Assembly: GCA_003222155.1 (NCBI GenBank) | Contig: QHUU01000066.1 | Span: 1-53,367 of the forward strand | Reading direction: 5' to 3' | Source: Gemmatimonadota bacterium | Lineage (GTDB): Bacteria > Gemmatimonadota > Gemmatimonadetes > Gemmatimonadales > GWC2-71-9 | Length of the DNA stretch: 53,367 nucleotides | Shown here: piece by piece, positions 1-53,367 of the stretch | How positions within the stretch are numbered: position 1 is the first letter of the stretch | Layout of the letters: each line of letters begins with the position of its first letter | Made by a program: the position numbers and the translations under genes | The notes under the pieces: model-generated | Told to the model about the DNA's origin: nothing | Seen by the model: the letters and a program-made list of their open reading frames with translations, nothing else | Database searches by the model: none

Positions 1-145
<145 letters not shown>

Positions 146-147
146 CT

Positions 148-233
148 AACGCGGAACTCGGAACGCGGAACGCGGAACAGGCGGGCCGACGCTGGTGCGG
201 CTGTTCCGCGTTCCGAGTTCCGCGTTCCGCGTT
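148..233. repeat. Inverted heptamer-array element between pdhC and lpdA
   Basis: Two 33-bp arms (148-180 and 201-233) are inverted copies built from 7-mers of the form CGGAACN, around a 20-bp spacer. The arms match unit for unit except that one CGGAACT variant unit occupies a different slot in each. The element starts AACGC and ends GCGTT. Its right edge supplies the first base (T on the + strand) of the complement of the pdhC TGA stop, and its left edge lies 15 bp from the lpdA start. A strong hairpin is expected in the transcript. Confidence 0.9.
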
Positions 234-1483
234 CACAGCAGCATCGCCAGCGGGTTCTCCAACATCTGTTTCAGCGTCTGGAGAAACGCCGCCCCGGTGG
301 CTCCGTCGATCACGCGGTGGTCGCAGCTCATCGTGAGGCGCATGCGCCGCCGGGCCGTCACCTGGCCGTCCAGCACCACCGCCTTCTGAACGATCGAGCC
401 CACGGCGATGATCCCGGCCTCCGGCGGATTGATGACCGCGGTGAACTGGTCGATGTCGAACATGCCGAGATTCGAGACGGAGAATGTCGCTCCGGTGTAC
501 TCGTTCGGCTGCAGCCGGCGGTTGCGCGCCTGCTCGGCAAGGTCCTTCGCCTCCCGGCCGATCTCGCCGAGCGACTTCAGGTCCGCGCTCCGGATCACCG
601 GCGTAATGAGCCCGTCCTCCACGGCCACGGCCATGCCGATGTGCACCTCGTTCCAGTAGCGGATGTGGTCCTCCTGGAACCAGGCGTTGCAGGCGCGGTG
701 CGTCCTGAGGGCGAGTGCGGTGGCCTTGATGACGATGTCGTTGAACGAGACCTTCCCCCGGTCGCCGAGCTGCTTGTTCAGGGCATCCCGCGCCTCGGCC
801 GCCCGCTCCATGTCCACTTCGGTCGTGAGAAAGAAATGGGGGATGGGGCCGAGGGATGTCGCGAGCCGCTTGGCGATGGTCTTACGGATCTGCGTGAGGG
901 GGACGTCTTCATACGGAGCCCCGGTGCGCTCGGGATGCGGGACACGGGAAACGGGAAACGGAGCCGCGGCTACGACCGGCGCGCGGTCGAGATCCTTCTT
1001 CACGACGCGGCCACCTGGCCCTGACCCTGCCACGAGCTTCAGGTCTACGCCGGCCTCCTTCGCCATTCGTCGCGCGAGCGGGGAAGCCTTCACCCGCGTG
1101 GCATCCGTCGGAGGGGCGGACGGCAGCGGGGTGACAGCCACCGGCGCCGGCGCAGTCACGGTCGCCACGTTTCCCGTTTCCCGTTTCCCGCTTCCCGCAG
1201 GCGTCGCCGGCGCAGCGGCGGCTGGCGCAGCACCGAGTGCCTCGCCGGGGGAGGCGATCACCGCCACCACGCTCCCCACCGGCACCGTCTGCCCCTCGGC
1301 CACCGCCACCTGCCGCAGCACGCCGTCCGCGCGCGCGACCAGGTCCATCACCGCCTTGTCGGTCTCGACCTCGGCCAGCGTCTCGCCTGCCTTCACCGCG
1401 TCGCCGTCCCGCTTGTGCCACTTGGCCACGCGCCCTTCCTCCATGGTGGGAGAGAGCGCTTCCATATAGACGTTGGTGGCCAC
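233..1483 (-). CDS. pdhC: Pyruvate dehydrogenase E2, dihydrolipoyl acetyltransferase
   Basis: E2 core of the pyruvate dehydrogenase complex, 416 residues. The lipoyl domain is at residues 1-80 with the lipoylated lysine at K43 in ETDKAV. A peripheral subunit-binding domain follows at about 128-166 (ASPLARRMAKEAGVDL...GPGGRVVKKDL). The catalytic acyltransferase domain ends with SCDHRVIDGA, containing the active-site HRxxDG. GTG start, 2 bases after the pdhB stop. Oddity: both linkers around the subunit-binding domain are encoded by 7-bp tandem repeats in opposite orientation (residues about 96-105, GKRETGN; and 174-185, FPVSRVPHP). A branched-chain or 2-oxoglutarate E2 is less likely given the adjacent E1 alpha/beta. 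Confidence 0.95.
   Translation of the reverse strand: MATNVYMEALSPTMEEGRVAKWHKRDGDAVKAGETLAEVETDKAVMDLVARADGVLRQVAVAEGQTVPVGSVVAVIASPGEALGAAPAAAAPATPAGSGKRETGNVATVTAPAPVAVTPLPSAPPTDATRVKASPLARRMAKEAGVDLKLVAGSGPGGRVVKKDLDRAPVVAAAPFPVSRVPHPERTGAPYEDVPLTQIRKTIAKRLATSLGPIPHFFLTTEVDMERAAEARDALNKQLGDRGKVSFNDIVIKATALALRTHRACNAWFQEDHIRYWNEVHIGMAVAVEDGLITPVIRSADLKSLGEIGREAKDLAEQARNRRLQPNEYTGATFSVSNLGMFDIDQFTAVINPPEAGIIAVGSIVQKAVVLDGQVTARRRMRLTMSCDHRVIDGATGAAFLQTLKQMLENPLAMLL
931..963. repeat. Heptamer array in pdhC, C-terminal linker side
   Basis: Four consecutive 7-mers, CGGGATG, CGGGACA, CGGGAAA and CGGGAAA, followed by CGGAG. The array encodes the linker FPVSRVPHP between the subunit-binding and catalytic domains of E2. 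It is in inverted orientation relative to the array at 1169-1196. Confidence 0.9.
1169..1196. repeat. Heptamer array in pdhC, N-terminal linker side
   Basis: Four consecutive 7-mers, GTTTCCC three times then GCTTCCC. This is the reverse complement of the CGGGAAA units at 931-963. It encodes GKRETGN in the linker after the lipoyl domain. The two arrays bracket the subunit-binding domain coding region (about 205 bp). Confidence 0.9.
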
Positions 1484-1485
1484 GG

Positions 1486-2469
1486 TCAGTCGAGGTAGAG
1501 CACGCGGCGCGCGGCCGCAACCACGCGGTCGGGACTCGGCTTCGCGAGGCGCTCGAGCTGCTTGTTATAGGGCATGGGGACGTCGGCCTGGGTGACGCGC
1601 AGCACCGGTGCGTCGAGCTGGTCGAACGCGTCTCGCTGGATCACGTCGACCACCTGGGCGCCCAGCCCCGAGTGCGGCCACCCCTCTTCGACCACGACCG
1701 CCCGGTTGGTGCGCGCCACCGACTCGAGGATGGCCGCCTCGTCGAGCGGGCGCAACGACCGCAGGTCGAGCACCTCGGCGGAGGCGCCCTCGTGCTCGGC
1801 CAGCTGCTCGGCGGCCTTGAGGGCGACCGCCACCGTCTTCGAGTGGCAGATGAGCGTGACGTCGCTCCCGGGCCGCTTCACCTCGGCCCGCCCGATCGGC
1901 ACGATGTGCTCCCCGTCCGGCACCTCGCCCTTGAGGTTGTACAGCATCTCGCCTTCGAGCACGATGACCGGGTTGTTGTCGCGGATCGCGGACTTGAGGA
2001 GCCCCTTGGCGTCCGCCGGCGTCGCGGGTGCGACGACCTTCAAGCCGGGGATGTGCGCCAGCCACGACTCCCACGCCTGCGAGTGCTGCGCCGCGAGCTG
2101 CAGCGCCGCCCCGTTCGGCCCCCGGAACACGATCGGGATCGGCACCTGGCCGCCCGACTCGTACAGGATCTTCGCGGCGGAGTTGACGATCTGGTCGAGC
2201 GCCAGTACGGCGAAGTTCCACGTCATGAACTCGATCACCGGGCGCAGGCCCGCCATCGCCGCCCCCACGCCGACACCTGCGAACCCCAGCTCGGCGATCG
2301 GCGTGTCCACGATCCGCTTGGGCCCGAACTCCTCGAGCAGGCCGCGGCTCACTTTGTACGCGCCCTGATAGACGCCGACTTCTTCCCCCATCAGGAAGAC
2401 ATTCGGGTCGCGCTGCATCTCCTCGCGCAGCGCCTGATTCAGGGCGTCGCGGTAGGTGAGCGTGGCCAT
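1486..2469 (-). CDS. pdhB: Pyruvate dehydrogenase E1 component, beta subunit
   Basis: 327 residues, the usual length for the beta subunit of heterotetrameric 2-oxoacid dehydrogenases. It shows GEEVGVYQGAYKVSRGL near residue 30, the DTPIAELGFAGVGVGAAMAG region that helps bind thiamine diphosphate, IVFRGPNGA, and a C-terminal transketolase-type domain (VVVEEGWPHSGLGAQV). Its ATG overlaps the pdhA TGA (ATGA), consistent with coupled translation and equal subunit amounts. It works with E1 alpha to decarboxylate pyruvate and acetylate the E2 lipoyl group. Confidence 0.95.
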   Translation of the reverse strand: MATLTYRDALNQALREEMQRDPNVFLMGEEVGVYQGAYKVSRGLLEEFGPKRIVDTPIAELGFAGVGVGAAMAGLRPVIEFMTWNFAVLALDQIVNSAAKILYESGGQVPIPIVFRGPNGAALQLAAQHSQAWESWLAHIPGLKVVAPATPADAKGLLKSAIRDNNPVIVLEGEMLYNLKGEVPDGEHIVPIGRAEVKRPGSDVTLICHSKTVAVALKAAEQLAEHEGASAEVLDLRSLRPLDEAAILESVARTNRAVVVEEGWPHSGLGAQVVDVIQRDAFDQLDAPVLRVTQADVPMPYNKQLERLAKPSPDRVVAAARRVLYLD

Positions 2470-3476
2470 CAGTCGGCGAGCACGTGTGTGGTCAGCTCGG
2501 CGGGCTCGGGGTCGGGGCTTGCCTCGGCGAAGCGCACCGCCTCGTCGGTCTGGGCCCGCACCTCGGCATCGAGGGCGTCGAGGGCCGCGTCATCGAGCGC
2601 GCCCTCTTCCTTCAGCTTCAGCGCGAGCTGCGAGATCGGGTCGCGCTTGCGCTGCTCCTCGACTTCCTCCTTGGTGCGATAGACGCCGTGCAGCGGGTCC
2701 GACATCGAATGCCCCATGTAGCGGTACGTGCGCACTTCCAGGAGAGTCGGGTGGCCGCCGCTCCGGGCCCGGTCCGCGGCCCGCTCCGTCGCCGCGTACA
2801 CGGCGAGCACGTCCATCCCGTCCACCAGCTCCGCCGCCATGTCGTAGCTGCAGGCGTGCTCCACCACGTCCGTGACCGCCGCCACGCGCTCGAACGCGGT
2901 GCCCATGCCGTAGCGGTTGTTCTCGCAGCAAAAGATGACGGGGAGCTTGTAGACGGAGGCCATGTTGAGGGCTTCGTGGAAGGCGCCGATGTTGACGGCC
3001 GCTTCGCCGAAGTAGCAGATGCAGACCTGATCGCCGCCCTTGTAGCGGATGGCGAAGCCGATCCCTGCGGCGAGCGGGATGTGCCCGCCGACGATCCCGT
3101 GGCCGCCCAGGAACCGCCGCCCCGCGTCGAACAGGTGCATCGAGCCGCCCTTGCCCTTGGAGCAGCCGGTCGCCTTGCCGAACAGCTCCGCCATGACGGC
3201 GTTAGCCGGCACGCCCCGCGCCAGGGCTTGACCATGCTCGCGGTACGAGGAGATCACGTAGTCGTCCTCCCGCAACGCCGCGAGGGAGCCGACTCCGACG
3301 GCTTCCTGCCCGATGTAGAGATGGCAGAACCCGCCGATCTTGCCGAGGGCGTAGGCCTCGGCGGCTTTCTCCTCGAAGCGGCGGATCAGCAGCATCTGCC
3401 GCAGCATGCGGCGCTCCAGCTCCGTGTGGGCGCTCGTGCTTGCCGTGCGGGCGGTGGCGGTGGCCATGGCGGTCAC
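2469..3476 (-). CDS. pdhA: Pyruvate dehydrogenase E1 component, alpha subunit
   Basis: 335 residues with the E1-alpha signatures FCHLYIGQEAVGVG, SYREHGQALARG and the phospholoop-like RYMGHSMSDP. The thiamine-diphosphate motif is atypical. Where the family has GDG followed about 27 residues later by NN, this protein has GEA (157-159) and then ENN (185-187), so the metal-binding Asp is Glu and the last Gly is Ala. The GTG at 3476 gives the longest form, and an ATG at 3467 would trim three residues. It lies 3 bp after lipA and upstream of pdhB, so lipoate synthesis and its client enzyme are probably co-transcribed. Confidence 0.94.
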   Translation of the reverse strand: MTAMATATARTASTSAHTELERRMLRQMLLIRRFEEKAAEAYALGKIGGFCHLYIGQEAVGVGSLAALREDDYVISSYREHGQALARGVPANAVMAELFGKATGCSKGKGGSMHLFDAGRRFLGGHGIVGGHIPLAAGIGFAIRYKGGDQVCICYFGEAAVNIGAFHEALNMASVYKLPVIFCCENNRYGMGTAFERVAAVTDVVEHACSYDMAAELVDGMDVLAVYAATERAADRARSGGHPTLLEVRTYRYMGHSMSDPLHGVYRTKEEVEEQRKRDPISQLALKLKEEGALDDAALDALDAEVRAQTDEAVRFAEASPDPEPAELTTHVLAD

Positions 3477-3479
3477 AGG

Positions 3480-4403
3480 TCAGGCGGAAGCGGTCGCCCG
3501 CTCCACCTGCTCCCACGCGTGGTAGCTCGAGCGGACCAGCGGTCCCGCCTCCACGTGGCGATACCCCATCTCGAGGCCGAGACGGCGCAGCTCGGCGAAT
3601 TCGTCGGGGGCGTAATAGCGAGCGATCGGCAAGTGGTCGCTCGAAGGCCGCAGGTATTGCCCCAGGGTCAGGATGTCCACGCCCTGCGCGCGCACGTCGC
3701 GCATCGCGGCCAGCAGCTCGTCCCACTCCTCACCAAGGCCGCACATGATGCCGGACTTGGTCAGCATGCCGGGGTCGAGCTGCTTGGCCCGGCGCAGCAG
3801 CTCGAGCGCCCGGACGTAGCGGCCTCCGGGGCGCGCCAGACGATACAGTCGGTCGATCGTCTCCAAATTGTGATTGAGAATGTCGGGTTGGGCCTGGACC
3901 ACGATGCGCAGCGCCTGCCCGCTCCCCTTGAAATCGGGGATCAGCACCTCGACCGACGTGTCCGGCGCCCGCCGCCGGATCTCGGTGATCGCGGCCGCGA
4001 AGATCTCGGCGCCGCCGTTCGCCAGATCGTCGCGGTCGACCGAGGTGATCACGACGTGCCGGAGCCCCATGCGCTCCACGGCGGCGGCGAGCCGGAGCGG
4101 CTCATCCTCGTCCAGGGCCGTGGGCGTGCCGTGCGCGACCGCGCAATACGCACAGTTACGGGTACACACGTCGCCCAGGATCATGAACGTGGCGGCGCGG
4201 TGCTCCCAGCACTCGCCGATGTTGGGGCAGTGGGCTTCCTCGCAGACCGTATGGAGCTCGTGGTCGCGCATGAGCTGTTTCAGGGCGACGTAATTGGGCC
4301 CGCCGGGAGCGGGGACCTTGAGCCACGGCGGCTTGCGGTCGATCTGAGCGTGGGGATGAGTGGGACGCGGGCGCTGCAGTTGGACGAGGGGAGGGCTTGC
4401 CAT
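3480..4403 (-). CDS. lipA: Lipoyl synthase
   Basis: Radical-SAM enzyme that inserts two sulfurs into protein-bound octanoyl groups to make lipoyl cofactors. 307 residues from the ATG at 4403. The auxiliary 4Fe-4S ligands are C54, C59 and C65 (CEEAHCPNIGEC), the radical-SAM cysteines are C80, C84 and C87 (CTRNCAYC), and the C-terminal RSSYHA supplies the conserved Arg-Ser-Ser-Tyr. The frame stays open a further 63 codons upstream, but that stretch does not resemble LipA. It is the first gene of the lipA-pdhABC-lpd unit. Confidence 0.96.
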   Translation of the reverse strand: MASPPLVQLQRPRPTHPHAQIDRKPPWLKVPAPGGPNYVALKQLMRDHELHTVCEEAHCPNIGECWEHRAATFMILGDVCTRNCAYCAVAHGTPTALDEDEPLRLAAAVERMGLRHVVITSVDRDDLANGGAEIFAAAITEIRRRAPDTSVEVLIPDFKGSGQALRIVVQAQPDILNHNLETIDRLYRLARPGGRYVRALELLRRAKQLDPGMLTKSGIMCGLGEEWDELLAAMRDVRAQGVDILTLGQYLRPSSDHLPIARYYAPDEFAELRRLGLEMGYRHVEAGPLVRSSYHAWEQVERATASA

Positions 4404-4460
4404 AACTAGCCACAAAATAGCGAGTTCGCGGGGGGTCTGGTAGCCGCGCCGGTGAAAATT

Positions 4461-4474
4461 CAACCGTGCGGTTG
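4461..4474. promoter_or_regulatory. Operator-like palindrome upstream of lipA
   Basis: Perfect inverted repeat CAACCG-TG-CGGTTG in the 97-bp gap upstream of lipA, about 60 bp from its start codon. The position suits a repressor site for the lipA-pdh unit. No convincing -35/-10 pair was found, so the role is a guess. Confidence 0.25.
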
Positions 4475-4500
4475 ATCCATTGTGGTCGATCCGGGTGCCC

Positions 4501-4923
4501 CTACGGACTCGCCACTGGTCGTCGTCGGAGAATTTTGCGCCCGAGCGCCTGGAGCGCCTCGGCGGTTGCGGCGCCCGCGACGGTCGCCGCAAAGTCGAGC
4601 GGCCCGAAGCCGTATCCCGGCCTGCCGGCCTTGCCTTCGCGCCGGGCCTGCAGAGCGTCGAGCATCTCCCAGCTCGCGGCGACGGTGGCCGTCACGAGCA
4701 CGCGCTTGCAGGCATGGTCGTGGAACCCCTTGGCCACCCAGGGCCCCCGCGCCAACAGATCGAGCCCGACGCCAGCCGCGAAGTGGATCCGTTTGTCCGG
4801 ACAGGTGACGCACGCGTCGGGGTCCAGCCACTGTGCCGGCGCGCGCGCCGCGGCGACCGAGAGCGCCAGCACGACCATCCAAACCGGGGCGCTCGCGCGC
4901 CACGGCCTCGTGGGGGGATCCAT
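4501..4923 (-). CDS. Exported YfiM-like protein of unknown function
   Basis: 140 residues. The N-terminus looks like a signal peptide or membrane anchor (WMVVLALSVAAARAPAQ, about residues 15-31). The mature part contains CVTCPDKRIHFAAGVGLDLL, then AASWEMLDALQARREGK and GYGFGPLDFAATVAGA. The spacing of DKxxHF, a WE(M/L)xD-like helix and a G-rich DF segment resembles the YfiM/DUF2279 group of small envelope proteins. That assignment is tentative. It is co-directional with the zinc-ribbon gene upstream, with 91 bp between them. Confidence 0.55.
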   Translation of the reverse strand: MDPPTRPWRASAPVWMVVLALSVAAARAPAQWLDPDACVTCPDKRIHFAAGVGLDLLARGPWVAKGFHDHACKRVLVTATVAASWEMLDALQARREGKAGRPGYGFGPLDFAATVAGAATAEALQALGRKILRRRPVASP

Positions 4924-4973
4924 CCGCTCACTCCGAGCTGGGTTCTCCTCGTCATACGGCAGCGGGGGCGAAG

Positions 4974-4990
4974 GGGTCCGCGCGGGACCC
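4974..4990. terminator. Hairpin after the zinc-ribbon gene
   Basis: GGGTCC and GGACCC form a 6-bp stem with a 5-base loop, in the gap downstream of the gene at 5015-6016 (read on the minus strand). There is no T-run, so intrinsic termination is uncertain. Confidence 0.25.
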
Positions 4991-5014
4991 GTCGTGGGAC
5001 GTGGCGGCGACGCC

Positions 5015-6016
5015 TCACCGTTCCTTCCTCTTGTCGAGCCGTTCTCTCAGGCGGCGCAGCTCCTCGTCGATCCCCGGGTCCGCGCTGAGCATGCCGTCGG
5101 CGATGTCGGCGATCTCTTCGGCCTCTTGCCACTGACGCTCCAACTCTTCCATCTCGGCACGCTCGTCGACCGCCATCTCCAGGGCGAGCCGCCGGTCCGG
5201 GGCGAGGCTCCGCAAGGTGAGCTCGCGGCGGGCGACATCGTGGATCAACTGGTGAGGGCCGCCCGCTCCCTCGACCAGACGCGCTGCGTCCTCGGCGCGC
5301 TGCCGGCCACCGCGCGCCAGGTTGAGGTAGGTCAGGCCGCGCCGCAGCGCAAACTGCGCGTCGCTGCCCGTGAGCATCGTCCCCTCGGCTCCGCAGCTCG
5401 GACACGTGAGCAGCAGCGCCATGCCGTCGCGCGCCGTCGTGGTGACGCGCGCGCGCTCCAGATGGCGCGCGCGCAAGAGCATCACGCTGCCGCACCGCTC
5501 GCAGATCGGCGGCTCGACGAACGCGATCTTGCGGCGTCCGACCATCTCGACGTAGATGCGCTTGACGAGCCGGGGAGTGTTCCACACGAAGACGCCCACG
5601 GAGCCGCCCGCCGCGACGTTGACCGCCACGGCGAGCCCCACCGCCGCGACCGTCATGGGCACGACGAACTTGAGCTGCTCCTGGCGCCGCGCCCGCAGCC
5701 GTTCGCCGTAGCGCCACGCGGCCAGCTCGAGGCGCCGAGGCTTGCCGACGCGTACGAGGTCGTAGCCGTGCCAGCGGATCAGTGCGACCTGGTCGGTCGC
5801 GGCCGCCACCCGGCCGTCGGTCGCGGCCCGCGCCAGCGCCTCGATCCGCTCCAGGCGGTCGTCGAGCGGTGCCAGGTTCCAGCGTGAGCACCTGGGACAG
5901 ATCACCCACAGCCGCCCCTTCCACTCGTCGAACGCGAGCCGCCGTCCCACTCCGAGGCCCGAGGGGCCGCCGTCACCGTCGAGCTTGCCGTTGCAGAAGG
6001 CGCAGGTGCGATACAT
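5015..6016 (-). CDS. Zinc-ribbon membrane protein of unknown function
   Basis: 333 residues from the ATG at 6016. Four CxxC pairs suggest two zinc ribbons: CAFC near residue 5, CPRC near 40, CERC near 170 and CPSC near 205. A hydrophobic segment (VVPMTVAAVGLAVAVNVAAG, about residue 120) predicts one membrane span. The C-terminal third is charged and helical (ERQWQEAEEIADIAD...RLRERLDKRKER), probably a coiled coil. No known family is recognised. The start codon abuts a four-unit heptamer array that also contains the stop of the upstream thiO, leaving no Shine-Dalgarno sequence. Confidence 0.7.
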   Translation of the reverse strand: MYRTCAFCNGKLDGDGGPSGLGVGRRLAFDEWKGRLWVICPRCSRWNLAPLDDRLERIEALARAATDGRVAAATDQVALIRWHGYDLVRVGKPRRLELAAWRYGERLRARRQEQLKFVVPMTVAAVGLAVAVNVAAGGSVGVFVWNTPRLVKRIYVEMVGRRKIAFVEPPICERCGSVMLLRARHLERARVTTTARDGMALLLTCPSCGAEGTMLTGSDAQFALRRGLTYLNLARGGRQRAEDAARLVEGAGGPHQLIHDVARRELTLRSLAPDRRLALEMAVDERAEMEELERQWQEAEEIADIADGMLSADPGIDEELRRLRERLDKRKER

Positions 6017-6044
6017 CGGGACTCGGGACTCGGGACTCGGGACT
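6017..6044. repeat. Heptamer array between thiO and the zinc-ribbon gene
   Basis: Four perfect CGGGACT units, then a degenerate AGGGGCTCGGGG to 6056. The array fills the whole junction: the TAG stop of thiO (complement of 6043-6045) lies at one end and the ATG of the next gene directly abuts the other. Single orientation; no inverted partner seen nearby. Confidence 0.9.
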
Positions 6045-7155
6045 AGGGGCTCGGGGTGACGGTGAAGCGGTCGACACCGAGCGGTCCGATCTCGACGTCG
6101 GTCGCGCCCTTGGTGACGAGATCGGCGATGATCTCTCCTGTGAGCGCCGCGAGGAGGATTCCGTTCCGGCCGTGGCCAGTAGCGTACCAGAGCCGGTCCA
6201 CCTCCGGATCGCGCCCCAGGATCGGCCGGCCGTCGGGAGTGGCAGGTCGGAGGCCGGCCCAGACGCGCTGCACCGGTTGGGTGAGCAACGCAGGGAGCAG
6301 GCGTACCGCGCCGCGGAAGACTTGGGCGAGGCCCTCGTTCGTGACGTGCGGGTCGTATCCGGCGCGCTCCATGGTGCTGCCCAGCACCGCCACGCCGCCG
6401 CGCGCGAGCACGTAGCCCTGGTCGTGATAGAGGATGGAAGGGGGGCAACCGTCGGGCCAGGCGGTGGCCGCCATTTGACCACGCAACGGCTCGACGGGAA
6501 GGGCGCGGGGAAGGCCGCGGATCTGCGGGGACCACACACCCGCCGCGAGCACGGCGTGCTCCACGGTGGTGGTGCCTCCCGCCGCCACCACGCCGGTGAC
6601 CCGGCCCGCCGCCACCTGGATCGACTCCACCGGCTCGGCGTGGAGCGCGGCGCCGAGGCGGCGCGCGTCCGCGAGGCAGGCGCGGGTGAGCGCTTGGGGG
6701 TCGAGCGCCCCGTCCTCCGGCGCGAACAGCGCCCCTTGGCACTCGGGGGCGGCGCCGGGCCAGCGTTCGCGCACGTCGTCCGCCTCCAGCCAATCGCACC
6801 GCAGGCCCGCCTGGCGCTGCCGAGCGACCTCGTCCTTGAGGCGCACGGCGTCCGCCTCGTCGAACGCGACCGCGGCGATCCCGGAGCGCCAGAAGCCGAT
6901 GTCGATGCCGGTGGTCTCCCGCAGCGCCGGGGCGAGGGGCTCGTACAGGTCGCGCGCCCGCACCGACAGGGCGACCAGCGAGTCGTCGGCAGGCTCGATT
7001 TGGGGGGCGAGCATGCCGGCCGAGGCGGGGGACGCGGCGGCCGGGTCGGGGCCCGGCTCGAAGATGGCGACGGCGAGGCCGCGCAGGGCCGCCGCCCGGG
7101 CGCAGGCGGCCCCGATGGCCCCGCCGCCGATGATGGCCACGTCCGCGGTGTTCAC
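6043..7155 (-). CDS. thiO: Glycine oxidase ThiO-type FAD-dependent oxidoreductase
   Basis: 370 residues with an N-terminal GGGAIGAACARAAALRG dinucleotide-binding motif, SPASAGMLAPQ (the DAO-family segment contacting the isoalloxazine), QALTRACLADARRLGA, and the C-terminal GLRPATPDGRPILGRDP...YATGHGRNGILLA typical of ThiO/DAO proteins. ThiO oxidises glycine to iminoglycine for the thiamine thiazole ring. No other thi genes are present, so a different amine substrate is possible. GTG start at 7155; the gene ends inside a heptamer array. Confidence 0.82.
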   Translation of the reverse strand: MNTADVAIIGGGAIGAACARAAALRGLAVAIFEPGPDPAAASPASAGMLAPQIEPADDSLVALSVRARDLYEPLAPALRETTGIDIGFWRSGIAAVAFDEADAVRLKDEVARQRQAGLRCDWLEADDVRERWPGAAPECQGALFAPEDGALDPQALTRACLADARRLGAALHAEPVESIQVAAGRVTGVVAAGGTTTVEHAVLAAGVWSPQIRGLPRALPVEPLRGQMAATAWPDGCPPSILYHDQGYVLARGGVAVLGSTMERAGYDPHVTNEGLAQVFRGAVRLLPALLTQPVQRVWAGLRPATPDGRPILGRDPEVDRLWYATGHGRNGILLAALTGEIIADLVTKGATDVEIGPLGVDRFTVTPSP

Positions 7156-7233
7156 GCGCTGGCGCCCCTGTGAAACCGGCTGCTAGATTGCGTCGTACGG
7201 ACCTCGCGTCGGGGCTCCACGGAGGTTGACCCC

Positions 7234-7452
7234 ATGTTCCGCAGCATCTTCGGATTCGCCATCTTCGCCGCGCTCGCGTTCGTGGCCCTCAACATCTTCT
7301 TCGGGCTGCTCGCGGGCTTCGTCGGGATCGCCTTCTGGATCCTGAAGCTCGCCGCCATCGGCTTCATTCTCTACTTCGCGCTCCGGCTCGTCAGCCCCAG
7401 CACCGCGGACAAGATCCGCGACATGATCAAGGGCCGCCCCGCCGACGCGTAG
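7234..7452 (+). CDS. Small two-span membrane protein
   Basis: 72 residues. Two hydrophobic stretches (IFGFAIFAALAFVALNIFFG and IAFWILKLAAIGFILYFAL) predict a hairpin of two membrane helices with a short basic C-terminal tail (DKIRDMIKGRPADA). The start is supported by a GGAGG ribosome-binding site 8 bases before the ATG. A TAGATT at 7184-7189 could be a -10 box, but no matching -35 was found. Its stop codon is immediately followed by the stop codon of the converging gene. No family recognised. Confidence 0.75.
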   Translation: MFRSIFGFAIFAALAFVALNIFFGLLAGFVGIAFWILKLAAIGFILYFALRLVSPSTADKIRDMIKGRPADA

Positions 7453-8409
7453 TCAGCGCGCGTCCAGCTCACGCAGCACCGCCCACGCGAGGAGCGGGAT
7501 CAGGATCTCGTGATGGCCGGTGAGCTGGACGCCCCGGCCACCAGCCAGCGTCGGGCGCTCGACCACGTTCATCCGCGGGCGGTAGTGGCGCTGCATGTCG
7601 CAGTCGCACGCCGTGAACCCCGTCGGCTTTCCCGCGCTCAGATTGCGCGCCACGGTGAGCGCCTTGAGGAACACCTCGGGCATCACCACGGCGCTCCCGA
7701 GATTCAGCACCACGCCGCCGTCGTGCAGCGCCGGCAACGACGCTGCGAAGCGCTTGAAGTCGCGGTGGCTGGTGGCGCCGAGGGCGGCGCCGTCGGCCGT
7801 GGGGTGCTGGTGGATGATGTCGGCGCCGACGGTCGCGTGCACGGTGACCGGAACGCCGCGCTCCGCGGCGGCGACGAGCAGCGACGCGTCGGGCGCGGCG
7901 AGCGCGGCGCGGCTCCGCAGCGCCTCCGCGAGCGCCTCGCCCATGCCCCGGCCGGCGCGCGCCCCGTCGGCGATGGCGGCGTTCATCTCGCGTCCCGTTT
8001 CCTCCACCATCCCGAACGTGCCGTCGGCCAACCCGGCCGTCACGTCCTCGCTCGTGCCGCCGTAGGCGGCGAGCTCGAAGTCGTGGATCGCGGCGCTGCC
8101 GTTGAGCGCGAGGTGGGTGATCACGCCGCGCCGCACGAGATCGGCGAGCAGGGGCCCGAGGCCGACTTTGATCACATGGCCGCCCAGCATCACGACCACG
8201 CCGCGCCGACCGGTGGCGCGCGCCACCAGCCGCGCGACGTCGCGCGCGTCCTTGGCCGCCAGCACGTCCGGGAGCGAGTCCCAGAAAGCGGCGAAGCTCC
8301 GGTCGCCGCCGGGCGGGTGCGCGAGCAGGGACGGGTCGACTTTGTTGGGGCGCTGCGCGATGGGAACGGTCTTGAGTCGGGAAAAGTCCGCTTCGCGGTA
8401 GTCGGTCAT
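7453..8409 (-). CDS. Deoxyhypusine synthase-like protein
   Basis: 318 residues. Segments such as VVVMLGGHVIKVGLGPLLADLVRRG, HLALNGSAAIHDFELA, YGGTSEDVTAGLADGTFGM and GADIIHQHP match the bacterial branch of the deoxyhypusine synthase fold (NAD-binding, spermidine-type chemistry). Bacteria do not make hypusine, so the substrate is unknown; some relatives act in polyamine metabolism. The active-site lysine of the eukaryotic enzyme is not obvious. The ATG overlaps the stop of the GT2-DUF3108 gene (ATGA), so it is translated with the glycosyltransferase genes. Confidence 0.75.
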   Translation of the reverse strand: MTDYREADFSRLKTVPIAQRPNKVDPSLLAHPPGGDRSFAAFWDSLPDVLAAKDARDVARLVARATGRRGVVVMLGGHVIKVGLGPLLADLVRRGVITHLALNGSAAIHDFELAAYGGTSEDVTAGLADGTFGMVEETGREMNAAIADGARAGRGMGEALAEALRSRAALAAPDASLLVAAAERGVPVTVHATVGADIIHQHPTADGAALGATSHRDFKRFAASLPALHDGGVVLNLGSAVVMPEVFLKALTVARNLSAGKPTGFTACDCDMQRHYRPRMNVVERPTLAGGRGVQLTGHHEILIPLLAWAVLRELDAR

Positions 8410-9941
8410 GGGTGCTCGGCGGGGGGGGCGGAGTACTCCTTGAGCTTCAGCGTCACCTGGCCGAACGAGAAGTTGGACTGCAACGCGAGCATGATGCGCG
8501 GCTGTTGGTCGGAGAGCCACATCCGCGCGTCCGCCCTTTCGGCGAAGATGCCGCCGCCGTTGGGGATGCGCGGACGGACCACGATCGCGTCCCACTTCCT
8601 GCCCGCAACGCTCACGCGGTCACGCTTCAGCACCTCGACAATGACGGGATTGCGCTCGGGCCGGAAATAGCGCCGGTACTCGTAGCGCTTGCCGACCTCC
8701 AACGGCACGGTGCGGATCCAATAGAGGAACGCGGCGTCGTCGAGCGGCTCGGCGACCGTGGGGGCCGCGCTGTCGCGCCCCGTCTCCCGGTACACGCCGG
8801 AGTCCGGGTAGATCTCGAACTTCCGCTCCCACGACTTGCCCTTCTCCTCGGTCTGATTGAGGAAGCGGCGCGAGCGGAAATCGCGGCGTCCCACCCACGA
8901 CTCGAGATTCTGATGAATGTGGTACCACAGCGCGCCACCGTCGATCAGGAACCGGAAGTGAACCGCCTCCTCCGCGCGGATCGTGTCGACGCCCGCGACC
9001 TCCATCGTGGCCGTTCCGACGCTGAAGGGCCCGTACCGCGCCCCGTACACCAGCCGCTCGCCCACCGGAAACGGCACCGCCGTTGGGGTCGGGGCGGGCG
9101 CAATCGCGGTCGCGGTAGCCGTCACGGACGCCGAGGCGGGTGGGGCGGCCCGTGTCGAGTCGGTCCGACCCGTATCGGACTGCGCGCGGAGCGAGGTGGC
9201 GATCACCAGGAGGGCGGCCGCGGTGCGGGCGGCGCGAATGATGGCGCGCGCCTGCCACGCGTCGAGCAGCTGACGCCACGGCCTGACCCGCGACGGCCGC
9301 TGCACCAGGTCGTAGCGGACGGCCGCGGGCACGGTATCGCGGCGGCGGGCATGACGGGTGAGCCGGGCGACGAGCTCCGCGCTCGCGCACCACCCGTCGG
9401 TGAGGAGCAGCCGTGTGCCGTCGCCGCGCAGCGCCTGCCGCAGCACGATCAGACGCAGCGCCACAAAGCCCGACATCGTGTCGCGCAGCCCGGGAAGGCG
9501 CACGAGGCGCGGAGCCCAGCGCCGCGCCAACCGAAGCGCCCGCGACGCCCGCCCGCGCTCCTCCACCTGCTCGACGACGACGAGGTCGGCCCCCGACTCG
9601 AGCCGCTTCACCATGTCTTCCATACTCTCGGGGGAGTGGGCGAAGTCGGCGTGCAGCGTGATGGCGCAGTCGCGCTTGGGCCGGTCGGTGCGCTGCAGCG
9701 CGAGCCGCAGCAGCTCCTCCAGGCTGCGCGCGTACCCCTGGCGCGCCGCGTGCGTCACCACCGTCATGGGCAGCACCTTGGCGTAGGACGCCAGCACCTC
9801 GCGCGTCTCGTCGGTCGAAGCGTCATCCAGCACCAGCAGCTGGTACTCGCGCGGGAACGCGGTGAACACCTGGCGCACCTTCCAGAGCACCAGCCCCGCC
9901 GTGCGGGCCTCGTTGTGGACCGGGACACAGACGTAGATCAT
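8406..9941 (-). CDS. GT2 glycosyltransferase fused to DUF3108
   Basis: 511 residues in one uninterrupted frame. Residues 1-230 are a GT-A glycosyltransferase family 2 domain: VCVPVHNEA at the N-terminus, LLVLDDASTDE and ITLHADFAHSPESM. Around 265-285 a hydrophobic stretch (AALLVIATSLRAQS) looks like a signal anchor. It is followed by an Ala/Thr/Pro linker and then a DUF3108 domain (FPVGERLVYGARYGPFSVGTA to the end), a beta-rich periplasmic module. No internal ATG separates the parts. The likely topology is cytoplasmic GT, one span, periplasmic DUF3108. Alternatively, an unrecognised internal start yields two proteins. Confidence 0.75.
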   Translation of the reverse strand: MIYVCVPVHNEARTAGLVLWKVRQVFTAFPREYQLLVLDDASTDETREVLASYAKVLPMTVVTHAARQGYARSLEELLRLALQRTDRPKRDCAITLHADFAHSPESMEDMVKRLESGADLVVVEQVEERGRASRALRLARRWAPRLVRLPGLRDTMSGFVALRLIVLRQALRGDGTRLLLTDGWCASAELVARLTRHARRRDTVPAAVRYDLVQRPSRVRPWRQLLDAWQARAIIRAARTAAALLVIATSLRAQSDTGRTDSTRAAPPASASVTATATAIAPAPTPTAVPFPVGERLVYGARYGPFSVGTATMEVAGVDTIRAEEAVHFRFLIDGGALWYHIHQNLESWVGRRDFRSRRFLNQTEEKGKSWERKFEIYPDSGVYRETGRDSAAPTVAEPLDDAAFLYWIRTVPLEVGKRYEYRRYFRPERNPVIVEVLKRDRVSVAGRKWDAIVVRPRIPNGGGIFAERADARMWLSDQQPRIMLALQSNFSFGQVTLKLKEYSAPPAEHP

Positions 9942-9952
9942 GGCCCTGCAAT

Positions 9953-11005
9953 TTAGACCAGCGAGCGATACACGGCCACGACGCCGGCCGCCATGGACGA
10001 CGCGGTGAACCGCGAGGCCAGGGGCACGGGGGACGGGTGGTCCAGGGCCTCGACGACCCTGCGGGCGAGGGCGTCGGCGTCGCCCACGGGCACGAGCCAC
10101 GGCTCGGGTACCATCTCCGGCAGGCCGCCGGCACGGGTGGCGACCACCGGCTTGCCGAGCGCCATCGCGTGCAGCACCACGCTGCCCAGGCCTTCTTCCT
10201 TCGACGACATCACGAGCACGTCGGCCTCGGCGATGAGGGCGTCGGCTTCGGGAACGTGCCCCAGCAGGTGCACGCGATCCGCGAGACCGAGGCGCGCGAG
10301 CATCGTCTCGAGGGAGCCCCGCAACTCGCCCTCGCCGGCGATGACCCAATGGAGATCGGAGCGAGCCGCTCGAGCTGCGTGGGCGGCCCGGATCAGGGTG
10401 TGCTGGTCCTTATGACCGACCAGGGCGGCGACGTTGGCGGCGAGGGGCGTGCCCGGCGACAGGCCGAGGCGTGCCCGCACGCCGAGCGGTGTCCGAGCGG
10501 CGCGCCGCACCTCGTCGGGATCGATGCCGGACGCGACCACCGTGATGTCCCGGGGTGCGATTCCATCCACCACGAGCACCGCACGCACCGCGTCGGAAAT
10601 GGCGATCAGGTGATCCACCCGATGCCACACGCTTCTCCGGTGCAGGTGGAAGTCGACCCGCCGCGTCGCCACGAGCACCGGGGCGCCGGGGCCACGTCCG
10701 GACAGGCGGCGCATCCAGTACGCGAGCTGCAGCGCATGACTGTCGTGCGCGTGCAGGATGTCGGGAGCGAAGTCGGCCGCTGCGAGATACAGGCGCCACA
10801 GGGCGCGGGGGTCGAGCGACGGCCCCCAGGGCACTTCCCGGACGGTGGCGCCGTGCTCCGCCACCCGGCGCGCCAGCTCGCTGTGACGCTTCGTCACGAG
10901 CCGCTGCCCGACGCCATCCGCCCGGGCGAGCTCGCGGGTGAGGAGCCGGACCTGGTTCTGACCGCCTCGGTACTCCCGGCCCGAGTCGATGTGCAGGACG
11001 CGCAC
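9953..11005 (-). CDS. Glycosyltransferase family 4
   Basis: 350 residues, GT-B fold. The N-terminus MRVLHIDSGREYRGGQNQVRLL is typical of GT4 enzymes. The donor-binding half contains ALVGHKDQHTLIRAA, WVIAGEGELRGSLE and the EX7E region SSKEEGLGSVVLHAMALGKPVVAT. It would transfer a sugar from a nucleotide-sugar to a lipid or glycan acceptor. GTG start at 11005, just after the histidine kinase stop. The next gene, 11 bp downstream, is the GT2-DUF3108 fusion, so the three may form one envelope-related unit. Confidence 0.87.
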   Translation of the reverse strand: MRVLHIDSGREYRGGQNQVRLLTRELARADGVGQRLVTKRHSELARRVAEHGATVREVPWGPSLDPRALWRLYLAAADFAPDILHAHDSHALQLAYWMRRLSGRGPGAPVLVATRRVDFHLHRRSVWHRVDHLIAISDAVRAVLVVDGIAPRDITVVASGIDPDEVRRAARTPLGVRARLGLSPGTPLAANVAALVGHKDQHTLIRAAHAARAARSDLHWVIAGEGELRGSLETMLARLGLADRVHLLGHVPEADALIAEADVLVMSSKEEGLGSVVLHAMALGKPVVATRAGGLPEMVPEPWLVPVGDADALARRVVEALDHPSPVPLASRFTASSMAAGVVAVYRSLV

Positions 11006-11011
11006 GTCCGC

Positions 11012-12961
11012 TCAGACCGGCTGCTTCGCGGCGTGGCCGAGCGCGGCGCGCAGCTCGGCCAGGGTAAACGGCTTGTGGAGGTAAGGTCGACCCAGTCCGT
11101 CGAGGAATTGCAGCGTGTCGCCGCGCACCGTGTCGCCGGTCGCGAAGATGATGCGCTCGGCGACCCGCGGATCCTGGCGCGCGAGCTTCATGTACATGTC
11201 GCGCCCGGAGAGGTGCGGCATCCGCAGGTCGCAGATGATGACGTCGAAGGGACCGGCCAGGGCGCGCTCGAGCGCGTACGCGCCGTCGCTCGCCACCTCG
11301 ACGGTGTGGCCCCAGCTCTCGAGCGTGGCGCGCATGTAGTGCAGGATGTGCGGCTCGTCGTCCACCACGAGGATGTGCAGCGGCTTCGATTCGCCCCGCG
11401 GCACGGGGGCCGGCTCCACGCGCACGGCCGGGACGCCGACCGGCAGCTCCACCGTGAACGTCGCTCCGCTGCCCGGACGGCTCTCCAGGGTGATGCGACC
11501 CCCATGCTCCTTGAGAATGCCCTGGCAAATCGACAGCCCGAGCCCGGTGCCCTCGCCCTCCGGCTTGGTCGTGAAGAACGGCTCGAACGCGCGGGCGGCG
11601 ACGTCCTCGGGGATCCCGGGCCCCGAGTCGGTGACGCTCACGGCGATGACGTCTTGCGCCCGCTTGGCCGTGATCCAGATCCGGCCGGAGGGAGCGTCGC
11701 TCGCGATCGCCTGGCAGGCATTATTGATCAGGTTCACGAACACCTGCTTGATCTGGTTGGCGTTCACCTCGACGTCGGGGAGGCCGGGCTCGACGTCCAG
11801 GGTCGCGTCGACCTTGTGCGCCATCAGCTGGTTGCGGAGCAGCACCAGGGTGGAGTCGAGCAGCTCGTGGATCGGTTGGCGCGCGCGCTCGCCCTCCTGG
11901 CTGCGGGCGAACGACAGCAGGTTCTTGACGATCGTCGCCGCCCGCTCCGCCTCCTGCCGGATCACCTGGAGCGGCTCCTCCAGCGACGCCGGAACCCCCG
12001 CCTCGGCCAGGAAGTCGCTGAACCCCACGACGGAAGCGAGGGGGTTGTTCAGGTCGTGCGCGACACCCGCGATGAGTTGACCGATCGCCGACATTTTCTC
12101 AGACTGTATGAGCTGCTCCTGGAGGCGCCGCCGGTCCGTCTGGTCCTCGAACACGAGCACCGCGGAGCCGGGTTCGGCCATCGGAATGGTCGTGAGGAGC
12201 AGCACCCGCTCGGCCGCCCGGATCTCGACCGAGGTCGCGGACGGCTCGGCGATGGCCCGCGCAACCGGGTCGGACCAGGCCGGTGGCAGGAGCCCGAGCC
12301 AGGGGCGGCCCGGAATCGCCGTGACGGGCGTCTCGATCAGCTCGGCGAACACGCGGTTGGCGCGGCGCACCGTGCCGTGGGCGTCCACGATGCAGATCGC
12401 CTGGGAGATGGCGTCCACGGTCTTCTCCCACTCGCGCTTCGCCGACGACAGCAGCTCGACCAGGCGCGCGTTCTCGAGCGCGATGGCGCCCTGGGCGAGG
12501 ACCAGCGACACGAGCGTGAGCTCGGGTTGGCCGAGCGCGCCGGCCCGCTCGCTCGAAACGGAGACGGCGCCCATGGTGCGGCCCGCCGCGACGAGCGGCG
12601 CGCCGATCCACGAGCCGGGCGCGTCGCCGCCGAGCCCCGCCCCGCGGCGGCGGGCCTCCTCACGCACGTGGCGCGGGAACGCGAGCGGCCCGCGCCGCAG
12701 GGCGAGCTGCAGCAGGGGGTCGTCGGTGCGCGCCGGCACAGGATTCGTGTCGTAGGTCACGGCGAGCCGGTTGGTTTCCGCGTCTAGTAGAACGACCGAG
12801 AGCCGGTCGGGTTTGAGCAGCTCGGCGAGGGCGCGCGCCACCAGGTCGATCACGCTGGCGGGCCGGAATGCTCCCGCGAGCTCCTGGGCGAGCATCGTGA
12901 GGCGCCCCAGCAACTCGACGCCGGGGCGCGGGGTAGCAGCCCTAGAGGGAGGCTTGGGCAT
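11012..12961 (-). CDS. Hybrid sensor histidine kinase (GAF-PAS-HisKA-HATPase-REC)
   Basis: 649 residues from the ATG at 12961; a TTG at 12973 would add four. A GAF domain spans roughly 20-165 and a PAS domain about 175-285. The HisKA box is AGVAHDLNNPLASVVGF with phospho-acceptor H302. The ATPase has N, G1 and G2 boxes (NLINNACQAI, DSGPGIPED, GEGTGLGLSI), and a C-terminal receiver carries the phospho-Asp D578 in ICDLRMP and a KPF lysine. There are no transmembrane segments, so it is a soluble sensor. Its start codon overlaps that of the divergent gene at 12960. Confidence 0.93.
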   Translation of the reverse strand: MPKPPSRAATPRPGVELLGRLTMLAQELAGAFRPASVIDLVARALAELLKPDRLSVVLLDAETNRLAVTYDTNPVPARTDDPLLQLALRRGPLAFPRHVREEARRRGAGLGGDAPGSWIGAPLVAAGRTMGAVSVSSERAGALGQPELTLVSLVLAQGAIALENARLVELLSSAKREWEKTVDAISQAICIVDAHGTVRRANRVFAELIETPVTAIPGRPWLGLLPPAWSDPVARAIAEPSATSVEIRAAERVLLLTTIPMAEPGSAVLVFEDQTDRRRLQEQLIQSEKMSAIGQLIAGVAHDLNNPLASVVGFSDFLAEAGVPASLEEPLQVIRQEAERAATIVKNLLSFARSQEGERARQPIHELLDSTLVLLRNQLMAHKVDATLDVEPGLPDVEVNANQIKQVFVNLINNACQAIASDAPSGRIWITAKRAQDVIAVSVTDSGPGIPEDVAARAFEPFFTTKPEGEGTGLGLSICQGILKEHGGRITLESRPGSGATFTVELPVGVPAVRVEPAPVPRGESKPLHILVVDDEPHILHYMRATLESWGHTVEVASDGAYALERALAGPFDVIICDLRMPHLSGRDMYMKLARQDPRVAERIIFATGDTVRGDTLQFLDGLGRPYLHKPFTLAELRAALGHAAKQPV

Positions 12962-13667
12962 GATCCTGGCCAATGTCCGCGGTCGCCTGCGGATGCAGGA
13001 CTTCCGGCTCGTCGCGCTCGCGCTGGCGCGGGGGGACGCGCGGCGGCGCGCCCGCTATGAGGAGCTGCTGCTGGAGCAGGGGCCCGACCCGCTGCTCGAC
13101 GAGCCCGGCCTGCTCGAGGCGCTGCTCGCCCTGCGCACGCTGGCGGTCCCGTCGCCGCCGTTGTTCGCATACGTGGCGGTGCGGCACGCACTGCGCGCCG
13201 CGGCCGTCGACGACCGCGAGCTCGCGGACTACCTGGCCGCGCTGTTGCTCGAGTTCGGCGATCACGACCGGCACACGCGCATCCGCCGGGCGGACGACGA
13301 GAGCTACGGCTACCTCTTCGACATCGTGGAGGACCTGACCGGACTCGACGACACCGGAGAGCGGGGACTGCTGTTGCGTGTGCATCTCGGCAATTACAGC
13401 CTCTGGTTCGCCGGGCTGTTCCCGGATTTCATCGAAGCCCGGCGCACCCGCAAGGGCGGGCCCGACCTGCCGTACTACGATGCGGTGGGCCGACAGGGGT
13501 ATCGGCTCGCGTCGCAGCACCGCCTCGCCGAGCGGTTCGGCGTCGCCAGCATCTACCGCAGCGCGGCGGAACGGTTCCCGACGCTGCGGGTCGCGTTCAA
13601 TCGGCTGAGCGACCGGGTGTTCTTCCGCAACGTGTCGACTCCCGAGAAGATACTGCGCAACCTGTAG
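12960..13667 (+). CDS. Conserved-looking protein of unknown function
   Basis: 235 residues, no signal peptide or membrane span. The sequence is Leu/Arg/Ala-rich and helical in the first half (MQDFRLVALALARGDARRRARYEELL...). The second half is aromatic-rich (HLGNYSLWFAGLFPDFIE, DLPYYDAVGRQGYRLASQH) and ends in LSDRVFFRNVSTPEKILRNL. I do not recognise a family. A GGGAGG ribosome-binding site 8 bases before the ATG supports the start. The ATG shares bases with the kinase start on the other strand (CATG at 12959-12962), so the two genes have no intergenic space. Confidence 0.75.
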   Translation: MILANVRGRLRMQDFRLVALALARGDARRRARYEELLLEQGPDPLLDEPGLLEALLALRTLAVPSPPLFAYVAVRHALRAAAVDDRELADYLAALLLEFGDHDRHTRIRRADDESYGYLFDIVEDLTGLDDTGERGLLLRVHLGNYSLWFAGLFPDFIEARRTRKGGPDLPYYDAVGRQGYRLASQHRLAERFGVASIYRSAAERFPTLRVAFNRLSDRVFFRNVSTPEKILRNL

Positions 13668-13675
13668 GCGCCGCT

Positions 13676-14098
13676 TCACTCATCCAGGAACCGCGTGGGC
13701 AGCGTCGTCGCGGCCTCCACCAGCTGCTCGGCCGATTTCACGAACCGCACCACGATCGGCAGCGACCCCTTGAGCGTCAGTTTGCGCTGCATGATCCCGG
13801 CGATGGGACCGAGCTCCTTGCGGATCACGCGCTTCCACTGCGCATAGTCGCCCGCGATCACGAACGCCGCCCGCTCGGCTTCGCCCTGTGACACGACTTT
13901 CGCCTCCCGGCACGTGCCGCGTTCGAGATCGAGCCAGATTCCGACCGCCTCCGTGATGCCGATCTCCGGCTGCGGGTTCACCACCAGGGCCACGGCGCCG
14001 TGCGTCCATGCGAGCGAGGCGGCCCGGTAGCCGTCGCTCGCGTTGATCGCCGTGCCGTAGGCGCTCACCCACTCGGGGGACGGGAACGCGACGCTCAC
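13676..14098 (-). CDS. SCP2 sterol-carrier-like domain protein
   Basis: 140 residues starting at the GTG that overlaps the puuD stop (GTGA). The layout matches bacterial SCP2-domain proteins: ALVVNPQPEIGITEAVGIWLDLERGTC, AAFVIAGDYAQWKRVIRKELGPIAGIMQRKLTLKGSLPIVVRF. Such proteins form a hydrophobic tunnel that binds lipids or acyl chains. It is the last gene of the TonB-receptor cluster and converges with the plus-strand gene ending at 13667. A longer start would overlap puuD heavily and is less likely. Confidence 0.75.
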   Translation of the reverse strand: MSVAFPSPEWVSAYGTAINASDGYRAASLAWTHGAVALVVNPQPEIGITEAVGIWLDLERGTCREAKVVSQGEAERAAFVIAGDYAQWKRVIRKELGPIAGIMQRKLTLKGSLPIVVRFVKSAEQLVEAATTLPTRFLDE

Positions 14099-14784
14099 TC
14101 GATCGCCTGCGCGAAGCCGCGGAACAGCGCGTCCTCCGTGTCGTCCTCCGGATGCCACTGGACGGCCAGGGTCCACGACGCCGCCCCATCGCGCCGCTCG
14201 ACGCCCTCGATGACGCCGTCCTCAGCCCAGGCCGTCGCGCGCAGAGCCGGGGCCACGTCGCGGATCGCCTGGTGGTGACGGCTGTTGACGCTCGCGGTGG
14301 CGGTCCCGAGGGTGCGATGCAGCAGGCTGTGCGGCTCGAGGCGCAGCGCGTGGCGGGCGGCGGTGTCGGTGTGATCGATGGGGCTTCCCCCGCGCTCGCT
14401 CGCGAGGTCCTGATACAGCGTCCCGCCCAGCGCGACGTTCAGGATCTGGATGCCGCGACAGATGGCGAGGATCGGGAGCCGGCGTCGCTCCGCGCCGGCG
14501 ATGAGCGCCAGCTCGACGGCATCGCGGACGGCGTCGGTCTCGCCGAGCTTGGGGTGCGGGACCGCACGATAGCGGGACGGCTCGACGTCCTCCCCACCGG
14601 TGAGCACCAGCCCCTGGACCCGGTCGAGCGCGGCGCACGCGGCGTCGGGCTCGAGGACCGGCGGCACGAGGAGCGGAATCAGGCCGGCGCGCGTGAGGGC
14701 GCGGACGTACGCGATGTTCAGGGCGACGCGCTCCCGACCACCGTCGGTGCGACGCGTGGCGCTCACCGCGACGACCCTGCTCAT
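14095..14784 (-). CDS. puuD: Gamma-glutamyl-gamma-aminobutyrate hydrolase family (class I GATase, C26)
   Basis: 229 residues. The nucleophile elbow LAICRGIQILNVALGG gives the catalytic Cys, and QWHPED supplies the His-Glu pair. LVLTGGEDVEPSRY matches the N-terminal signature of PuuD-like hydrolases. These cleave gamma-glutamyl bonds, in polyamine breakdown in the best known case. The rest of the putrescine pathway is absent here, so the substrate is open. Its ATG overlaps the stop of the upstream lipoprotein gene (ATGA), and its stop overlaps the SCP2 gene start. Confidence 0.85.
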   Translation of the reverse strand: MSRVVAVSATRRTDGGRERVALNIAYVRALTRAGLIPLLVPPVLEPDAACAALDRVQGLVLTGGEDVEPSRYRAVPHPKLGETDAVRDAVELALIAGAERRRLPILAICRGIQILNVALGGTLYQDLASERGGSPIDHTDTAARHALRLEPHSLLHRTLGTATASVNSRHHQAIRDVAPALRATAWAEDGVIEGVERRDGAASWTLAVQWHPEDDTEDALFRGFAQAIE

Positions 14785-15290
14785 GGCGTTGAAGCGGGCG
14801 AGCCCAGGAGCGGGCAGTGCGGATTGGAGACGCCGCCCCAGTCCACGCGCACGCCGTACAAGGGGATGGTCTTGTCGCCCCCGCTCACCATGCCCAGCTG
14901 CGGGTACGACCTCGGGGGCCGCTGTCCCTCGTACAGCAGCACGCCCTGCGCGCGCTGGCTCGAATCGTCCACGACGAGCAGTGCGTAGACCGTCGAGTCG
15001 GAAGGGTAGGGAGGGAAATTCGCGCCCTGGTACGCCAGCGCGAGGCGCTGCCCGCTGTAGGTGATGGCGACCGTGCTCTGCTGCGCGCTGCCGGCGACGC
15101 GGGCGGGGAGCGACCCGGGCAACCCCCGCGGCGGCTCGGTCAGCACGAAGGGGAGGAGCCGCAACTGATCCTGGATGAGGGAGGGCCCGATCAGCTGGGC
15201 CATGCCGCACGTGGGCGAGTGGGTCCGATCGCGCCCGCCGCACGCAACGGCCAGGCACGTCACGAGGAGCGATGCCGGCCGGGCCCTCAC
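14781..15290 (-). CDS. Predicted lipoprotein of unknown function
   Basis: 169 residues with a GTG start overlapping the previous stop (GTGA). The N-terminus VRARPASLLVTCLAVACGG has a lipobox (LAVAC), so the mature protein should be lipid-anchored. The body is beta-like with no recognised domain (QQSTVAITYSGQRLALAYQG, STVYALLVVDDSSQRAQGVLLYEG, KTIPLYGVRVDWGG). It lies between the small exported protein gene and puuD in a chain of overlapping genes that starts with a lipoprotein and a TonB receptor, so an envelope role is likely. Confidence 0.68.
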   Translation of the reverse strand: MRARPASLLVTCLAVACGGRDRTHSPTCGMAQLIGPSLIQDQLRLLPFVLTEPPRGLPGSLPARVAGSAQQSTVAITYSGQRLALAYQGANFPPYPSDSTVYALLVVDDSSQRAQGVLLYEGQRPPRSYPQLGMVSGGDKTIPLYGVRVDWGGVSNPHCPLLGSPASTP

Positions 15291-15739
15291 AATGACGTTA
15301 CGACTTCGAGCACGGTGGTCGGATCCGGGGCGTCGCGCGGCACTCGCCGGAACTCCAGGCTGTCGGCGTCGGGGACGAACGGCGTCCCGAGCCGCAGCGT
15401 GTCGCCCACCAGCCAGGCCGCCGTCTTCGCCTCCTGAGACACAGGGTGGTCGAAGTCGGCGCCCAGGATCCAGCGGCCCGTCCCCCGCAGGGGGCCGCCG
15501 CCCAACTTGGTGCGCTCGGGCTGCCCGAAATAACGGCGGTAGAGCGATCCGGTGAGCCAACCGCCGGTGTGCGACTCGAGCGACATCCGGATGTAAACGG
15601 TGGAGTCGAGCGGGACGGCGCGCGTAATGGCCGGGCTTCCTGCGCGGAAGATGCGCGTGAGCAGCCAGGTGCCGTCGAGTGACGTGCCCTGAACGGTCCA
15701 GAGCAGCGCTGTGGCGACGACGCCATGGGGGTAGATCAT
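15287..15739 (-). CDS. Small exported protein of unknown function
   Basis: 150 residues from the ATG at 15739. The N-terminus MIYPHGVVATALLWTVQGTSLDG is hydrophobic and may be a signal sequence. The remainder (DGTWLLTRIFRAG, DSTVYIRMSLESHTGGWLTGSLYRRYF, GRWILGADFD) alternates in a way that suggests a beta barrel or lipocalin-like fold, but no family is recognised. A TTG three codons upstream is an alternative start. It sits 10 bp after the TonB receptor, and its stop overlaps the next lipoprotein start. Confidence 0.62.
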   Translation of the reverse strand: MIYPHGVVATALLWTVQGTSLDGTWLLTRIFRAGSPAITRAVPLDSTVYIRMSLESHTGGWLTGSLYRRYFGQPERTKLGGGPLRGTGRWILGADFDHPVSQEAKTAAWLVGDTLRLGTPFVPDADSLEFRRVPRDAPDPTTVLEVVTSL

Positions 15740-15749
15740 CGGCACCAAT

Positions 15750-17924
15750 CTAATACGTCCAGGTCAGGACCACCGAAGCGGTTCGAACGGGCTCCAGCGT
15801 GCCCGGCGTCAGGCTGTAGATGTAGTTCAACGCGTTGGTGACGAGCAGCCGCGCCGACCACGGGTCCCGTCTCCAACCGGCGCGCAGGTCGAGCACACGG
15901 GCGGCGACGCGTGGGTCGTCCGCCCAGCTCAAGCCGAGCTCGATGCGCTCGATCCGGCTCACATAGCGGAAGTCGCCTCCCAGGCTGAACGGATCCAGGC
16001 TGTAGTCCGCCGCGAGTGTCAGCAGGTGCCTGGGACGAAACGCCAGCACGGAATCGGTGCCGAGGTCGCGCGCGTCCAGGAACGTATAGGCGACCGACGT
16101 CTCGAGCCTCCGCGTCAGTGGCCGCGCCACGAAGGACAGGTCGAATCCGCGGAGTCGGGCGCGCAGTACGTTGCGGAACTGAATGTACGGGACGCCTCCC
16201 GACTCGAAGAACATCGGCTCGATCAGCTGCCGGGCGTCGGTCCAGAAGGCCGCGGCGTCGAGCCGCGCCGCCGACCCGAACGACACCGCGTCCCCCAGCT
16301 CGAAGGCCCATGCCGTCTCCGATACGAGTGTGGAGTCGGGAACCACCCGGATTCCGAACGCCACGGTCGACACGAACCGCTCCGCGAGCGAGGGCGCGCG
16401 AAACCCGTGTCCGATCGAGCCGCGCCACGTCCCGAGGCGCGTAGGCCACACGACTCCGACCCGCGGGCTCACTTGACCCCCGAGCGCCCCGCCTACCAGC
16501 CCGATTTCGTCCACGCGCCCACCCGCCGACAGGCGGACCGACCCGACGCGCCGTTCCCCCTCACCGTACGCCGAGAGTTCGTATTGGGCGTGCCCGCCGA
16601 AGATGTCGCTGGTCACGTCGGCCCGGGCGGCCTCGACGCCGACCGTCACCACGCGGTCGCTGTCGCCACCGGGCTGGAGCGTGCCCCGCAGCTCAGTGCC
16701 GTACCGATTCGCCACGCCCCAGTCGTCGGGCTTGGAGTCGGTGAAGTGAGTCCGCACCCAGGACGCGCGGGCTTGCCAGGCGAACCCCGCCGACGCCGTC
16801 CGCTCGACGGTCGTGGCCACGTACCCCTTGTCCGACCGCGTGGAGGCGCCGCGGTCGTCGGTGCCTATCATGAAGGGTTGAAACGCCAACCCCCGGTCGT
16901 CACACTGGCCGCTCTCGCACCAGGGCGGGCTGACCTGGTACTGATGGCTGGTCCACGAGCCGGACGCCGTCACGCGCGTTCCCGCCGCAGGGTGCCACTC
17001 CGCCTTACCCGCGCCCTCCCACTGGTCGCTCTTGTCCTGCTCGCGGTACCCATCAGAGTGACGGCCGCCGAGCGTCAGGCTGCCCCGGATCGCCTCGGTG
17101 CCGTAGGAACCGGTGACATCGAGCCCACCGAGGCCGCCGACATAGTCGCGGAACCGCCAGGCCGCATCGGGCGGGTCCGCGTAGGCACCCGCCGTCGTGC
17201 GCACGCGCCCGTGGAAGCCGACGGGCACGTCGCGCGTCAGCAGGTTGATCACGCCGCCGAACGCCGCGGACCCGTACAGGGACGAGCCGGCTCCCTTCAC
17301 CACCTCGACGCGCTGTATCTCATCCAGCGGCAGCATGTCCCAGTCGATGCCGCCCCGGTCTGCCTCGTTCGCAGGTACGCCGTCCACCAGCAGGAGCACG
17401 CGCGATCCTAACCCTTCGACGAAGCCGCTCGACCCGCGAATGTTGACCTGGCCGTTGAGGAACAGCACTCCGGGGGCCTTGTCCACCGCCTCGTCGACCG
17501 TGCTCAAGGCCCGCCGTGCGAGATCGCTGTCGCTGACGAGTGCCACACTCGTGGCGGACTGGTCGAGCAGCTGCGACCGCTTCGCCGCGGTGACGATCAC
17601 GGGCTCGAGCGCGAATCGACTCGGTCGCAGCGTGACGTCCACGCGCACCGAGTCGCCCGCCGGCACGACTACGGTGTCTTGCGTGACGCGATAGCCCAGA
17701 CGGGCGAAGCGGAGCACGACGCGGCCCGGGGGAATCCCCGGTAGCCGGAAGCGCCCGGCGACATCCGAGGTGGCGGCCGCCCCGGCCGTGGTGATGCGGA
17801 CGTCGGCGATCGGCGCGCCGCTCGAGTCCGACGCGCTGCCGTACACGACCCCGGTCGCCTGCCCCCACGCCCGGACGGCGACGCAGGACAGCGCCAGCAG
17901 CGCTCCGACGCGAAGGCCCGTCAT
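15750..17924 (-). CDS. TonB-dependent outer-membrane receptor
   Basis: 724 residues. After a signal peptide (LLALSCVAVRAWGQ) comes a carboxypeptidase-regulatory-like domain (TGVVYGSASDSSGAPIADV...FARLGYRV). The plug domain follows (VDEAVDKAPGVLFLNGQVNIRGSSG, VLLLVDGVPANE, IQRVEVVKGAGSSLYGSAAFGGVINLLTR), then a long beta barrel ending in an aromatic residue (VVLTWTY). No substrate-specific motif was seen; relatives import metal chelates, cobalamin or oligosaccharides. The ATG overlaps the stop of the upstream lipoprotein gene, which may encode a surface partner. Confidence 0.92.
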   Translation of the reverse strand: MTGLRVGALLALSCVAVRAWGQATGVVYGSASDSSGAPIADVRITTAGAAATSDVAGRFRLPGIPPGRVVLRFARLGYRVTQDTVVVPAGDSVRVDVTLRPSRFALEPVIVTAAKRSQLLDQSATSVALVSDSDLARRALSTVDEAVDKAPGVLFLNGQVNIRGSSGFVEGLGSRVLLLVDGVPANEADRGGIDWDMLPLDEIQRVEVVKGAGSSLYGSAAFGGVINLLTRDVPVGFHGRVRTTAGAYADPPDAAWRFRDYVGGLGGLDVTGSYGTEAIRGSLTLGGRHSDGYREQDKSDQWEGAGKAEWHPAAGTRVTASGSWTSHQYQVSPPWCESGQCDDRGLAFQPFMIGTDDRGASTRSDKGYVATTVERTASAGFAWQARASWVRTHFTDSKPDDWGVANRYGTELRGTLQPGGDSDRVVTVGVEAARADVTSDIFGGHAQYELSAYGEGERRVGSVRLSAGGRVDEIGLVGGALGGQVSPRVGVVWPTRLGTWRGSIGHGFRAPSLAERFVSTVAFGIRVVPDSTLVSETAWAFELGDAVSFGSAARLDAAAFWTDARQLIEPMFFESGGVPYIQFRNVLRARLRGFDLSFVARPLTRRLETSVAYTFLDARDLGTDSVLAFRPRHLLTLAADYSLDPFSLGGDFRYVSRIERIELGLSWADDPRVAARVLDLRAGWRRDPWSARLLVTNALNYIYSLTPGTLEPVRTASVVLTWTY

Positions 17925-18418
17925 GGACAGGGTGGAAAGTAGCTGCAGACCGGGTGCCGGTTGCCGAAGTCGATGACGAAGTCGATACCCGTGCGCGTGC
18001 CGTCGACCACGACGACCCCGGGCTTCGTCGTGTCGCTGGCGTCGCGATAGAAGCCGGTCTCCTGGAGCAGCGTGCCGGCCGTCAGCGGCGTGAGCGTGCC
18101 TACCTTCTCCCACACCGCCAGGACCCATTGGTAGCGGCCATTCGGCAGCGGTACGGCATACTTGAACGTCGGGCGGTCGCGCGGGAGCGGGACGGGCGAT
18201 GCTGGCTTGAATTTGAAGAGGTCGCTCAGGGTCTGCGGGAACGAGTCGAACGCGACGATGAACACGGCCTGGGTGCTATCGGGCACCGCGCCGCGGAACG
18301 CCACCGTGCCGCAGATGCCGAGGAAGCCCGGGGGGCACACCGGCACGGGCTGCAGGCCATTGTTGCAGGCGAGCGCTCCCAGGGTGACGAGCGCGGCGCG
18401 CGAGACGCCCCTCCGCAT
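17921..18418 (-). CDS. Predicted lipoprotein preceding the TonB receptor
   Basis: 165 residues from the ATG at 18418. The N-terminus MRRGVSRAALVTLGALACNNG carries a lipobox (LGALAC). The mature part contains GICGTVAFRGAVPDSTQAVFIVAFDSFP, RPTFKYAVPLPNGRYQWVLAVWEK and TRTGIDFVIDFGNRHPVCSYFPPC, which looks like a compact beta-sandwich, possibly with a disulfide. First gene of the receptor unit; the 76-bp gap to the divergent fmdB gene must hold both promoters. No named family recognised. Confidence 0.7.
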   Translation of the reverse strand: MRRGVSRAALVTLGALACNNGLQPVPVCPPGFLGICGTVAFRGAVPDSTQAVFIVAFDSFPQTLSDLFKFKPASPVPLPRDRPTFKYAVPLPNGRYQWVLAVWEKVGTLTPLTAGTLLQETGFYRDASDTTKPGVVVVDGTRTGIDFVIDFGNRHPVCSYFPPCP

Positions 18419-18494
18419 GTCTGCAATGATCGGAGCGGGTGTCCGAGCCGTCAACTTGACCCCCGTTTCCGCGGGGAATAACGTTGAGTCCGCC

Positions 18495-18659
18495 ATGCCG
18501 ATCTACGAGTATCGCTGCACCAAATGCGAGGCGCGCTTCAGCCAGCACGAGGAGATCGAAGAGCACGGCCGCACGCCGCCCGCGTGCCCGCAGTGCCGGT
18601 CGCGCGCGGTGGAGCAGGTACTCTCGCCGTTCTTCGCCAAAACGGTCCGGAAAAGCTAG
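18495..18659 (+). CDS. FmdB-family zinc-ribbon protein
   Basis: 54 residues. It begins MPIYEYRCTKCEARFSQHEEI and has a second knuckle CPQCRS, the standard CxxC...CxxC arrangement of the FmdB/CxxC_CxxC_SSSS family. The C-terminus LSPFFAKTVRKS is shorter than that of many relatives. The biological role of this family is poorly defined (a regulatory function was proposed from FmdB). First gene of a four-gene plus-strand unit. Confidence 0.87.
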   Translation: MPIYEYRCTKCEARFSQHEEIEEHGRTPPACPQCRSRAVEQVLSPFFAKTVRKS

Positions 18660-18664
18660 CTCCT

Positions 18665-19234
18665 GTGTTCGAGCGCCTCCGGGATACGCTGCGTGCCGCC
18701 CTCGACGCGGCGACGCCGCCGGGAGACCTGCGTGACCTGACGCGGCAGATGCGGGAAGCCGTGGTCGAAGCGAAGGTCGCGGTGATGGAGGCGCGCGACG
18801 CGGTCGCGCGCACCGAGCGGGATCTCGCGCAGGAGCGGCAGCGGCTCGCCGACGCGGAGCGGCGGGGCCGGCTCGCGTCCGAGATCCAGGACGCAGAGAC
18901 AGTCGCGGTGGCCGGGCGGTTCGCGGCGAAGCACCGGGACCGCGTGGGCGTGCTCGACAAGAAACTCGCGGCGCTGCGGGACGAGCTCGCCCTGTACGAG
19001 CGGGAGGTGGGGGACATGCAGGCGCAGCTGACACGCGCGGAGCAAGATCGTCCGCTCACGGAGGCGGAGCGGTCGGCGGAACGCGCGTGGCGCGACCTGC
19101 AGGCGGCGGGCGGCGCGCGCCCCGGCGTGGATCCGGAGGACGAGCTGCTCAAGTCCCGGCTCGATCGCGCCGGGCGGGAGGCAGCGGCCGAACGCCAGCT
19201 TCGGGAGCTCAAGAAGAAGATGAAAAAAGAGTAG
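18665..19234 (+). CDS. Coiled-coil protein of unknown function
   Basis: 189 residues from a GTG only 5 bases after the FmdB stop. Nearly the whole protein is charged heptad-type helix (LTRQMREAVVEAKVAVMEAR, RTERDLAQERQRLADAERRG, RDELALYEREVGDMQAQLTRAEQ), ending in a lysine-rich tail (LRELKKKMKKE). It has the look of PspA- or stalk-like proteins but no diagnostic motif. The close spacing to fmdB and to the next gene points to one transcript. Confidence 0.72.
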   Translation: MFERLRDTLRAALDAATPPGDLRDLTRQMREAVVEAKVAVMEARDAVARTERDLAQERQRLADAERRGRLASEIQDAETVAVAGRFAAKHRDRVGVLDKKLAALRDELALYEREVGDMQAQLTRAEQDRPLTEAERSAERAWRDLQAAGGARPGVDPEDELLKSRLDRAGREAAAERQLRELKKKMKKE

Positions 19235-19245
19235 CGACGCCGGCC

Positions 19246-19731
19246 ATGAGCGTGGTCCGCCGGATGTTGGAATGGTTCCGCGTGGCGTTCGGTCCCGGAC
19301 CACGCACCGCGGATGGGCGGCGCACCGGAGGCACGATGGACATCAAGCGCGACCGCATGGTGTTTCTCGGATACGGCAAGTATTGGCGCTCGGACGCCAT
19401 CATCGGGCTGATGCCGATCGAGGAGGATCGCGGGCCGAAGCGGCGCACCAACGTGTTCGTGGAGGGCCGGGTCGAGCCGATCATCGCGTCGCGCACCGAG
19501 CAGAGCATCCTGGAAGACATGGGGGCGAGCGAGGGGGGCTTCCAGGTGCAGGCGTTACGGGAAGCGATCACCGAGCTGCTCGCGGCGTTCCACGAGTTCT
19601 CGCCGGTGCTGCGCCGGGCCCTGCAGCACGAGCATCACTTCGACGTCGAGCAATGGGAACAGCGGGTGGGGGAGCTGCTGCGCGCGCCCCAGACGCCCGC
19701 AGCGATCGAGCAGAACGAGCTCTTCGATTGA
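19246..19731 (+). CDS. Possible RemA/DUF370-like protein
   Basis: 161 residues. The segment at about 35-90 (DRMVFLGYGKYWRSDAIIGL, RTNVFVEGRVEPIIASRTEQSIL) parallels the RemA/DUF370 pattern: a GYG-N/K turn, an aliphatic strand, then GR..-(V/P)II-S/T-D/R-...-IL. The rest is a helical tail (LREAITELLAAFHEFSPVLRRALQHEHHFD). RemA proteins bind DNA and regulate biofilm genes. This match is by eye and weak, so unknown function is the safer label. It sits between the coiled-coil gene and the POT transporter; its stop overlaps the next TTG start. Confidence 0.55.
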   Translation: MSVVRRMLEWFRVAFGPGPRTADGRRTGGTMDIKRDRMVFLGYGKYWRSDAIIGLMPIEEDRGPKRRTNVFVEGRVEPIIASRTEQSILEDMGASEGGFQVQALREAITELLAAFHEFSPVLRRALQHEHHFDVEQWEQRVGELLRAPQTPAAIEQNELFD

Positions 19732-21023
19732 CGGCCGACGCCGGCTGGTTCGGCCATCCTCGCGGTCTGTCCACGCTCTTTTTCACGGAGATGTGGGAGC
19801 GCTTCAGCTACTACGGGATGCGGGGTTTCCTGATCCTGTACATGACGAAGGCGCTCGGCTTCACCGATCCGCACGCGGGCGCCGTGTACGGCAACTATGT
19901 CGGCAGCGTGTGGCTCGCCGCCATCTTCGGCGGCGTCATCGCCGATCGTTGGCTGGGTCATTACAGGAGCGTGCTGCTCGGCGGGATCATCATCGCCTTG
20001 GGCCATTTCACTCTCGCGTTTCACGCCCTGCCGTTCTTTTACGCCGGGCTTTCATTGATCGTCATCGGTACCGGCCTACTCAAGCCCACGGTCTCGACCC
20101 TCGTCGGGTCGTTGTACGAACAGGGCGACGAGCGCCGCGACGCCGGGTTTTCCATCTTCTACATGGGGATCAACCTCGGTGCGCTCCTCGGGCCGCTCGT
20201 CGCCGGCAAGCTGGCGGAGGGCGTGGACTGGCATCTCGGATTCGCGTGCGCCGGAGTCGGCATGACGCTGGGACTGGTGCAGTACGTCCTCGGCCGCGGT
20301 CGGCTCCAGCCGGCGATCGCGCGTCTGGCCGCCCGACCCGCACCACTCGCGGCTGCGATCCAGGGCTCGCCCGGGGGGTTCACCGCCGAGGATTGGAAGC
20401 GCATGACGGCGGTGGTCGTGTTCTTCGCGTTCGCGTCCCTCTTCTGGGGGGCGTACGAGCAGGCGGGGTCCACGCTCAACCTGTTTGCCGACCGCTACGT
20501 CCACCTCGAGCTGCTCGGCATCAGGCTGTACGCATCGTGGTTCGTGTCCATCCAGGCCGCGTTCGTGATCTTGTTGTCGCCCATCTTCGCGTGGTTGTGG
20601 GTAAAGCTCGGGCCGCGGCAGCCGTCGTCTCCCGCGAAGTTCGCCCTCGCTCTGCTGCTCGTCGGGCTGGCCTTCGTGCTGCTCATGCCGGCGGGAGCGA
20701 TCGCGCAGGGCGGCGTGAGGATCAGCCCCCTGTGGCTCGTCGCCGTCTATTTCATCGAGGAGCTGGGCGAGCTGTGTCTCAGCCCCGTCGGGCTGTCCGT
20801 GGTGACCAAACTCGCGCCCAGACAGGTAGTCGCGCTCATGATGGGCGTGTTCTTCCTCTCGAACGCATTGGGTAACAAGCTCGCCGGCTGGTCGGCGGGA
20901 TTCATCAGCACGACGCCACTGCCGACCCTATTCGGCGTAACCGCGGGCGTGACGCTGGGCGCGGCGGCCGTCATGTTCATGCTCATCACGCCGATCCAGC
21001 GGTTGATGGGCGGGGTGCGCTAG
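19728..21023 (+). CDS. POT/PTR2-family proton-dependent oligopeptide transporter
   Basis: 431 residues. The TTG at 19728 overlaps the preceding TGA (TTGA) and is the only usable start before the conserved N-terminus. The first helix has the proton-coupling ExxERFSYYG motif (FFTEMWERFSYYGMRGFL), and FSIFYMGINLGALLGPLVAGKL is the PTR2 signature. Around 11-12 membrane spans are visible, at a length slightly under the usual 450-500. It imports di- and tripeptides with protons. The exported S9 peptidase encoded convergently next door would supply such peptides. Confidence 0.9.
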   Translation: MTADAGWFGHPRGLSTLFFTEMWERFSYYGMRGFLILYMTKALGFTDPHAGAVYGNYVGSVWLAAIFGGVIADRWLGHYRSVLLGGIIIALGHFTLAFHALPFFYAGLSLIVIGTGLLKPTVSTLVGSLYEQGDERRDAGFSIFYMGINLGALLGPLVAGKLAEGVDWHLGFACAGVGMTLGLVQYVLGRGRLQPAIARLAARPAPLAAAIQGSPGGFTAEDWKRMTAVVVFFAFASLFWGAYEQAGSTLNLFADRYVHLELLGIRLYASWFVSIQAAFVILLSPIFAWLWVKLGPRQPSSPAKFALALLLVGLAFVLLMPAGAIAQGGVRISPLWLVAVYFIEELGELCLSPVGLSVVTKLAPRQVVALMMGVFFLSNALGNKLAGWSAGFISTTPLPTLFGVTAGVTLGAAAVMFMLITPIQRLMGGVR

Positions 21024-21046
21024 TCTCAGGCACCAGCCTTCGTGAT

Positions 21047-21066
21047 CCCCGGGCTTGCGCCCGGGG
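21047..21066. repeat. CCCCGGGC hairpin, copy 1
   Basis: Perfect 8-bp stem CCCCGGGC/GCCCGGGG with loop TTGC, flanked by TCAG on the right. It lies between the convergent POT and S9 peptidase genes, so it could act as a bidirectional terminator or a REP-like element. Confidence 0.8.
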
Positions 21067-21075
21067 TCAGCAGGC

Positions 21076-23196
21076 CTACCGACGACTTGTCGCGCTCGTC
21101 ACTCCCCCTAACCGCCGCTGGAAGAAATCGGCCGCCGCTTCGTACGCCGCGACCCAATGCGCGTGCATCAAAAAGTCGTGGATGTCGTCGGGGAAGATCA
21201 GCTGCTCGACGTCCACGCCCTGCGTTCGCAGCGCCGCCGCGAGCTGCACCGTCTGGCTGAACTGCACGTTGCGGTCGTCGTCGCCGTGGATCAGCAGGAC
21301 CGGCGAGCGCCAGTCTTTCACGTATGCGATCGGTGACGACTCGTAGGCGAGCTTGGCCGCGTCCACCTGCTTGACCGGGTCGTACGTCGGGACCCAGTTC
21401 TGGATCTCGATGTTCCAGTCGTGCACCCCGTGCAGGTCCACGCCCGCGGCGAACAGGTCGGACGCACGCGCCAGCCCCAGCGCCGTGAGGAACCCGCCGT
21501 ACGAGCCGCCCCACAGGCCGATCCGCTTGGGGTCCACGTCCGCCCGGGCGCGCAGGTAGAGTCCCGCGCCCAGCACGTCGTTGAACTCGCTCGCCCCCTG
21601 GGCGCCGTAGTGCAGCGCCTCGCGGAACTCCATCCCGTAGGCGATGCCGCTGCGGTAATTCACCGACAGCACGACGTAGCCCCGGCTCGCGAGGTACTGA
21701 TTCAGCGCGTAGGCATTGCGGTAGTAATAGAAGTAGTGCCAGCCGAGCAGCATCTGGCGCCGCGACCCCCCGTGGAAGAAGACGACGGCGGGCCGGCGCT
21801 CCCCGGGCTTGAGCCCGCGCGGCAGGAAGAGCTGGGCGTGGATCGTCACGCCGTCGGCGGCGGGGAACAGCACCGGTTGGGGGTCGACCAGCGCGGCCTC
21901 GGGAAACTCCGTGGGGATCACGCCCGCGGCGAGATCCCGGGGCGCGCCCCCGCCGATGCCGATCAACACGGGGCGGGGCGGCGTCCGCGTGCCCGCGCGG
22001 ATGAAGGCGACCGCGCGTCCGTCGCCGGTCACGACGGGTGTCCACTCGAGGTCCGTCCCGCGCGTGACCGCCGCCGGCGGGCCCCCCGCCACCGGCACCT
22101 TCCAGATGTGGCGCCGCTCGATGTCGTCCTGATTCGAGCTGAACACGACCGTCGCGCCGTCGGGGCTCGAGGATACGTGCTCGACCTCGAACGCGCCCGG
22201 GGTGAGCAGCGTGGCCCGACTGCCGCCGACCGGAAGCGAATACAGGTGCGTCCAGCCGTCCTTCTCCCACGGGAACACGATTCGATCGCCGCCGCCCCAT
22301 ACGATCTGGTTCGCGGCCACGATCTCCCGGAACACGCTGCCCCGACCGGTATCGGCGGCCCACACCTGGCGGCCGGCTCCGCTCGCGATGTCCGCCACGC
22401 GGATAGACCACGGCTGCCCGGCGCGCTGGGGCGTGAACGGCAATCCGTCCGCACCCGCCGGAATCCGCACGAACGCGATCCGCCGCCCGTCGGGCGACCA
22501 AGCCGGCTCCGCGTCCGAGTCGACGCTCGGGTCCAGAAAGCGCAGCGTCCTGGTCGCCACGTCGTACACAGCGACGAACGCGTGGTCACCGCGATGGCTC
22601 ACGAACGCGAGCTTCGCACCGTCCGGCGACCAGCGGAGCGATCGCGCCGTCCCACGGGCGTGGATCGGCTGCTCGGCCTGGCCCGTTGTGTCGCCGAGCG
22701 ACGCCCACCACACCTGGCCGTGGCGCACGAACGCCACGCGGTCGCCCTTGGGCGATACTGCCGGCGAGTGTCCCTCGCCGACGCGTCGCGGCGTCCCGCC
22801 GGTCGCCGCCACGATCCACACCACCTGCTCGACACCCGCCACCAGGCTGCGCGGGTTCGGGTACTCGCCCTTTTCGTTCGGGCCGCCCCCCCGCACGTAC
22901 ACGATCGCTCGACCATCGGGCGTCCAGCGTAGGTCGGCGAGCTCCTGGCCGTCGTCCTCCGCGTAGCTCGTGACCGCCTTGCCTCGATAGTCGGGCGGCG
23001 CGGCGACCCAGACGTTGCGCGCGCCGCGCGCGTTGAACACCCACGCCACGGCGCCCCCGCCAGCGGGGGCGGCGACGAGCTCGTCGGGAAAGGGCGGGGC
23101 CATCACCTGATCGATGGTGAAGGACGGTTGCTGTGCGCCGAGCGCCGCGGGAAACAGAGCGAGCGCGAGGACGCATGGGTGAGAGGGTTTGATCAT
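21076..23196 (-). CDS. Exported prolyl oligopeptidase-family (S9) peptidase
   Basis: 706 residues with a signal peptide (HPCVLALALFPAALGAQQ). The first two-thirds form a WD40/PD40-like beta propeller (repeats such as LRWTPDGRAIVYV, LRWSPDGAKLAFV, PAWSPDGRRIAFV). The C-terminal alpha/beta hydrolase has the nucleophile Ser in GLWGGSYGGFLT, Asp in LLIHGDDDRNV and His in FPDDIHDFLMHAHW. It would cleave peptides in the periplasm or outside the cell, and the POT and Opp transporters nearby are suitable uptake routes. A dipeptidyl-peptidase or acylaminoacyl-peptidase specificity cannot be told apart here. Confidence 0.9.
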   Translation of the reverse strand: MIKPSHPCVLALALFPAALGAQQPSFTIDQVMAPPFPDELVAAPAGGGAVAWVFNARGARNVWVAAPPDYRGKAVTSYAEDDGQELADLRWTPDGRAIVYVRGGGPNEKGEYPNPRSLVAGVEQVVWIVAATGGTPRRVGEGHSPAVSPKGDRVAFVRHGQVWWASLGDTTGQAEQPIHARGTARSLRWSPDGAKLAFVSHRGDHAFVAVYDVATRTLRFLDPSVDSDAEPAWSPDGRRIAFVRIPAGADGLPFTPQRAGQPWSIRVADIASGAGRQVWAADTGRGSVFREIVAANQIVWGGGDRIVFPWEKDGWTHLYSLPVGGSRATLLTPGAFEVEHVSSSPDGATVVFSSNQDDIERRHIWKVPVAGGPPAAVTRGTDLEWTPVVTGDGRAVAFIRAGTRTPPRPVLIGIGGGAPRDLAAGVIPTEFPEAALVDPQPVLFPAADGVTIHAQLFLPRGLKPGERRPAVVFFHGGSRRQMLLGWHYFYYYRNAYALNQYLASRGYVVLSVNYRSGIAYGMEFREALHYGAQGASEFNDVLGAGLYLRARADVDPKRIGLWGGSYGGFLTALGLARASDLFAAGVDLHGVHDWNIEIQNWVPTYDPVKQVDAAKLAYESSPIAYVKDWRSPVLLIHGDDDRNVQFSQTVQLAAALRTQGVDVEQLIFPDDIHDFLMHAHWVAAYEAAADFFQRRLGGVTSATSRR

Positions 23197-23215
23197 GTGG
23201 AGAAGCTACCTGGGA

Positions 23216-23235
23216 CCCCGGGCGTGCGCCCGGGG
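23216..23235. repeat. CCCCGGGC hairpin, copy 2
   Basis: Same 8-bp stem as copy 1 with loop GTGC, in the 205-bp gap upstream of the S9 peptidase start. Copy 3 lies 30 bp further on. Confidence 0.8.
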
Positions 23236-23265
23236 GTTCTGGGACAAGAGGCCCCGGTTAACTGA

Positions 23266-23285
23266 CCCCGGGCGCAAGCCCGGGG
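23266..23285. repeat. CCCCGGGC hairpin, copy 3
   Basis: Same stem with loop GCAA, the complement of TTGC, so this copy is in the opposite orientation to copies 1 and 4; its flanks TGA...TTCA match copy 4 when reversed. The rest of the gap to 23401 shows no gene. Confidence 0.8.
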
Positions 23286-23401
23286 TTCACTAGGAGCCGG
23301 CGCAAGTTGCTGATCAGGTGGGGATCAAGTTGCAGATGAGCTGCGGATCAGCAGCACCGAACGGATGCGAGAGGAAGCGTTCCATTGCGTGAAGCCGTTC
23401 G

Positions 23402-24688
23402 TCAGTTGAATCGGGTCGTCCGCCACAGCAGAGCCCCGGTGCCCCCGAGCAGCGCGAGCATCGCGACGGTGAGGCCGGCGACCCAGCCCCAGCCGAGCCG
23501 CAAGTCGGGAACCCGGGCGACGAGTCCGAGCCCGATGAACACCGCCGTGGCGCTCGTCACGAGCGTCCAGTCGAGCCAGGTGCGCCGCCGCGCCGGACCG
23601 CCGGCGCTCTCACCGGCGAGCCCGGCGCGCACGACGGCGGGGTCGATGCGGTAACGCTGCCCCTCGCGCGCCGCCGCTTCCTGCCAGCGCCGGTGCTCGG
23701 GGCCGGTCGGCGACGCGAGCGCGATGAGCGCGGCGCCGAGCGCCATCAAGAGCGAGCCGCCGATCACTTGCGCGTACGTGGCCCTCGCGCCGCCGTGCAG
23801 CTCGCCGAACACGAGCAGGCCCCACACGAGCCCCCACAACTGGTTCGTGTTCGACAACGGGATTCCCCGGCTGATCCCGACGTACTTGGCGGCGTACTGC
23901 TGGAACAGGTCTCCCACCACCCACACGAAGCCGCCCAGCATCAGCCAGAACAGCACGTCGCGGGCGGCGCCGAGCTCGGCGACGAGCCCCGCCACACCGC
24001 CGCGGTCGCCGAGCGCGAGCGCGGTCATCATGCCCAGCTCGCCCACCGTGAAGAACGTGACGAACGCGAGCGGGTTCATGCCCGTGAGGTACGCCTTGCG
24101 GTAGGGGATGTACATGGTGCCCCAGAGCGCCCCCGCCGCGAGGGCCGCCGCGACCCCGCGTGCGGCGTGGCCCGCGGGCGCCTGCGCCGCCGACGCGACC
24201 GTGAGGAGGGTGGCGCCCGCACACATCACCGCGGCGCCGCCCAGCACGGCCGCTACGCGGGACCAGCCGGCCCCCCGTAGCTCGTTGAAGAACACGGCGC
24301 CCCACAGGATGCCAAGCAGGCTGTTCGCGTTCCACAAGGGAAACGCGACGCTCAAGCCGATGTCCTTGATGGCGAAGATCGTGAGTGTGTTGGCGACGGC
24401 CCAGAGGCATCCGGCGAGGATGGCCCAGACCACGAGGTGGGGTGCCTGCCGCACGTCGGCCCTGATCGCCGTCGTGCCCCGCAGCAGGGCGGGGAGACTC
24501 CAGCGAGCCAGAAACACGCCCACCACCATCGCGAGGGAGATCACCACGGGCGACAGGCCGAGCACGACCATTTTGGTGGGCGCTTCGGCGGCCCCGAGCC
24601 AGGCGCCCGCGGTGAAGCCGCTCGCGACGCCGGCGAGCTGCAGCCGGCGCAGGCGGGACGGGTCGAGCGCGGGGGCTAACGGATCCAT
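23402..24688 (-). CDS. GRP/RhaT-type sugar transporter-like membrane protein
   Basis: 428 residues with about 12 hydrophobic spans. Two similar halves each carry an NxxxLWGLxWGxxxFxEL-like signature (NANSLLGILWGAVFFNELRG and NTNQLWGLVWGLLVFGELHG), as in the glucose/ribose porter and rhamnose/proton symporter branches of the DMT superfamily. That suggests uptake of a monosaccharide. It is longer than the usual 290-350 residues because of a hydrophilic segment followed by two extra spans at the C-terminus. The start overlaps a 32-codon ORF that is coupled to the Opp ATPase gene. Confidence 0.78.
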   Translation of the reverse strand: MDPLAPALDPSRLRRLQLAGVASGFTAGAWLGAAEAPTKMVVLGLSPVVISLAMVVGVFLARWSLPALLRGTTAIRADVRQAPHLVVWAILAGCLWAVANTLTIFAIKDIGLSVAFPLWNANSLLGILWGAVFFNELRGAGWSRVAAVLGGAAVMCAGATLLTVASAAQAPAGHAARGVAAALAAGALWGTMYIPYRKAYLTGMNPLAFVTFFTVGELGMMTALALGDRGGVAGLVAELGAARDVLFWLMLGGFVWVVGDLFQQYAAKYVGISRGIPLSNTNQLWGLVWGLLVFGELHGGARATYAQVIGGSLLMALGAALIALASPTGPEHRRWQEAAAREGQRYRIDPAVVRAGLAGESAGGPARRRTWLDWTLVTSATAVFIGLGLVARVPDLRLGWGWVAGLTVAMLALLGGTGALLWRTTRFN

Positions 24689-24774
24689 GCGAGCACCAGC
24701 AGGCCGCCGACCAGCACGGCGAGCGGCACCCAGAACTGCACGTCGCGCAGCATCGCGGCCCAGCGATCGGTCAC
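24676..24774 (-). CDS. 32-residue single-span membrane micro-ORF
   Basis: GTG start overlapping the stop of the oppF-type gene (GTGA), ending 13 bp inside the start of the sugar transporter gene. The product begins [14 protein letters not shown] and continues with [18 protein letters not shown], a single hydrophobic helix. The overlaps at both ends and the clean amphipathic/hydrophobic pattern argue for a real translated gene, perhaps an accessory subunit of either transporter. Coding status is inferred from architecture only. Confidence 0.5.
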
Positions 24775-25762
24775 AGCGGCTCCTCGGCGTAATGGCAGGC
24801 GGCGAGCTGGCCCGGCGCGACCTCGCGCAGCGCCGGCGGCTCCGTGTGACAGCGCGCGTCCTTCTTGGGGTGGGGACAGCGCGGGTGAAACGGGCAGCCG
24901 GCCGGCGGGTGTGCGGGCGACGGCACGTCACCCGTGAGGACGATACGCGGTCGTTGCGCCGTGGGGTCGGGCACCGGCACCGCGGAAAGGAGCGACGTGG
25001 TGTAGGGGTGGCGCGGCGCGGCGTACAGGCGCGGGGCGGGAGCCCGTTCCACGATCTTGCCCAGATACATCACGGCGACGTCGTCGGCGATGTACTTCAC
25101 CACCGCGAGGTCGTGGGCGATGAAGAGATAGGTCAGACGCCGCCGCTGCTGCAGGTCGGCGAGCAGGTTCAGGACCTGCGCCTGCACCGACACATCGAGT
25201 GCGCTCACGGGCTCGTCGAGCACCAGGAACTGGGGCTCGACCGAGAGTGCGCGGGCGATCCCCACCCGCTGGCGTTGTCCGCCCGAGAGCTCGTGCGCGT
25301 AACTGCGGGCGAAGCCCGGGTCGAGCCCGACTTCCTCGAGCAGCGCCGCGATGCGGCGCCCGGCGTCGGCGCCCGTGGCGAGGTGGTGGATCGCGAGCGG
25401 CTCGGCCAGGGTCTGGCGCACCGTGAGGCGCGGGTTGAGCGACCCGTAGGGATCCTGGAACACGATCTGCATGCGGCGCCGCAGCGCCCGCAGCTCGCGG
25501 CCCCCCAGCGTCAGCAGGTTCAACCCGTCCATCAGCACCCGTCCGGCGTCGGGCTCGATCAACCGGAGGATGGTGCGTCCCACGGTGGACTTGCCGCACC
25601 CCGACTCGCCAACGAGGCCGAGGGTCTGGCCCGAAGTGATCGCGAACGAGACGTCGTCCACGGCCCGGACCACGGCGCGCGGGCGTCCCAGCCCGAAGAA
25701 GGCACGCTCCCCGGGGAAGTGCTTGACCAGCCCCTGCACGTCGACGAGCGCGGAGGACGACG

Positions 25763-25766
<4 letters not shown>
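24771..25766 (-). CDS. oppF: Oligopeptide ABC transporter ATPase, OppF type
   Basis: 331 residues from the GTG that overlaps the oppD stop. Walker A is [15 protein letters not shown], the Q-loop is [15 protein letters not shown], the ABC signature is [16 protein letters not shown], and Walker B is [14 protein letters not shown]. The oligopeptide-transporter C-terminal extension has its cysteine cluster ([16 protein letters not shown]), which in some Opp/Dpp ATPases binds an Fe-S cluster. With OppD it powers import by the permeases OppB and OppC. The symbol reflects position and type; the true substrate could be peptides, nickel or other solutes. Confidence 0.88.
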
Positions 25767-26790
<1,024 letters not shown>

Positions 26791-26794
<4 letters not shown>

Positions 26795-27717
26795 GCCGTC
26801 TCCTTGCGCGGATCGAGCGCGTCGCGCAGGGCGTCGCCCACCGCGTTGAGCGCCATGACGACGAGCGAGATGGCGAGCCCGGGAAAGGTCGACGCCCACC
26901 AGGCGACCGCCATCTTGGGCCACCCGTCGGCGATCATGTTGCCCCAGCTCGGGGCCGGGGATGGGACGCCCAGTCCCAGGAACGACAACCCGGCTTCGAG
27001 CAACATCACGTTGCCGATGCCGAGCGCCGCCGACACGATGATGGGAGCGGCGGCGTTGGGGAGGACGTGGCGCAAGATCACGCGGGCCGGCTCGGCCCCC
27101 AGCGCCCGCGCGGCCGCGACGAACTCACGCTCCCGCACGCTCAACACCTCCGCGCGCACCAGTCGGCTGGTGCCGAACCACCCCGTCAGCCCGATGAGCA
27201 GCACGAGCACCGTCAGCGGGACGTGGTCCCAGAGCGCCACGACCATCAAGAGCATGAACACACGCGGCATGGCCAGCCCGACATCCACGAGCCGCATCAG
27301 CGTGGCGTCCACCCAGCGGCGGAAGTAGCCGGCCACGCCGCCGACCACGACGCCGGTGGTCACGGCGACGAGCATCGCGAGCGCTCCGATCCCGAGCGAA
27401 ATGCGCGCCCCGTAGACGAGCCGGCTCCACACGTCCCGGCCGAACGGGTCGGTGCCGAGCGGGAACTGCGTCGACGGCGCGTGGTTGGCGAGCCGCGTGA
27501 TGTCGATCTGGACGTACGGCCGGTAGGGGGTCACGAGCGGCGCGGCGAGCGCGACCGTCACGAAGAAGGCGAGCACGAACAGCGCCGGGGCGGCGCTCGG
27601 ATGCCGAAAGAAGCGCCGCCCCGAGGAGCCGGTCCCCGTACGCCGCCGGATCTCCGCGACCGCGACCAGGGCCAGCACGGCGGCACCGCCGACCGCGAGC
27701 CAGTTCCAGACGCTCAC
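26791..27717 (-). CDS. oppC: Oligopeptide ABC transporter permease, OppC type
   Basis: 308 residues from a GTG overlapping the oppB stop. The N-terminus has a first span and a basic loop ([17 protein letters not shown]), followed by the OppC hallmark [24 protein letters not shown]. The coupling-helix EAA motif is [24 protein letters not shown]. About six membrane spans are visible. It has an additional short N-terminal hydrophobic segment compared with typical OppC. Confidence 0.9.
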
Positions 27718-28688
27718 GTCGCGCGCACGCGGATGCGCGGATCGGCCACCCCGTACAGCACGTCGGCCAGGAGATTGCCGAGCACGACCATCACGCTCGC
27801 GATGAGGGCCGCCGCGGTGACGACGGGGTAGTCGCGCTGCAGGATCGCCGTCACGGCCAGGCGGCCCATCCCGGGCCATGCGAACACCGTCTCGACCAGC
27901 ACGGCGCCCGTGAGCAGGAAGGGGAACGTCAGTCCGAAGAGGGTGACGAGGGGCAGCAGGGCGTTGCGGAGGGCATGCACCAGCAGCACGCGACGCTCCG
28001 GCAGTCCCTTGGCACGCGCGGTGCGCACGAAGTCCTGGCGCACCACCTCGAGCAGCGCCGCCCGCTGGTAGCGCGCCGTGCCGGCGGCGCCCACCAGCCC
28101 GAGGGTGAGGGCAGGGAGCGTCAGATGCCACGCGAAGTCGGCGAGGCAGGGGAGCGAGTCCATGCGGGGACAGAGGACGAGGTCGCGCAGGCCGCCCACC
28201 GGAAACAGGCGGAGCCATTGGGCCAACAGCAGCAGCAGCACGAGTCCCAGCCAGAACGTGGGCATCGAGTTGACGAACAGGGCGGCGTTCCCCAGGGCGA
28301 TATCGCCGAAGCGACGCTCGCGGGCGGCCTGGTAGACGCCGAGCGCGAGGCCGAGCGCGAAATCGATCACCAGCGCGGTGAGCGTGAGTGTAAAGGTGTT
28401 CGGCAGCGCCTCGGCGAGCGCGTCGGCGACGGGGCGGTGGAGCGCGAGCGATTCGCCCAGGTCGCCACGCAGCAGGGCGCCCAGGTACTTGACGTACTGG
28501 ATCCCGATCGGGCGGTCGAGGCCGAACCGGCGGATCAGCGCGGCGCAGGTCTCGGGAGCGACGGGACGTCCGTCGGATTGCCCGCAGGGCGAGCCGTGAG
28601 CGAGGTGAACGATGACGAAGGTGAGCGTGACGACCGCCCAGACGATGGCGATCGAGGCGGCGAGACGCCGCACCAACCACGCCGCCAC
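27714..28688 (-). CDS. oppB: Oligopeptide ABC transporter permease, OppB type
   Basis: 324 residues with a GTG start directly after the binding-protein stop. The N-terminal span (RRLAASIAIVWAVVTLTFVIVHLAHGSP), LDRPIGIQYVKYLGALLRGDLGES and the EAA loop DFVRTARAKGLPERRVLLVHALRN are standard OppB/DppB features. A periplasmic loop contains two cysteines (LCPRMDSLPC) that could pair. Confidence 0.9.
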   Translation of the reverse strand: MAAWLVRRLAASIAIVWAVVTLTFVIVHLAHGSPCGQSDGRPVAPETCAALIRRFGLDRPIGIQYVKYLGALLRGDLGESLALHRPVADALAEALPNTFTLTLTALVIDFALGLALGVYQAARERRFGDIALGNAALFVNSMPTFWLGLVLLLLLAQWLRLFPVGGLRDLVLCPRMDSLPCLADFAWHLTLPALTLGLVGAAGTARYQRAALLEVVRQDFVRTARAKGLPERRVLLVHALRNALLPLVTLFGLTFPFLLTGAVLVETVFAWPGMGRLAVTAILQRDYPVVTAAALIASVMVVLGNLLADVLYGVADPRIRVRAT

Positions 28689-30362
28689 CTAGCGCTCCAC
28701 GCGGTCTCGATCCGTCAGCCGATCAGCGGGGATGCGCCACGTGCGGACCAGCGCGGACCACGAGTCCGGTCGCATCCGCACGTCGGCGACACGCTTGTGC
28801 ACGGCCGCGACGTTTTCCGTGGCGAACAGAAAAATGCCGGGCGCGTCCTGGTTCAGCATCTCGATCGCCGCGCGCCACGTCCGCTTAGCCTCGGCGCGGC
28901 TCGACACGGATGCCACGGCGCGGTCCACCAACCGCTCGAACGCGGGGTTCTCGTAGCGGCCGTAGTTGGAGCGGCCGAACCCCGCCCGCGTCCACGACTG
29001 GGGGATACCGGACGACGGCGTCGGATCGGTGTTCCACGCGTTGATCAGCGCGTCGAACCGTCCGGCGCGCGCCCGCTCGTTGAACACGCTGAAGTCGACC
29101 TCGTCGAGCTGGACGTCGATCCCCATGGTGCGAAACTGCTCCTGCAAGAGCCGCGCATACTGGCGGCGCACGGCGCTGGTCGTGGGCACGAGCAGCCGGA
29201 AGGCGAGCGGATGCGCGTCGCGGTCGCGGATCCCGTCCCCGTCGGAATCGGTCCAGCCCAGCCGCGTGAGCGTGCGCGCGGCGCGCGCGCTGTCGTGCGG
29301 GAGCTCGCGGGTCTCGGGGTCCCAGGTCCAGGAGAGCTGCGACATCGGGCCGGGCGGGACCTTGGCCAGGTCGCCGAACACGTTGTGGAGCAGTGCGCCG
29401 CGATCCACGGTCATGAAGAGGGCCCGCCGCAGCTCGCGGTCGCCGAACAGCGGGTGGGGCTTGGTCGAGTCGCCCGGTGCAGCGAGGTTGAAGCCGACGT
29501 ACCCGTACGCGGATCCCTTGTACGGGTAGCACGCGAGCCTGGCGTCTGCACAGGCTCGCTGCACGTTGTCCGGTGTGACCAGGACCTCCACCGCATCGGC
29601 GTCGCCCGCGATCAGCTGAGTCACGGCGACCTGCTGGTCGGGCGTGAAACGCCAGATGAGGCGCCGGAGGTGGGGACGGCCGAGGAAGAACGTGGAGTCG
29701 GCCGAGAGCTCGAGACTCTCGCCCGCCCGCCACGCCACGAACCGGTACGGGCCGTCGCCGACGGGCGCGCGTCCGAACGCGGCGCTGCGCCACTGGCTGC
29801 GCGGCACCTCGCGCAACAGGTGGGACGGCAGGATGCGCATGTGGTACACGGCATCGTAGAACATCTCGGGATAGCGCTGCCGGAACCGGAACACGACCGT
29901 GAGCGAGTCGCGCGTCGTGACCGCCGCGATGTGCCGCAGCGAAGACCGGAAGGGCGAGCTCACCAACGAATCCGTGTAGATGTCGTACGTGAAGGCGACG
30001 TCCGCCGCGGTCACCGCGCGCCCGTCTTCCCAGCGGGCCCGTGGATCGAGGTGAAACACGAGGGTGGTGGGCGTATCCCATTCCCAACGCTCGGCGAGCA
30101 GGGGCTGAAAGTCCTCGTCGCCGACCGTGTTGCCCGACAGCCCGAGGTCGGCCAGCTTCAAGAAGAGCTGATCGGTCACGTCGCGCGTGATCGCCCGATC
30201 GCTGACGACGGGCAGCAGGACATCGGGCTCCCCCCCGGTCGCGATGACGAGCGTGCCGCAGTAGTCGCCCGTGCAGCCACCCTTGCGGGCGCACGCGGCG
30301 ACGAGCAGCAGGCCGGCGAGCGCGGCGGCGGTCAGCCGGCGGGTCGGTCGAATGGTCGGCAT
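28689..30362 (-). CDS. oppA: Peptide ABC transporter substrate-binding lipoprotein (SBP family 5)
   Basis: 557 residues. The signal sequence ends in the lipobox LLVAAC. Family-5 features include LVFHLDPRARWEDGRAVTAADVAFTYD, YRFVAWRAGESLELSAD and the C-terminal AFERLVDRAV...IEMLNQDAPGIFLF. It captures peptides or similar ligands in the periplasm and delivers them to OppBC. First gene of the transporter set, 26 bp after the lipoyl-transferase gene, so possibly within the same long transcript. A DGDGIRDRDA segment could bind Ca. Confidence 0.9.
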   Translation of the reverse strand: MPTIRPTRRLTAAALAGLLLVAACARKGGCTGDYCGTLVIATGGEPDVLLPVVSDRAITRDVTDQLFLKLADLGLSGNTVGDEDFQPLLAERWEWDTPTTLVFHLDPRARWEDGRAVTAADVAFTYDIYTDSLVSSPFRSSLRHIAAVTTRDSLTVVFRFRQRYPEMFYDAVYHMRILPSHLLREVPRSQWRSAAFGRAPVGDGPYRFVAWRAGESLELSADSTFFLGRPHLRRLIWRFTPDQQVAVTQLIAGDADAVEVLVTPDNVQRACADARLACYPYKGSAYGYVGFNLAAPGDSTKPHPLFGDRELRRALFMTVDRGALLHNVFGDLAKVPPGPMSQLSWTWDPETRELPHDSARAARTLTRLGWTDSDGDGIRDRDAHPLAFRLLVPTTSAVRRQYARLLQEQFRTMGIDVQLDEVDFSVFNERARAGRFDALINAWNTDPTPSSGIPQSWTRAGFGRSNYGRYENPAFERLVDRAVASVSSRAEAKRTWRAAIEMLNQDAPGIFLFATENVAAVHKRVADVRMRPDSWSALVRTWRIPADRLTDRDRVER

Positions 30363-30387
30363 GGCGCCCTAAGATTCCACGAGCCCG

Positions 30388-31179
30388 TTAGCGGCGCCAG
30401 GTCCAGGCGGGGTCGGAAAAAACGGCGGCAGAGGGCGGCAGAGGGCGGCAAGGGGCGGCAGGGATGACATCATCGCTCCACTCCTGCACGACTGCTTCGA
30501 CGACTTCGTCCCACGTCACACGTCGTCTCAACTCCTCCGAAAGCGTGGTTGCCGCACTTCCGGCTCGCGGCTCGCGGCTGACGCCAGGCATCGCGTCTTG
30601 CGACCCGTCCAGCAGAATCGATCCGTGTTGCAGGAACGCCCTACCGCGGCGCACTTGGGCGGAGCCGACGAGCTTCCGCCCACCGACGAGGACTTCCCCG
30701 CCGACTGAGCAGGCGAAGCAGCCGGAGAGCGCGGCGGTAGCGGGCGGTAGCGGGCGGTTGGGGGCCAGAGTCGGGGACACGCCCAGCGCGCCGAGCCCGG
30801 CCGCCAAGCGCGCATGGATCGTGTGGTACGCTCGGCGCAGGCCGCCGAACGCCGCGATCGGGGCGGCGACGGCGTAGGTCAACTCGTGCTGGTGCCACAC
30901 GGCGCCACCTCCCGTCGGCCGTCGCACGACGTCGATGCCGAGCCGCGCGATGGCCGCGCGGTCATAGCCCCCCGATGCTTCGTTGCGGCCGACCGAGAGG
31001 CACGGCGGGTCGAACCGGTAGAGCCGCAGGAACGCCTCGCCTATCCGGTCGGCGCGCTCCAGGAGTGCCACGTCGACGGCCATGTTCTCGGGGCCCGAGC
31101 GCCCGCGCGGCTCGAGCAGCAGCTGCCACCGAACGGCGGTCCGGCGCCCAGGCGACGGACCGCTATCAGTCAGCAGCAA
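30388..31179 (-). CDS. Lipoate/octanoate protein transferase (LipM/LplA family)
   Basis: 263 residues with the biotin/lipoate ligase fold: [19 protein letters not shown], then a cysteine segment [27 protein letters not shown] and [10 protein letters not shown]. The Cys-containing strand before GRKLVGSAQ is a feature of LipM-type octanoyltransferases, which load GcvH or E2 for LipA; a lipoate ligase is the alternative. The TTG at 31179 has GGAGAG 8 bases upstream and overlaps the end of gcvP, but an ATG at 31083 is possible. Two decamer arrays inside the gene encode repeated RPLPP peptides. Confidence 0.75.
30424..30463. repeat. Decamer tandem array, 3' end of the lipoyl-transferase gene
   Basis: Four units of a 10-bp repeat, GGGCGGCAGA-like (GGCGGCA at intervals of exactly 10). 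On the coding strand it encodes CRPLPPSAA near the C-terminus. It is in the same orientation as the array at 30731-30765. Confidence 0.8.
30731..30765. repeat. Decamer tandem array, middle of the lipoyl-transferase gene
   Basis: Three units of GGGCGGTAGC-like 10-mers, one base-type different from the array at 30424-30463. It encodes [10 protein letters not shown] just before the SGCFACS cysteine strand. Confidence 0.75.
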
Positions 31180-34063
31180 GCGCGTAGCTCTCCATCGGCG
31201 GACACACGCACACCAGGTTGCGGTCGCCGTAGGCGCCGTCCACCCGTCCGACGGAGGGCCACACCTTGTGCTGCCGTGTCCACGTCGCCGGGAACGCCGC
31301 GCGTTCACGGGAGTAGGGGCGCTCCCACCCGTCGACGATCACGTCTTCCAGCGTGTGTGGCGCGTTGGCGAGCAGGTTGTTCCCGCGCGGTTGCGTGCCC
31401 TGCTCGACCTCGCGGATCTCTTCGCGGATGGCGATCAGCGCGTCGCAGAAGCGGTCCAGCTCTTCTTTCGATTCGCTCTCGGTCGGCTCGATCATCAGGG
31501 TCCCCGGGACGGGGAAGGAGACCGTGGGGGGGTGGAAGCCGTAATCGATGATCCGCTTGGCGATGTCCTCCACTTCGATCCCGGCCGACGTCTTGAACGG
31601 GCGGCAGTCGATGATGCACTCGTGCGCGACGAGGCCGTGCTCCCCCGTGTAGAGCAGCGGATACGGCTTGGCGAGCCGGCGCGCGACGTAGTTGGCGTTC
31701 AAGATCGCGATCTTGGTCGCCTCGACGAGCCCCTCGCGTCCCATGAGGGCGATGTAGGCCCAGGAGATCGGCAGGATCCAGGCGCTGCCCCACGGTGCCG
31801 CCGCCACCGTGCCGCACGGTTGCTGCTGGCGCAGCGGCACGACCGGGTGATCGGGAAGGAACGGCGCGAGGTGCGGGGCGACGCAGATCGGCCCCATCCC
31901 GGGCCCCCCGCCGCCGTGTGGAATGCAGAACGTCTTGTGGAGGTTCAGATGGCACACGTCGGCGCCGATGTCGGCGGGGCGGACCAGGCCCACCTGGGCG
32001 TTCATGTTCGCGCCGTCCATGTAGACCTGCCCGCCGTGCGCGTGCACGATGTCGCAGATCTGGCGAATCGAGGTCTCGAAGACGCCGTGCGTCGACGGAT
32101 AGGTCACCATCAGCGCGGCGAGCGTATCCTTGTGCTCGGCGGCCTTGGCCCGGAGGTCGCCCAGGTCGATGTTGCCCCGCTCGTCGGAGCGTACCGGCAC
32201 GACCTCGAGGCCGGCGAGCACGGCGCTCGCCGGATTGGTGCCGTGAGCCGAGGTGGGGATGAGGCACGTGGTCCGGTGGCCCTCGCCGCGCGACCGGTGG
32301 TACGCACGGATCACGAGCAGCCCGGTGAACTCGCCCTGCGCGCCGGAGTTGGGCTGGAGCGAGACCTTCGGGAACCCGGTGATCTCTGCGAGCATGTCTT
32401 CGAGCTGGCGGAACAGAATGCGGTAACCGGTGGCCTGCTCGCGGGGCGCGAACGGGTGCAGCCGGTTGAACTCGCGCCAGGAGAGCGGGACCATCTCGGT
32501 CGTGGCGTTGAGCTTCATCGTGCACGAGCCGAGCGGGATCATCGCCGAGGTGAGCGAGAGGTCGCGCGCCTCGAGCCGCTTGATGTAGCGCAGCATCTCC
32601 GTCTCGGAGCGGTAGCGGTGGAACACGGGGTGCGAGAGGTAGGGCGACGTGCGGCGCAGCGTCTCGGGGATCGCGGCGTCGGCCTTGGCGCCGAGATCCT
32701 CGACCATGAACGGCAGCACCTCGTTGAGCGAGAAGGCGGTGACGAGGTCCGCGAGGTCGCCCAGGGTGGTGGCCTCGTCGAGCGAGATGCCGACGCGTGT
32801 GGGGGAGGCGACGCGCAGGTTGATGCGGCGGGCGCGCGCGGCGTCGAGCAGGCGCGACAGCGCCCAGGACTCGACCTCGATGCTCAGCGTATCGAAGAAC
32901 GAGGAGTGGACCACGCGGTAGCCGAGGCGCGTCAGCGCCTGGCCGAGCAGGACCGCCAGCGTGTGGACGCGCTCGGCGATGCGGCGTAAGCCATCGGGCC
33001 CGTGGTACACGGCGTACATGCTCGCCATCACGGCGAGCAGCACCTGCGCGGTGCAGATGTTCGACGTCGCCTTCTCACGCCGGATGTGCTGCTCGCGCGT
33101 TTGCAGCGCCATCCGCAGCGCCGGCCGGCCGGCCGCGTCCTTCGAGACGCCGATGATGCGGCCGGGCACGTGGCGCTTGTGCTCTTCGCGGGTCGCGAAG
33201 AACGCCGCGTGCGGGCCACCATAGCCCATTGGGACGCCGAACCGCTGCGAGCTCCCCACGGCGATGTCGGCCCCCCACTCGCCGGGCGGCGTCAGCAGCG
33301 TGAGCGCCAGCAGGTCCGTCGCCGCGGTCACGAGCGCGCCCGCGGCGTGAGCCTTGTCGCAGAACGCGTGGTAGTCCTCGATCCTGCCGTCCGTGGTGGG
33401 ATACTGCAGCAGCGCGCCGATCACACCCGGCCGGAAATCGAACTCGTGGGGATCGGCCACGACCGTCTGCACGCCGCGCGCCTCGGCCCGCGTGCGCACC
33501 ACCGCGATGGTCTGCGGGTGGCACCCCTCCGCGATCAGGAACATGGGCGTCGTCCCGGCGGGCACGGTCACGACGGCTTCGGTGAGGTGCATCGCTTCCG
33601 CTGCGGCCGTGGCCTCGTCCAGCAACGAGGCGTTCGCGATCGGCAGGGCGGTCAGGTCGCAGACCATCGTCTGGAAGTTGAGCAGTGCTTCCAGCCGGCC
33701 TTGCGCGATCTCCGGCTGGTAGGGCGTGTAGGCCGTGTACCAGCCCGGGTTCTCGACGATGTTGCGCTGGATCACCTGCGGCGTGAACGAGTGGTAGTAC
33801 CCCATCCCGATGTAGGAGCGGAACAGCTGGTTTTGGGCGGCCAGGCCCCGGAGCGCCTGTAGCACCTCGCGCTCGGTGCGGCCGGGCGGCAGCGCCAGCG
33901 GCCGCCGCAGGCGGATGTCGGCCGGCACGACGGCGTCGATGAAGGCGTCGAGCGACTCGTACCCCAGCGTCGCCAGCATGCCCCGCGTTTCGTCGGGACT
34001 GGGGCCGATGTGGCGCGTCACGAAGCGGTCGGCGGGGGCGAGGGAGGCGCGGACGGTGGACAT
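31166..34063 (-). CDS. gcvP: Glycine dehydrogenase (decarboxylating), P-protein
   Basis: 965 residues, the fused single-chain form of the glycine cleavage P-protein rather than the split gcvPA/gcvPB. The N-terminus has [18 protein letters not shown]. The C-terminal half carries the pyridoxal-phosphate lysine in [21 protein letters not shown], and [16 protein letters not shown] and [13 protein letters not shown] are family signatures. It decarboxylates glycine and loads the aminomethyl group on GcvH, encoded just upstream. gcvT is not in the window. ATG at 34063; earlier in-frame codons do not resemble the family. Confidence 0.97.
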
Positions 34064-34086
34064 GGACGGAGGGCCCTGATTGCTCC

Positions 34087-34794
34087 TCACGCGAGGGTGT
34101 GGGCCTGCCCGGGCCGGAGCACGACGACCTGGGCGCGGGCGCCGACCCCACGCGCGAACTCCTCCGGATCGGCCTTGATCACATCCCAAGTATTGTAGTG
34201 CATCGGTATCACCGTTCGGGGCTTGACGAACTCCACCGCGCGCACGGCGTCGGCGATGCCCATCGTGTAGTTGTCGCCGATCGGGACCAGCATCGCGTCC
34301 ACCTGGTCCGCGAGCAGCTGCATCTCGAGCGTGAGCGCGGTGTCGCCGCAATGGTACACGGTCTTGCCGGCGACGGTGACCACGATGCCACAGGGATTGG
34401 TCGTGAAGCGGCCGGACTCGTCCCCCTCGACCTGGCCACCGTGGAACGCGGGCACGAGCTTCACGCGCCCGAACGGAAACTGATGCGCGCCGCCGATGTG
34501 CATGGCGTGGGTCGTGGCACCGCGCTGCCCGCAGAACTTGGCCAGCTCGGCCGTCGCGACGATCGTGGCGCCGTCCCGCGTCGCGATCGGGATCGCGTCA
34601 CCCAGGTGGTCCCCGTGCCCGTGCGACAGCAGCACCGCGTCGACCTTCGCGAGACGGTCGACGGGAATGTCGGCCGCGGGGTTGCCCGTCAGGAACGGGT
34701 CGAGCACGAGGCGATGTCCATTCGCCTCGAGGGTGAAACAGGCGTGCCCGTGGAACGTGATCGTCAGCATGCGTCCGATGACCGACGCCTTCAT
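34087..34794 (-). CDS. UPF0173-type metallo-beta-lactamase-fold hydrolase
   Basis: 235 residues. It begins with [30 protein letters not shown], and the metal motif is [13 protein letters not shown]. Further ligands are in [25 protein letters not shown] and [12 protein letters not shown], the UPF0173 pattern. The exact substrate of this family is unknown. The ATG at 34794 overlaps the gcvH stop (ATGA); a second ATG at 34770 would give a more typical family N-terminus. It is wedged between gcvH and gcvP. Confidence 0.87.
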
Positions 34795-35180
34795 TGCCCG
34801 ATGTGCTTCTTGTATGCCTCGCTCGTGAGCAGTTGATCGATGTCCGCCGGGGTCTTGACCCGCAGCTTGATCATCCACCCCGCGCCGTAGGGATCGCGGT
34901 TCACGAGCGCCGGATCGCCCTCGAGGGCCGCGTTCACCTCGGTGACGGTGCCCGCCACCGGTGCGTACAGCTCCGAGACGGCCTTCACCGCCTCGATCGT
35001 GCCGAACACGTCCCGGCGTCCGAACGTCGCGCCCACCTTGGGGAGGTCGATGTACACGACGTCGCCGAGCTCTCCCTGCGCGTAGTCGGTGATGCCGATG
35101 TGCACGATCGAACCGTCGGCCGAGCGCTTGACGTACTCATGATCTTCACTGTAACGCAGGTCGGACGGAATGTTCGCCAT
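34791..35180 (-). CDS. gcvH: Glycine cleavage system H protein
   Basis: 129 residues, the normal length. It begins with IPSDLRYSEDHEYV, has the lipoylation site K66 in GTIEAVKAVSELYAPVAG, and ends NRDPYGAGWMIKLRV. It shuttles the aminomethyl group between the P-, T- and L-proteins. Lipoylation would be done by the LipM/LplA-like enzyme and LipA encoded elsewhere in this window. It starts 36 bp after the coaE stop, with no room for a glycine riboswitch. Confidence 0.97.
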   Translation of the reverse strand: MANIPSDLRYSEDHEYVKRSADGSIVHIGITDYAQGELGDVVYIDLPKVGATFGRRDVFGTIEAVKAVSELYAPVAGTVTEVNAALEGDPALVNRDPYGAGWMIKLRVKTPADIDQLLTSEAYKKHIGQ

Positions 35181-35216
35181 GGTCGCGGCGAAGGTTACCG
35201 GCGCGCGAAACCTCTG

Positions 35217-36221
35217 TCAACCCAACGGGTTGGCCGATGGAAACAGATCCGGTCGCGGCGCCAAACCGGCGGCGCCGGGCTCCATCAGCCGCACCCGCTC
35301 GTGGCCCCACGGGCGCAGATCGAGCCGCACCGCGACGGGGTCAGGGTCGTCGGACAGGTAGGCGAGCACCCCAGGGCGGCCCGCGCGCGTCCAGGCCTGC
35401 TCGGTGGCGGGGGCGGCCGGGTGCACGGCGACGATGGCGTCGGGACGCTTGTCCGCCCGCTCCAGCGCTTTCTCGAGCGCTGACGTGCTGTCGGCCACGC
35501 GGCGCACGGCCAGTCCGGCATCGGCGTAACGCGCGCCGATCGCGCTCAGGGCGGGGTGCTTGGCGTCCACCCGGGGCGCGACGAGCAGCAGGGTATGGGC
35601 CGGGCGGCCGAGTGCGGCCGCGGCGGCGCGGCGGCGCAGCTGTTCGAACACCTTCCGGGCGCTCCGCTCGAGGGTCTTCAGCGAGCGCTCGTTCTCGATC
35701 GTGAAGTGGCTGTGCGCCCGCTTGCGCTCGGCGGGCATCTGCGCCGCGATCATCCGGTCCGCCTCGTCGTTCGAGAGACCACGCATCGCACGCAGACGCG
35801 TGCGCCGCAGGGCGACGCTCGCATCCACCAGCACGACCGCGTCGAATTGCGTGGGATCGAGCGCTTCGAACAACAGCGGGATGTCGTTCACGACCAGGAC
35901 GTCGCCGCGCTCGGCGGCGTCGCGCGCCAGCTCGTCGCGGCGGCGGCGCACGGCCGGGTGGACGATGGCATTGAGGGCGTCGAGCGCCGCCTGATCGCCC
36001 ATCACCTTGCCGCGCAGCGCGGTCCGGTCGAGCGACCCGTCGGCGGCGAGCACGTCGGCCCCGAAGCGCTGCGCGATCGCGGCCAGGACCGCGTTCCCGG
36101 GCGCCTGGGCCTGACGCACCAGCTCGTCGGCGTCGATGATCGTGGCGCCCCAGCGCCGCCACAGATCAACGACGGTGGATTTCCCGGCGGCGATGTTGCC
36201 GGTGAGGGCGACGTTCAGCAT
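35217..36221 (-). CDS. coaE: Dephospho-CoA kinase with C-terminal extension
   Basis: 334 residues; ordinary CoaE is about 200. Residues 1-200 contain the P-loop GNIAAGKST, the substrate region DADELVRQAQ, NDIPLLFEA and the lid RTRLRAMRGLSNDEADRMIAAQMP. The extra 130 residues (from about TLLLVAPRVDAKHPALSAIGARYADAG) form an apparent alpha/beta module with no family I recognise; it is not the GrpB domain fused to some actinobacterial CoaE. It catalyses the last step of CoA synthesis. The ATG directly abuts a heptamer element, so no Shine-Dalgarno sequence is visible. Confidence 0.9.
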   Translation of the reverse strand: MLNVALTGNIAAGKSTVVDLWRRWGATIIDADELVRQAQAPGNAVLAAIAQRFGADVLAADGSLDRTALRGKVMGDQAALDALNAIVHPAVRRRRDELARDAAERGDVLVVNDIPLLFEALDPTQFDAVVLVDASVALRRTRLRAMRGLSNDEADRMIAAQMPAERKRAHSHFTIENERSLKTLERSARKVFEQLRRRAAAAALGRPAHTLLLVAPRVDAKHPALSAIGARYADAGLAVRRVADSTSALEKALERADKRPDAIVAVHPAAPATEQAWTRAGRPGVLAYLSDDPDPVAVRLDLRPWGHERVRLMEPGAAGLAPRPDLFPSANPLG

Positions 36222-36223
36222 CG

Positions 36224-36303
36224 AACGCGGAACGCGGAAGTCGGAACGCGGAACAGAGCGGGGAATGCACCCGTTCCGCGTTCCGCGTTCCGCGTTCCGC
36301 GTT
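36224..36303. repeat. Inverted heptamer-array element between tdk and coaE
   Basis: 80 bp from AACGC to GCGTT. The left arm is made of CGGAACG, CGGAAGT, CGGAACG and CGGAACA units, with a spacer of about 15 bp and a right arm of four inverted CGTTCCG units. The right end supplies the first base of the complement of the tdk TGA stop, and the left end is 2 bp from the coaE ATG. It thus occupies the entire junction between the two genes. Confidence 0.9.
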
Positions 36304-36908
36304 CAGAGCAGCGCCGTCTGATCCTCATCCGCCCTCGGCACCTTGTGGCAATGCCGGCATCTCGCCTCGTACGACTCCCGTCCCCCCACCATGATCGTGG
36401 GACTTTCCCATAGCGCGGGCTTGCCGTTGACGAGGCGCTGGTTCCGGCTGGCCGGGCCTCCGCACACCACACAGATCGCCTGCAGCTTGTCGACGATCTC
36501 GGCGATCGCCAGGAGCGTGGGCATCGGTCCGAAGGGCAGGCCGCGGAAATCCATATCGATGCCCGCGAGCACGACGCGGACGCCCCGGTTCGCCAGGTCG
36601 TTCGCGGCGGCCACGATCGCGTCGTTCAGAAACTGCACTTCGTCCACCGCCACCACCTCGGTGTCGGGTCGGAGCGCGCGGATCACCGCCTCGGCCGAGT
36701 CCACCGGCTCGGCTTCCACCAGCCCGCCGTCGTGCGTGGTCACCGTGTACAGGCCGGCGTAGCGGGCGTCGAGGTGCGACTTGAAGACCTGGACGCGCTT
36801 CCTGGCGATCACCGCACGCCGCACCCGGCGCACCAGCTCCTCGCTCTTTCCTGAAAACATCACGCCGGCAATCACTTCGATCCACCCAGGGCGCGTGCCG
36901 TGGAACAT
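36303..36908 (-). CDS. tdk: Thymidine kinase (type II)
   Basis: 201 residues. Walker A is GVMFSGKSEEL, the Mg-binding motif is VVAVDEVQFL, the lasso-like segment is GLPFGPMPTLLAIAEIVDKL, and the structural zinc cysteines are in ICVVCGGPASRNQR and ARCRHCHK. It salvages thymidine to dTMP. ATG at 36908 with AAGGAC just upstream. First gene of the long minus-strand run and divergent from HU. Confidence 0.95.
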   Translation of the reverse strand: MFHGTRPGWIEVIAGVMFSGKSEELVRRVRRAVIARKRVQVFKSHLDARYAGLYTVTTHDGGLVEAEPVDSAEAVIRALRPDTEVVAVDEVQFLNDAIVAAANDLANRGVRVVLAGIDMDFRGLPFGPMPTLLAIAEIVDKLQAICVVCGGPASRNQRLVNGKPALWESPTIMVGGRESYEARCRHCHKVPRADEDQTALL

Positions 36909-37003
36909 GGCCGTCCTTGCAACTTGGCGTCGTGGCGTCTGGTAACGGGGGGCGGGGAAAGGGTAGTGGGCGGGGGGAGGTGGGTCAAGGAAGTGCCCGT
37001 CTC

Positions 37004-37033
37004 TTGCGGTTTTTCGGGGTGGGACATCATATT
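37004..37033 (+). promoter_or_regulatory. Candidate sigma-70 promoter for HU
   Basis: TTGCGG (37004-37009) and CATATT (37028-37033) with an 18-bp spacer, about 95 bp upstream of the HU start, in the AT-richest patch of the intergenic region. This is a match by eye only. Confidence 0.35.
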
Positions 37034-37126
37034 GTGGCGGTTTCATGCGGGTTTTCGGGTGCCCACCCGCGAAACGGGCTGAATTCCAAGGGTTTGGCGT
37101 GCCCTGGACCCTCACAAGGAGACACC

Positions 37127-37414
37127 GTGAACAAAGCCGAGCTGACCTCAGCACTGGCCATGCGGACCAAGATGTCCAAGGCCGATGCCGGCCGGGCGAT
37201 CGAGGCCCTGTTCGACGACAAGGGCATCATCGCCGGCGAGCTCAAGAAGGGCGCCAAGGTGCAGATCACCGGCTTCGGGAACTTCGAAGCCCGCAAGCGC
37301 GCGGCGCGCATGGGTCGCAATCCCAAGACCGGCAGCGTGATTCAGATCAAAGCGTCGATCGCCCCCGCGTTTCGCGCCGGCAAGCAGCTGAAGCAGGTGG
37401 TGAACAAGAAATAG
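37127..37414 (+). CDS. hup: HU-family DNA-binding protein
   Basis: 95 residues from a GTG with an AAGGAGA ribosome-binding site 5 bases upstream. The N-terminus MNKAELTSALAMRTKMSKADAGRAIEAL and the signature ITGFGNFEARKRAARMGRNPKTG are diagnostic of HU/IHF. The DNA-binding arm carries RNPKTG, and the C-terminus is lysine-rich. Nucleoid protein that bends DNA. It is a single gene with its own intrinsic terminator. Confidence 0.96.
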   Translation: MNKAELTSALAMRTKMSKADAGRAIEALFDDKGIIAGELKKGAKVQITGFGNFEARKRAARMGRNPKTGSVIQIKASIAPAFRAGKQLKQVVNKK

Positions 37415-37440
37415 GCCGTAAGCCGCAAGCCCCGAGTTCA

Positions 37441-37474
37441 CGGGTCGCCCCGCTGGGCGGCCCGTCGGCTTTTT
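37441..37474 (+). terminator. Rho-independent terminator after HU
   Basis: Ten-base-pair stem CGGGTCGCCC / GGGCGGCCCG (one G-U pair) with loop CGCT, followed by TCGGC and a run of five T. The best intrinsic terminator in the window, 26 bp after the HU stop. Confidence 0.85.
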
Positions 37475-37490
37475 AGAGAGGAGGCTCGTC

Positions 37491-38456
37491 GTGCTGGCTC
37501 GGTCTTGCGCGGCGCTTGCCGGCGTCGCCCTGCTGCTCGCCCCGCCCCGCGGCACGGTCCGGGTGGAGCGGTTCTTCGCGCCCGCGCTGGGCGTGGAGAA
37601 GCATTACGTGATATACCTGCCGCCCTCCTACGCGACCGCGCCCGCCAGGCGCTACCCGGTGGCCTACTACCTCCATGGTCTGACCGGGAACGAAGCCGAC
37701 TGGGTATCGCTCGCGAGCATCGACGCGGTGGCCGACTCGCTGCTCGCCGGCGGCAGCGGCGAGATGATCCTCGTGATGCCGGACGGCGACGACGGCTGGT
37801 ACACCAACTGGGAGGAGGCGCCGCAGCCCTACCGCGCGTGCCTGGTCGACACGCTGCTGAATCGCGCGGCGCCGGCGCTGTGCGTGGTCCAGGCCCGGTA
37901 CGAGGACTACATCGCGCGCGACCTCGTGCGCCACGTCGATTCGACATACCGCACACTCGCCGACCGCCGGCATCGCGGCATCGCGGGCCTGAGCATGGGG
38001 GGGTTCGGGGCCGTCACGATCGCGCTCGAGCATCCCGACGTCTTCTCAGCGGCCGCGAGTCATTCGGGCGTGCTGTCGCCGCTCTATGCCGGACCGCATC
38101 CGTTCGCGGCGCCGGCGCACTACCACACGTCGATCGATTCCATCGCCGCCGACTGGCGAGGGATCTGGGCGGCGATTGCCCCAGCTTTCGGGCGGACGCT
38201 CGCGTCCTGGACCGCGCGCGATCCGGCGCAGCTGGTGCGGCGCCTCGCGGCCGCGCGGGGGCCGATGCCCGCGCTGTTCATCGATGTGGGCACCGAGGAC
38301 AGGCTCCTGGACCAGTCGCGCGCCTTCCACGCCGAGCTCGCGGCGCTGGGGATCGCCAATACGTATGCGGAGTGGCCCGGAAGGCACGACTGGAAGTACT
38401 GGCACGCGCACGTGGGGGAGAGCCTGCGCTGGCTCGCCGAGCGAATCAAGCGCTAG
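37491..38456 (+). CDS. Exported esterase D / Fes-type alpha-beta hydrolase
   Basis: 321 residues with a short signal peptide (ARSCAALAGVALLLAPPRG) and a GTG start preceded by GAGGAGG. The esterase family PF00756 features are RYPVAYYLHGLTGNEADW, the nucleophile elbow GIAGLSMGGFGA, Asp in FIDVGTEDRLL and His in WPGRHDWKYWHAH. Substrates in this family include S-formylglutathione, siderophore esters and mycolyl or feruloyl esters; none can be chosen here. It converges with the zinc-ribbon gene (4-bp overlap). Confidence 0.87.
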   Translation: MLARSCAALAGVALLLAPPRGTVRVERFFAPALGVEKHYVIYLPPSYATAPARRYPVAYYLHGLTGNEADWVSLASIDAVADSLLAGGSGEMILVMPDGDDGWYTNWEEAPQPYRACLVDTLLNRAAPALCVVQARYEDYIARDLVRHVDSTYRTLADRRHRGIAGLSMGGFGAVTIALEHPDVFSAAASHSGVLSPLYAGPHPFAAPAHYHTSIDSIAADWRGIWAAIAPAFGRTLASWTARDPAQLVRRLAAARGPMPALFIDVGTEDRLLDQSRAFHAELAALGIANTYAEWPGRHDWKYWHAHVGESLRWLAERIKR

Positions 38457-38830
38457 GGAGAAGGAAGCACGAGCTGCAGTCCACGGTGACACTGACGGCA
38501 CGTCACCGGCTGCGGCGCCCGCCACCGTGCCGCCAGGTCGAGCGCCTGCTCGGCGCCGCAATCGGGGCAGGTGCCGTGCGCATCGGTCGCCAGCTCGACC
38601 GTGCCGAGCCGCTGGAAGAATTGCCACCCGCCGTAGGCGAGGAACGAGGGAACGAGGACGAAGTGCGCCACCGGGATGAACACGGACACGATGGCGACGC
38701 CCCACCACTTGCCGAGTCCGGCGAGCGCGCGACGCACGCGCTCGTCCCGGTTGAATTCGCGGATCGTGACGGTGCCGGAGGTCGGCGCGCCGTGGTAGCC
38801 GCGTAGCAGCACCCCCTGCACGCGTTCCAT
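38453..38830 (-). CDS. Small zinc-ribbon membrane protein
   Basis: 125 residues. One or two hydrophobic spans at 42-70 (WWGVAIVSVFIPVAHFVLVPSFLAYGG) precede a C-terminal zinc ribbon: CPDCGAEQAL...VTCRQCHRGL. No family recognised. It lies 4 bp after the degenerate DEAD-box gene and is probably co-transcribed with it. Confidence 0.68.
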   Translation of the reverse strand: MERVQGVLLRGYHGAPTSGTVTIREFNRDERVRRALAGLGKWWGVAIVSVFIPVAHFVLVPSFLAYGGWQFFQRLGTVELATDAHGTCPDCGAEQALDLAARWRAPQPVTCRQCHRGLQLVLPSP

Positions 38831-38834
38831 CGGA

Positions 38835-40127
38835 CTACCGCTCCCGGTCGAGCCGCGCGATCACCCGGCGCCCGCAGATCGTGACGCCCGTGAGCCCCCG
38901 CACTGCCCGATCCGCCGCCCCGGCCGCCACCTCGACCAGGCTGAATGTCTCACGCACGTCGATTCGGCCGATATCGTCCTTCGGCACGCCGGCTTCGCGA
39001 ATCAAGGCGCCGACGAGGTCCTTCGCGCTCGCGCGGTCCTTCTTTCCCAGGCCGACGAAGACCTTCACACGCGCGCCCTCGCTGGGCCCGGCAATGACCG
39101 CATCCCGCATCGCGCTTCCCGTTTCCCGTTGCAGCGCCAGCAACGCCGCCGCCACCTCCGCCGGATCGAACCGCTCGAACAAGGGATCCAGCAGGGCGAG
39201 CTCCTGGTCCACACCGTTCTCGAGCACGCGAGCCACGCGCTCGCGCAACTCCTCGGCGCGATCGCGTGCGCGGTCGGCCGTGCCGGGGAGGGCGAGCGGT
39301 GCCAGCGTCGCGACGGAGCGCAGGTACGGGAGCTGACCCGCGCTGAGGAAGACCACCGGCTCAGCCAGCTGGATCAGCGCCGCGAGCTCTTCGCGCGACG
39401 GCAGGGCGGTGCAGAGCACGGCGTCGGGCCGCGCCTCCGGCACGGGAATGGGACCGCCGTGCCAGATGACGGGCTCGCGGGCGTCCAAGGCGTCGAGCAC
39501 GTCCCGAACGACGGCCTGTCGCCGGCCGGGAGCGACGACGCAGTAGCGGGCCCGCCCCACGGGAGGGAGCTGGGCGCCGCTCTCGTCCACGGGCAGCGCC
39601 CCGACCACGAGCGGGCGGCGGGCATGTCGCTCGAGAAAATCGGCCAACAGTGCGGGATGCCAGCTGAGCACCAGGCGGCGAGCTTCGCGTGCCTCGCCCA
39701 ACAGTGTGTCGAGCGCGGCGGCATGCTCCCCCGCGATGAGCGCCTCGGGCCACGCCACCACGAGCGAGGTCACCTGGTCGAGCTTCAGCGCGGCGCGCTG
39801 GACCAGCGCGGTCAGATCCTTCACGGCCGCGGCGAGAACCTGGGGCGGGCGCTCCTTGAGACTGCGTGCGCTGCGGGCCAGGCCGGTGACGGCGTGGACG
39901 CGGAGCCCGGCGGGGGCGAGAGCGGGCCACGCAGCCGCGGCCGCGTCGTCCGCACACACGATGAGCACGGGTGGGCCCGCCCCGGGGCCACGCCCGGGAA
40001 TCGGATCCAACAGCTCCCACAAGTGCTGCGCGCTCTCCGCGGCCGGGGGACACACCAGCACCACCCCCCTGCCGCGCTCCAGCGCGGTCCTCGCATCCGC
40101 TCCCGTCACACCGTCCTCGGTTGTCAA
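38835..40127 (-). CDS. Catalytically degraded DEAD-box protein with DbpA RNA-binding domain
   Basis: About 430 residues from a TTG at 40127 (a GTG at 40109 is also possible). The C-terminal 75 residues (RVKVFVGLGKKDRASAKDLVGAL...GVTICGRRVIARL) are a DbpA-type RNA-binding domain. The preceding part follows the DEAD-box helicase layout, but motif I (AxTGSGKT) is CPPAAESA, DEAD is AWPE (SLVVAWPEALIAG) and SAT is SWH (VLSWHPALLADF), so ATPase activity is unlikely. It may be an RNA or ribosome-assembly binding protein. A heptamer array lies in the linker before the RNA-binding domain (RETGSAMRD). Confidence 0.75.
   Translation of the reverse strand: MTTEDGVTGADARTALERGRGVVLVCPPAAESAQHLWELLDPIPGRGPGAGPPVLIVCADDAAAAAWPALAPAGLRVHAVTGLARSARSLKERPPQVLAAAVKDLTALVQRAALKLDQVTSLVVAWPEALIAGEHAAALDTLLGEAREARRLVLSWHPALLADFLERHARRPLVVGALPVDESGAQLPPVGRARYCVVAPGRRQAVVRDVLDALDAREPVIWHGGPIPVPEARPDAVLCTALPSREELAALIQLAEPVVFLSAGQLPYLRSVATLAPLALPGTADRARDRAEELRERVARVLENGVDQELALLDPLFERFDPAEVAAALLALQRETGSAMRDAVIAGPSEGARVKVFVGLGKKDRASAKDLVGALIREAGVPKDDIGRIDVRETFSLVEVAAGAADRAVRGLTGVTICGRRVIARLDRER
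39100..39127. repeat. Heptamer array in the DbpA-like gene
   Basis: Four 7-mers, GCATCCC, GCATCGC, GCTTCCC and GTTTCCC. It encodes RETGSAMRD in the linker between helicase-like and RNA-binding domains, the same RETG peptide found in the pdhC linker. No inverted partner seen nearby. Confidence 0.8.
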
Positions 40128-40189
40128 AGGGCGACCCGCCGGCAGGATGGTACGGTGCCAGGCACTGAAAGGCAACGGTGCCCATCGTC

Positions 40190-40260
40190 GCCACCCTGAA
40201 GGGTGGCCCGACACGGCACTACCCTTCAGGGCAGAGTTGCACCGGGCCCAGGCTTCAGCC
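40190..40260. repeat. Cluster of small palindromes in an intergenic gap
   Basis: Three palindromes in a row: GCCACCCT-GA-AGGGTGGC (40190-40207), CCCT-TC-AGGG (40222-40231) and GGCT-TC-AGCC (40251-40260). They occupy the 186-bp divergent gap between the DbpA-like gene and the aminotransferase gene, where promoters would be expected. They look like a dispersed-repeat type rather than operators, but no second copy is in the window. Confidence 0.55.
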
Positions 40261-40313
40261 AGGGAATGGAATCGCGGTTGCCCACCTTGCCTCGCGGGGC
40301 TATCCTCCCGCGC

Positions 40314-41507
40314 ATGACCCCGGCCTCCGGCCTGTCGCCCAACCTGCAACACCTCGAGACGTCCGCGACCATCGCGATCTCGCAGGAGGCGAAGCGCCGC
40401 AAGGCGGCGGGTGAGGACGTGATCGATCTGGGGGCGGGAGAGCCCGATTTCCCCACGCCGTCCATCCCGGCGGACGCCGGGGTCCGCGCCATCCGGGAAG
40501 GGAAGACCCACTACCCCGCGAACGAAGGGATCCTCGAGCTGCGGGCCGCCGGGGCGAAGCACCTGTCGCTCCTCTCGGGCGGCCGCGCGGTCAACGCCGA
40601 CCACATCGTGGTGTCCAACGGGTCGAAGCAGTCGCTCTTCAACGTGTGCTTTGCGCTGTTCGGGCCCGGCGACGTGGTCGCGATCCCGGCGCCGGCGTGG
40701 GTGTCGTATCCGCAGATCGTGTACCTGTGCCGCGCCCGGCCGGTGCTCGTCCCGGGCGATCCCGAATGGAGCCTGAAGGTGAGCGTGCGGGACCTGGATC
40801 GCGTGGTGCCCGGCGCCAAAGGTCTGGTGCTGTGTTCGCCCTGCAATCCCACCGGGGCGGTGTACACCCACGCCGAGATCAAGGCGATCGCGCAGTGGGC
40901 GCGCGACCGCAAGGTGTGGGTGGTCGCCGACGAGATCTATCGCCGGATCCATTACGGGACCGGTCCGGCGCCGTCGTTCCTCGATCTGCCCGACGAGCTG
41001 CTCGAGCGCGTGGTGGTGATTTACGGCGTCAGCAAGGCGTACGCGATGACCGGGTGGCGGATCGGGCTCGCGCTCGCGCCCGGCCCCGTCGCAAAGGCGA
41101 TGGCGGCGCTGCAGTCGCACACCACGACGGGCGCGAACCACCCCGCGCAGGTGGCCGCCGCGGCCGCGCTGGGAGACGACCGGGTGGAGCAGGATGTCGG
41201 CCGGATGGTGGCCGAATTCCGCAGGCGGCGGGACCTCGTCGTCATGCGCTTCCGGCAGGATCTGCCGGGCGTCGAGTTCGTCGAGCCGCTGGGCGCCTTC
41301 TACTTCTTCTTCCGGGTGGACTCGTTCGGGGGCATCGGCGGGACCGAATTCTGCACGCGGCTCATCACTACGACGGGTGTGGCGCTGGTGCCCGGGGCAG
41401 CGTTCGGGGACGACCGCTACGTACGACTGTCGTATGCGGCCGCCACGGATAGCCTCCAGAAGGCGCTCGACCGCATCGTCGGGTTCGCGAAGAAACTGAG
41501 CGACTGA
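40314..41507 (+). CDS. Pyridoxal-phosphate aminotransferase, aspartate aminotransferase type
   Basis: 397 residues, class I fold. VIDLGAGEPDFPTP and KTHYPANEGILELR at the N-terminus, LCSPCNPTGAVYTHAEI, VVADEIYRRI and the Schiff-base lysine in YGVSKAYAMTGWRIG are typical of the AspC/AspB (Igamma) group. The C-terminal Arg for the substrate carboxylate is in DRYVRLSYA. It probably interconverts aspartate or an aromatic/prephenate-type amino acid with its 2-oxoacid. ATG at 40314, with a weak ribosome-binding site. It is followed by a CCCCGGGC hairpin. Confidence 0.92.
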   Translation: MTPASGLSPNLQHLETSATIAISQEAKRRKAAGEDVIDLGAGEPDFPTPSIPADAGVRAIREGKTHYPANEGILELRAAGAKHLSLLSGGRAVNADHIVVSNGSKQSLFNVCFALFGPGDVVAIPAPAWVSYPQIVYLCRARPVLVPGDPEWSLKVSVRDLDRVVPGAKGLVLCSPCNPTGAVYTHAEIKAIAQWARDRKVWVVADEIYRRIHYGTGPAPSFLDLPDELLERVVVIYGVSKAYAMTGWRIGLALAPGPVAKAMAALQSHTTTGANHPAQVAAAAALGDDRVEQDVGRMVAEFRRRRDLVVMRFRQDLPGVEFVEPLGAFYFFFRVDSFGGIGGTEFCTRLITTTGVALVPGAAFGDDRYVRLSYAAATDSLQKALDRIVGFAKKLSD

Positions 41508-41522
41508 CGACCTGCCGCTCAA

Positions 41523-41542
41523 CCCCGGGCTTGCGCCCGGGG
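41523..41542. repeat. CCCCGGGC hairpin, copy 4
   Basis: Identical stem and TTGC loop to copy 1, followed by TCAG. Between the convergent aminotransferase and M24 peptidase genes, again a spot where a bidirectional terminator would fit. Confidence 0.8.
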
Positions 41543-41567
41543 TCAGTCGGGCTGTGCTGGGTCTGAC

Positions 41568-42803
41568 CTAGAGTTTGGAAGCCCGCTGGCTCAGCACCTC
41601 GACTCCGCTCGCCGTCATCACGCAATCATCTTCTATGCGGACTCCGAACTTCCCGAGCTGATAGATCCCCGGCTCGTCGGTAAACACCATGCCGGGCTCG
41701 AGGCCCAGCGCGTTGCCCTCGACGAGATAGGGCGGCTCGTGTCCGTCCATCCCGAGTCCGTGTCCCAGGCGGTGAGTGAAGAACGGGCCGTAGCCCGCAG
41801 CCGCGATCACCTTGCGGGCGGCGCGATCCATGTCCTGGCACGGCGTGCCGGGTCGTCCCAACTCCATCGCGGCGCTTTGGGCGTCGTGCACCACATTGAA
41901 CACCTTACGGAACTCGGCCGCCGGACTGTCGCCGAACCAGGCGGTGCGGGTGATGTCCGACTCGTAGCCGCGCACCCGGCAGCCGCAATCGATCAGCACC
42001 ACGGTCTCACGCTCGAGCGCCGCCGCGGCGGGGCCACCGTGAGGCAGCGCGCTGGACGGCCCGAACTGCACCAGCCCGCCGCCTTCGGCGCCGCGTTGCT
42101 GCATCTCGCGCGACAGGAGCCGCGCCACGTCGCGCTCCGTCATCCCCACGGCGAGCTGCGCGAACGTCGCCGTCATCGCCGCCTGCGTGATCTCGATCGC
42201 GCGGCGGATCAGGGCGATTTCCTCGGGGGCCTTCACGATGCGGAGCCGCTCGGTCACCGGTGCCGCGTCCACGAACTTCCAGCCGGAGAGCGCCGCCGCG
42301 AGCCGCAGCGACGTCTGGTATCCGGTGGACGACTCGAGCGCAATCGTGCCCGCACGCGGCGCCAGCCGGCGGACGGTGTCGCGCACCAGGGCGTACGGAT
42401 CGCCCTCCTCCTCCCATCCGCGCGCATCCGCAATGACGCCGTGGCGCTTGATCCGTTCGACCTCGAAGGAAGGACACACCACGGCCGGGCCGCCTCGGAG
42501 CGGGACGATCAGCGCGATGAGGCGCTCGCTGCGCCCGGGATTGTAGCCGGTGAGATACTCGTAGTTGGTGCTCGGCGTGGCGATGAGGCAATCGAGCTTG
42601 CGCGCCTCGAGCTCGGCCCGCGCGCGGTCGAGGCGGCGGGCGAAGACTTCCGGTGGCAAGGAGGGCTCCTGCGAGGGGGTAACGCGGAACGCGGAACGCG
42701 GAACGCGGAACGAGACGCTCGGACGCCTGTTCCGCGTTCCGACTTCCGACTTCCGCGTTGCCAGCACCGCCCCTGCTACCGCAAGAAACTCCCGCCGCTC
42801 CAT
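41568..42803 (-). CDS. Tat-exported M24 metallopeptidase (Xaa-Pro aminopeptidase type)
   Basis: 411 residues. The N-terminus MERREFLAVAGAVLA fits a twin-arginine signal. Metal ligands of the pita-bread fold are visible: IDCGCRVRGYESDITRTAW (two Asp), HRLGHGLGMDGHEPP (His), FTDEPGIYQ and GVRIEDDCVM (Glu). A creatinase N-terminal domain precedes it. It would trim N-terminal residues next to proline outside the cytoplasm. Residues 15-41 are encoded by a palindromic heptamer element lying in frame right after the signal region, giving an Arg/Ser/Val-rich insert (GTRNRRPSVSFRVPRSAFRV). Confidence 0.9.
   Translation of the reverse strand: MERREFLAVAGAVLATRKSEVGTRNRRPSVSFRVPRSAFRVTPSQEPSLPPEVFARRLDRARAELEARKLDCLIATPSTNYEYLTGYNPGRSERLIALIVPLRGGPAVVCPSFEVERIKRHGVIADARGWEEEGDPYALVRDTVRRLAPRAGTIALESSTGYQTSLRLAAALSGWKFVDAAPVTERLRIVKAPEEIALIRRAIEITQAAMTATFAQLAVGMTERDVARLLSREMQQRGAEGGGLVQFGPSSALPHGGPAAAALERETVVLIDCGCRVRGYESDITRTAWFGDSPAAEFRKVFNVVHDAQSAAMELGRPGTPCQDMDRAARKVIAAAGYGPFFTHRLGHGLGMDGHEPPYLVEGNALGLEPGMVFTDEPGIYQLGKFGVRIEDDCVMTASGVEVLSQRASKL
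42681..42759. repeat. Inverted heptamer-array element inside the M24 peptidase gene
   Basis: 79 bp from AACGC to GCGTT. The left arm has four CGGAACG units, with a spacer of about 15 bp; the right arm is four inverted units (CGTTCCG, two ACTTCCG-type, GCGTT). It has the same ends as the elements at 148, 36224 and 52206. It is read through in frame with no stop codon. Confidence 0.92.
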
Positions 42804-42831
42804 CGTCCTAGCCCCTCCCCGAGGTGCGGTC

Positions 42832-42837
42832 TATATT
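42832..42837 (+). promoter_or_regulatory. Candidate -10 box for the gene at 42869
   Basis: TATATT in an otherwise GC-rich 65-bp divergent gap. Transcription from here would begin near 42844 and so favours the TTG start at 42869 over an upstream GTG at 42824. No good -35 is visible. Confidence 0.35.
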
Positions 42838-42868
42838 ATGCGCCCCCCGAAGACCCTGGAAGGCGTGG

Positions 42869-43390
42869 TTGTCGACGCACTTCGAAGCCCGAATCGAGCC
42901 GCTCGACGGCAAGCTTCCCAAGGTCACCTATCACTGGGATCCCGAGACCGACATCCTCTCCGTCGCGTGCAAGGGGACGGGGAAGGCCACGAGTTTCAAC
43001 GGCACCGTGGATCTCGAGGGCAACGACGGCTCGTTCGTGGTGATCGACGTGGCCAGCGGGTGCTTGCGAGGCGTGGACGTGGTCACCTGGCCGGACGACA
43101 TCCGCACCCGCGAGCAGCTCGCAGCCCCCGCCCCGGCCAAGGACGCGCGCGTCGTGTTTCCCCCCCGCAAAGCGCAACCCGCGGTGGCGGCCGTCGAGGT
43201 CGACACGCCGCTCACCGTGGAGAAAAACCAGGCCGAATCGGTGCTGCACATCCGGGTGGGGCGCCAGCGGCCCGCCACCGTGGTGCGCGTGGCGGACCGC
43301 CTGCTCGTCGAAGTCGACAAAAGCTCGCGACTCGCGGGGCTCTGGTTCCTCGACGTGCCGCCGTTTCCGAATGTCGAAGCGACCGCCTAG
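42869..43390 (+). CDS. Protein of unknown function
   Basis: 173 residues from the TTG at 42869 (GGAAGG lies 5-10 bases upstream); a GTG at 42824 would add 15 residues but overlaps the likely promoter. The first half (RIEPLDGKLPKVTYHWDPETDILSVAC, GTVDLEGNDGSFVVIDVASGCLRGVDVVTWP) faintly recalls DUF2283-like folds. The second half (VEVDTPLTVEKNQAESVLHIRVG, VVRVADRLLVEVDKSSRLAGLWFLDVP) looks like a related second beta domain. It is followed after 4 bp by the left array of the four-helix-bundle element. Confidence 0.62.
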   Translation: MSTHFEARIEPLDGKLPKVTYHWDPETDILSVACKGTGKATSFNGTVDLEGNDGSFVVIDVASGCLRGVDVVTWPDDIRTREQLAAPAPAKDARVVFPPRKAQPAVAAVEVDTPLTVEKNQAESVLHIRVGRQRPATVVRVADRLLVEVDKSSRLAGLWFLDVPPFPNVEATA

Positions 43391-43394
43391 CAGC

Positions 43395-43440
43395 GGAGGT
43401 TAGGGGAGGTTGGGGAGGTTGTGGAGGTTGGGGGAGGTTG
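43395..43440. repeat. Left tandem array of the four-helix-bundle element
   Basis: Five copies of a 9-10 bp unit GGAGGTTGG (variants GGAGGTTAG and GGAGGTTGT). It starts 4 bp after the preceding stop codon. The inverted counterpart is at 43868-43908. Confidence 0.9.
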
Positions 43441-43512
43441 ATCGCGGTGTAACGGCCCTCCGTGCGCTAGAATGGTTCCAGCTTCCCCGCCGCGCCGCGT
43501 ACCGTGGAGCGC

Positions 43513-43866
43513 ATGTCGCGGTACGAACGGCTTCACGCCTGGCGGGAATGCCACGAGCTCGCCTTGGCGGTTTACCGGGTCACGAAGCAGTTCCCCAATG
43601 ACGAGCGTTACGGGCTGACCTCGCAACTCCGGCGCGCCGCGTTCTCTGCCGCGGTCAATATCGTCGAGGGATCTGCACGGCGCAGCACCAAAGAATTCCG
43701 CCGGTTCCTCGATATTTCCCTCTCATCGCTGAGCGAGGTCGGATATGCGTTGCGGTTCGCTTGGGAAGCGGGCCTGCTGACCGACGACGATTGGTCCGCC
43801 CTCAACGATCGCCAGAGCCGCGCCCGCTTTCTCACGTGGCAACTGTACCGAGCCCTAGGTCGGTGA
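43513..43866 (+). CDS. Four-helix-bundle protein (S23/IVS family)
   Basis: 117 residues from the ATG at 43513 (GGAG nearby; a GTG nine bases earlier is less likely). It matches the family of four-helix-bundle proteins first seen in 23S rRNA intervening sequences: YERLHAWRECHELALAVYRVT, FPNDERYGLTSQLRRAAFSAAVNIVEGSAR, then EFRRFLDISLSSLSEVGYALRFA. Related small proteins include Avd of diversity-generating retroelements, which binds nucleic acid. No reverse transcriptase is present. Flanking inverted arrays suggest it belongs to a discrete element. Confidence 0.9.
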   Translation: MSRYERLHAWRECHELALAVYRVTKQFPNDERYGLTSQLRRAAFSAAVNIVEGSARRSTKEFRRFLDISLSSLSEVGYALRFAWEAGLLTDDDWSALNDRQSRARFLTWQLYRALGR

Positions 43867-43867
43867 C

Positions 43868-43908
43868 CACCTCCGCCAGCCTCCCAAACCTCCCCCAACC
43901 TCCTCAAC
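43868..43908. repeat. Right tandem array of the four-helix-bundle element
   Basis: About four units of CCAACCTCC type, the reverse complement of the left array, more degenerate (variants CCAGCCTCC and CAAACCTCC). It ends 17 bp before the UbiG-like start codon. Confidence 0.85.
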
Positions 43909-43925
43909 GCCGTAGATTGTCTCTC

Positions 43926-44660
43926 ATGTCCGACCAACTCCCCCGCCTCGGCGGCCTCCCCGAGGCCGAGAAGTACGAGCGTCTGGTCGAGCGCGTACCG
44001 GGGCTGTGGTGGAGCGACGCCGGACCGTTCGCGGGACTGCACGAGTTGAACGTGGTTCGCGTGGAGTACTTCCGCGCCGTGTTCAACGGGTTCGGCGGCA
44101 AGCGGGTGCTCGACGTGGGGTGTGGCGGCGGCATCCTGGCCGAAGCCCTCGCGACCGAAGGCGCGCGAGTGACCGGCATCGATCCGTCGGAGCGCTCCCT
44201 CACAGCGGCGCGCGACCATGCGCAGCGCGCCGGCTTGGCGATCGAATACCGGCCGGGCACGGCCGAAAACCTCAAAGCGGCAGGGCTCGAGGGGTCGTAC
44301 GACCTCGTGTTCGCGGTGGACGTGCTCGAGCACGTGGACGATCTCGATCGCACCCTCGCCGGGGTGGCGGCCGTCCTCGCGCCGGGCGGTGGGCTCGGGT
44401 TCCTCACCCATAACCGCACCATCGCCGGCTTCCTGCAGGTCGTGTGGCACGAGGAATACGTGCAGCACACGATGCCGGAAGGCTTCCACGACTTCCAGCG
44501 CTTCATCACGCCCGCCGAGCTGACGGAAAAGCTCGCGCGCAACGACATGGTCGTACAGGAAATGAAAGGGATCGCGCCGGCCGGTGACGGCACCGGCCGC
44601 CGCATCCTGACCGACGATCTGAGCATCACGTATCTCGGGTGGGCGCTCCGGACTCGATGA
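43926..44660 (+). CDS. UbiG-like SAM-dependent O-methyltransferase
   Basis: 244 residues. Motif I is RVLDVGCGGGILAEALA, motif post-I is VTGIDPSE, and motif II is YDLVFAVDVLEHVDD. VVWHEEYVQHTMPEGFHDFQRFITPAEL fits the UbiG branch, which methylates hydroxyls of ubiquinone intermediates. If the organism uses only menaquinone, another phenolic substrate is likely. The TGA overlaps the ATG of the NurA-like gene, which is unexpected for a metabolic enzyme next to a DNA-repair operon. Confidence 0.82.
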   Translation: MSDQLPRLGGLPEAEKYERLVERVPGLWWSDAGPFAGLHELNVVRVEYFRAVFNGFGGKRVLDVGCGGGILAEALATEGARVTGIDPSERSLTAARDHAQRAGLAIEYRPGTAENLKAAGLEGSYDLVFAVDVLEHVDDLDRTLAGVAAVLAPGGGLGFLTHNRTIAGFLQVVWHEEYVQHTMPEGFHDFQRFITPAELTEKLARNDMVVQEMKGIAPAGDGTGRRILTDDLSITYLGWALRTR

Positions 44661-45673
44661 CCCTCCGCGGCTCGTGGGTCGAGGCCGTCGTCGCTGCGGG
44701 CGCCGTGCCGGCCTCCCACGTTCCCGACGCGAGCCTCGGCCGCGGCGACGTCGAGGAGTTCACCGGAGCCGATCCGGTCGAGGCGGGCGAGCTCCGCGTG
44801 GAGCCGCTGAGCGATGCGCGGCCCCTCGCGCCCGCGGCCGTGTGCTTTCTCGACGGCATCGAGCAGTGGCGAGTGGTGGGATACGGCGGGATCACGCCGA
44901 TCGTGCGGGCGCACGTTGCCGCCGCGGTCCGCCAGCGCGGGCCGGACCGCCGCCTGCGCACGGTCGCCGAAGCGACCGAAGACGTCGCGATCACGCGGCT
45001 GGACCGGCTTCCCGCGGGCGTGCGGCGCGCGCTCGAGGCGGCCGGCGTGCGGGTGCTCGAGTTCCCGGCCGAGGAGGCGGGCCAGCCCGCACGCGCTCTG
45101 GCGGCCGCGCGAGTCGAGGTGCAGAAGACTCGGACCGCCCTCGAGCGGCGCCTGGGGGAGGCGGGGCTGCGCGCTTTGGCCGCCGACGAGTGGCTCGTGG
45201 TGGACGGCGTACTGTCCGATTCGGCCGCGCTCTCCGAGCACACGCGCGCGCTCGGCGTCGTGAAGAGTCATGGTGCGCAGTATTTCGAGGGTGCGGAGCT
45301 GGAGCGGGCGCTCACGTTGCCGGACGGCCATCGCACGAGCGTGTTTCGGCCGCGAGCCCGGGGCGCCCGGCGCGACATCTACTCGTGGTACGTGCGGCTG
45401 TGGCCGTGGGAGGGAAACGACCTGTTGTACGGCCTGCTGCGCCTCGAGGCCCGTGCCCATCCGGAGACCATCGCGCTCGCTTCGCCCATCGCCGCCTGGA
45501 TGCGCGCGGAGCGCGCGCCCGTGGCCACCCCCGACCGGCGCTGGGATCGGTTACTTTATCCTATCCATGACGTGGAGACGTACCTGAGGGCACGCGCCCC
45601 GTCCGACCTCACCTCGCATCCCGCGTCTCGCATCCCGAACCCCGGCTCTCGGTTTCCGAGGACCGCCTCGTGA
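44657..45673 (+). CDS. nurA: NurA-like nuclease domain protein
   Basis: 338 residues. The layout fits NurA: an N-terminal acidic strand (AVCFLDGIEQWRVVGYGG), a long helical middle (ARVEVQKTRTALERRLGEAG), a second acidic strand (EWLVVDGVLSDSAALSEH) followed by GVVKSHGAQYF, and a C-terminal RRDIYSWYVRLWPWEGNDLLYGLLRLEARAHP with the closing YPIHDVETYLRA. NurA nucleases act with the HerA translocase, encoded next with a GTGA overlap. The family call is by eye. The last 20 residues (SHPASRIPNPGSRFPRTAS) come from a degenerate heptamer array. Confidence 0.7.
   Translation: MTLRGSWVEAVVAAGAVPASHVPDASLGRGDVEEFTGADPVEAGELRVEPLSDARPLAPAAVCFLDGIEQWRVVGYGGITPIVRAHVAAAVRQRGPDRRLRTVAEATEDVAITRLDRLPAGVRRALEAAGVRVLEFPAEEAGQPARALAAARVEVQKTRTALERRLGEAGLRALAADEWLVVDGVLSDSAALSEHTRALGVVKSHGAQYFEGAELERALTLPDGHRTSVFRPRARGARRDIYSWYVRLWPWEGNDLLYGLLRLEARAHPETIALASPIAAWMRAERAPVATPDRRWDRLLYPIHDVETYLRARAPSDLTSHPASRIPNPGSRFPRTAS
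45616..45657. repeat. Degenerate heptamer array at the nurA-herA junction
   Basis: Six consecutive 7-mers with G first and C last (GCATCCC, GCGTCTC, GCATCCC, GAACCCC, GGCTCTC, GGTTTCC). It encodes the NurA-like C-terminal tail and ends 13 bp before the HerA start. Opposite in orientation to the array at 45825-45852. Confidence 0.75.
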
Positions 45674-47646
45674 TCGAGCGGCGCGATCCGCTCCCCTCGC
45701 CCCCCTTGTCTTCCCCGATCGGCCGCGTCGTCGCCACCGAGCAGAAGCCGGCGACCCCGCACCAGTTTCACTTCTGGACCGCGAACGAGACCAGCATCGG
45801 GATCGGGGCGATTGTCCGAGTAGAGGGACTCGGGGCCGGGGACTCGGGGCGCGTCGTGTACGGAGTCGTGACCGATGGGTTCGCGTACTCCGACCTCGCC
45901 ACGCCGCTGCACGACGTGGTGGGTGCCCAGGGCGACCCGGCCAAGGCGGCCGCGAGTCCGACGGTCCGTCAGGAAATCCGGCTCTGGACCGCGGCCGTGC
46001 TGCGCCAGACCCCGGAGGAGCCGCTGCAACCGGTGCCGCTCGGGCAGGTGCATGTCGCGACCGACGTCGACGTGGCCCAGGCCCTCCGCATGGACGCGTA
46101 TCTTGGCGGGGCGCAGCCGACGGCAATCCCGGTGGGTCTCTACACCTCGGGCGGGCTCGAAGCGCCCGTATACGTCGACGCGGACTTCCTGCTCGGCCCG
46201 GAAGCGGCGCACTTGAATATCTCGGGCGTCTCGGGGCTCGCCACCAAGACGAGCGCGGTGGAGTTCCTGCTGTCGTCCATTTTCCAGCATTTCCCGCCGC
46301 ACAAGGGTCGCGTGGCCGCGGTGTGCTTCAACGTGAAAGGCCCCGACCTGTGCTTCCTCGATCGGCCCGGAACGCTCGACGACGAAGACCGCCGGCGCTA
46401 CCAGCGGCTGGGCGTCGCGCCCGAGCCGTTCCAACAGGTGCGCTACTTTGCGCCCTTCAAGGCCGACGGCGTGAACCTCAACACGCTGCGCACCCATCCC
46501 GACCTGGTCGGCGAGGTCGAGCCGCTGGTGTGGGGGCTGCGCGAGGTGCTCGACTACGCCGAGGTGCTGCTCAACCGGGACGACATCGACGCCAAGGCCG
46601 ACGCCTTCATCGACTTCCTCGCCGACCGGGTGGTGGACAAGGAGTTCGAGGACGGGTTCGGCGGCGCGCATCGCGTGGTCACGTTCGCCGATCTGGAGCG
46701 TCTGTTCCGGTCGATCTTCGACGGCCTCGAGCTCGCGAGCAGGGGTGGCGACAGCTGGCGCACGCACCACATCGCGACCATGCGCAAGGTACGCAACCGT
46801 CTGGCGAACATCTCGACACGTTGCAAAGGCCTCGTCACCGACGACGGCCCGTCGAATGATCTGCCGTGGGGGCGGTTCGCCGACCGCACGGTGTACGTCG
46901 TCGACGTAGCGAACGTGGATCCGCTGGGCCAGGACCTCGTGTTCGCCCGCGTGGTGTCGCAGCTGCGCGAGCGCCTGGAGCGTCGCGACCTGGGCGTCGA
47001 AGCCGTGGTCGTGTTCGTGGACGAATTGAACAAGTACGCGCCCGCCGACGGGCCCGAGACGTACGTCAAGAAGATGCTGCTCGATATCTCGGAGCGGGGG
47101 CGCTACCTCGGGTTGGTGCTGTTCGGCGCCGAGCAATTCCGGTCGCAGGTGCATCGGCGGGTGGTCGGGAACGCGGGGACGGCGGTATTCGGCCGCATGG
47201 ACGCGGACGAGCTGGCCACGCCGGGGTACCAGGTGCTCTCGCCCGCCACCAAGATCAAGCTGGCCACGCTGCCCATCGGCGAGCTGATGGTGCGCCATCC
47301 CCACTTCACACAGCCCATCTTCGTGCGCTTTCCGCGGCCCGCCGTGCTGCGCGGCCGTGACGGGGTGGAGCGCTACCCGCCCGCCGCGGACCTGCCGTTC
47401 GAGGACGCCGTGGCGCGCCAGCTCCTGAAGCTCGACCGTCGCGTGCGACCCAATCAGGTGAAGGACCTCATCGCGGACCGGCGGGAGGAGGACGTGCGTC
47501 GCGCCCTCGCGCACACCCGCCAGACGCGACCGCAGGACGCGCTGGCCCACTTCAAGAAGCAGCTCGGCGGCCGCGTGGCGGCCGTGCCCGCGGCCGCACG
47601 CGAGAGCGTTCCGCCGCTGAACGCGATTTCCGACGAGCCGTACTGA
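45670..47646 (+). CDS. herA: HerA-like ATPase / DNA translocase
   Basis: 658 residues. A beta-barrel HAS-type domain occupies about the first 170 residues. The ATPase core has an unusual P-loop, ISGVSGLATKTSAVEFLL, with one residue more than the standard GxxGxGK(S/T), and Walker B VVVFVDELNKYAP. Downstream SERGRYLGLVLFGAEQFRSQVHRRVVGNAGT matches the sensor/arginine-finger region of HerA/FtsK proteins. As a hexamer it would pump DNA for the NurA nuclease. Encoded directly upstream of sbcD and sbcC. Some DUF87/HerA ATPases serve in phage defence; this context favours repair. Confidence 0.87.
   Translation: MIERRDPLPSPPLSSPIGRVVATEQKPATPHQFHFWTANETSIGIGAIVRVEGLGAGDSGRVVYGVVTDGFAYSDLATPLHDVVGAQGDPAKAAASPTVRQEIRLWTAAVLRQTPEEPLQPVPLGQVHVATDVDVAQALRMDAYLGGAQPTAIPVGLYTSGGLEAPVYVDADFLLGPEAAHLNISGVSGLATKTSAVEFLLSSIFQHFPPHKGRVAAVCFNVKGPDLCFLDRPGTLDDEDRRRYQRLGVAPEPFQQVRYFAPFKADGVNLNTLRTHPDLVGEVEPLVWGLREVLDYAEVLLNRDDIDAKADAFIDFLADRVVDKEFEDGFGGAHRVVTFADLERLFRSIFDGLELASRGGDSWRTHHIATMRKVRNRLANISTRCKGLVTDDGPSNDLPWGRFADRTVYVVDVANVDPLGQDLVFARVVSQLRERLERRDLGVEAVVVFVDELNKYAPADGPETYVKKMLLDISERGRYLGLVLFGAEQFRSQVHRRVVGNAGTAVFGRMDADELATPGYQVLSPATKIKLATLPIGELMVRHPHFTQPIFVRFPRPAVLRGRDGVERYPPAADLPFEDAVARQLLKLDRRVRPNQVKDLIADRREEDVRRALAHTRQTRPQDALAHFKKQLGGRVAAVPAAARESVPPLNAISDEPY
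45825..45852. repeat. Heptamer array inside the herA 5' region
   Basis: Four 7-mers, GGGACTC, GGGGCCG, GGGACTC and GGGGCGC, encoding EGLGAGDSGRV in the HAS-domain loop (residues 52-61). Inverted relative to the array at 45616-45657, 167 bp away. Confidence 0.7.
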
Positions 47647-47653
47647 CCGAACG

Positions 47654-48826
47654 GTGAAACTCGCCCATCTCGCAGATCTCCACCTCGGGTTCCGCCAGTA
47701 CGACCGGCAGACGCCACGGGGCGGCAATCAGCGCGAGACGGACGTGGCCGACGCGTGCCGCCGTGCGGTCGACGACCTGCTCGAGCAGCGCCCGGACTTG
47801 ATCCTGGTCGCCGGAGACGTCTTCCACTCCGTGCGTCCGACCAACCCGGCCATCCTGTTCCTTTTTCAACAGCTGCACCGGCTGCGGACCGGTCTCCCCG
47901 ACACCCCGGTCGTCATGATCGCCGGCCAGCACGACACGCCGCGCTCGGTCGAGACCGGCACGATCCTGCGACTGTACGAGGCGCTGGGCGTGGAAGTCGT
48001 CGTCGATCAGGCTCGACGCATCACCTTTTCCAAGCTCGACTGCTCCGTGCTCGCCGTACCCCACCAGGCGCTGATGCAGGCCGAGCGACCCGCCATGCGG
48101 CCACAGCGCGGCACGACGCTCAACGTGCTGCTGGTGCACGGTCAGCTGCCGGGGGTGGGGGAGCGCCGCGGAACCATGGAGTACGGCGGTGCGCCCCTCC
48201 AGCTCGAGGATCTCGCGCCGGCGCAGTGGGACTACGTGGCCATGGGCCACTACCACGTCGCGCACCAGGTCGAACCGAACGCCTGGTACGCGGGCAGCAT
48301 CGAGTACGTCGCCCCGAACCCGTGGGGGCAGATGGATGACGAAGCGGAGTACGGCGTGCAGGGCAAAGGCTACCTGCTCGCGCATCTCCCCGGGGCGCGG
48401 GTGGAGGTTCGCCGGGTGGCCCTGGCACGCCGCCACATCGACCTTCCCGCGATCGACGGGAAGGGCCTCACGCCGAGAGACCTCGATGAGCGCATCGCCG
48501 CCCAGGTGGCGGCCGCCAAGCCGGCGATCGACGAGCAGATCGTGCGGCAGCTCGTCTTCGACGTATCGCGCGCCACCGCACGGGATCTCGATCACGCCGC
48601 GATCCGGGGCTACAAGGCTCGCGCGCTGCACTATCAGCTCGACCTGCGGCGGCCCGAGGCGCCCCGCGACGAGGCCGCAGGGCCGCTCGCCCGCCGGCAG
48701 ACGCTGCCCGAGACGGTGCGGACCTTTCTCGAGCATCGGCCGCTCGACGCGGATCTCGACCGGGCGGAGTTCGTGCGGCTGGGCGTGGACTACGTGGCGC
48801 GCGTCGGCGGGGAGGCCGAGCCCTGA
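47654..48826 (+). CDS. sbcD: SbcD/Mre11-type DNA repair exonuclease
   Basis: 390 residues, GTG start 7 bp after herA. Phosphodiesterase motifs are ADLHLG (D8, H10), VAGDVFH (D55, H58), LLVHGQLPG and MGHYH. Motif III, normally GNHD, reads GQHD at 91-94, so the conserved metal-binding Asn is Gln. With SbcC it forms the Mre11-Rad50 complex that processes DNA ends and hairpins. The C-terminal part (RRVALARRHIDLPAIDG onward) is the capping region. Confidence 0.92.
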   Translation: MKLAHLADLHLGFRQYDRQTPRGGNQRETDVADACRRAVDDLLEQRPDLILVAGDVFHSVRPTNPAILFLFQQLHRLRTGLPDTPVVMIAGQHDTPRSVETGTILRLYEALGVEVVVDQARRITFSKLDCSVLAVPHQALMQAERPAMRPQRGTTLNVLLVHGQLPGVGERRGTMEYGGAPLQLEDLAPAQWDYVAMGHYHVAHQVEPNAWYAGSIEYVAPNPWGQMDDEAEYGVQGKGYLLAHLPGARVEVRRVALARRHIDLPAIDGKGLTPRDLDERIAAQVAAAKPAIDEQIVRQLVFDVSRATARDLDHAAIRGYKARALHYQLDLRRPEAPRDEAAGPLARRQTLPETVRTFLEHRPLDADLDRAEFVRLGVDYVARVGGEAEP

Positions 48827-51255
48827 TGCAGCTGCACCGGCTCCGCCTCGTGAACTTTCGGCAGCATGCCGACACCGAGCTCGAATTCGGCCCCGGGATC
48901 ACCGGCATCTTCGGACCCAACGGATCGGGGAAGACGACGCTGCTCGAAGCCATTGCCTGGGCGATCTACGGCGCGCAGGCGGTCCGGGGAGACAAGGACT
49001 CGATCCGCCGCCTGGGCGCGAAGGGTCGCACGGGGGTGGAGGTGGAGCTCGAGTTCCGGGTGGGCACCCACGAGTACCAGGTGAAGCGCGGTCTCTCCAC
49101 CGCGGCGCTGCTGCAGGATGGGCAGCTCGTGGCGAATTCCCTCAAGGCGGTCACTGAGAAGCTGGAGCGTACGCTCGGGATGACGCACCAGGAGTTCTTC
49201 AACACGTACTTCACCGGCCAGAAGGAGCTGGCGGTGATGGCGGCGCTCGGCAAGACGGAGCGGGCGGCATTCCTGTCGCGGGTGCTCGGCTACGAGCGCC
49301 TGCGCGACGCGCAGGAACGAGTGCGCGAGGTTCGGAACGCTGTCGCCGCGGAGGTGCGGGGCCTCGAATCGGGCCTGCCGGACGCCGCGGCCCTGGCGGC
49401 GGCGCGCAAGAGCGCCGAAGAGGGACTCGCGCGGGCCCAGGCTGCGGCGCAGGGGGCGGATGCCGCCCGCCGGGTCGCGGAGGAGGGGCTGGGCCGCGAG
49501 GAGCCGCGCTGGAACGCGTGGGTAACGCGCCGCGAGCGCACGCTCTCGCTCGACGGCGAGCGACGCATGGCGGAGCAGGGCGTGGTCAGCGCGCGGCAGG
49601 AGTTCCAGCGGCTCGACCGCGAGCTCGCCGACGCACTGGCCGCCCGCGAGCAGCTGCGTCGCCTCGATGCCGAGCTCGCCCCCGTCGCGCGGCTGAAGCA
49701 GGAGGTGGCCGAGCTCGAGCGGCTGCAGCGAGCGGCGGCGGCCCGGCAGGCCGACGAGGCGCAGCTGGCGGAGGTGGGGCGCGCCGCGCGGGCGCTGGAG
49801 CGCCGCCTTGCCGAGCTGCGGGACGTCGCGGGCGAGCTGGAGCGAGCGGACGCGGCGGCGCGGCAGCTCGCCGAGCGGCTGCAAGCGGCGGAGCGCGCCG
49901 CGGAGGCCGAGCGGACGGCGTGGGTGCAGGACCGCCAGTACGCCGAAACCAAGCGCACCGAGCTGCTCAAGCTGTACGAAGAGGTGAAGGAGCAGCGCGA
50001 TCAGATCGTCGAGCTCGGGCCCGAGGGGACGTGTCCGACCTGCAAGCGCCCGCTCGGGGCCGAGTATGCCGCGGTGCTCGCGCTGCTCGACTCGCAGCTC
50101 GAGGTGATCACGGGCGACGGCAAGTACTTCCGGCAGCGGCTGGAGCAGCTGGCCGAGCGGCCCGCCAAGCTGGTGGAGGCCGAGGCCGCGCGCGACGGGG
50201 TGCTGGAGGAGAGCCGTCGTGCCAGCGCGCGGGCGGGCGAGCTGCGGGCGCAGGTGGAGGAGGGAGAGCGGGCGCGTGCCCAGTTGACCGTGGCACGGGG
50301 CCGGGCGGCGCTGCTCGAGCGCCAGCTCGCAGCGCGCGCGGCGGGCTACGACGCTGCCCGGCATGACGCGGTGCGGGCCGAGCTCGCCAAGCTCGAGCCG
50401 ATCGCGCTGGAGGCGGCGGCGCTGGAGGAGCGGGCGCGACGCGCCGAGAGCCTGGTGCGGGACGCCGAGCGGGCGGAGCAGCAGCTGTCGGTCGGCGAGC
50501 GCCGGGTGCGGGAGCTGACCGACGCGGTGCGCGCCGAGGGGTTCTCCGACCAGGGATATCGGCAGGCGAAGGATCGCTATGACCGCGCGGTGGGTGCGCT
50601 GCGCGAGGCCGAGCTCGCCGTGGTCGAAGCGCGGGGGGCGCTGACGCGGGCGGAGGACGACGTGCGGGAAGCGAAGCGGCGCGAGGGTGAGCGCGCCGAG
50701 CGCGAGCGCCACATCGTCGAGCTGAAGGCCCGCCAGCGCCTCCACAACGAGCTGGACCGCGCGTTCTCGGATCTGAGGGCCGAATTGAACGCCCAGATGC
50801 GGCCCGAGATCGCCGAGCTCGCCTCCGGCTTCCTCGCCGACCTGACCGACGGGCGCTATGATGAGCTCGAGTTGACCGAGGACTACACCGTCACCATCCT
50901 CGAGGGGGGAGTGCCCAAGCCGGTAATCTCGGGCGGGGAAGAGGATATTGCCAACCTCGTCCTGCGGCTCGCGATCTCGCAGATGATCGCCGAACGGGCG
51001 GGGCAGCCGCTCTCGCTGCTCGTGCTGGACGAGATCTTCGGGTCGCTCGACGAGGCCCGTCGCCAGCACGTGGTCGGGCTGCTGCGCCGGTTGGCGGATC
51101 GCTTCCCGCAGGTCATCTTGATCACGCACATCGAGCAGGTACGTGAGGGCCTGGATCGCGTGATTCGTGTGGACTTCGACCCCGCCCGCGGGACGAGTGT
51201 GGTGCGGGACGACACCGCAACGCTGGGAGCCGCCGATGCGGGCGTGGCTGCCTGA
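48826..51255 (+). CDS. sbcC: SbcC/Rad50-type SMC ATPase
   Basis: 809 residues. The N-terminal Walker A is FGPNGSGKTTLLEAI (30-37). A long coiled coil follows with the zinc-hook CPTC at 403-406 almost exactly mid-protein. The C-terminal head has signature VISGGEEDIANLVLRLA and Walker B LLVLDEIFGSLD, then the H-loop ILITHIEQV. The coil is short beside E. coli SbcC (about 1050 residues), closer to archaeal Rad50. The start shares a base with the sbcD stop (TGATG). It bridges and unwinds DNA ends with SbcD. Confidence 0.95.
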   Translation: MQLHRLRLVNFRQHADTELEFGPGITGIFGPNGSGKTTLLEAIAWAIYGAQAVRGDKDSIRRLGAKGRTGVEVELEFRVGTHEYQVKRGLSTAALLQDGQLVANSLKAVTEKLERTLGMTHQEFFNTYFTGQKELAVMAALGKTERAAFLSRVLGYERLRDAQERVREVRNAVAAEVRGLESGLPDAAALAAARKSAEEGLARAQAAAQGADAARRVAEEGLGREEPRWNAWVTRRERTLSLDGERRMAEQGVVSARQEFQRLDRELADALAAREQLRRLDAELAPVARLKQEVAELERLQRAAAARQADEAQLAEVGRAARALERRLAELRDVAGELERADAAARQLAERLQAAERAAEAERTAWVQDRQYAETKRTELLKLYEEVKEQRDQIVELGPEGTCPTCKRPLGAEYAAVLALLDSQLEVITGDGKYFRQRLEQLAERPAKLVEAEAARDGVLEESRRASARAGELRAQVEEGERARAQLTVARGRAALLERQLAARAAGYDAARHDAVRAELAKLEPIALEAAALEERARRAESLVRDAERAEQQLSVGERRVRELTDAVRAEGFSDQGYRQAKDRYDRAVGALREAELAVVEARGALTRAEDDVREAKRREGERAERERHIVELKARQRLHNELDRAFSDLRAELNAQMRPEIAELASGFLADLTDGRYDELELTEDYTVTILEGGVPKPVISGGEEDIANLVLRLAISQMIAERAGQPLSLLVLDEIFGSLDEARRQHVVGLLRRLADRFPQVILITHIEQVREGLDRVIRVDFDPARGTSVVRDDTATLGAADAGVAA

Positions 51256-52204
51256 GCGCCAGGTCTACGGGCCGGAGCCCGCCGGGGAGCGGGACACCGA
51301 CGCGCTGAACCGGGTGTTCGCGGACGCGTTCACCGACCGTTACCGCCGCGACGGCCTCGTCGGCGTGCGCGTGCCCCATCTGAATCCGCAGGTGTGGCGG
51401 TACGCGCTGCTCGACGCGGGCGCGGGCGCCATGTTGTGGCGCGACGAGGCGGGGCACGTGGTGGCCTTCAATATCGCGCACCGCTCGGGCACGGAGGGAT
51501 GGATGGGCCCGCTCGCGGTGCGCCCCGACCGCCAGGGGGCGGGGGTCGGCAAGGCGATCGTCCGGGCGGCGGTGGACTGGCTCATCGAGCAGGGCGTCGC
51601 GACGCTGGGGTTGGAGACCATGCCGCGCACCGTCGAGAATATCGGCTTTTACGCCCGGCTCGGGTTCGCGCCGGGTCACCTCACGGTCACGCTGACGAAC
51701 GACATCGCGACCCGCGGCCACGCTGCTCCGGCGCTCCTGTCGCAGCGCAAGGGCGACGCGGGCGGCGCGGCGCTCGCCGCCGCCCGTCGCCTCGTCGGCA
51801 CCCTTTCGCCGGGCTACGACTTCACGCGCGAGATCACGCTCACGGCGGAGCTGGGGCTCGGCGACACGTCGCTGGTGGACGGCGACGACGGGCTGGCGGC
51901 GGTCGTGCTGTGGCACTCGACTCCCCTCGCGGAAGGCCGCCCCAAGGACGAAGTGCGGGTGCTCAAGCTCGCGGCGCGCGACGACCGCGCTTTCGACGCG
52001 TGCATCGCGGCGACCGAGGCCGCAGCCGCGCGCGCGGGCATCCGGCGCGTCGCCGTACGCTGCCAGACGCGCTTCGAAGACACCTTCCGCCGGCTGGTCG
52101 CCCGCGGCTATCGCGTCCGCTGGACCGACCTCCGGATGACCTACGAGGGCTACGGCGAGCCGCCCCCGCGGCGCGGCGTGCTGTTCTCGAATTGGGAGAT
52201 CTAG
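51236..52204 (+). CDS. Double-GNAT acetyltransferase
   Basis: 322 residues; the ATG lies 20 bp inside the end of sbcC with GGGAG upstream. The first GNAT domain has the acetyl-CoA loop in WMGPLAVRPDRQGAGVGKAIVRAAVDWL and the following ENIGFYARLGF. A second, weaker GNAT-like half (ITLTAELGLGDTSLVDGDDGLAAVVLW to RLVARGYRVRWTDLRM) lacks an obvious P-loop and may be structural or bind substrate. Acceptor unknown. Its stop codon shares its G with the first base of the adjoining repeat array. Confidence 0.82.
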   Translation: MRAWLPERQVYGPEPAGERDTDALNRVFADAFTDRYRRDGLVGVRVPHLNPQVWRYALLDAGAGAMLWRDEAGHVVAFNIAHRSGTEGWMGPLAVRPDRQGAGVGKAIVRAAVDWLIEQGVATLGLETMPRTVENIGFYARLGFAPGHLTVTLTNDIATRGHAAPALLSQRKGDAGGAALAAARRLVGTLSPGYDFTREITLTAELGLGDTSLVDGDDGLAAVVLWHSTPLAEGRPKDEVRVLKLAARDDRAFDACIAATEAAAARAGIRRVAVRCQTRFEDTFRRLVARGYRVRWTDLRMTYEGYGEPPPRRGVLFSNWEI

Positions 52205-52205
52205 G

Positions 52206-52324
52206 AACGCGGAACGCGGAAGTCGGAACTCGGAACTGAAAGGGCAGGTTCGATCCCAGATGCCGGCGCTCTGTCTCGACCGTCGCTCGCTCTGTTCCGC
52301 GTTCCGCGTTTCGCGTTCCGCGTT
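52206..52324. repeat. Inverted heptamer-array element between the GNAT and transporter genes
   Basis: 119 bp from AACGC to GCGTT. The left arm (to 52238) has CGGAACG, CGGAAGT, CGGAACT and CGGAACT units. The spacer is about 54 bp with no gene, and the right arm from 52293 has inverted CGTTCCG units including one CGTTTCG. It spans the whole junction: stop codon at one end, and 3 bp before the next ATG at the other. Confidence 0.9.
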
Positions 52325-52327
52325 CGT

Positions 52328-53367
52328 ATGACCACCGGTCTCATCATCTTCGGCGTCACGTATCTCCTCATCGCCGTCCAGCGGCTCCCCTTCGTACACC
52401 TCAATCGCCCGGCCGCGAGCCTGCTCGGTGCCGTCGCGATGGTCGTGTGCGGCGTCCTGTCGCTCCCCGACGCCTACGCCGCGATCGATCTCGACGTCCT
52501 CGTGTTTCTGCTCGGCGTCATGCTCATCGTCGGCTATCTCGAGGTGGGGAAATTCTTCGAATGGGCCGCCGAGTCGGTGCTGCGCCGCGCCCGCACGCCC
52601 CAGCGGCTGCTGCTCGGCGTCGTCGTGGGTGGCGGCCTCCTGTCCGCGCTGTTCGTCAACGACACCGTCTGCCTCGTCGTCACCCCCGTGTTGCTCGCGG
52701 CGCTCGGGCCCCTGCGCCGGCGACCCACGCCCTACCTGCTCGGCCTCGCCATGGGGGCCAACGTCGGGTCGGTCCTGTCGATCACCGGGAACCCGCAGAA
52801 CATGCTCGTGGGCATCTGGAGTGGCGCATCGTTCGGCGGATTTCTCGTGCGCATGCTGCCGGTGGGCGTCGGCGGCCTCGCCATCACGTACGGATGCCTG
52901 CGCTGGGCGTACCGGGATGAGCTGCGGGAGCCGTTCCGCGAAGGGCTCGAGACCGTGCCGGTCGCGCTCGACCGGCCCCTCGTGGCGAAGGGGCTGGCGC
53001 TGTTCGCCGTCGCCGTGATCGCGTGGCTCGCCGGCGGATCGCTGCCGCTCGTCGCCGTCACCGCCGGCGCCGCCATGGTGGCGGTCGCGCAGCGCGACCC
53101 CGCCTATGCGATCAACCGGGTCGAGTGGTCCCTGCTGCTCTTCTTCGGCTCGCTGTTCGTAGTGATGCGCGGCTTCGAGCGGGCGGTCGCCGACCCGTGG
53201 ATTCACGCGCATGGTCTCGGCCTCGCGTGGGGCTCCGACTGGAGCCTCGCCACGACACTGAGCGCGGTCATGGTGGTGCTCTCCAACCTCGTGTCCAACG
53301 TGCCCGCGGTCATGCTGTGGCGCAGCGTCATTCCCAACCTCCCCCGCACGGATCTCGTGTGGCGCCT
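52328..53367 (+). CDS. ArsB/NhaD/SLC13-type anion or ion transporter, partial
   Basis: 346 codons are visible and the gene runs off the window. Multiple membrane spans are present, with the hallmark SITGNPQNMLVG (GNPxN) and the counterpart SNLVSNVPAVML in the second half. FVNDTVCLVVTPVLLA is the ND-containing re-entrant signature of ArsB and citrate/dicarboxylate-type transporters. The substrate may be arsenite, dicarboxylates or sodium/proton; no ars genes are seen. The ATG at 52328 follows the repeat element with no Shine-Dalgarno sequence. Confidence 0.85.
   Translation, partial: MTTGLIIFGVTYLLIAVQRLPFVHLNRPAASLLGAVAMVVCGVLSLPDAYAAIDLDVLVFLLGVMLIVGYLEVGKFFEWAAESVLRRARTPQRLLLGVVVGGGLLSALFVNDTVCLVVTPVLLAALGPLRRRPTPYLLGLAMGANVGSVLSITGNPQNMLVGIWSGASFGGFLVRMLPVGVGGLAITYGCLRWAYRDELREPFREGLETVPVALDRPLVAKGLALFAVAVIAWLAGGSLPLVAVTAGAAMVAVAQRDPAYAINRVEWSLLLFFGSLFVVMRGFERAVADPWIHAHGLGLAWGSDWSLATTLSAVMVVLSNLVSNVPAVMLWRSVIPNLPRTDLVWR

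Follow-up and report, generated by a model that had tools for sequence, protein, structure and literature searches.

The window considered here is the whole stretch of DNA that was analysed, 53,367 nucleotides of a genome (G000) that amounts to 3.45 Mb in 130 contigs. At 41568–42803, on the minus strand, it holds the gene of a 411-residue M24 metallopeptidase with a Tat-like N-terminus (MERREF...), the domains of which were recognized by profile search (PF00557, 6.6e-62; PF01321, 1.1e-19). Codons 15–41 of this gene are occupied by a 79-bp hairpin of the GCGG-AAC family (42681–42759, minus strand), which sequence parsing resolves into two 31-nt arms of GGAACGC-type heptamers: given on the plus strand, an arm AAC(GCGGAAC)4 at 42681–42711, a 17-nt loop at 42712–42728, and at 42729–42759 a complementary arm, GTT(CCGCGTT)4-like, in which two heptamers are of an AAG variant. 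Folded as single-stranded DNA, the hairpin has an energy of −35.6 kcal/mol (z −6.5), equalled by 0 of 200 shuffles, and the reading frame of the peptidase crosses it without a stop; counted in codons, the element extends from the last base of codon 15 to codon 41. A preliminary description had proposed a repeat element at this place, read in frame as residues 15–41 of an exported-type M24 peptidase; the arms, the fold and the genome-wide copies all bear out that the element is real, and the in-frame reading holds.

The family is dispersed throughout the genome. With one mismatch allowed, GGAANNCGGAANNCGGAA matches G000 at 169 forward and 172 reverse positions versus 3 and 4 for the reversed control, and the DNA of the M24 element gives 87 matches, counted in both orientations of the palindromes. 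From 41 fetched loci and the window, which do not amount to an exhaustive census, 39 family elements of 67–433 bp (median 90) were parsed. The exact 31-nt 5' arm is present in 26 of these and the 31-nt 3' arm likewise in 26; the loop opens with AG in 29 (the gene-bearing copy at locus L014 included) and has the form AG...CT in 16, and AAG variants are present in most of the arms. Palindromic array pairs number 5 in the window and 0 in each of three Markov controls. Besides the M24 element, the window carries copies at 148–233, at 36224–36303 (intergenic), and at 52204–52325 (intergenic, with a longer loop). Congeners have other units, or no array, at the 36224–36303 site; the copy at 52204–52325, which was missed by the parser that gave the element list, has ATT arms in G007 and is absent in G003. 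A lone CGGGACT heptamer array was also seen at 6016–6056, and no complementary partner was found for it. No target motif was found at the element flanks, where the sole base preference is a C adjoining the arm at 31 of 60 ends. Stop codons abut 23 of the 60 ends (13.5 expected), and 15 ends have an ATG no more than 12 nt away on the outer side (approximately 5 expected), which we read as placement at gene borders.

The M24 gene is not the only coding sequence that contains a family element. Another lies in frame in uvrA (locus L140, 1037–1116), where G007 and G008 have ATT arms, with exact edges in G007; the element is 6 nt longer in both relatives, and the frame is therefore kept. A third in-frame hairpin is found in the gene for L-asparaginase II (L014, 2854–2943). 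A crude test for in-frame elements by GC3 flagged only these last two among the 39; it missed the M24 element because the short N-terminal flank defeats the method, and the three in-frame cases are therefore a lower bound. Arrays were also observed inside other genes of the window. Complementary GGGAAAC-type arrays at 931–961 and 1168–1198, approximately 205 nt apart, bracket a host domain: they lie in the two linkers (residues 175–185 and 96–106) that flank the E3-binding domain in the acyltransferase (E2) of a 2-oxoacid dehydrogenase. A lipoyl-ligase-like gene has three arrays, at 30424–30463, 30561–30579 and 30733–30765 (residues 282–295, 244–250 and 182–192), and the corresponding places in G003, G005, G006 and G008 hold different sequences, often arrays with other units. 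A gene with a DbpA RNA-binding domain has a CCGTTTC-type array at 39098–39130, the unit of which is different in G007 and G006.

Occupancy of the slot among M24 orthologues

The M24 gene was compared in 17 close orthologues from eight genera, namely G000, seven congeners and nine genomes of seven other genera (seven of nine congeners were used, as the other two drafts matched only a distant M24). Each of the 17 has an in-frame segment in the slot, which lies between MERREF... and a conserved ...QEPSLxPEVF... region. The array detector reports a tandem array there in 16, G000 included, and with RNA parameters the slot folds at z ≤ −3.5 in 13; the values are −2.3 for G057 and −2.0 for G047, and G009 and G020 have a linker without a hairpin (z +1.4 and +1.0). 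In six distant M24 proteins (approximately 42% identity) no array was detected, and z ranged from −1.6 to 0.1. The unit within the slot is AAC in G000, G006, G008 and G039, ATT in G007, G003, G024, G053 and G035, AGT in G005 and AAT in G057, with units of 8 or 9 nt in G002, G028, G047 and G049. On a gene tree from which the first 60 residues were left out, at least nine unit changes are needed to account for the 15 labelled rows, and the sister pairs G000/G007, G008/G002 and G057/G035 each have different units. The encoded insert peptide varies with the unit and the frame. We regard it as nearly certain that the sequence at 42681–42759 belongs to a hairpin family and occupies a slot that has been re-used across genera.

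These observations qualify the suggestion that the element had inserted into the gene. The dispersed family and its in-frame reading here agree with it, but none of the 17 close orthologues has an empty slot and no jump is seen; there is therefore no empty orthologue to display the clean 27-residue gap that had been expected. The hoped-for flanking duplication was likewise not found, and no target duplication appeared in six pairwise comparisons, made at empty or degraded rather than clean sites. The evidence demonstrates that an old slot has had its content replaced repeatedly, not that the 42681–42759 copy moved into the gene. It could be argued that the segment is a native low-complexity linker of the peptidase that merely resembles the repeat family, given that every orthologue has a linker at this place and that those of G009 and G020 form no hairpin. 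For the 42681–42759 sequence this is refuted by its DNA-level inverted symmetry and its near-identity to copies elsewhere in G000, and hairpins fold in 13 of the 17 orthologues; we give the explanation almost no credence, although a linker may have been the origin of the M24 slot itself.

Unit switching between related genomes

The change of unit extends well beyond the M24 gene. Forward matches (one mismatch) to GGATTGC and GGAACGC arrays, respectively, number 5 and 98 in G000, 103 and 8 in G007, 18 and 75 in G008, 20 and 43 in G006, 42 and 24 in G003, 15 and 21 in G001, 6 and 0 in G004, 3 and 4 in G002, 0 and 3 in G005, and 0 and 1 in G009; reversed controls gave 0. Individual sites were then compared for 38 G000 elements, those of the window included; the left flanks of 34 elements were located in G007 and G008 and the sequence between the flanks was extracted. 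G007, with flanks approximately 92% identical, could be paired at 33 of 38 sites, which comprise 25 ATT (2 weak), 1 AGT, 1 AAT, 1 AAC, 3 other and 2 empty. A hairpin is thus kept at 28 of 33 comparable sites, and at 27 its unit is unlike that of G000. In G008 (flanks approximately 82%) 31 of 38 sites were paired, and 22 are AAC-type, 5 ATT, 2 empty and 2 other. Given that the near relative differs almost everywhere whereas the farther one mostly agrees, the change at most sites is to be assigned to the branch leading to G007; five sites, however, have ATT or AAT/ATT in both G007 and G008 but not in G000, and the switch has thus also run in the other direction. As the unit is different at some 27 shared sites together, the hairpins have apparently been overwritten genome-wide without moving. 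In 41 of 58 comparisons between species the lengths differ by a multiple of 3, above one third (30 of 47 once identical lengths are excluded), and this was seen to extend to intergenic-looking sites.

One may ask whether such a pattern could arise without traffic between sites, with arrays changing unit in place by mutation, slippage and arm-to-arm copying within a hairpin. The units AAC, AAT, AGT and ATT are indeed one- or two-step neighbours, and mixed arrays exist, such as the AAT/AAC arms at L247 in G008 and the AAG variants of G000. Such drift would nonetheless have had to yield the same new unit at 25 of the 28 array-bearing G007 sites while the flanks changed by only approximately 8%; the loops have changed too, and some species have 8- to 9-mer units. 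We consider it a poor explanation that is improbable on these grounds. With respect to the loops, orthologous pairs between G000 and G008 have a median similarity of 0.63 versus 0.54 for other pairs, with 5 of 13 above the non-orthologous 95th percentile, and those between G000 and G007 have 0.50 versus 0.52, with 1 of 21 above it. The loop of the M24 element is likewise closer to that of G008 (0.65) than to that of G007 (0.46). Among 24 G007 loops, seven are similar to a single 15-nt sequence (five in one orientation, two in the opposite one), but as a shuffled-letter null gives 10% and the same threshold is passed by 3 of 30 G000 loops, two of them at sites among these seven (L116 and L124), a shared G007 loop is suggestive rather than strong.

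The edges of the replaced segments are less tidy than the switch itself. Between G000 and G007 the right edge is exact at 12 of 27 sites and the left at 4, with both within 3 nt at only 7. At L146 in G007, AAC-like heptamers persist beside an AAT hairpin. At L149 and L122 the interior is retained (0.71 and 0.75) and the arms are changed, and the unit of replacement is therefore not uniform. The L122 copy (4400–4729) has its arms 269 nt apart, and these have gone from AAC to ATT in G007 around a conserved interior that may be a small gene. In our reading of these data, hairpins already in place were replaced from a common source, in some cases just their arms, although reinsertion beside or into old copies may have taken place instead. 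Indeed, slots that attract hairpins of this class, lose the old copies by deletion and are refilled in each lineage by its own active family would account for composite and remnant arrays (L146, and an ATT half-array beside an AAT-armed IVP copy in G007), for the empty sites (2 of 33 in G007 and 2 of 31 in G008), and for edges often shifted by a few bases. Recurrent hot-spot insertion of this kind would however demand an extreme site preference, as a different unit would have refilled 27 of 33 sites and only 2 are empty, and this in the face of no target motif, of no duplication in the comparisons made, of several sites with exact shared edges, and of the kept interiors at L149 and L122. We judge it unlikely, if deserving of attention, and lean toward overwriting in trans over independent reinsertion.

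Copies that carry an IVP gene

Adjacent to the peptidase gene the window contains a gene (43504–43866, plus strand) for a four-helix-bundle protein of the 23S-rRNA-IVP family (PF05635, 9.5e-30; TIGR02436, 7.5e-28), the product of which also has a weak match to the Avd model NF033474. It stands within a gene-bearing element, with a left array of unit GGAGGTTGG at 43395–43439 (plus strand) and a right inverted array at 43869–43908 (plus strand); at 43385–43935, G006 has a 146-bp version devoid of the IVP gene. Near 41510 an IVP gene is found in G007, and a gene-less palindrome in G005 and G002. PF05635 (23S_rRNA_IVP) has nine matches in G000 that amount to eight genes, one being in two pieces. 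Six of the eight are flanked by arrays that are inverted or nearly so, and the unit is particular to each gene: GGGCGGCAA, GGAGGTTGG, GACGCCTA, ACGACGCC, a 13-mer (score 13.5, below threshold) and, at L014, GGAACGC. No flanking inverted arrays were found at the remaining two, L015 and L016. The 433 bp of the L014 copy place an S23p/IVP open reading frame (PF05635, 53 bits) between 31-nt GGAACGC arms, and these arms and the AG...CT inner ends are shared with the short elements. We think it probable that the short hairpins derive from IVP elements.

The arms of IVP copies also vary between species. A copy adjacent to obgE has arms of AAC in G000, ATT in G006, AAT in G007 (with the additional ATT half-array noted above), and mixed AAT/AAC in G008. 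The IVP copies of G006 and G007 have arms built from a unit that is not the most frequent one in those genomes, which contradicts the notion that arms are copied solely from a genome's own IVP copy.

The association of IVP genes with such arms is widespread. In a sample of the phylum, IVP genes are present in 159 of 298 genomes, and a flanking inverted repeat (score ≥ 16) was found at 30 of 37 loci (8 from G000 and 29 others), 26 with a tandem arm; random windows gave 9 of 400 and 2 of 400, respectively. Among 77 loci elsewhere, drawn from named genomes of Planctomycetota, Acidobacteria, Alphaproteobacteria, Chloroflexi, Spirochaetes, Bacteroidota and others, an inverted repeat flanks the gene at 46 and a tandem arm is present at 29 of these, with 3 of 144 and 0 of 144 in control windows shifted by 950 bp. 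The 31 of these 77 loci without an inverted flank include all nine partial matches (L328–L336). Our literature search found no link between IVP genes and heptamer arrays beyond the heptamers of the Coxiella paper discussed below.

Relation to known elements and a proposed history

IVS/S23p elements have been known for decades and, to our knowledge, have no function ascribed to them. The accessible text on the 23S rRNA IVS of Coxiella burnetii describes 428 nt with a 28-bp terminal stem, tandem heptamers preceding an S23p open reading frame, and a proposed mobility involving that frame (PMC4990558). As far as that account goes, the elements described here share its reading frame family, terminal inverted repeats able to form a stem (28 bp versus 31-nt arms), a similar size (428 nt versus 433 bp at L014) and heptameric tandem repeats. 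Unlike the rRNA elements, which RNase III excises, they lie in protein-coding and intergenic DNA, have dozens of gene-less copies, have their units replaced from one species to another, and can be read in frame. The gene-bearing L014 copy has what characterizes the IVP/IVS class, a reading frame between terminal inverted repeats and heptamers near the ends. The copy at 42681 has no IVP frame and would belong to the class only as a gene-less derivative; as it lies in the M24 coding sequence, we do not class it with the IVS of rRNA.

In-frame palindromes have a precedent in Rickettsia, where palindromic elements of approximately 150 bp are described in the accessible text as in frame in unrelated protein genes, with a conserved encoded peptide (PMC10969869). 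These are the closest precedent for the in-frame hairpins in M24, UvrA and L-asparaginase II, as compared by description rather than by sequence. Here, however, a different unit brings a different peptide and one slot is used repeatedly, and the accessible part of that source makes no mention of heptamer arrays or an IVP gene. For the arrays themselves, the consulted portion of PMC4692102 records GGGAATC heptamers in Xanthomonas and GGGGA(C/T)T in Nostoc, with 70 and 75 inverted GGGAATC pairs in two Xanthomonas genomes, mostly intergenic and 90% between the same open reading frames in both. That paper interprets the heptamers as G-quadruplex repeats that in general have no association with mobile elements. 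The Xanthomonas arrays look like the same sort of array as ours; the unit switch seen here has no counterpart in that portion.

XCC0516 is a protein of Xanthomonas campestris. It is a solved relative of IVP, as cited in PMC10053308, the available text of which also makes IVP a relative of the diversity-generating retroelement (DGR) protein Avd. The term xcc0516 does not occur in PMC4692102, and therefore no link of the GGGAATC arrays to an IVP gene was found there. The weak NF033474 match likewise makes IVP an Avd relative, but in contrast to DGRs the RVT_1 reverse transcriptase (PF00078) is found in 0 of 4 genomes (by a profile search in which 3 of 14 controls scored).

Short hairpins of high copy number also recall REP/RAYT elements and MITEs, and mobilization by a Y1 transposase merits consideration for palindromes that lie mostly at gene borders. 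Y1_Tnp (PF01797) is indeed present in two of four genomes, once in G000 and four times in G007. No match was obtained in G006 and G008, however, both of which are rich in copies, and on inspection the arm ends are AACGC/GCGTT, with no GTAG or CGTC tag (the REP tag as given in the accessible part of PMC3733652). No target duplication was seen here either. With no consistent Y1 partner and no tag, we hold a REP/RAYT-like element to be very improbable.

It is reasonable to postulate a history along the following lines. The short hairpin would be the gene-less form of an element whose gene-bearing form has an IVP/S23p four-helix-bundle gene between the same inverted heptamer arms, and the tolerant M24 slot, between signal and catalytic domain, would have been occupied by hairpins since before the compared genera split. 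Wherever in the genome a hairpin already stands, an older copy with one unit would be overwritten by copies with another, and for this reason positions would stay fixed while sequence turns over. Single strands of one hairpin might anneal to the arms of another copy, at the replication fork or in the repair of a hairpin-induced break, and within coding slots selection would retain only replacements of compatible length. The IVP protein, as a relative of the DGR accessory protein Avd, could conceivably assist, but we are doubtful that it has a direct role. The evidence for overwriting consists of differences between species, neither movement nor overwriting being observed directly. Several points speak against it: the often inexact edges and the remnant heptamers of L146, both of which also fit insertion beside old copies followed by deletion; array pairs that can bracket host sequence, as in the E2 linkers at 931–1198; and IVP copies whose arms are not the prevailing unit (G006 and G007) or whose loci outside the phylum sample have no inverted flank (31 of 77). 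On balance, we judge the complete account, in which a gene-less IVP/IVS derivative occupies a re-used slot and sibling hairpins overwrite it in trans, to have slightly the better of even chances.

The finding thus reaches beyond one insertion, to a refilled slot within a family that switches unit genome-wide between sister species and is tied to IVP genes. To judge from sequence, this class has the anatomy of the Coxiella IVS outside rRNA, and a chromosomal multi-copy form with gene-less derivatives, together with IVP genes set between arms in many phyla, would render the suggested mobility of the IVS testable. A near-complete switch of unit at fixed sites between sister species is unlike the product of ordinary transposition or drift, and the in-frame copies in UvrA, L-asparaginase II and M24 indicate that segments of proteins are rewritten too. 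As a tentative view, which we put at somewhat below an even chance, dispersed IVP-type hairpins may form one population in which a new unit sweeps the existing copies in trans and in place, in either orientation and inside coding genes as well, as a genome-wide rewriting system without RVT_1 or a consistent transposase, of which the intervening sequences of rRNA would be the long-known outlier.

Follow-up and report, generated by a model that had tools for sequence, protein, structure and literature searches.

S23 four-helix-bundle genes between inverted short tandem arrays look like protein-coding members of a hitherto undescribed mobile hairpin family

Introduction

Why does a gene for a small four-helix-bundle protein of the S23/IVP type lie between inverted tandem arrays, in a gap between two protein genes? 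To our knowledge, S23/IVP proteins are widespread, are most familiar from insertions in rRNA and have been without a known function for about thirty years. Bacterial heptamer arrays are, as far as we know, hitherto unexplained. The locus is situated in a Gemmatimonadota contig of 53,367 nucleotides (GCA_003222155.1, QHUU01000066.1), which was analysed as a whole and is called the window here. The window genome is G000; G001 is its sister. The initial annotation had proposed a new mobile element outside rRNA. Assemblies were used throughout, many of them MAGs, and related genomes are not independent observations.

Results

The cassette in the window consists of four parts.

43395..43440, forward strand: left array of five G-rich GGAGGTT(NGG) units, spacing 9-10, TRF score 67-69
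43441..43512, forward strand: leader from the array to the start codon, including TAGAATGGTT
43513..43866, forward strand: S23/IVP four-helix-bundle gene of 117 codons, ATG at 43513, stop at 43866
43869..43908, reverse strand: right array, inverse copies of the left units, TRF score 42

The S23 ORF matched PF05635 (E 9.5e-30, 103.4 bits, above the curated cut-off of 33.8) and TIGR02436 'four helix bundle protein' (7e-28, 97 bits, above the cut-off of 24). A GTG at 43504 is a possible alternative start. Both arrays were detected independently with two tools. The left flank aligned to the reverse-complemented right flank with a score of 43, and about 2% of mismatched pairs reach 32. By these array, domain and flank results, the S23 gene between inverted arrays is real. 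An element of 514 bp with defined ends was not borne out: the arrays nearly fill the intergenic gap on both sides, with an uncharacterised upstream gene ending at 43390 and a methyltransferase gene beginning at 43927. The site is a gap between protein genes and not a 23S rRNA gene. In the predicted RNA fold, the arrays form a basal stem enclosing the S23 gene (z = -3.0). The GGAGGTT unit of the left array is also present at the orthologous site in G001, G002 and G007; relatives at this locus have a common array unit and not unrelated flanks.

The dN/dS values were 0.07-0.17 between orthologs of the window gene and 0.03-0.24 over the compared S23 genes. The S23 protein is therefore under purifying selection. 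We know of no catalytic activity of S23, and of no nuclease. The window protein is homologous to XCC0516, the nearest solved structure (2GSC, E 5e-36), which is a pentamer of four-helix bundles (PMC4990558). Matches between S23 and Avd were weak and below cut-off (NF033474, phrog_3206); this similarity would fit a nucleic-acid-binding role. Membership in an anti-phage defence system was rejected, as PADLOC models matched 0 families. The hexamer AATGGT occurred in 13 of 112 S23 leaders and in none of 113 background segments. An AAAYGATG-type motif recurs about 53 nt upstream of the domain start in part of the leaders (26/112 versus 5/113 in the background). It is not present in the window copy and is possibly a promoter or an RNA signal.

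Bracketing by arrays was seen well beyond the window locus. The window genome has eight S23 loci; seven of these show terminal inverted repeats or arrays by eye, each with a different unit. For a systematic count, the left flank of each gene (400 bp) was aligned to its reverse-complemented right flank (400 bp). A score of at least 32 defined a bracketed gene, and left flanks paired with right flanks of other loci were the control. In the home order, 98 of 111 S23 genes were bracketed. Mismatched pairs reached the threshold in 2.0% (other genomes) and 2.4% (same genome), and decoy segments within the same loci in 3.6%. A wide sample with one genome per species, searched with a subset of the S23 set as query, had 61 bracketed genes among 71 testable loci in about 15 phyla (control 2.5%). 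The order containing Xanthomonadales contributed 25 of 27 (control 2.6%). Pooled over the three samples, 184 of 209 S23 genes (88%) lie between inverted short tandem arrays, with controls at 2-3.6%. Most family members elsewhere thus have inverted arrays, and the suspected family of repeat-bounded elements on the plan of the rRNA intervening sequences (IVSs) is well supported and far wider than guessed.

An explanation of the array-less exceptions as rRNA copies was rejected; four such loci had no Rfam match. No prior description of arrays around S23 genes was found in a search of open-access full text. FLSHclust mentions the 23S rRNA IVP solely as a neighbour of CRISPR adaptation. Two loci have unusual arms. 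The S23 arms of L326 (order of G061) alternate CTGGGGAACG with short palindromes (GCGCGC..GCGCGC) and are the longest of the set. The left side of the S23 element L018 in G001 is itself a complete small inverted-array hairpin.

The array units are local, and the two arms of a locus match. Among single periods, 7 is the most frequent in the home-order set, and periods of 8-14 are present too. Left arms are G-rich on the strand of the gene in 86%. A fixed tag sequence common to the arrays of different loci was not found. Mean arm identity was 0.90 within a locus, a figure biased upward by the selection of arms for their within-locus match, versus 0.51 for same-side arms of orthologs. In 56 of 58 pairs, identity was higher within the locus than between orthologs. 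Both arms of the guaA locus repeat CGACGCCA in G000 and G001 and CGACGCTA in G007. At the L005 and L006 sites, the S23 gene is kept between G000 and G001 and the units are changed. Such matched change in two arms could be explained by slippage together with template switching between the hairpin arms.

The window locus also carries signs of exchange. In the flanks, informative sites group G000 with G001 (69:5:5 and 107:1:1). In the S23 ORF, they group G000 with G002 (19:5:3; Fisher 2e-17 versus the flanks). The grouping was concordant throughout the mnmG locus, which served as control. Flanks and ORF conflict, and the switch occurs at the arrays; therefore, the cassette between the arrays was exchanged between lineages. 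At the same site, the S23 gene is broken in G005 and absent from G008, which keeps a remnant of the left array. Three orthologous loci (L037, L094 and L087) have the S23 gene inverted with respect to both flanks and its protein clade unchanged. In G053, G039 and G060, S23 paralogs at different sites fall into lineage-specific clades. Neither at the window locus nor at the other sites compared, where the empty sites are diverged, could a target-site duplication be defined, and no fresh or clean recent insertion was found among them.

Hairpins without the gene are present in the window as well. The following are unstranded.

148..234: ORF-less GGAACGC inverted array hairpin; G001 has GGATTGC in the orthologous position
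36223..36304: ORF-less GGAACGC hairpin that takes up the gap between two genes; the G001 ortholog has GGGAAGC
41508..41568: terminator-like hairpin with neither S23 gene nor array; the close relative G001 has the S23 element L066b there, unit GGGAAG
42681..42759: ORF-less inverted heptamer hairpin, GGAACGC; GGATTGC in G001, GGAACGC in G002, GGACGG-type in G007
52204..52325: ORF-less GGAACGC hairpin immediately past a stop codon; the G001 ortholog has GGATTGC

The hairpin at 42681-42759 lies in frame in the coding N-terminus of an M24 peptidase ORF (41568-42803, reverse strand), past a signal-like start. Dispersed copies were counted by pattern search. Double GGAACGC units numbered about 120 in G000 versus six in G001, whose dominant dispersed units are GGATTGC and GGAATGC. 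All alignable G001 counterparts of G000 hairpin sites have repeat units. These form an inverted array wherever the case is clear, and at most sites the unit is a different one (GGATTGC, GGGAAGC, CGGGAAA or AATG-type). G001 has no S23 gene at the rpmA and L007 sites, where the hairpin alone is present. From these orthologous sites it follows that a hairpin site outlasts its sequence and its gene. Locus-specific units, unit turnover and gene-free hairpins, several of them in the window, are additions to the initial annotation.

Other arrays of the window were recorded. A CGGGAAA-type array at 938-961 and its inverse (CGTTTCC) at 1168-1197 lie about 200 bp apart inside a long ORF (233-1483, reverse strand); the unit matches CGGGAAA arms of S23 genes elsewhere in the genus. 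A one-sided TCGGGAC heptamer array at 6016-6055 resembles the unit of L018.

Dispersed units tend to match the arms of resident S23 genes. The dispersed GGAACGC of G000 is the arm unit of L006. In G001, GGATTGC and GGAATGC are the arm units of the L006 ortholog, GGGAAGC that of L066b and CGGGAAA that of L068. GGGAWTC arms were first found at four S23 loci of the order containing Xanthomonadales, and the genomes of these loci have 83-283 sites with two adjacent units. At least 20 such sites were present in one of 22 genomes with other S23 arms. The forward prediction was that GGGAWTC arms would occur in three further high-count genomes and be absent from low-count genomes; all cases held. In total, the unit was abundant in 7/7 genomes with GGGAWTC arms versus 1/35 of the others (Fisher 3e-7, uncorrected for kinship). 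In the home order, 400 kb from four S23-rich genomes contained five array hairpins, although two of the four genomes had none, and 400 kb from four S23-less genomes contained none (p 0.03).

Discussion

The feature in the window is probably one copy of a family of elements in which inverted short tandem arrays form a long hairpin, with the S23 gene in the loop, and which has gene-free relatives. The S23 gene looks like the protein-coding member of an undescribed mobile hairpin family. The idea of a new mobile element is thus partly supported: well for the repeat-bounded family, and as a suggestion for movement by the S23 protein or an outside enzyme and for excision of the transcript.

Several observations count against this reading of a hairpin family with a coding member. 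G075 has 112 dispersed GGGAWTC sites, yet its S23 gene has GGGGACC. Dispersed units are present in G152, G166 and G171, in which S23 was not detected. The sampled dispersed units of G002 and G007 are unlike the arms of their few sampled S23 genes. In the S23-rich genomes G053 and G039, the 100 kb taken from each contained no array hairpin.

We infer that the S23 protein drives the spread of the hairpins, and likewise the chemistry of that spread. An S23 ring, a pentamer in the homolog 2GSC, would bind the hairpin via its structure and not its sequence. Binding may favour copying or exchange of the hairpin by replication and repair enzymes of the host. At the RNA level, RNase III may cleave the stem formed by the arrays, as it does in rRNA IVSs, and such cleavage would make insertions tolerable. 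Unit changes could move along an array by replication slippage and pass from arm to arm by template switching inside the hairpin. It is conceivable, if short of probable, that S23 is the factor acting in trans for a transposase-free class of mobile hairpins that spans the bacteria and has continually rewritten arrays; rRNA IVSs and the xanthomonad heptamer arrays would be local forms of it.

The main rival makes S23 a passenger: hairpins arise and spread by replication errors or another process of the host, and S23 lodges in their harmless loops with no part in the spread. Orthologous hairpins persist with and without S23, a few genomes have dispersed units without a detected S23 gene, and heptamer arrays were described in Xanthomonas with no mention of a protein partner (PMC4692102). 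Even so, a mere passenger is rather unlikely. It does not alone explain that S23 arms predict the genome-wide unit (7/7 versus 1/35), and it sits poorly with array hairpins being found in the S23-rich and not in the S23-less 400 kb. Purifying selection on S23 demands some function. That S23 is a plain intergenic gene whose neighbouring terminator or attenuator hairpins turned repetitive by slippage is already disfavoured and improbable. Some arrays do adjoin stop codons, one of them followed by CTTTT (L004), and G000 has a simple terminator-like hairpin where G001 carries L066b. However, matched arms bracket the gene in 88% of cases against 3.6% for decoy segments from these loci, a T run is missing from most hairpins, one is inside a coding N-terminus (42681-42759), and the S23 cassette was exchanged between lineages.

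Enzymes acting in trans have also to be considered. That a Y1 transposase of the RAYT/IS200 type moves the hairpins is suggested by the REPIN-like plan and by PF01797 in some relatives. The domain is absent from the S23-rich genomes G002, G008, G039, G053 and G060, and arrays of different loci share no fixed tag, which makes this very improbable. It would take a still greater surprise for a reverse transcriptase to write the arrays from RNA with S23 as an Avd-like partner, in the manner of diversity-generating retroelements or telomerase. S23 resembles Avd, and the units are G-rich, telomere-like and rewritten genome-wide; but no match to RVT_1 (PF00078) was obtained in the genus (ten genomes, with G000 and G001 among them) or in the S23-rich G053, G060 and G039, which leaves a diverged or overlooked enzyme as a slight chance. 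With reverse transcriptase absent from the genus genomes and Y1 from several S23-rich genomes, neither is required.

The preferred link between S23 genes and array hairpins joins two puzzles, S23/IVP proteins and bacterial heptamer arrays, and opens both to experiments in laboratory strains. It suggests mobile elements that lack a recognisable transposase and whose ends are recognised by structure rather than sequence. It also offers a natural example of concerted, genome-wide rewriting of short repeats.

Among known systems, diversity-generating retroelements share a related four-helix-bundle protein, Avd, by below-cut-off matches, but no reverse transcriptase was found in the ten genomes of the genus. 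MITEs are likewise short inverted-repeat elements with coding and non-coding forms; here, no target duplication was found, there is no transposase and the ends are not fixed in sequence. In Xanthomonas, Rehm et al. described GGGAATC heptamer arrays, many of them in inverted pairs at conserved intergenic positions (PMC4692102). S23 arms of seven genomes from the order containing Xanthomonadales bear the same unit, whereas that paper reports no S23 gene, unit turnover or mobility.

The 23S rRNA IVSs of the Coxiella and Leptospira type also have the S23 ORF in the loop of a stem-forming inverted repeat. The Coxiella IVS has tandem GACAGAT heptamers just upstream of the S23 ORF, and an RNase III site at the first repeat (PMC4990558). 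These heptamers strengthen the link with the rRNA IVSs. Unlike rRNA IVSs, the window copy and the other loci with neighbours read sit between protein genes, each arm is an array whose unit is specific to the locus, and many ORF-less hairpins share that unit; the stem here is a predicted one. REPINs and RAYTs (PMC3116915) are similar in that ORF-less dispersed hairpins match the repeats beside a resident single-domain gene, with G075, G002 and G007 as exceptions here. They differ in the resident gene, which is PF05635 here and not a Y1 tyrosine transposase, and in their fixed tag; the units described here vary by locus and species and are rewritten in place. We read the S23 gene as standing to the ORF-less hairpins as RAYT stands to REPINs, with the anatomy of an rRNA IVS and without a transposase.

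Follow-up and report, generated by a model that had tools for sequence, protein, structure and literature searches.

A nurA-herA-mre11-rad50 operon of Gemmatimonadales with Deinococcus-like HerA and NurA and a candidate role in DNA-end processing

Introduction

The nurA-herA-mre11-rad50 gene set, whose products trim broken DNA ends, is best known from archaea. As a concept, the four-gene architecture is not new in bacteria: it was described in 2017 in Oceanithermus profundus, where the authors likened the set to the archaeal break-repair set (PMC5448004). How HerA-NurA and Mre11-Rad50 split end processing is unsettled. In D. radiodurans, NurA-HerA couples cutting to translocation and produces a 3' tail, and residues D53, K201 and R309 of its NurA (DrNurA) are needed for activity (PMC9960219), whereas HerA-NurA of T. 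kodakarensis cleaves the two strands alike without an overhang, its authors proposing an antiviral role (PMC12977600). HerA of S. acidocaldarius co-precipitates directly with Rad50-Mre11, while NurA does not (PMC2288612). Deinococcus and Thermus are modestly affected by deletion of nurA or herA.

Results

Gene order and coordinates

The window (the whole stretch of DNA analysed, 53,367 nucleotides) belongs to a MAG of Gemmatimonadales, a large order of soil and water bacteria, and carries, between positions 44657 and 51255, contiguous ORFs for NurA, HerA, Mre11 and Rad50 on one strand (Table 1). All four consecutive co-directional genes listed in the first-pass annotation were confirmed, in an order that parallels the archaeal cluster; neighbouring genes overlap or stand 7 bases apart, the herA GTG overlapping the 3' end of nurA by 4 nt. 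Because stops and starts overlap, co-transcription of the four genes is likely. The genes were colinear in 53/56 Gemmatimonadales loci with enough flank, so the arrangement is not due to chance; the remaining three miss nurA alone. The GNAT gene adjoins rad50 in most of the Gemmatimonadales loci read, including those without nurA-herA, and was not matched in six Armatimonadota loci; in loci missing nurA or nurA-herA, the aminotransferase gene precedes herA or mre11. A gene of 285 aa that often separates herA from mre11 was set aside as a fifth component, given its signal-peptide or lipobox-like start and its absence from the window.

Table 1. Coordinates of the operon, its flanking genes and selected features in the window.
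Feature	Position	Strand	Description
Aspartate-aminotransferase-like gene	40203..41507	+	Conserved upstream marker; not part of the mechanism
nurA	44657..45673	+	ATG 44657, stop 45671-45673; 338 aa; RNase H-like nuclease
NurA D66 codon	44852..44854	+	Equivalent to DrNurA D53, from alignments
herA	45670..47646	+	GTG 45670, stop 47644-47646; 658 aa; HAS-barrel and RecA-like translocase
HerA C-terminal extension, residues about 560-658	47347..47643	+	Predicted helical; without counterpart in D. radiodurans HerA
mre11/sbcD	47654..48826	+	GTG 47654; 390 aa; phosphoesterase whose second metal site is altered
Mre11 Q92 codon	47927..47929	+	AGQHD instead of AGNHD; aligned to P. furiosus N84
rad50/sbcC	48826..51255	+	ATG 48826; 809 aa; ABC ATPase bearing a CPTC zinc hook
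GNAT-family acetyltransferase	51239..52204	+	321 aa from approximate start; Acetyltransf_1 E = 1.9e-12

Identity and catalytic residues of the four proteins

Pfam, NCBIfam, PHROGs and a single-sequence PDB search all failed to detect the window NurA, and PF09376, the model proposed for checking it, missed this protein and matched 1/32 relatives (E = 5.9e-4), a similarity that is remote, not absent. Structure and family profiles settled the assignment. The predicted structure (mean pLDDT 87.2) has the RNase H-like fold by comparison with DrNurA (Z 20.1 over 269 residues), TM1739 (Z 18.9) and NurA of S. solfataricus (SsoNurA, Z 14.6), and a broader NurA profile that included the window protein matched DrNurA (E = 7e-28) and TM1739 (E = 1.1e-10). 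The catalytic residues are D66, E163, D183, K203 and R295; in the profile alignment D66, K203 and R295 fall on DrNurA D53, K201 and R309. With the NurA fold found and the acidic D66, E163 and D183 retained, the identification made in the first-pass annotation survived the test set for it. Position 66 was D in 116, N in 5 and G in 2 of 123 aligned sequences.

D. radiodurans HerA (DrHerA, 7f6d) matched the window HerA with E = 4.1e-44 by phmmer and 1.5e-132 by profile, and the HerA model, which has the HAS barrel and RecA-like ATPase fold, aligned to DrHerA 7wrw (Z 33.7) and SsoHerA (Z 25.9). Walker A K193/T194, Walker B D451/E452 and R476/R478 of the arginine finger region were invariant in 16 HerAs, and homologs start near residue 15 of the window ORF. 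The profile match to DrHerA ends at position 563 of 647; beyond it, helices were predicted for residues 562-632 at pLDDT of about 85-92, and the extension had no Pfam match. Long HerAs also occur in Armatimonadota and some Cyanobacteriota, and this conserved C-terminal extension, missing from DrHerA, is newly reported here.

Mre11 matched PF00149 and the NCBIfam Mre11/SbcD models, has a phosphoesterase domain of the Mre11 type and was related to P. furiosus Mre11 1ii7 with E = 1.9e-14. Taking P. furiosus D8, H10, D49, N84, H85, H173, H206 and H208 as the canonical two-metal site, every residue is retained except the N84 equivalent, which is Q92 in the window and H, E, D or T in relatives; for this reason the protein is assigned to the family by homology and canonical nuclease activity is not claimed for it. 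The second-metal ligands (N84 and H206 equivalents) were replaced repeatedly in the window subclade, while the active site was intact in 19/19 Mre11s from NurA-less genomes, a pattern that is also new. As a separate observation, NurA D66N/G and Mre11 N92E/D co-occur in one group, a combination not expected from a simple division of labour. Values of dN/dS within the genus (0.07-0.19; 0.097 for Mre11 against a same-genus genome) show the operon to be under purifying selection, and NurA is the fastest evolving of the four proteins (dN/dS 0.19-0.37).

Rad50 has the ABC ATPase halves, signature motif and coiled coil with a CxxC hook (Walker A at residue 30, CPTC hook at 403-406, signature SGGEE at 702, Walker B at 731), reached 199 bits against NF003034 and was matched to P. 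furiosus Rad50 3qku with E = 1e-30. Archaeal Rad50 models scored higher (199 bits) than SbcC (99.7 bits), as in loci L037, L193 and L198, the opposite being true of L046, L050 and the plasmid loci. The short coil and mid-protein CPTC hook, taken in the first-pass annotation as archaeal-like, were correctly described, but in these searches archaeal-type Rad50 was told apart from SbcC by profile scores and not by the hook.

Distribution and nested loss across Gemmatimonadales

Among 101 Gemmatimonadales genomes, Mre11 was found in 100, HerA in 88 and NurA in 81; the operon is native to this order and is also present in Armatimonadota. No genome had NurA without HerA (0/101), seven had HerA without NurA, and 13 had neither and kept Mre11, a nested dependence, NurA occurring only where HerA does, that is newly observed here. 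In 6/7 of the HerA-positive NurA-less genomes herA and mre11 lie 18-184 bp apart, and a search of the NurA-less loci for a hidden NurA ahead of herA found none even with the HMMER filters switched off, the aminotransferase gene usually occupying that position. The aminotransferase, mre11, rad50 and GNAT genes are still in order at HerA-less loci. Parsimony on the Mre11 tree requires a minimum of 12 changes in the presence of NurA, and HerA stays beside Mre11 in several lineages.

There was no PDDEXK_1 match in the genome of the window, and therefore no detectable AddAB, AdnAB or RecB, an absence that had been named beforehand as support for a primary repair role; RecJ is present. With a cut-off of E<1e-20, AddAB-type PDDEXK_1 was found in 10/91 sampled Gemmatimonadales genomes vs 54/59 sampled elsewhere in the phylum. 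The idea that HerA-NurA excludes AddAB within the order was rejected, since HerA was missing from 2/15 AddAB-positive and 11/86 AddAB-negative genomes, with no relation between the two. The 13 genomes without HerA-NurA, of which only 2 gave a strong AddAB-type match, show that the pair can be dispensed with.

Ancestry

HerA and NurA were nearest to the D. radiodurans and Thermotoga forms, and the HerA profile that recovered DrHerA found no archaeal HerA at E<1. The operon trees follow bacterial families, with Armatimonadota and Gemmatimonadota as separate, family-structured clades. Judged by their nearest relatives, both proteins are of a bacterial, Deinococcus-like kind and probably not recent archaeal imports. 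Mre11-Rad50 is the only pair that looks archaeal, by profile scores, and Rad50/Mre11 matches on Halobacterium and Salinibaculum plasmids span only about 20% of the protein. An ancient transfer or retention had been suggested for the locus; a recent or Gemmatimonadota-specific transfer from archaea is unsupported.

Discussion

We consider the locus best explained, with a probability of roughly 0.6, as a chromosomal, vertically kept DNA-end-processing (resection) operon of Gemmatimonadales, in which Mre11-Rad50 would serve as sensor and loader, HerA would pump the DNA and NurA would be the nuclease. The observed protein identities with their folds, catalytic residues, gene order, distribution and nested loss agree with the coupled end resection proposed in the first-pass annotation. 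Mre11-Rad50 would sense and clamp double-strand ends, HerA, held beside it, would pump the duplex, and NurA, bound as a dimer to the HerA hexamer, would cut the DNA that arrives, so that 3' tails remain for RecA; complex formation, resection polarity and this division of labour are what we infer. The co-precipitation in S. acidocaldarius agrees with HerA as the link to Mre11-Rad50, and the lack of an overhang after T. kodakarensis HerA-NurA cutting means that 3'-tail production is not assured; the modest consequences of nurA/herA deletion in Deinococcus and Thermus also speak against this reading. The main processive nuclease of the window subclade is probably NurA, since the second metal site of Mre11 is altered and the NurA catalytic residues are intact; in relatives without NurA, intact Mre11 would stay with HerA. 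More tentatively, lineages might switch between alternative nucleases: a NurA serving HerA would free the second metal site of Mre11 to decay, with Mre11-Rad50 becoming a non-degradative or altered sensor that loads HerA, as in the window subclade, and upon loss of NurA, HerA would work directly with intact Mre11; the HerA extension could be a docking part for Mre11-Rad50.

Other readings were judged unlikely to differing degrees. HerA-NurA and Mre11-Rad50 may mainly destroy both strands of foreign or broken linear duplex, as an antiviral or clean-up system rather than a source of 3' tails, which would suit the T. kodakarensis activity and its proposed role (PMC12977600), the match of TdpAB to the HerA (Z 20.5) and NurA (Z 13.6) models, and the SbcC-type nurA-herA-sbcD-sbcC cassettes on cyanobacterial, Chloroflexota and Streptomyces plasmids. 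We regard this as improbable: the locus is fixed, syntenic and widespread (88/101 genomes of the order, conserved flanks), unlike sporadic, mobile defence islands, and PADLOC gave no system match for NurA or Mre11 and weak ones for HerA. Marginally less probable still is a functional core of HerA and Mre11-Rad50, with Mre11 as the nuclease and NurA a dispensable accessory being lost. The repeated changes in NurA presence beside a HerA kept next to Mre11, the intact NurA-less Mre11s and the fast evolution of NurA are in its favour, but in the window the N84 position of Mre11 is occupied by Q and NurA is intact, and NurA is retained in 81/101 genomes.

Acquisition from archaea, the operon being kept as an archaeal-type machine, would account for gene content and order and for the archaeal models giving the best Rad50 and Mre11 scores, yet it is very improbable given the grouping of HerA and NurA with bacterial forms, the lack of any archaeal HerA below E=1 and the separate clades of the two phyla. 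Least credible of all is a one-for-one substitution for AddAB: scarcity of AddAB in the order relative to the rest of the phylum would fit it, but there is no exclusion within the order, and other families hold AddAB together with an SbcC-type HerA cassette.

The locus makes Gemmatimonadales a natural experiment, i.e. mesophiles in which AddAB is missing from most genomes and one syntenic locus can be compared as the whole set, with NurA lost, or with HerA-NurA lost, along with repeated changes confined to one Mre11 metal site. These gene losses and active-site changes suggest how two nucleases and one DNA motor divide their work, and which nuclease HerA feeds becomes directly testable in this order.

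Comparison with known systems

In Oceanithermus profundus, as in the window, the SbcD and SbcC genes lie downstream of the NurA-HerA pair (nurA-hepA(herA)-sbcD-sbcC), but the phylum is different and the arrangement was described as a recruitment of SbcDC behind HepA within a single genus (PMC5448004), against an order-wide set here; compared by description, the Gemmatimonadales set also has a longer HerA and a Rad50-type, not SbcC-type, fourth gene. D. radiodurans NurA-HerA (7f6d, 7wrw) are the closest solved NurA and HerA and share catalytic residues with the window (NurA D53/K201/R309; HerA K175, D487/E488), although nurA-herA is treated there as a two-gene operon (PMC9960219) and the window HerA is longer by about 90 C-terminal residues. 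The archaeal operon (Sulfolobus, Thermococcus) clusters the same four families, but its HerA and NurA are only remotely similar to those of the window (14-17% and 12-16%, respectively, by structure alignment). The SbcC-type cassettes (plasmids AP018315, NZ_CP128402 and NZ_CP134205; other Gemmatimonadota families) cluster the same four functions, with a HerA about 25-35% identical to that of the window and without the C-terminal extension, an SbcC-type Rad50 (TIGR00618 best) and a variable order, nurA being last in the Streptomyces plasmid. The TdpAB, HerA-SIR2 and HerA-DUF4297 anti-phage complexes combine a HerA-family translocase with a partner enzyme, as the window does, and solved structures of TdpAB contain HerA-like and NurA-like subunits, the NurA likeness being one of fold; these are defence systems, whereas the window operon is syntenic and paired with mre11-rad50.

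Identity and layout of the operon

The first-pass annotation had described a nurA-herA-mre11-rad50 operon at 44657-51255, and the four genes were indeed found at these positions, on one strand. Stop and start codons overlapped at two of the junctions, and 7 bases separated the herA stop from the mre11 start. At its 5' end nurA shared 4 bases with an upstream UbiG-like methyltransferase gene, and the end of rad50 was overlapped by a GNAT acetyltransferase gene, indicating that the four-gene set is part of a longer co-directional run. A 120-aa ORF just upstream of the methyltransferase gene resembled, by eye, a free-standing four-helix-bundle (S23/IVP-like) protein.

Features of the operon region in the window
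Feature	Position	Strand
ORF, 120 aa	43504-43866	
nurA	44657-45673	same as herA, mre11, rad50
herA	45670-47646	same as nurA, mre11, rad50
mre11	47654-48826	same as nurA, herA, rad50
rad50	48826-51255	same as nurA, herA, mre11
GNAT gene	51239-52204	

HerA matched its Deinococcus radiodurans counterpart as a single sequence (E = 4.1e-44) and as a profile (E = 1.5e-132), its predicted structure superposed on that protein (Z = 33.7), and Walker A K193/T194, Walker B D451/E452 and R476/R478 did not vary among 16 relatives. The window NurA had no match in Pfam, NCBIfam or a single-sequence PDB search. Its model (mean pLDDT 87) gave Z-scores of 20.1 with D. radiodurans NurA (DrNurA), 18.9 with T. maritima TM1739 and 14.6 with S. 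solfataricus NurA, and a bacterial NurA profile that included it aligned end to end with DrNurA (E = 7e-28). This alignment placed D66, K203 and R295 on DrNurA D53, K201 and R309, all required for activity (PMC9960219; the solved-chain index is that numbering plus 20 for all three). Fold and catalytic residues thus bear out the NurA assignment of the annotation. The third and fourth genes were identified as Mre11 and Rad50.

Distribution and two bacterial flavours

The nearest named genomes were Gemmatimonadetes/Gemmatimonadales MAGs. Among 101 genomes of the order, Mre11 was detected in 100, HerA in 88 and NurA in 81; in the sole genome without Mre11, herA was cut by a contig end. The four genes were colinear in 53 of the 56 loci with sufficient flank, with a herA-mre11 gap of at least 300 bases in 34/56. 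This interval often held a gene of ~250-320 aa whose start resembled a signal peptide or lipobox (L031, L032, L033, L038, L039, L041, L042, L074, L078, L102); the gene was missing from the window. The GNAT gene followed rad50 in most Gemmatimonadales loci read (L031-L044, L217-L230), including those without nurA-herA, and was not found there in six Armatimonadota loci.

The long HerA of the window type was also present in a few Cyanobacteriota and, among 101 Armatimonadota genomes, in about 20; six Armatimonadota loci (L134, L193-L196, L198) had the whole operon. In the HerA and Rad50 trees, which were better resolved than the Mre11 tree, Armatimonadota stood apart from Gemmatimonadota and the topology tracked Gemmatimonadota families. 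A second flavour, found on cyanobacterial, Chloroflexota and Streptomyces plasmids as well as in other Gemmatimonadota families, had a HerA of ~25-35% identity lacking the C-terminal extension. Its Rad50 was SbcC-type (best model TIGR00618, 243-285 bits), whereas window-flavour Rad50 scored 199-250 bits with archaeal Rad50 models and 79-142 with SbcC, scores that assign type, not descent.

The nurA-herA pair also occurred without adjoining mre11-rad50: in Gemmatimonadota family f4 (L045, G006; genes ~3 kb apart), in several Armatimonadota loci (among L199-L203), and, with no Mre11-Rad50, in the temperate-type phage record of Marinitoga camini virus 1 (L070).

Nested loss of nurA and herA

All 13 HerA-less genomes (of 101) were also NurA-less, and seven had HerA without NurA; the reverse, NurA in a HerA-less genome, did not occur (Fisher p = 9e-12, with no correction for relatedness). 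Parsimony on the Mre11 tree required at least 12 NurA and at least 6 HerA changes. The herA and mre11 matches lay 18-184 bases apart in six of these seven genomes, and nurA was simply missing from NurA-less loci with upstream sequence. Loci lacking both genes kept the aminotransferase, mre11, rad50 and GNAT genes in order at the same locus. We read this pattern as NurA depending on HerA, and HerA being retained with Mre11-Rad50 even without NurA.

Mre11 metal site

The window Mre11 has AGQHD versus GNHD in P. furiosus, the changed residue aligning with N84; N84 and H206 we take to be ligands of the second manganese in the P. furiosus structure. Among 100 distinct Gemmatimonadales sequences, position 92 (N84) or 199 (H206) was altered in 16/20 members of the subclade to which the window belongs (identity of 64% or more) versus 2/80 others, and the site was intact in 19/19 NurA-less Mre11s. 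Replacements varied, position 92 carrying Q, E, D, H or T and position 199 carrying G, D or E, with seven parsimony changes at 92, four at 199, one at D94 and none at D8, H10, D55, H93, H162 or H201. The window dN/dS of 0.10 denotes purifying selection, so Mre11 is not decaying as a gene. D, E, H and possibly Q could still bind metal, whereas G and T could not; because some replacements could bind it, loss of nuclease activity in the altered sequences is put forward only as a hypothesis. The pattern is complicated by loci in which both nuclease sites are altered: NurA D66, the equivalent of catalytic DrNurA D53, was N in five locus sequences (L010, L032, L078 and L103 among them) and G in one genome (L033/L011, two overlapping copies), all with Mre11 N92E or N92D.

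Relation to AddAB

A search with PDDEXK_1 (PF12705), the AddAB-type marker, gave no match in the window's genome and was positive in 12/14 control genomes, in line with the AddAB absence that the annotation had named as support for a primary repair role; RecJ was found. Strong matches occurred in 10/91 sampled genomes of the order versus 54/59 elsewhere in the phylum. Within the order, HerA was absent from 2/15 genomes with an AddAB-type match versus 11/86 without, showing no mutual exclusion, which argues against a one-for-one AddAB replacement. The operon is therefore plausibly the main end-processing system of this genome, alongside RecJ.

Proposed mechanism and comparison with known systems

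Most likely, Mre11-Rad50 would bind DNA ends and hold HerA, HerA would pump duplex DNA, and NurA would cut the duplex so fed. A 3' tail as product could go either way, given that HerA-NurA resects the 5' strand in D. radiodurans (PMC9960219) but cuts both strands in T. kodakarensis (PMC12977600).

NurA-HerA was already known from Deinococcus/Thermus, and the full set from Oceanithermus profundus (PMC5448004); an open literature search for HerA and NurA in Gemmatimonad* returned no relevant paper. New here are the order-wide spread of the operon, the Rad50-type flavour common to Gemmatimonadales and Armatimonadota, the HerA C-terminal extension, the nested NurA/HerA losses and the confined Mre11 changes. 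On one Streptomyces and one Chloroflexota plasmid (L069, L071), an ImmA/IrrE metallopeptidase gene adjoins the SbcC-type HerA cassette, an arrangement reminiscent of the Deinococcus damage response through PprI/IrrE. The nested-loss reading agrees with S. acidocaldarius, in which Rad50-Mre11 co-precipitates HerA and not NurA (PMC2288612).
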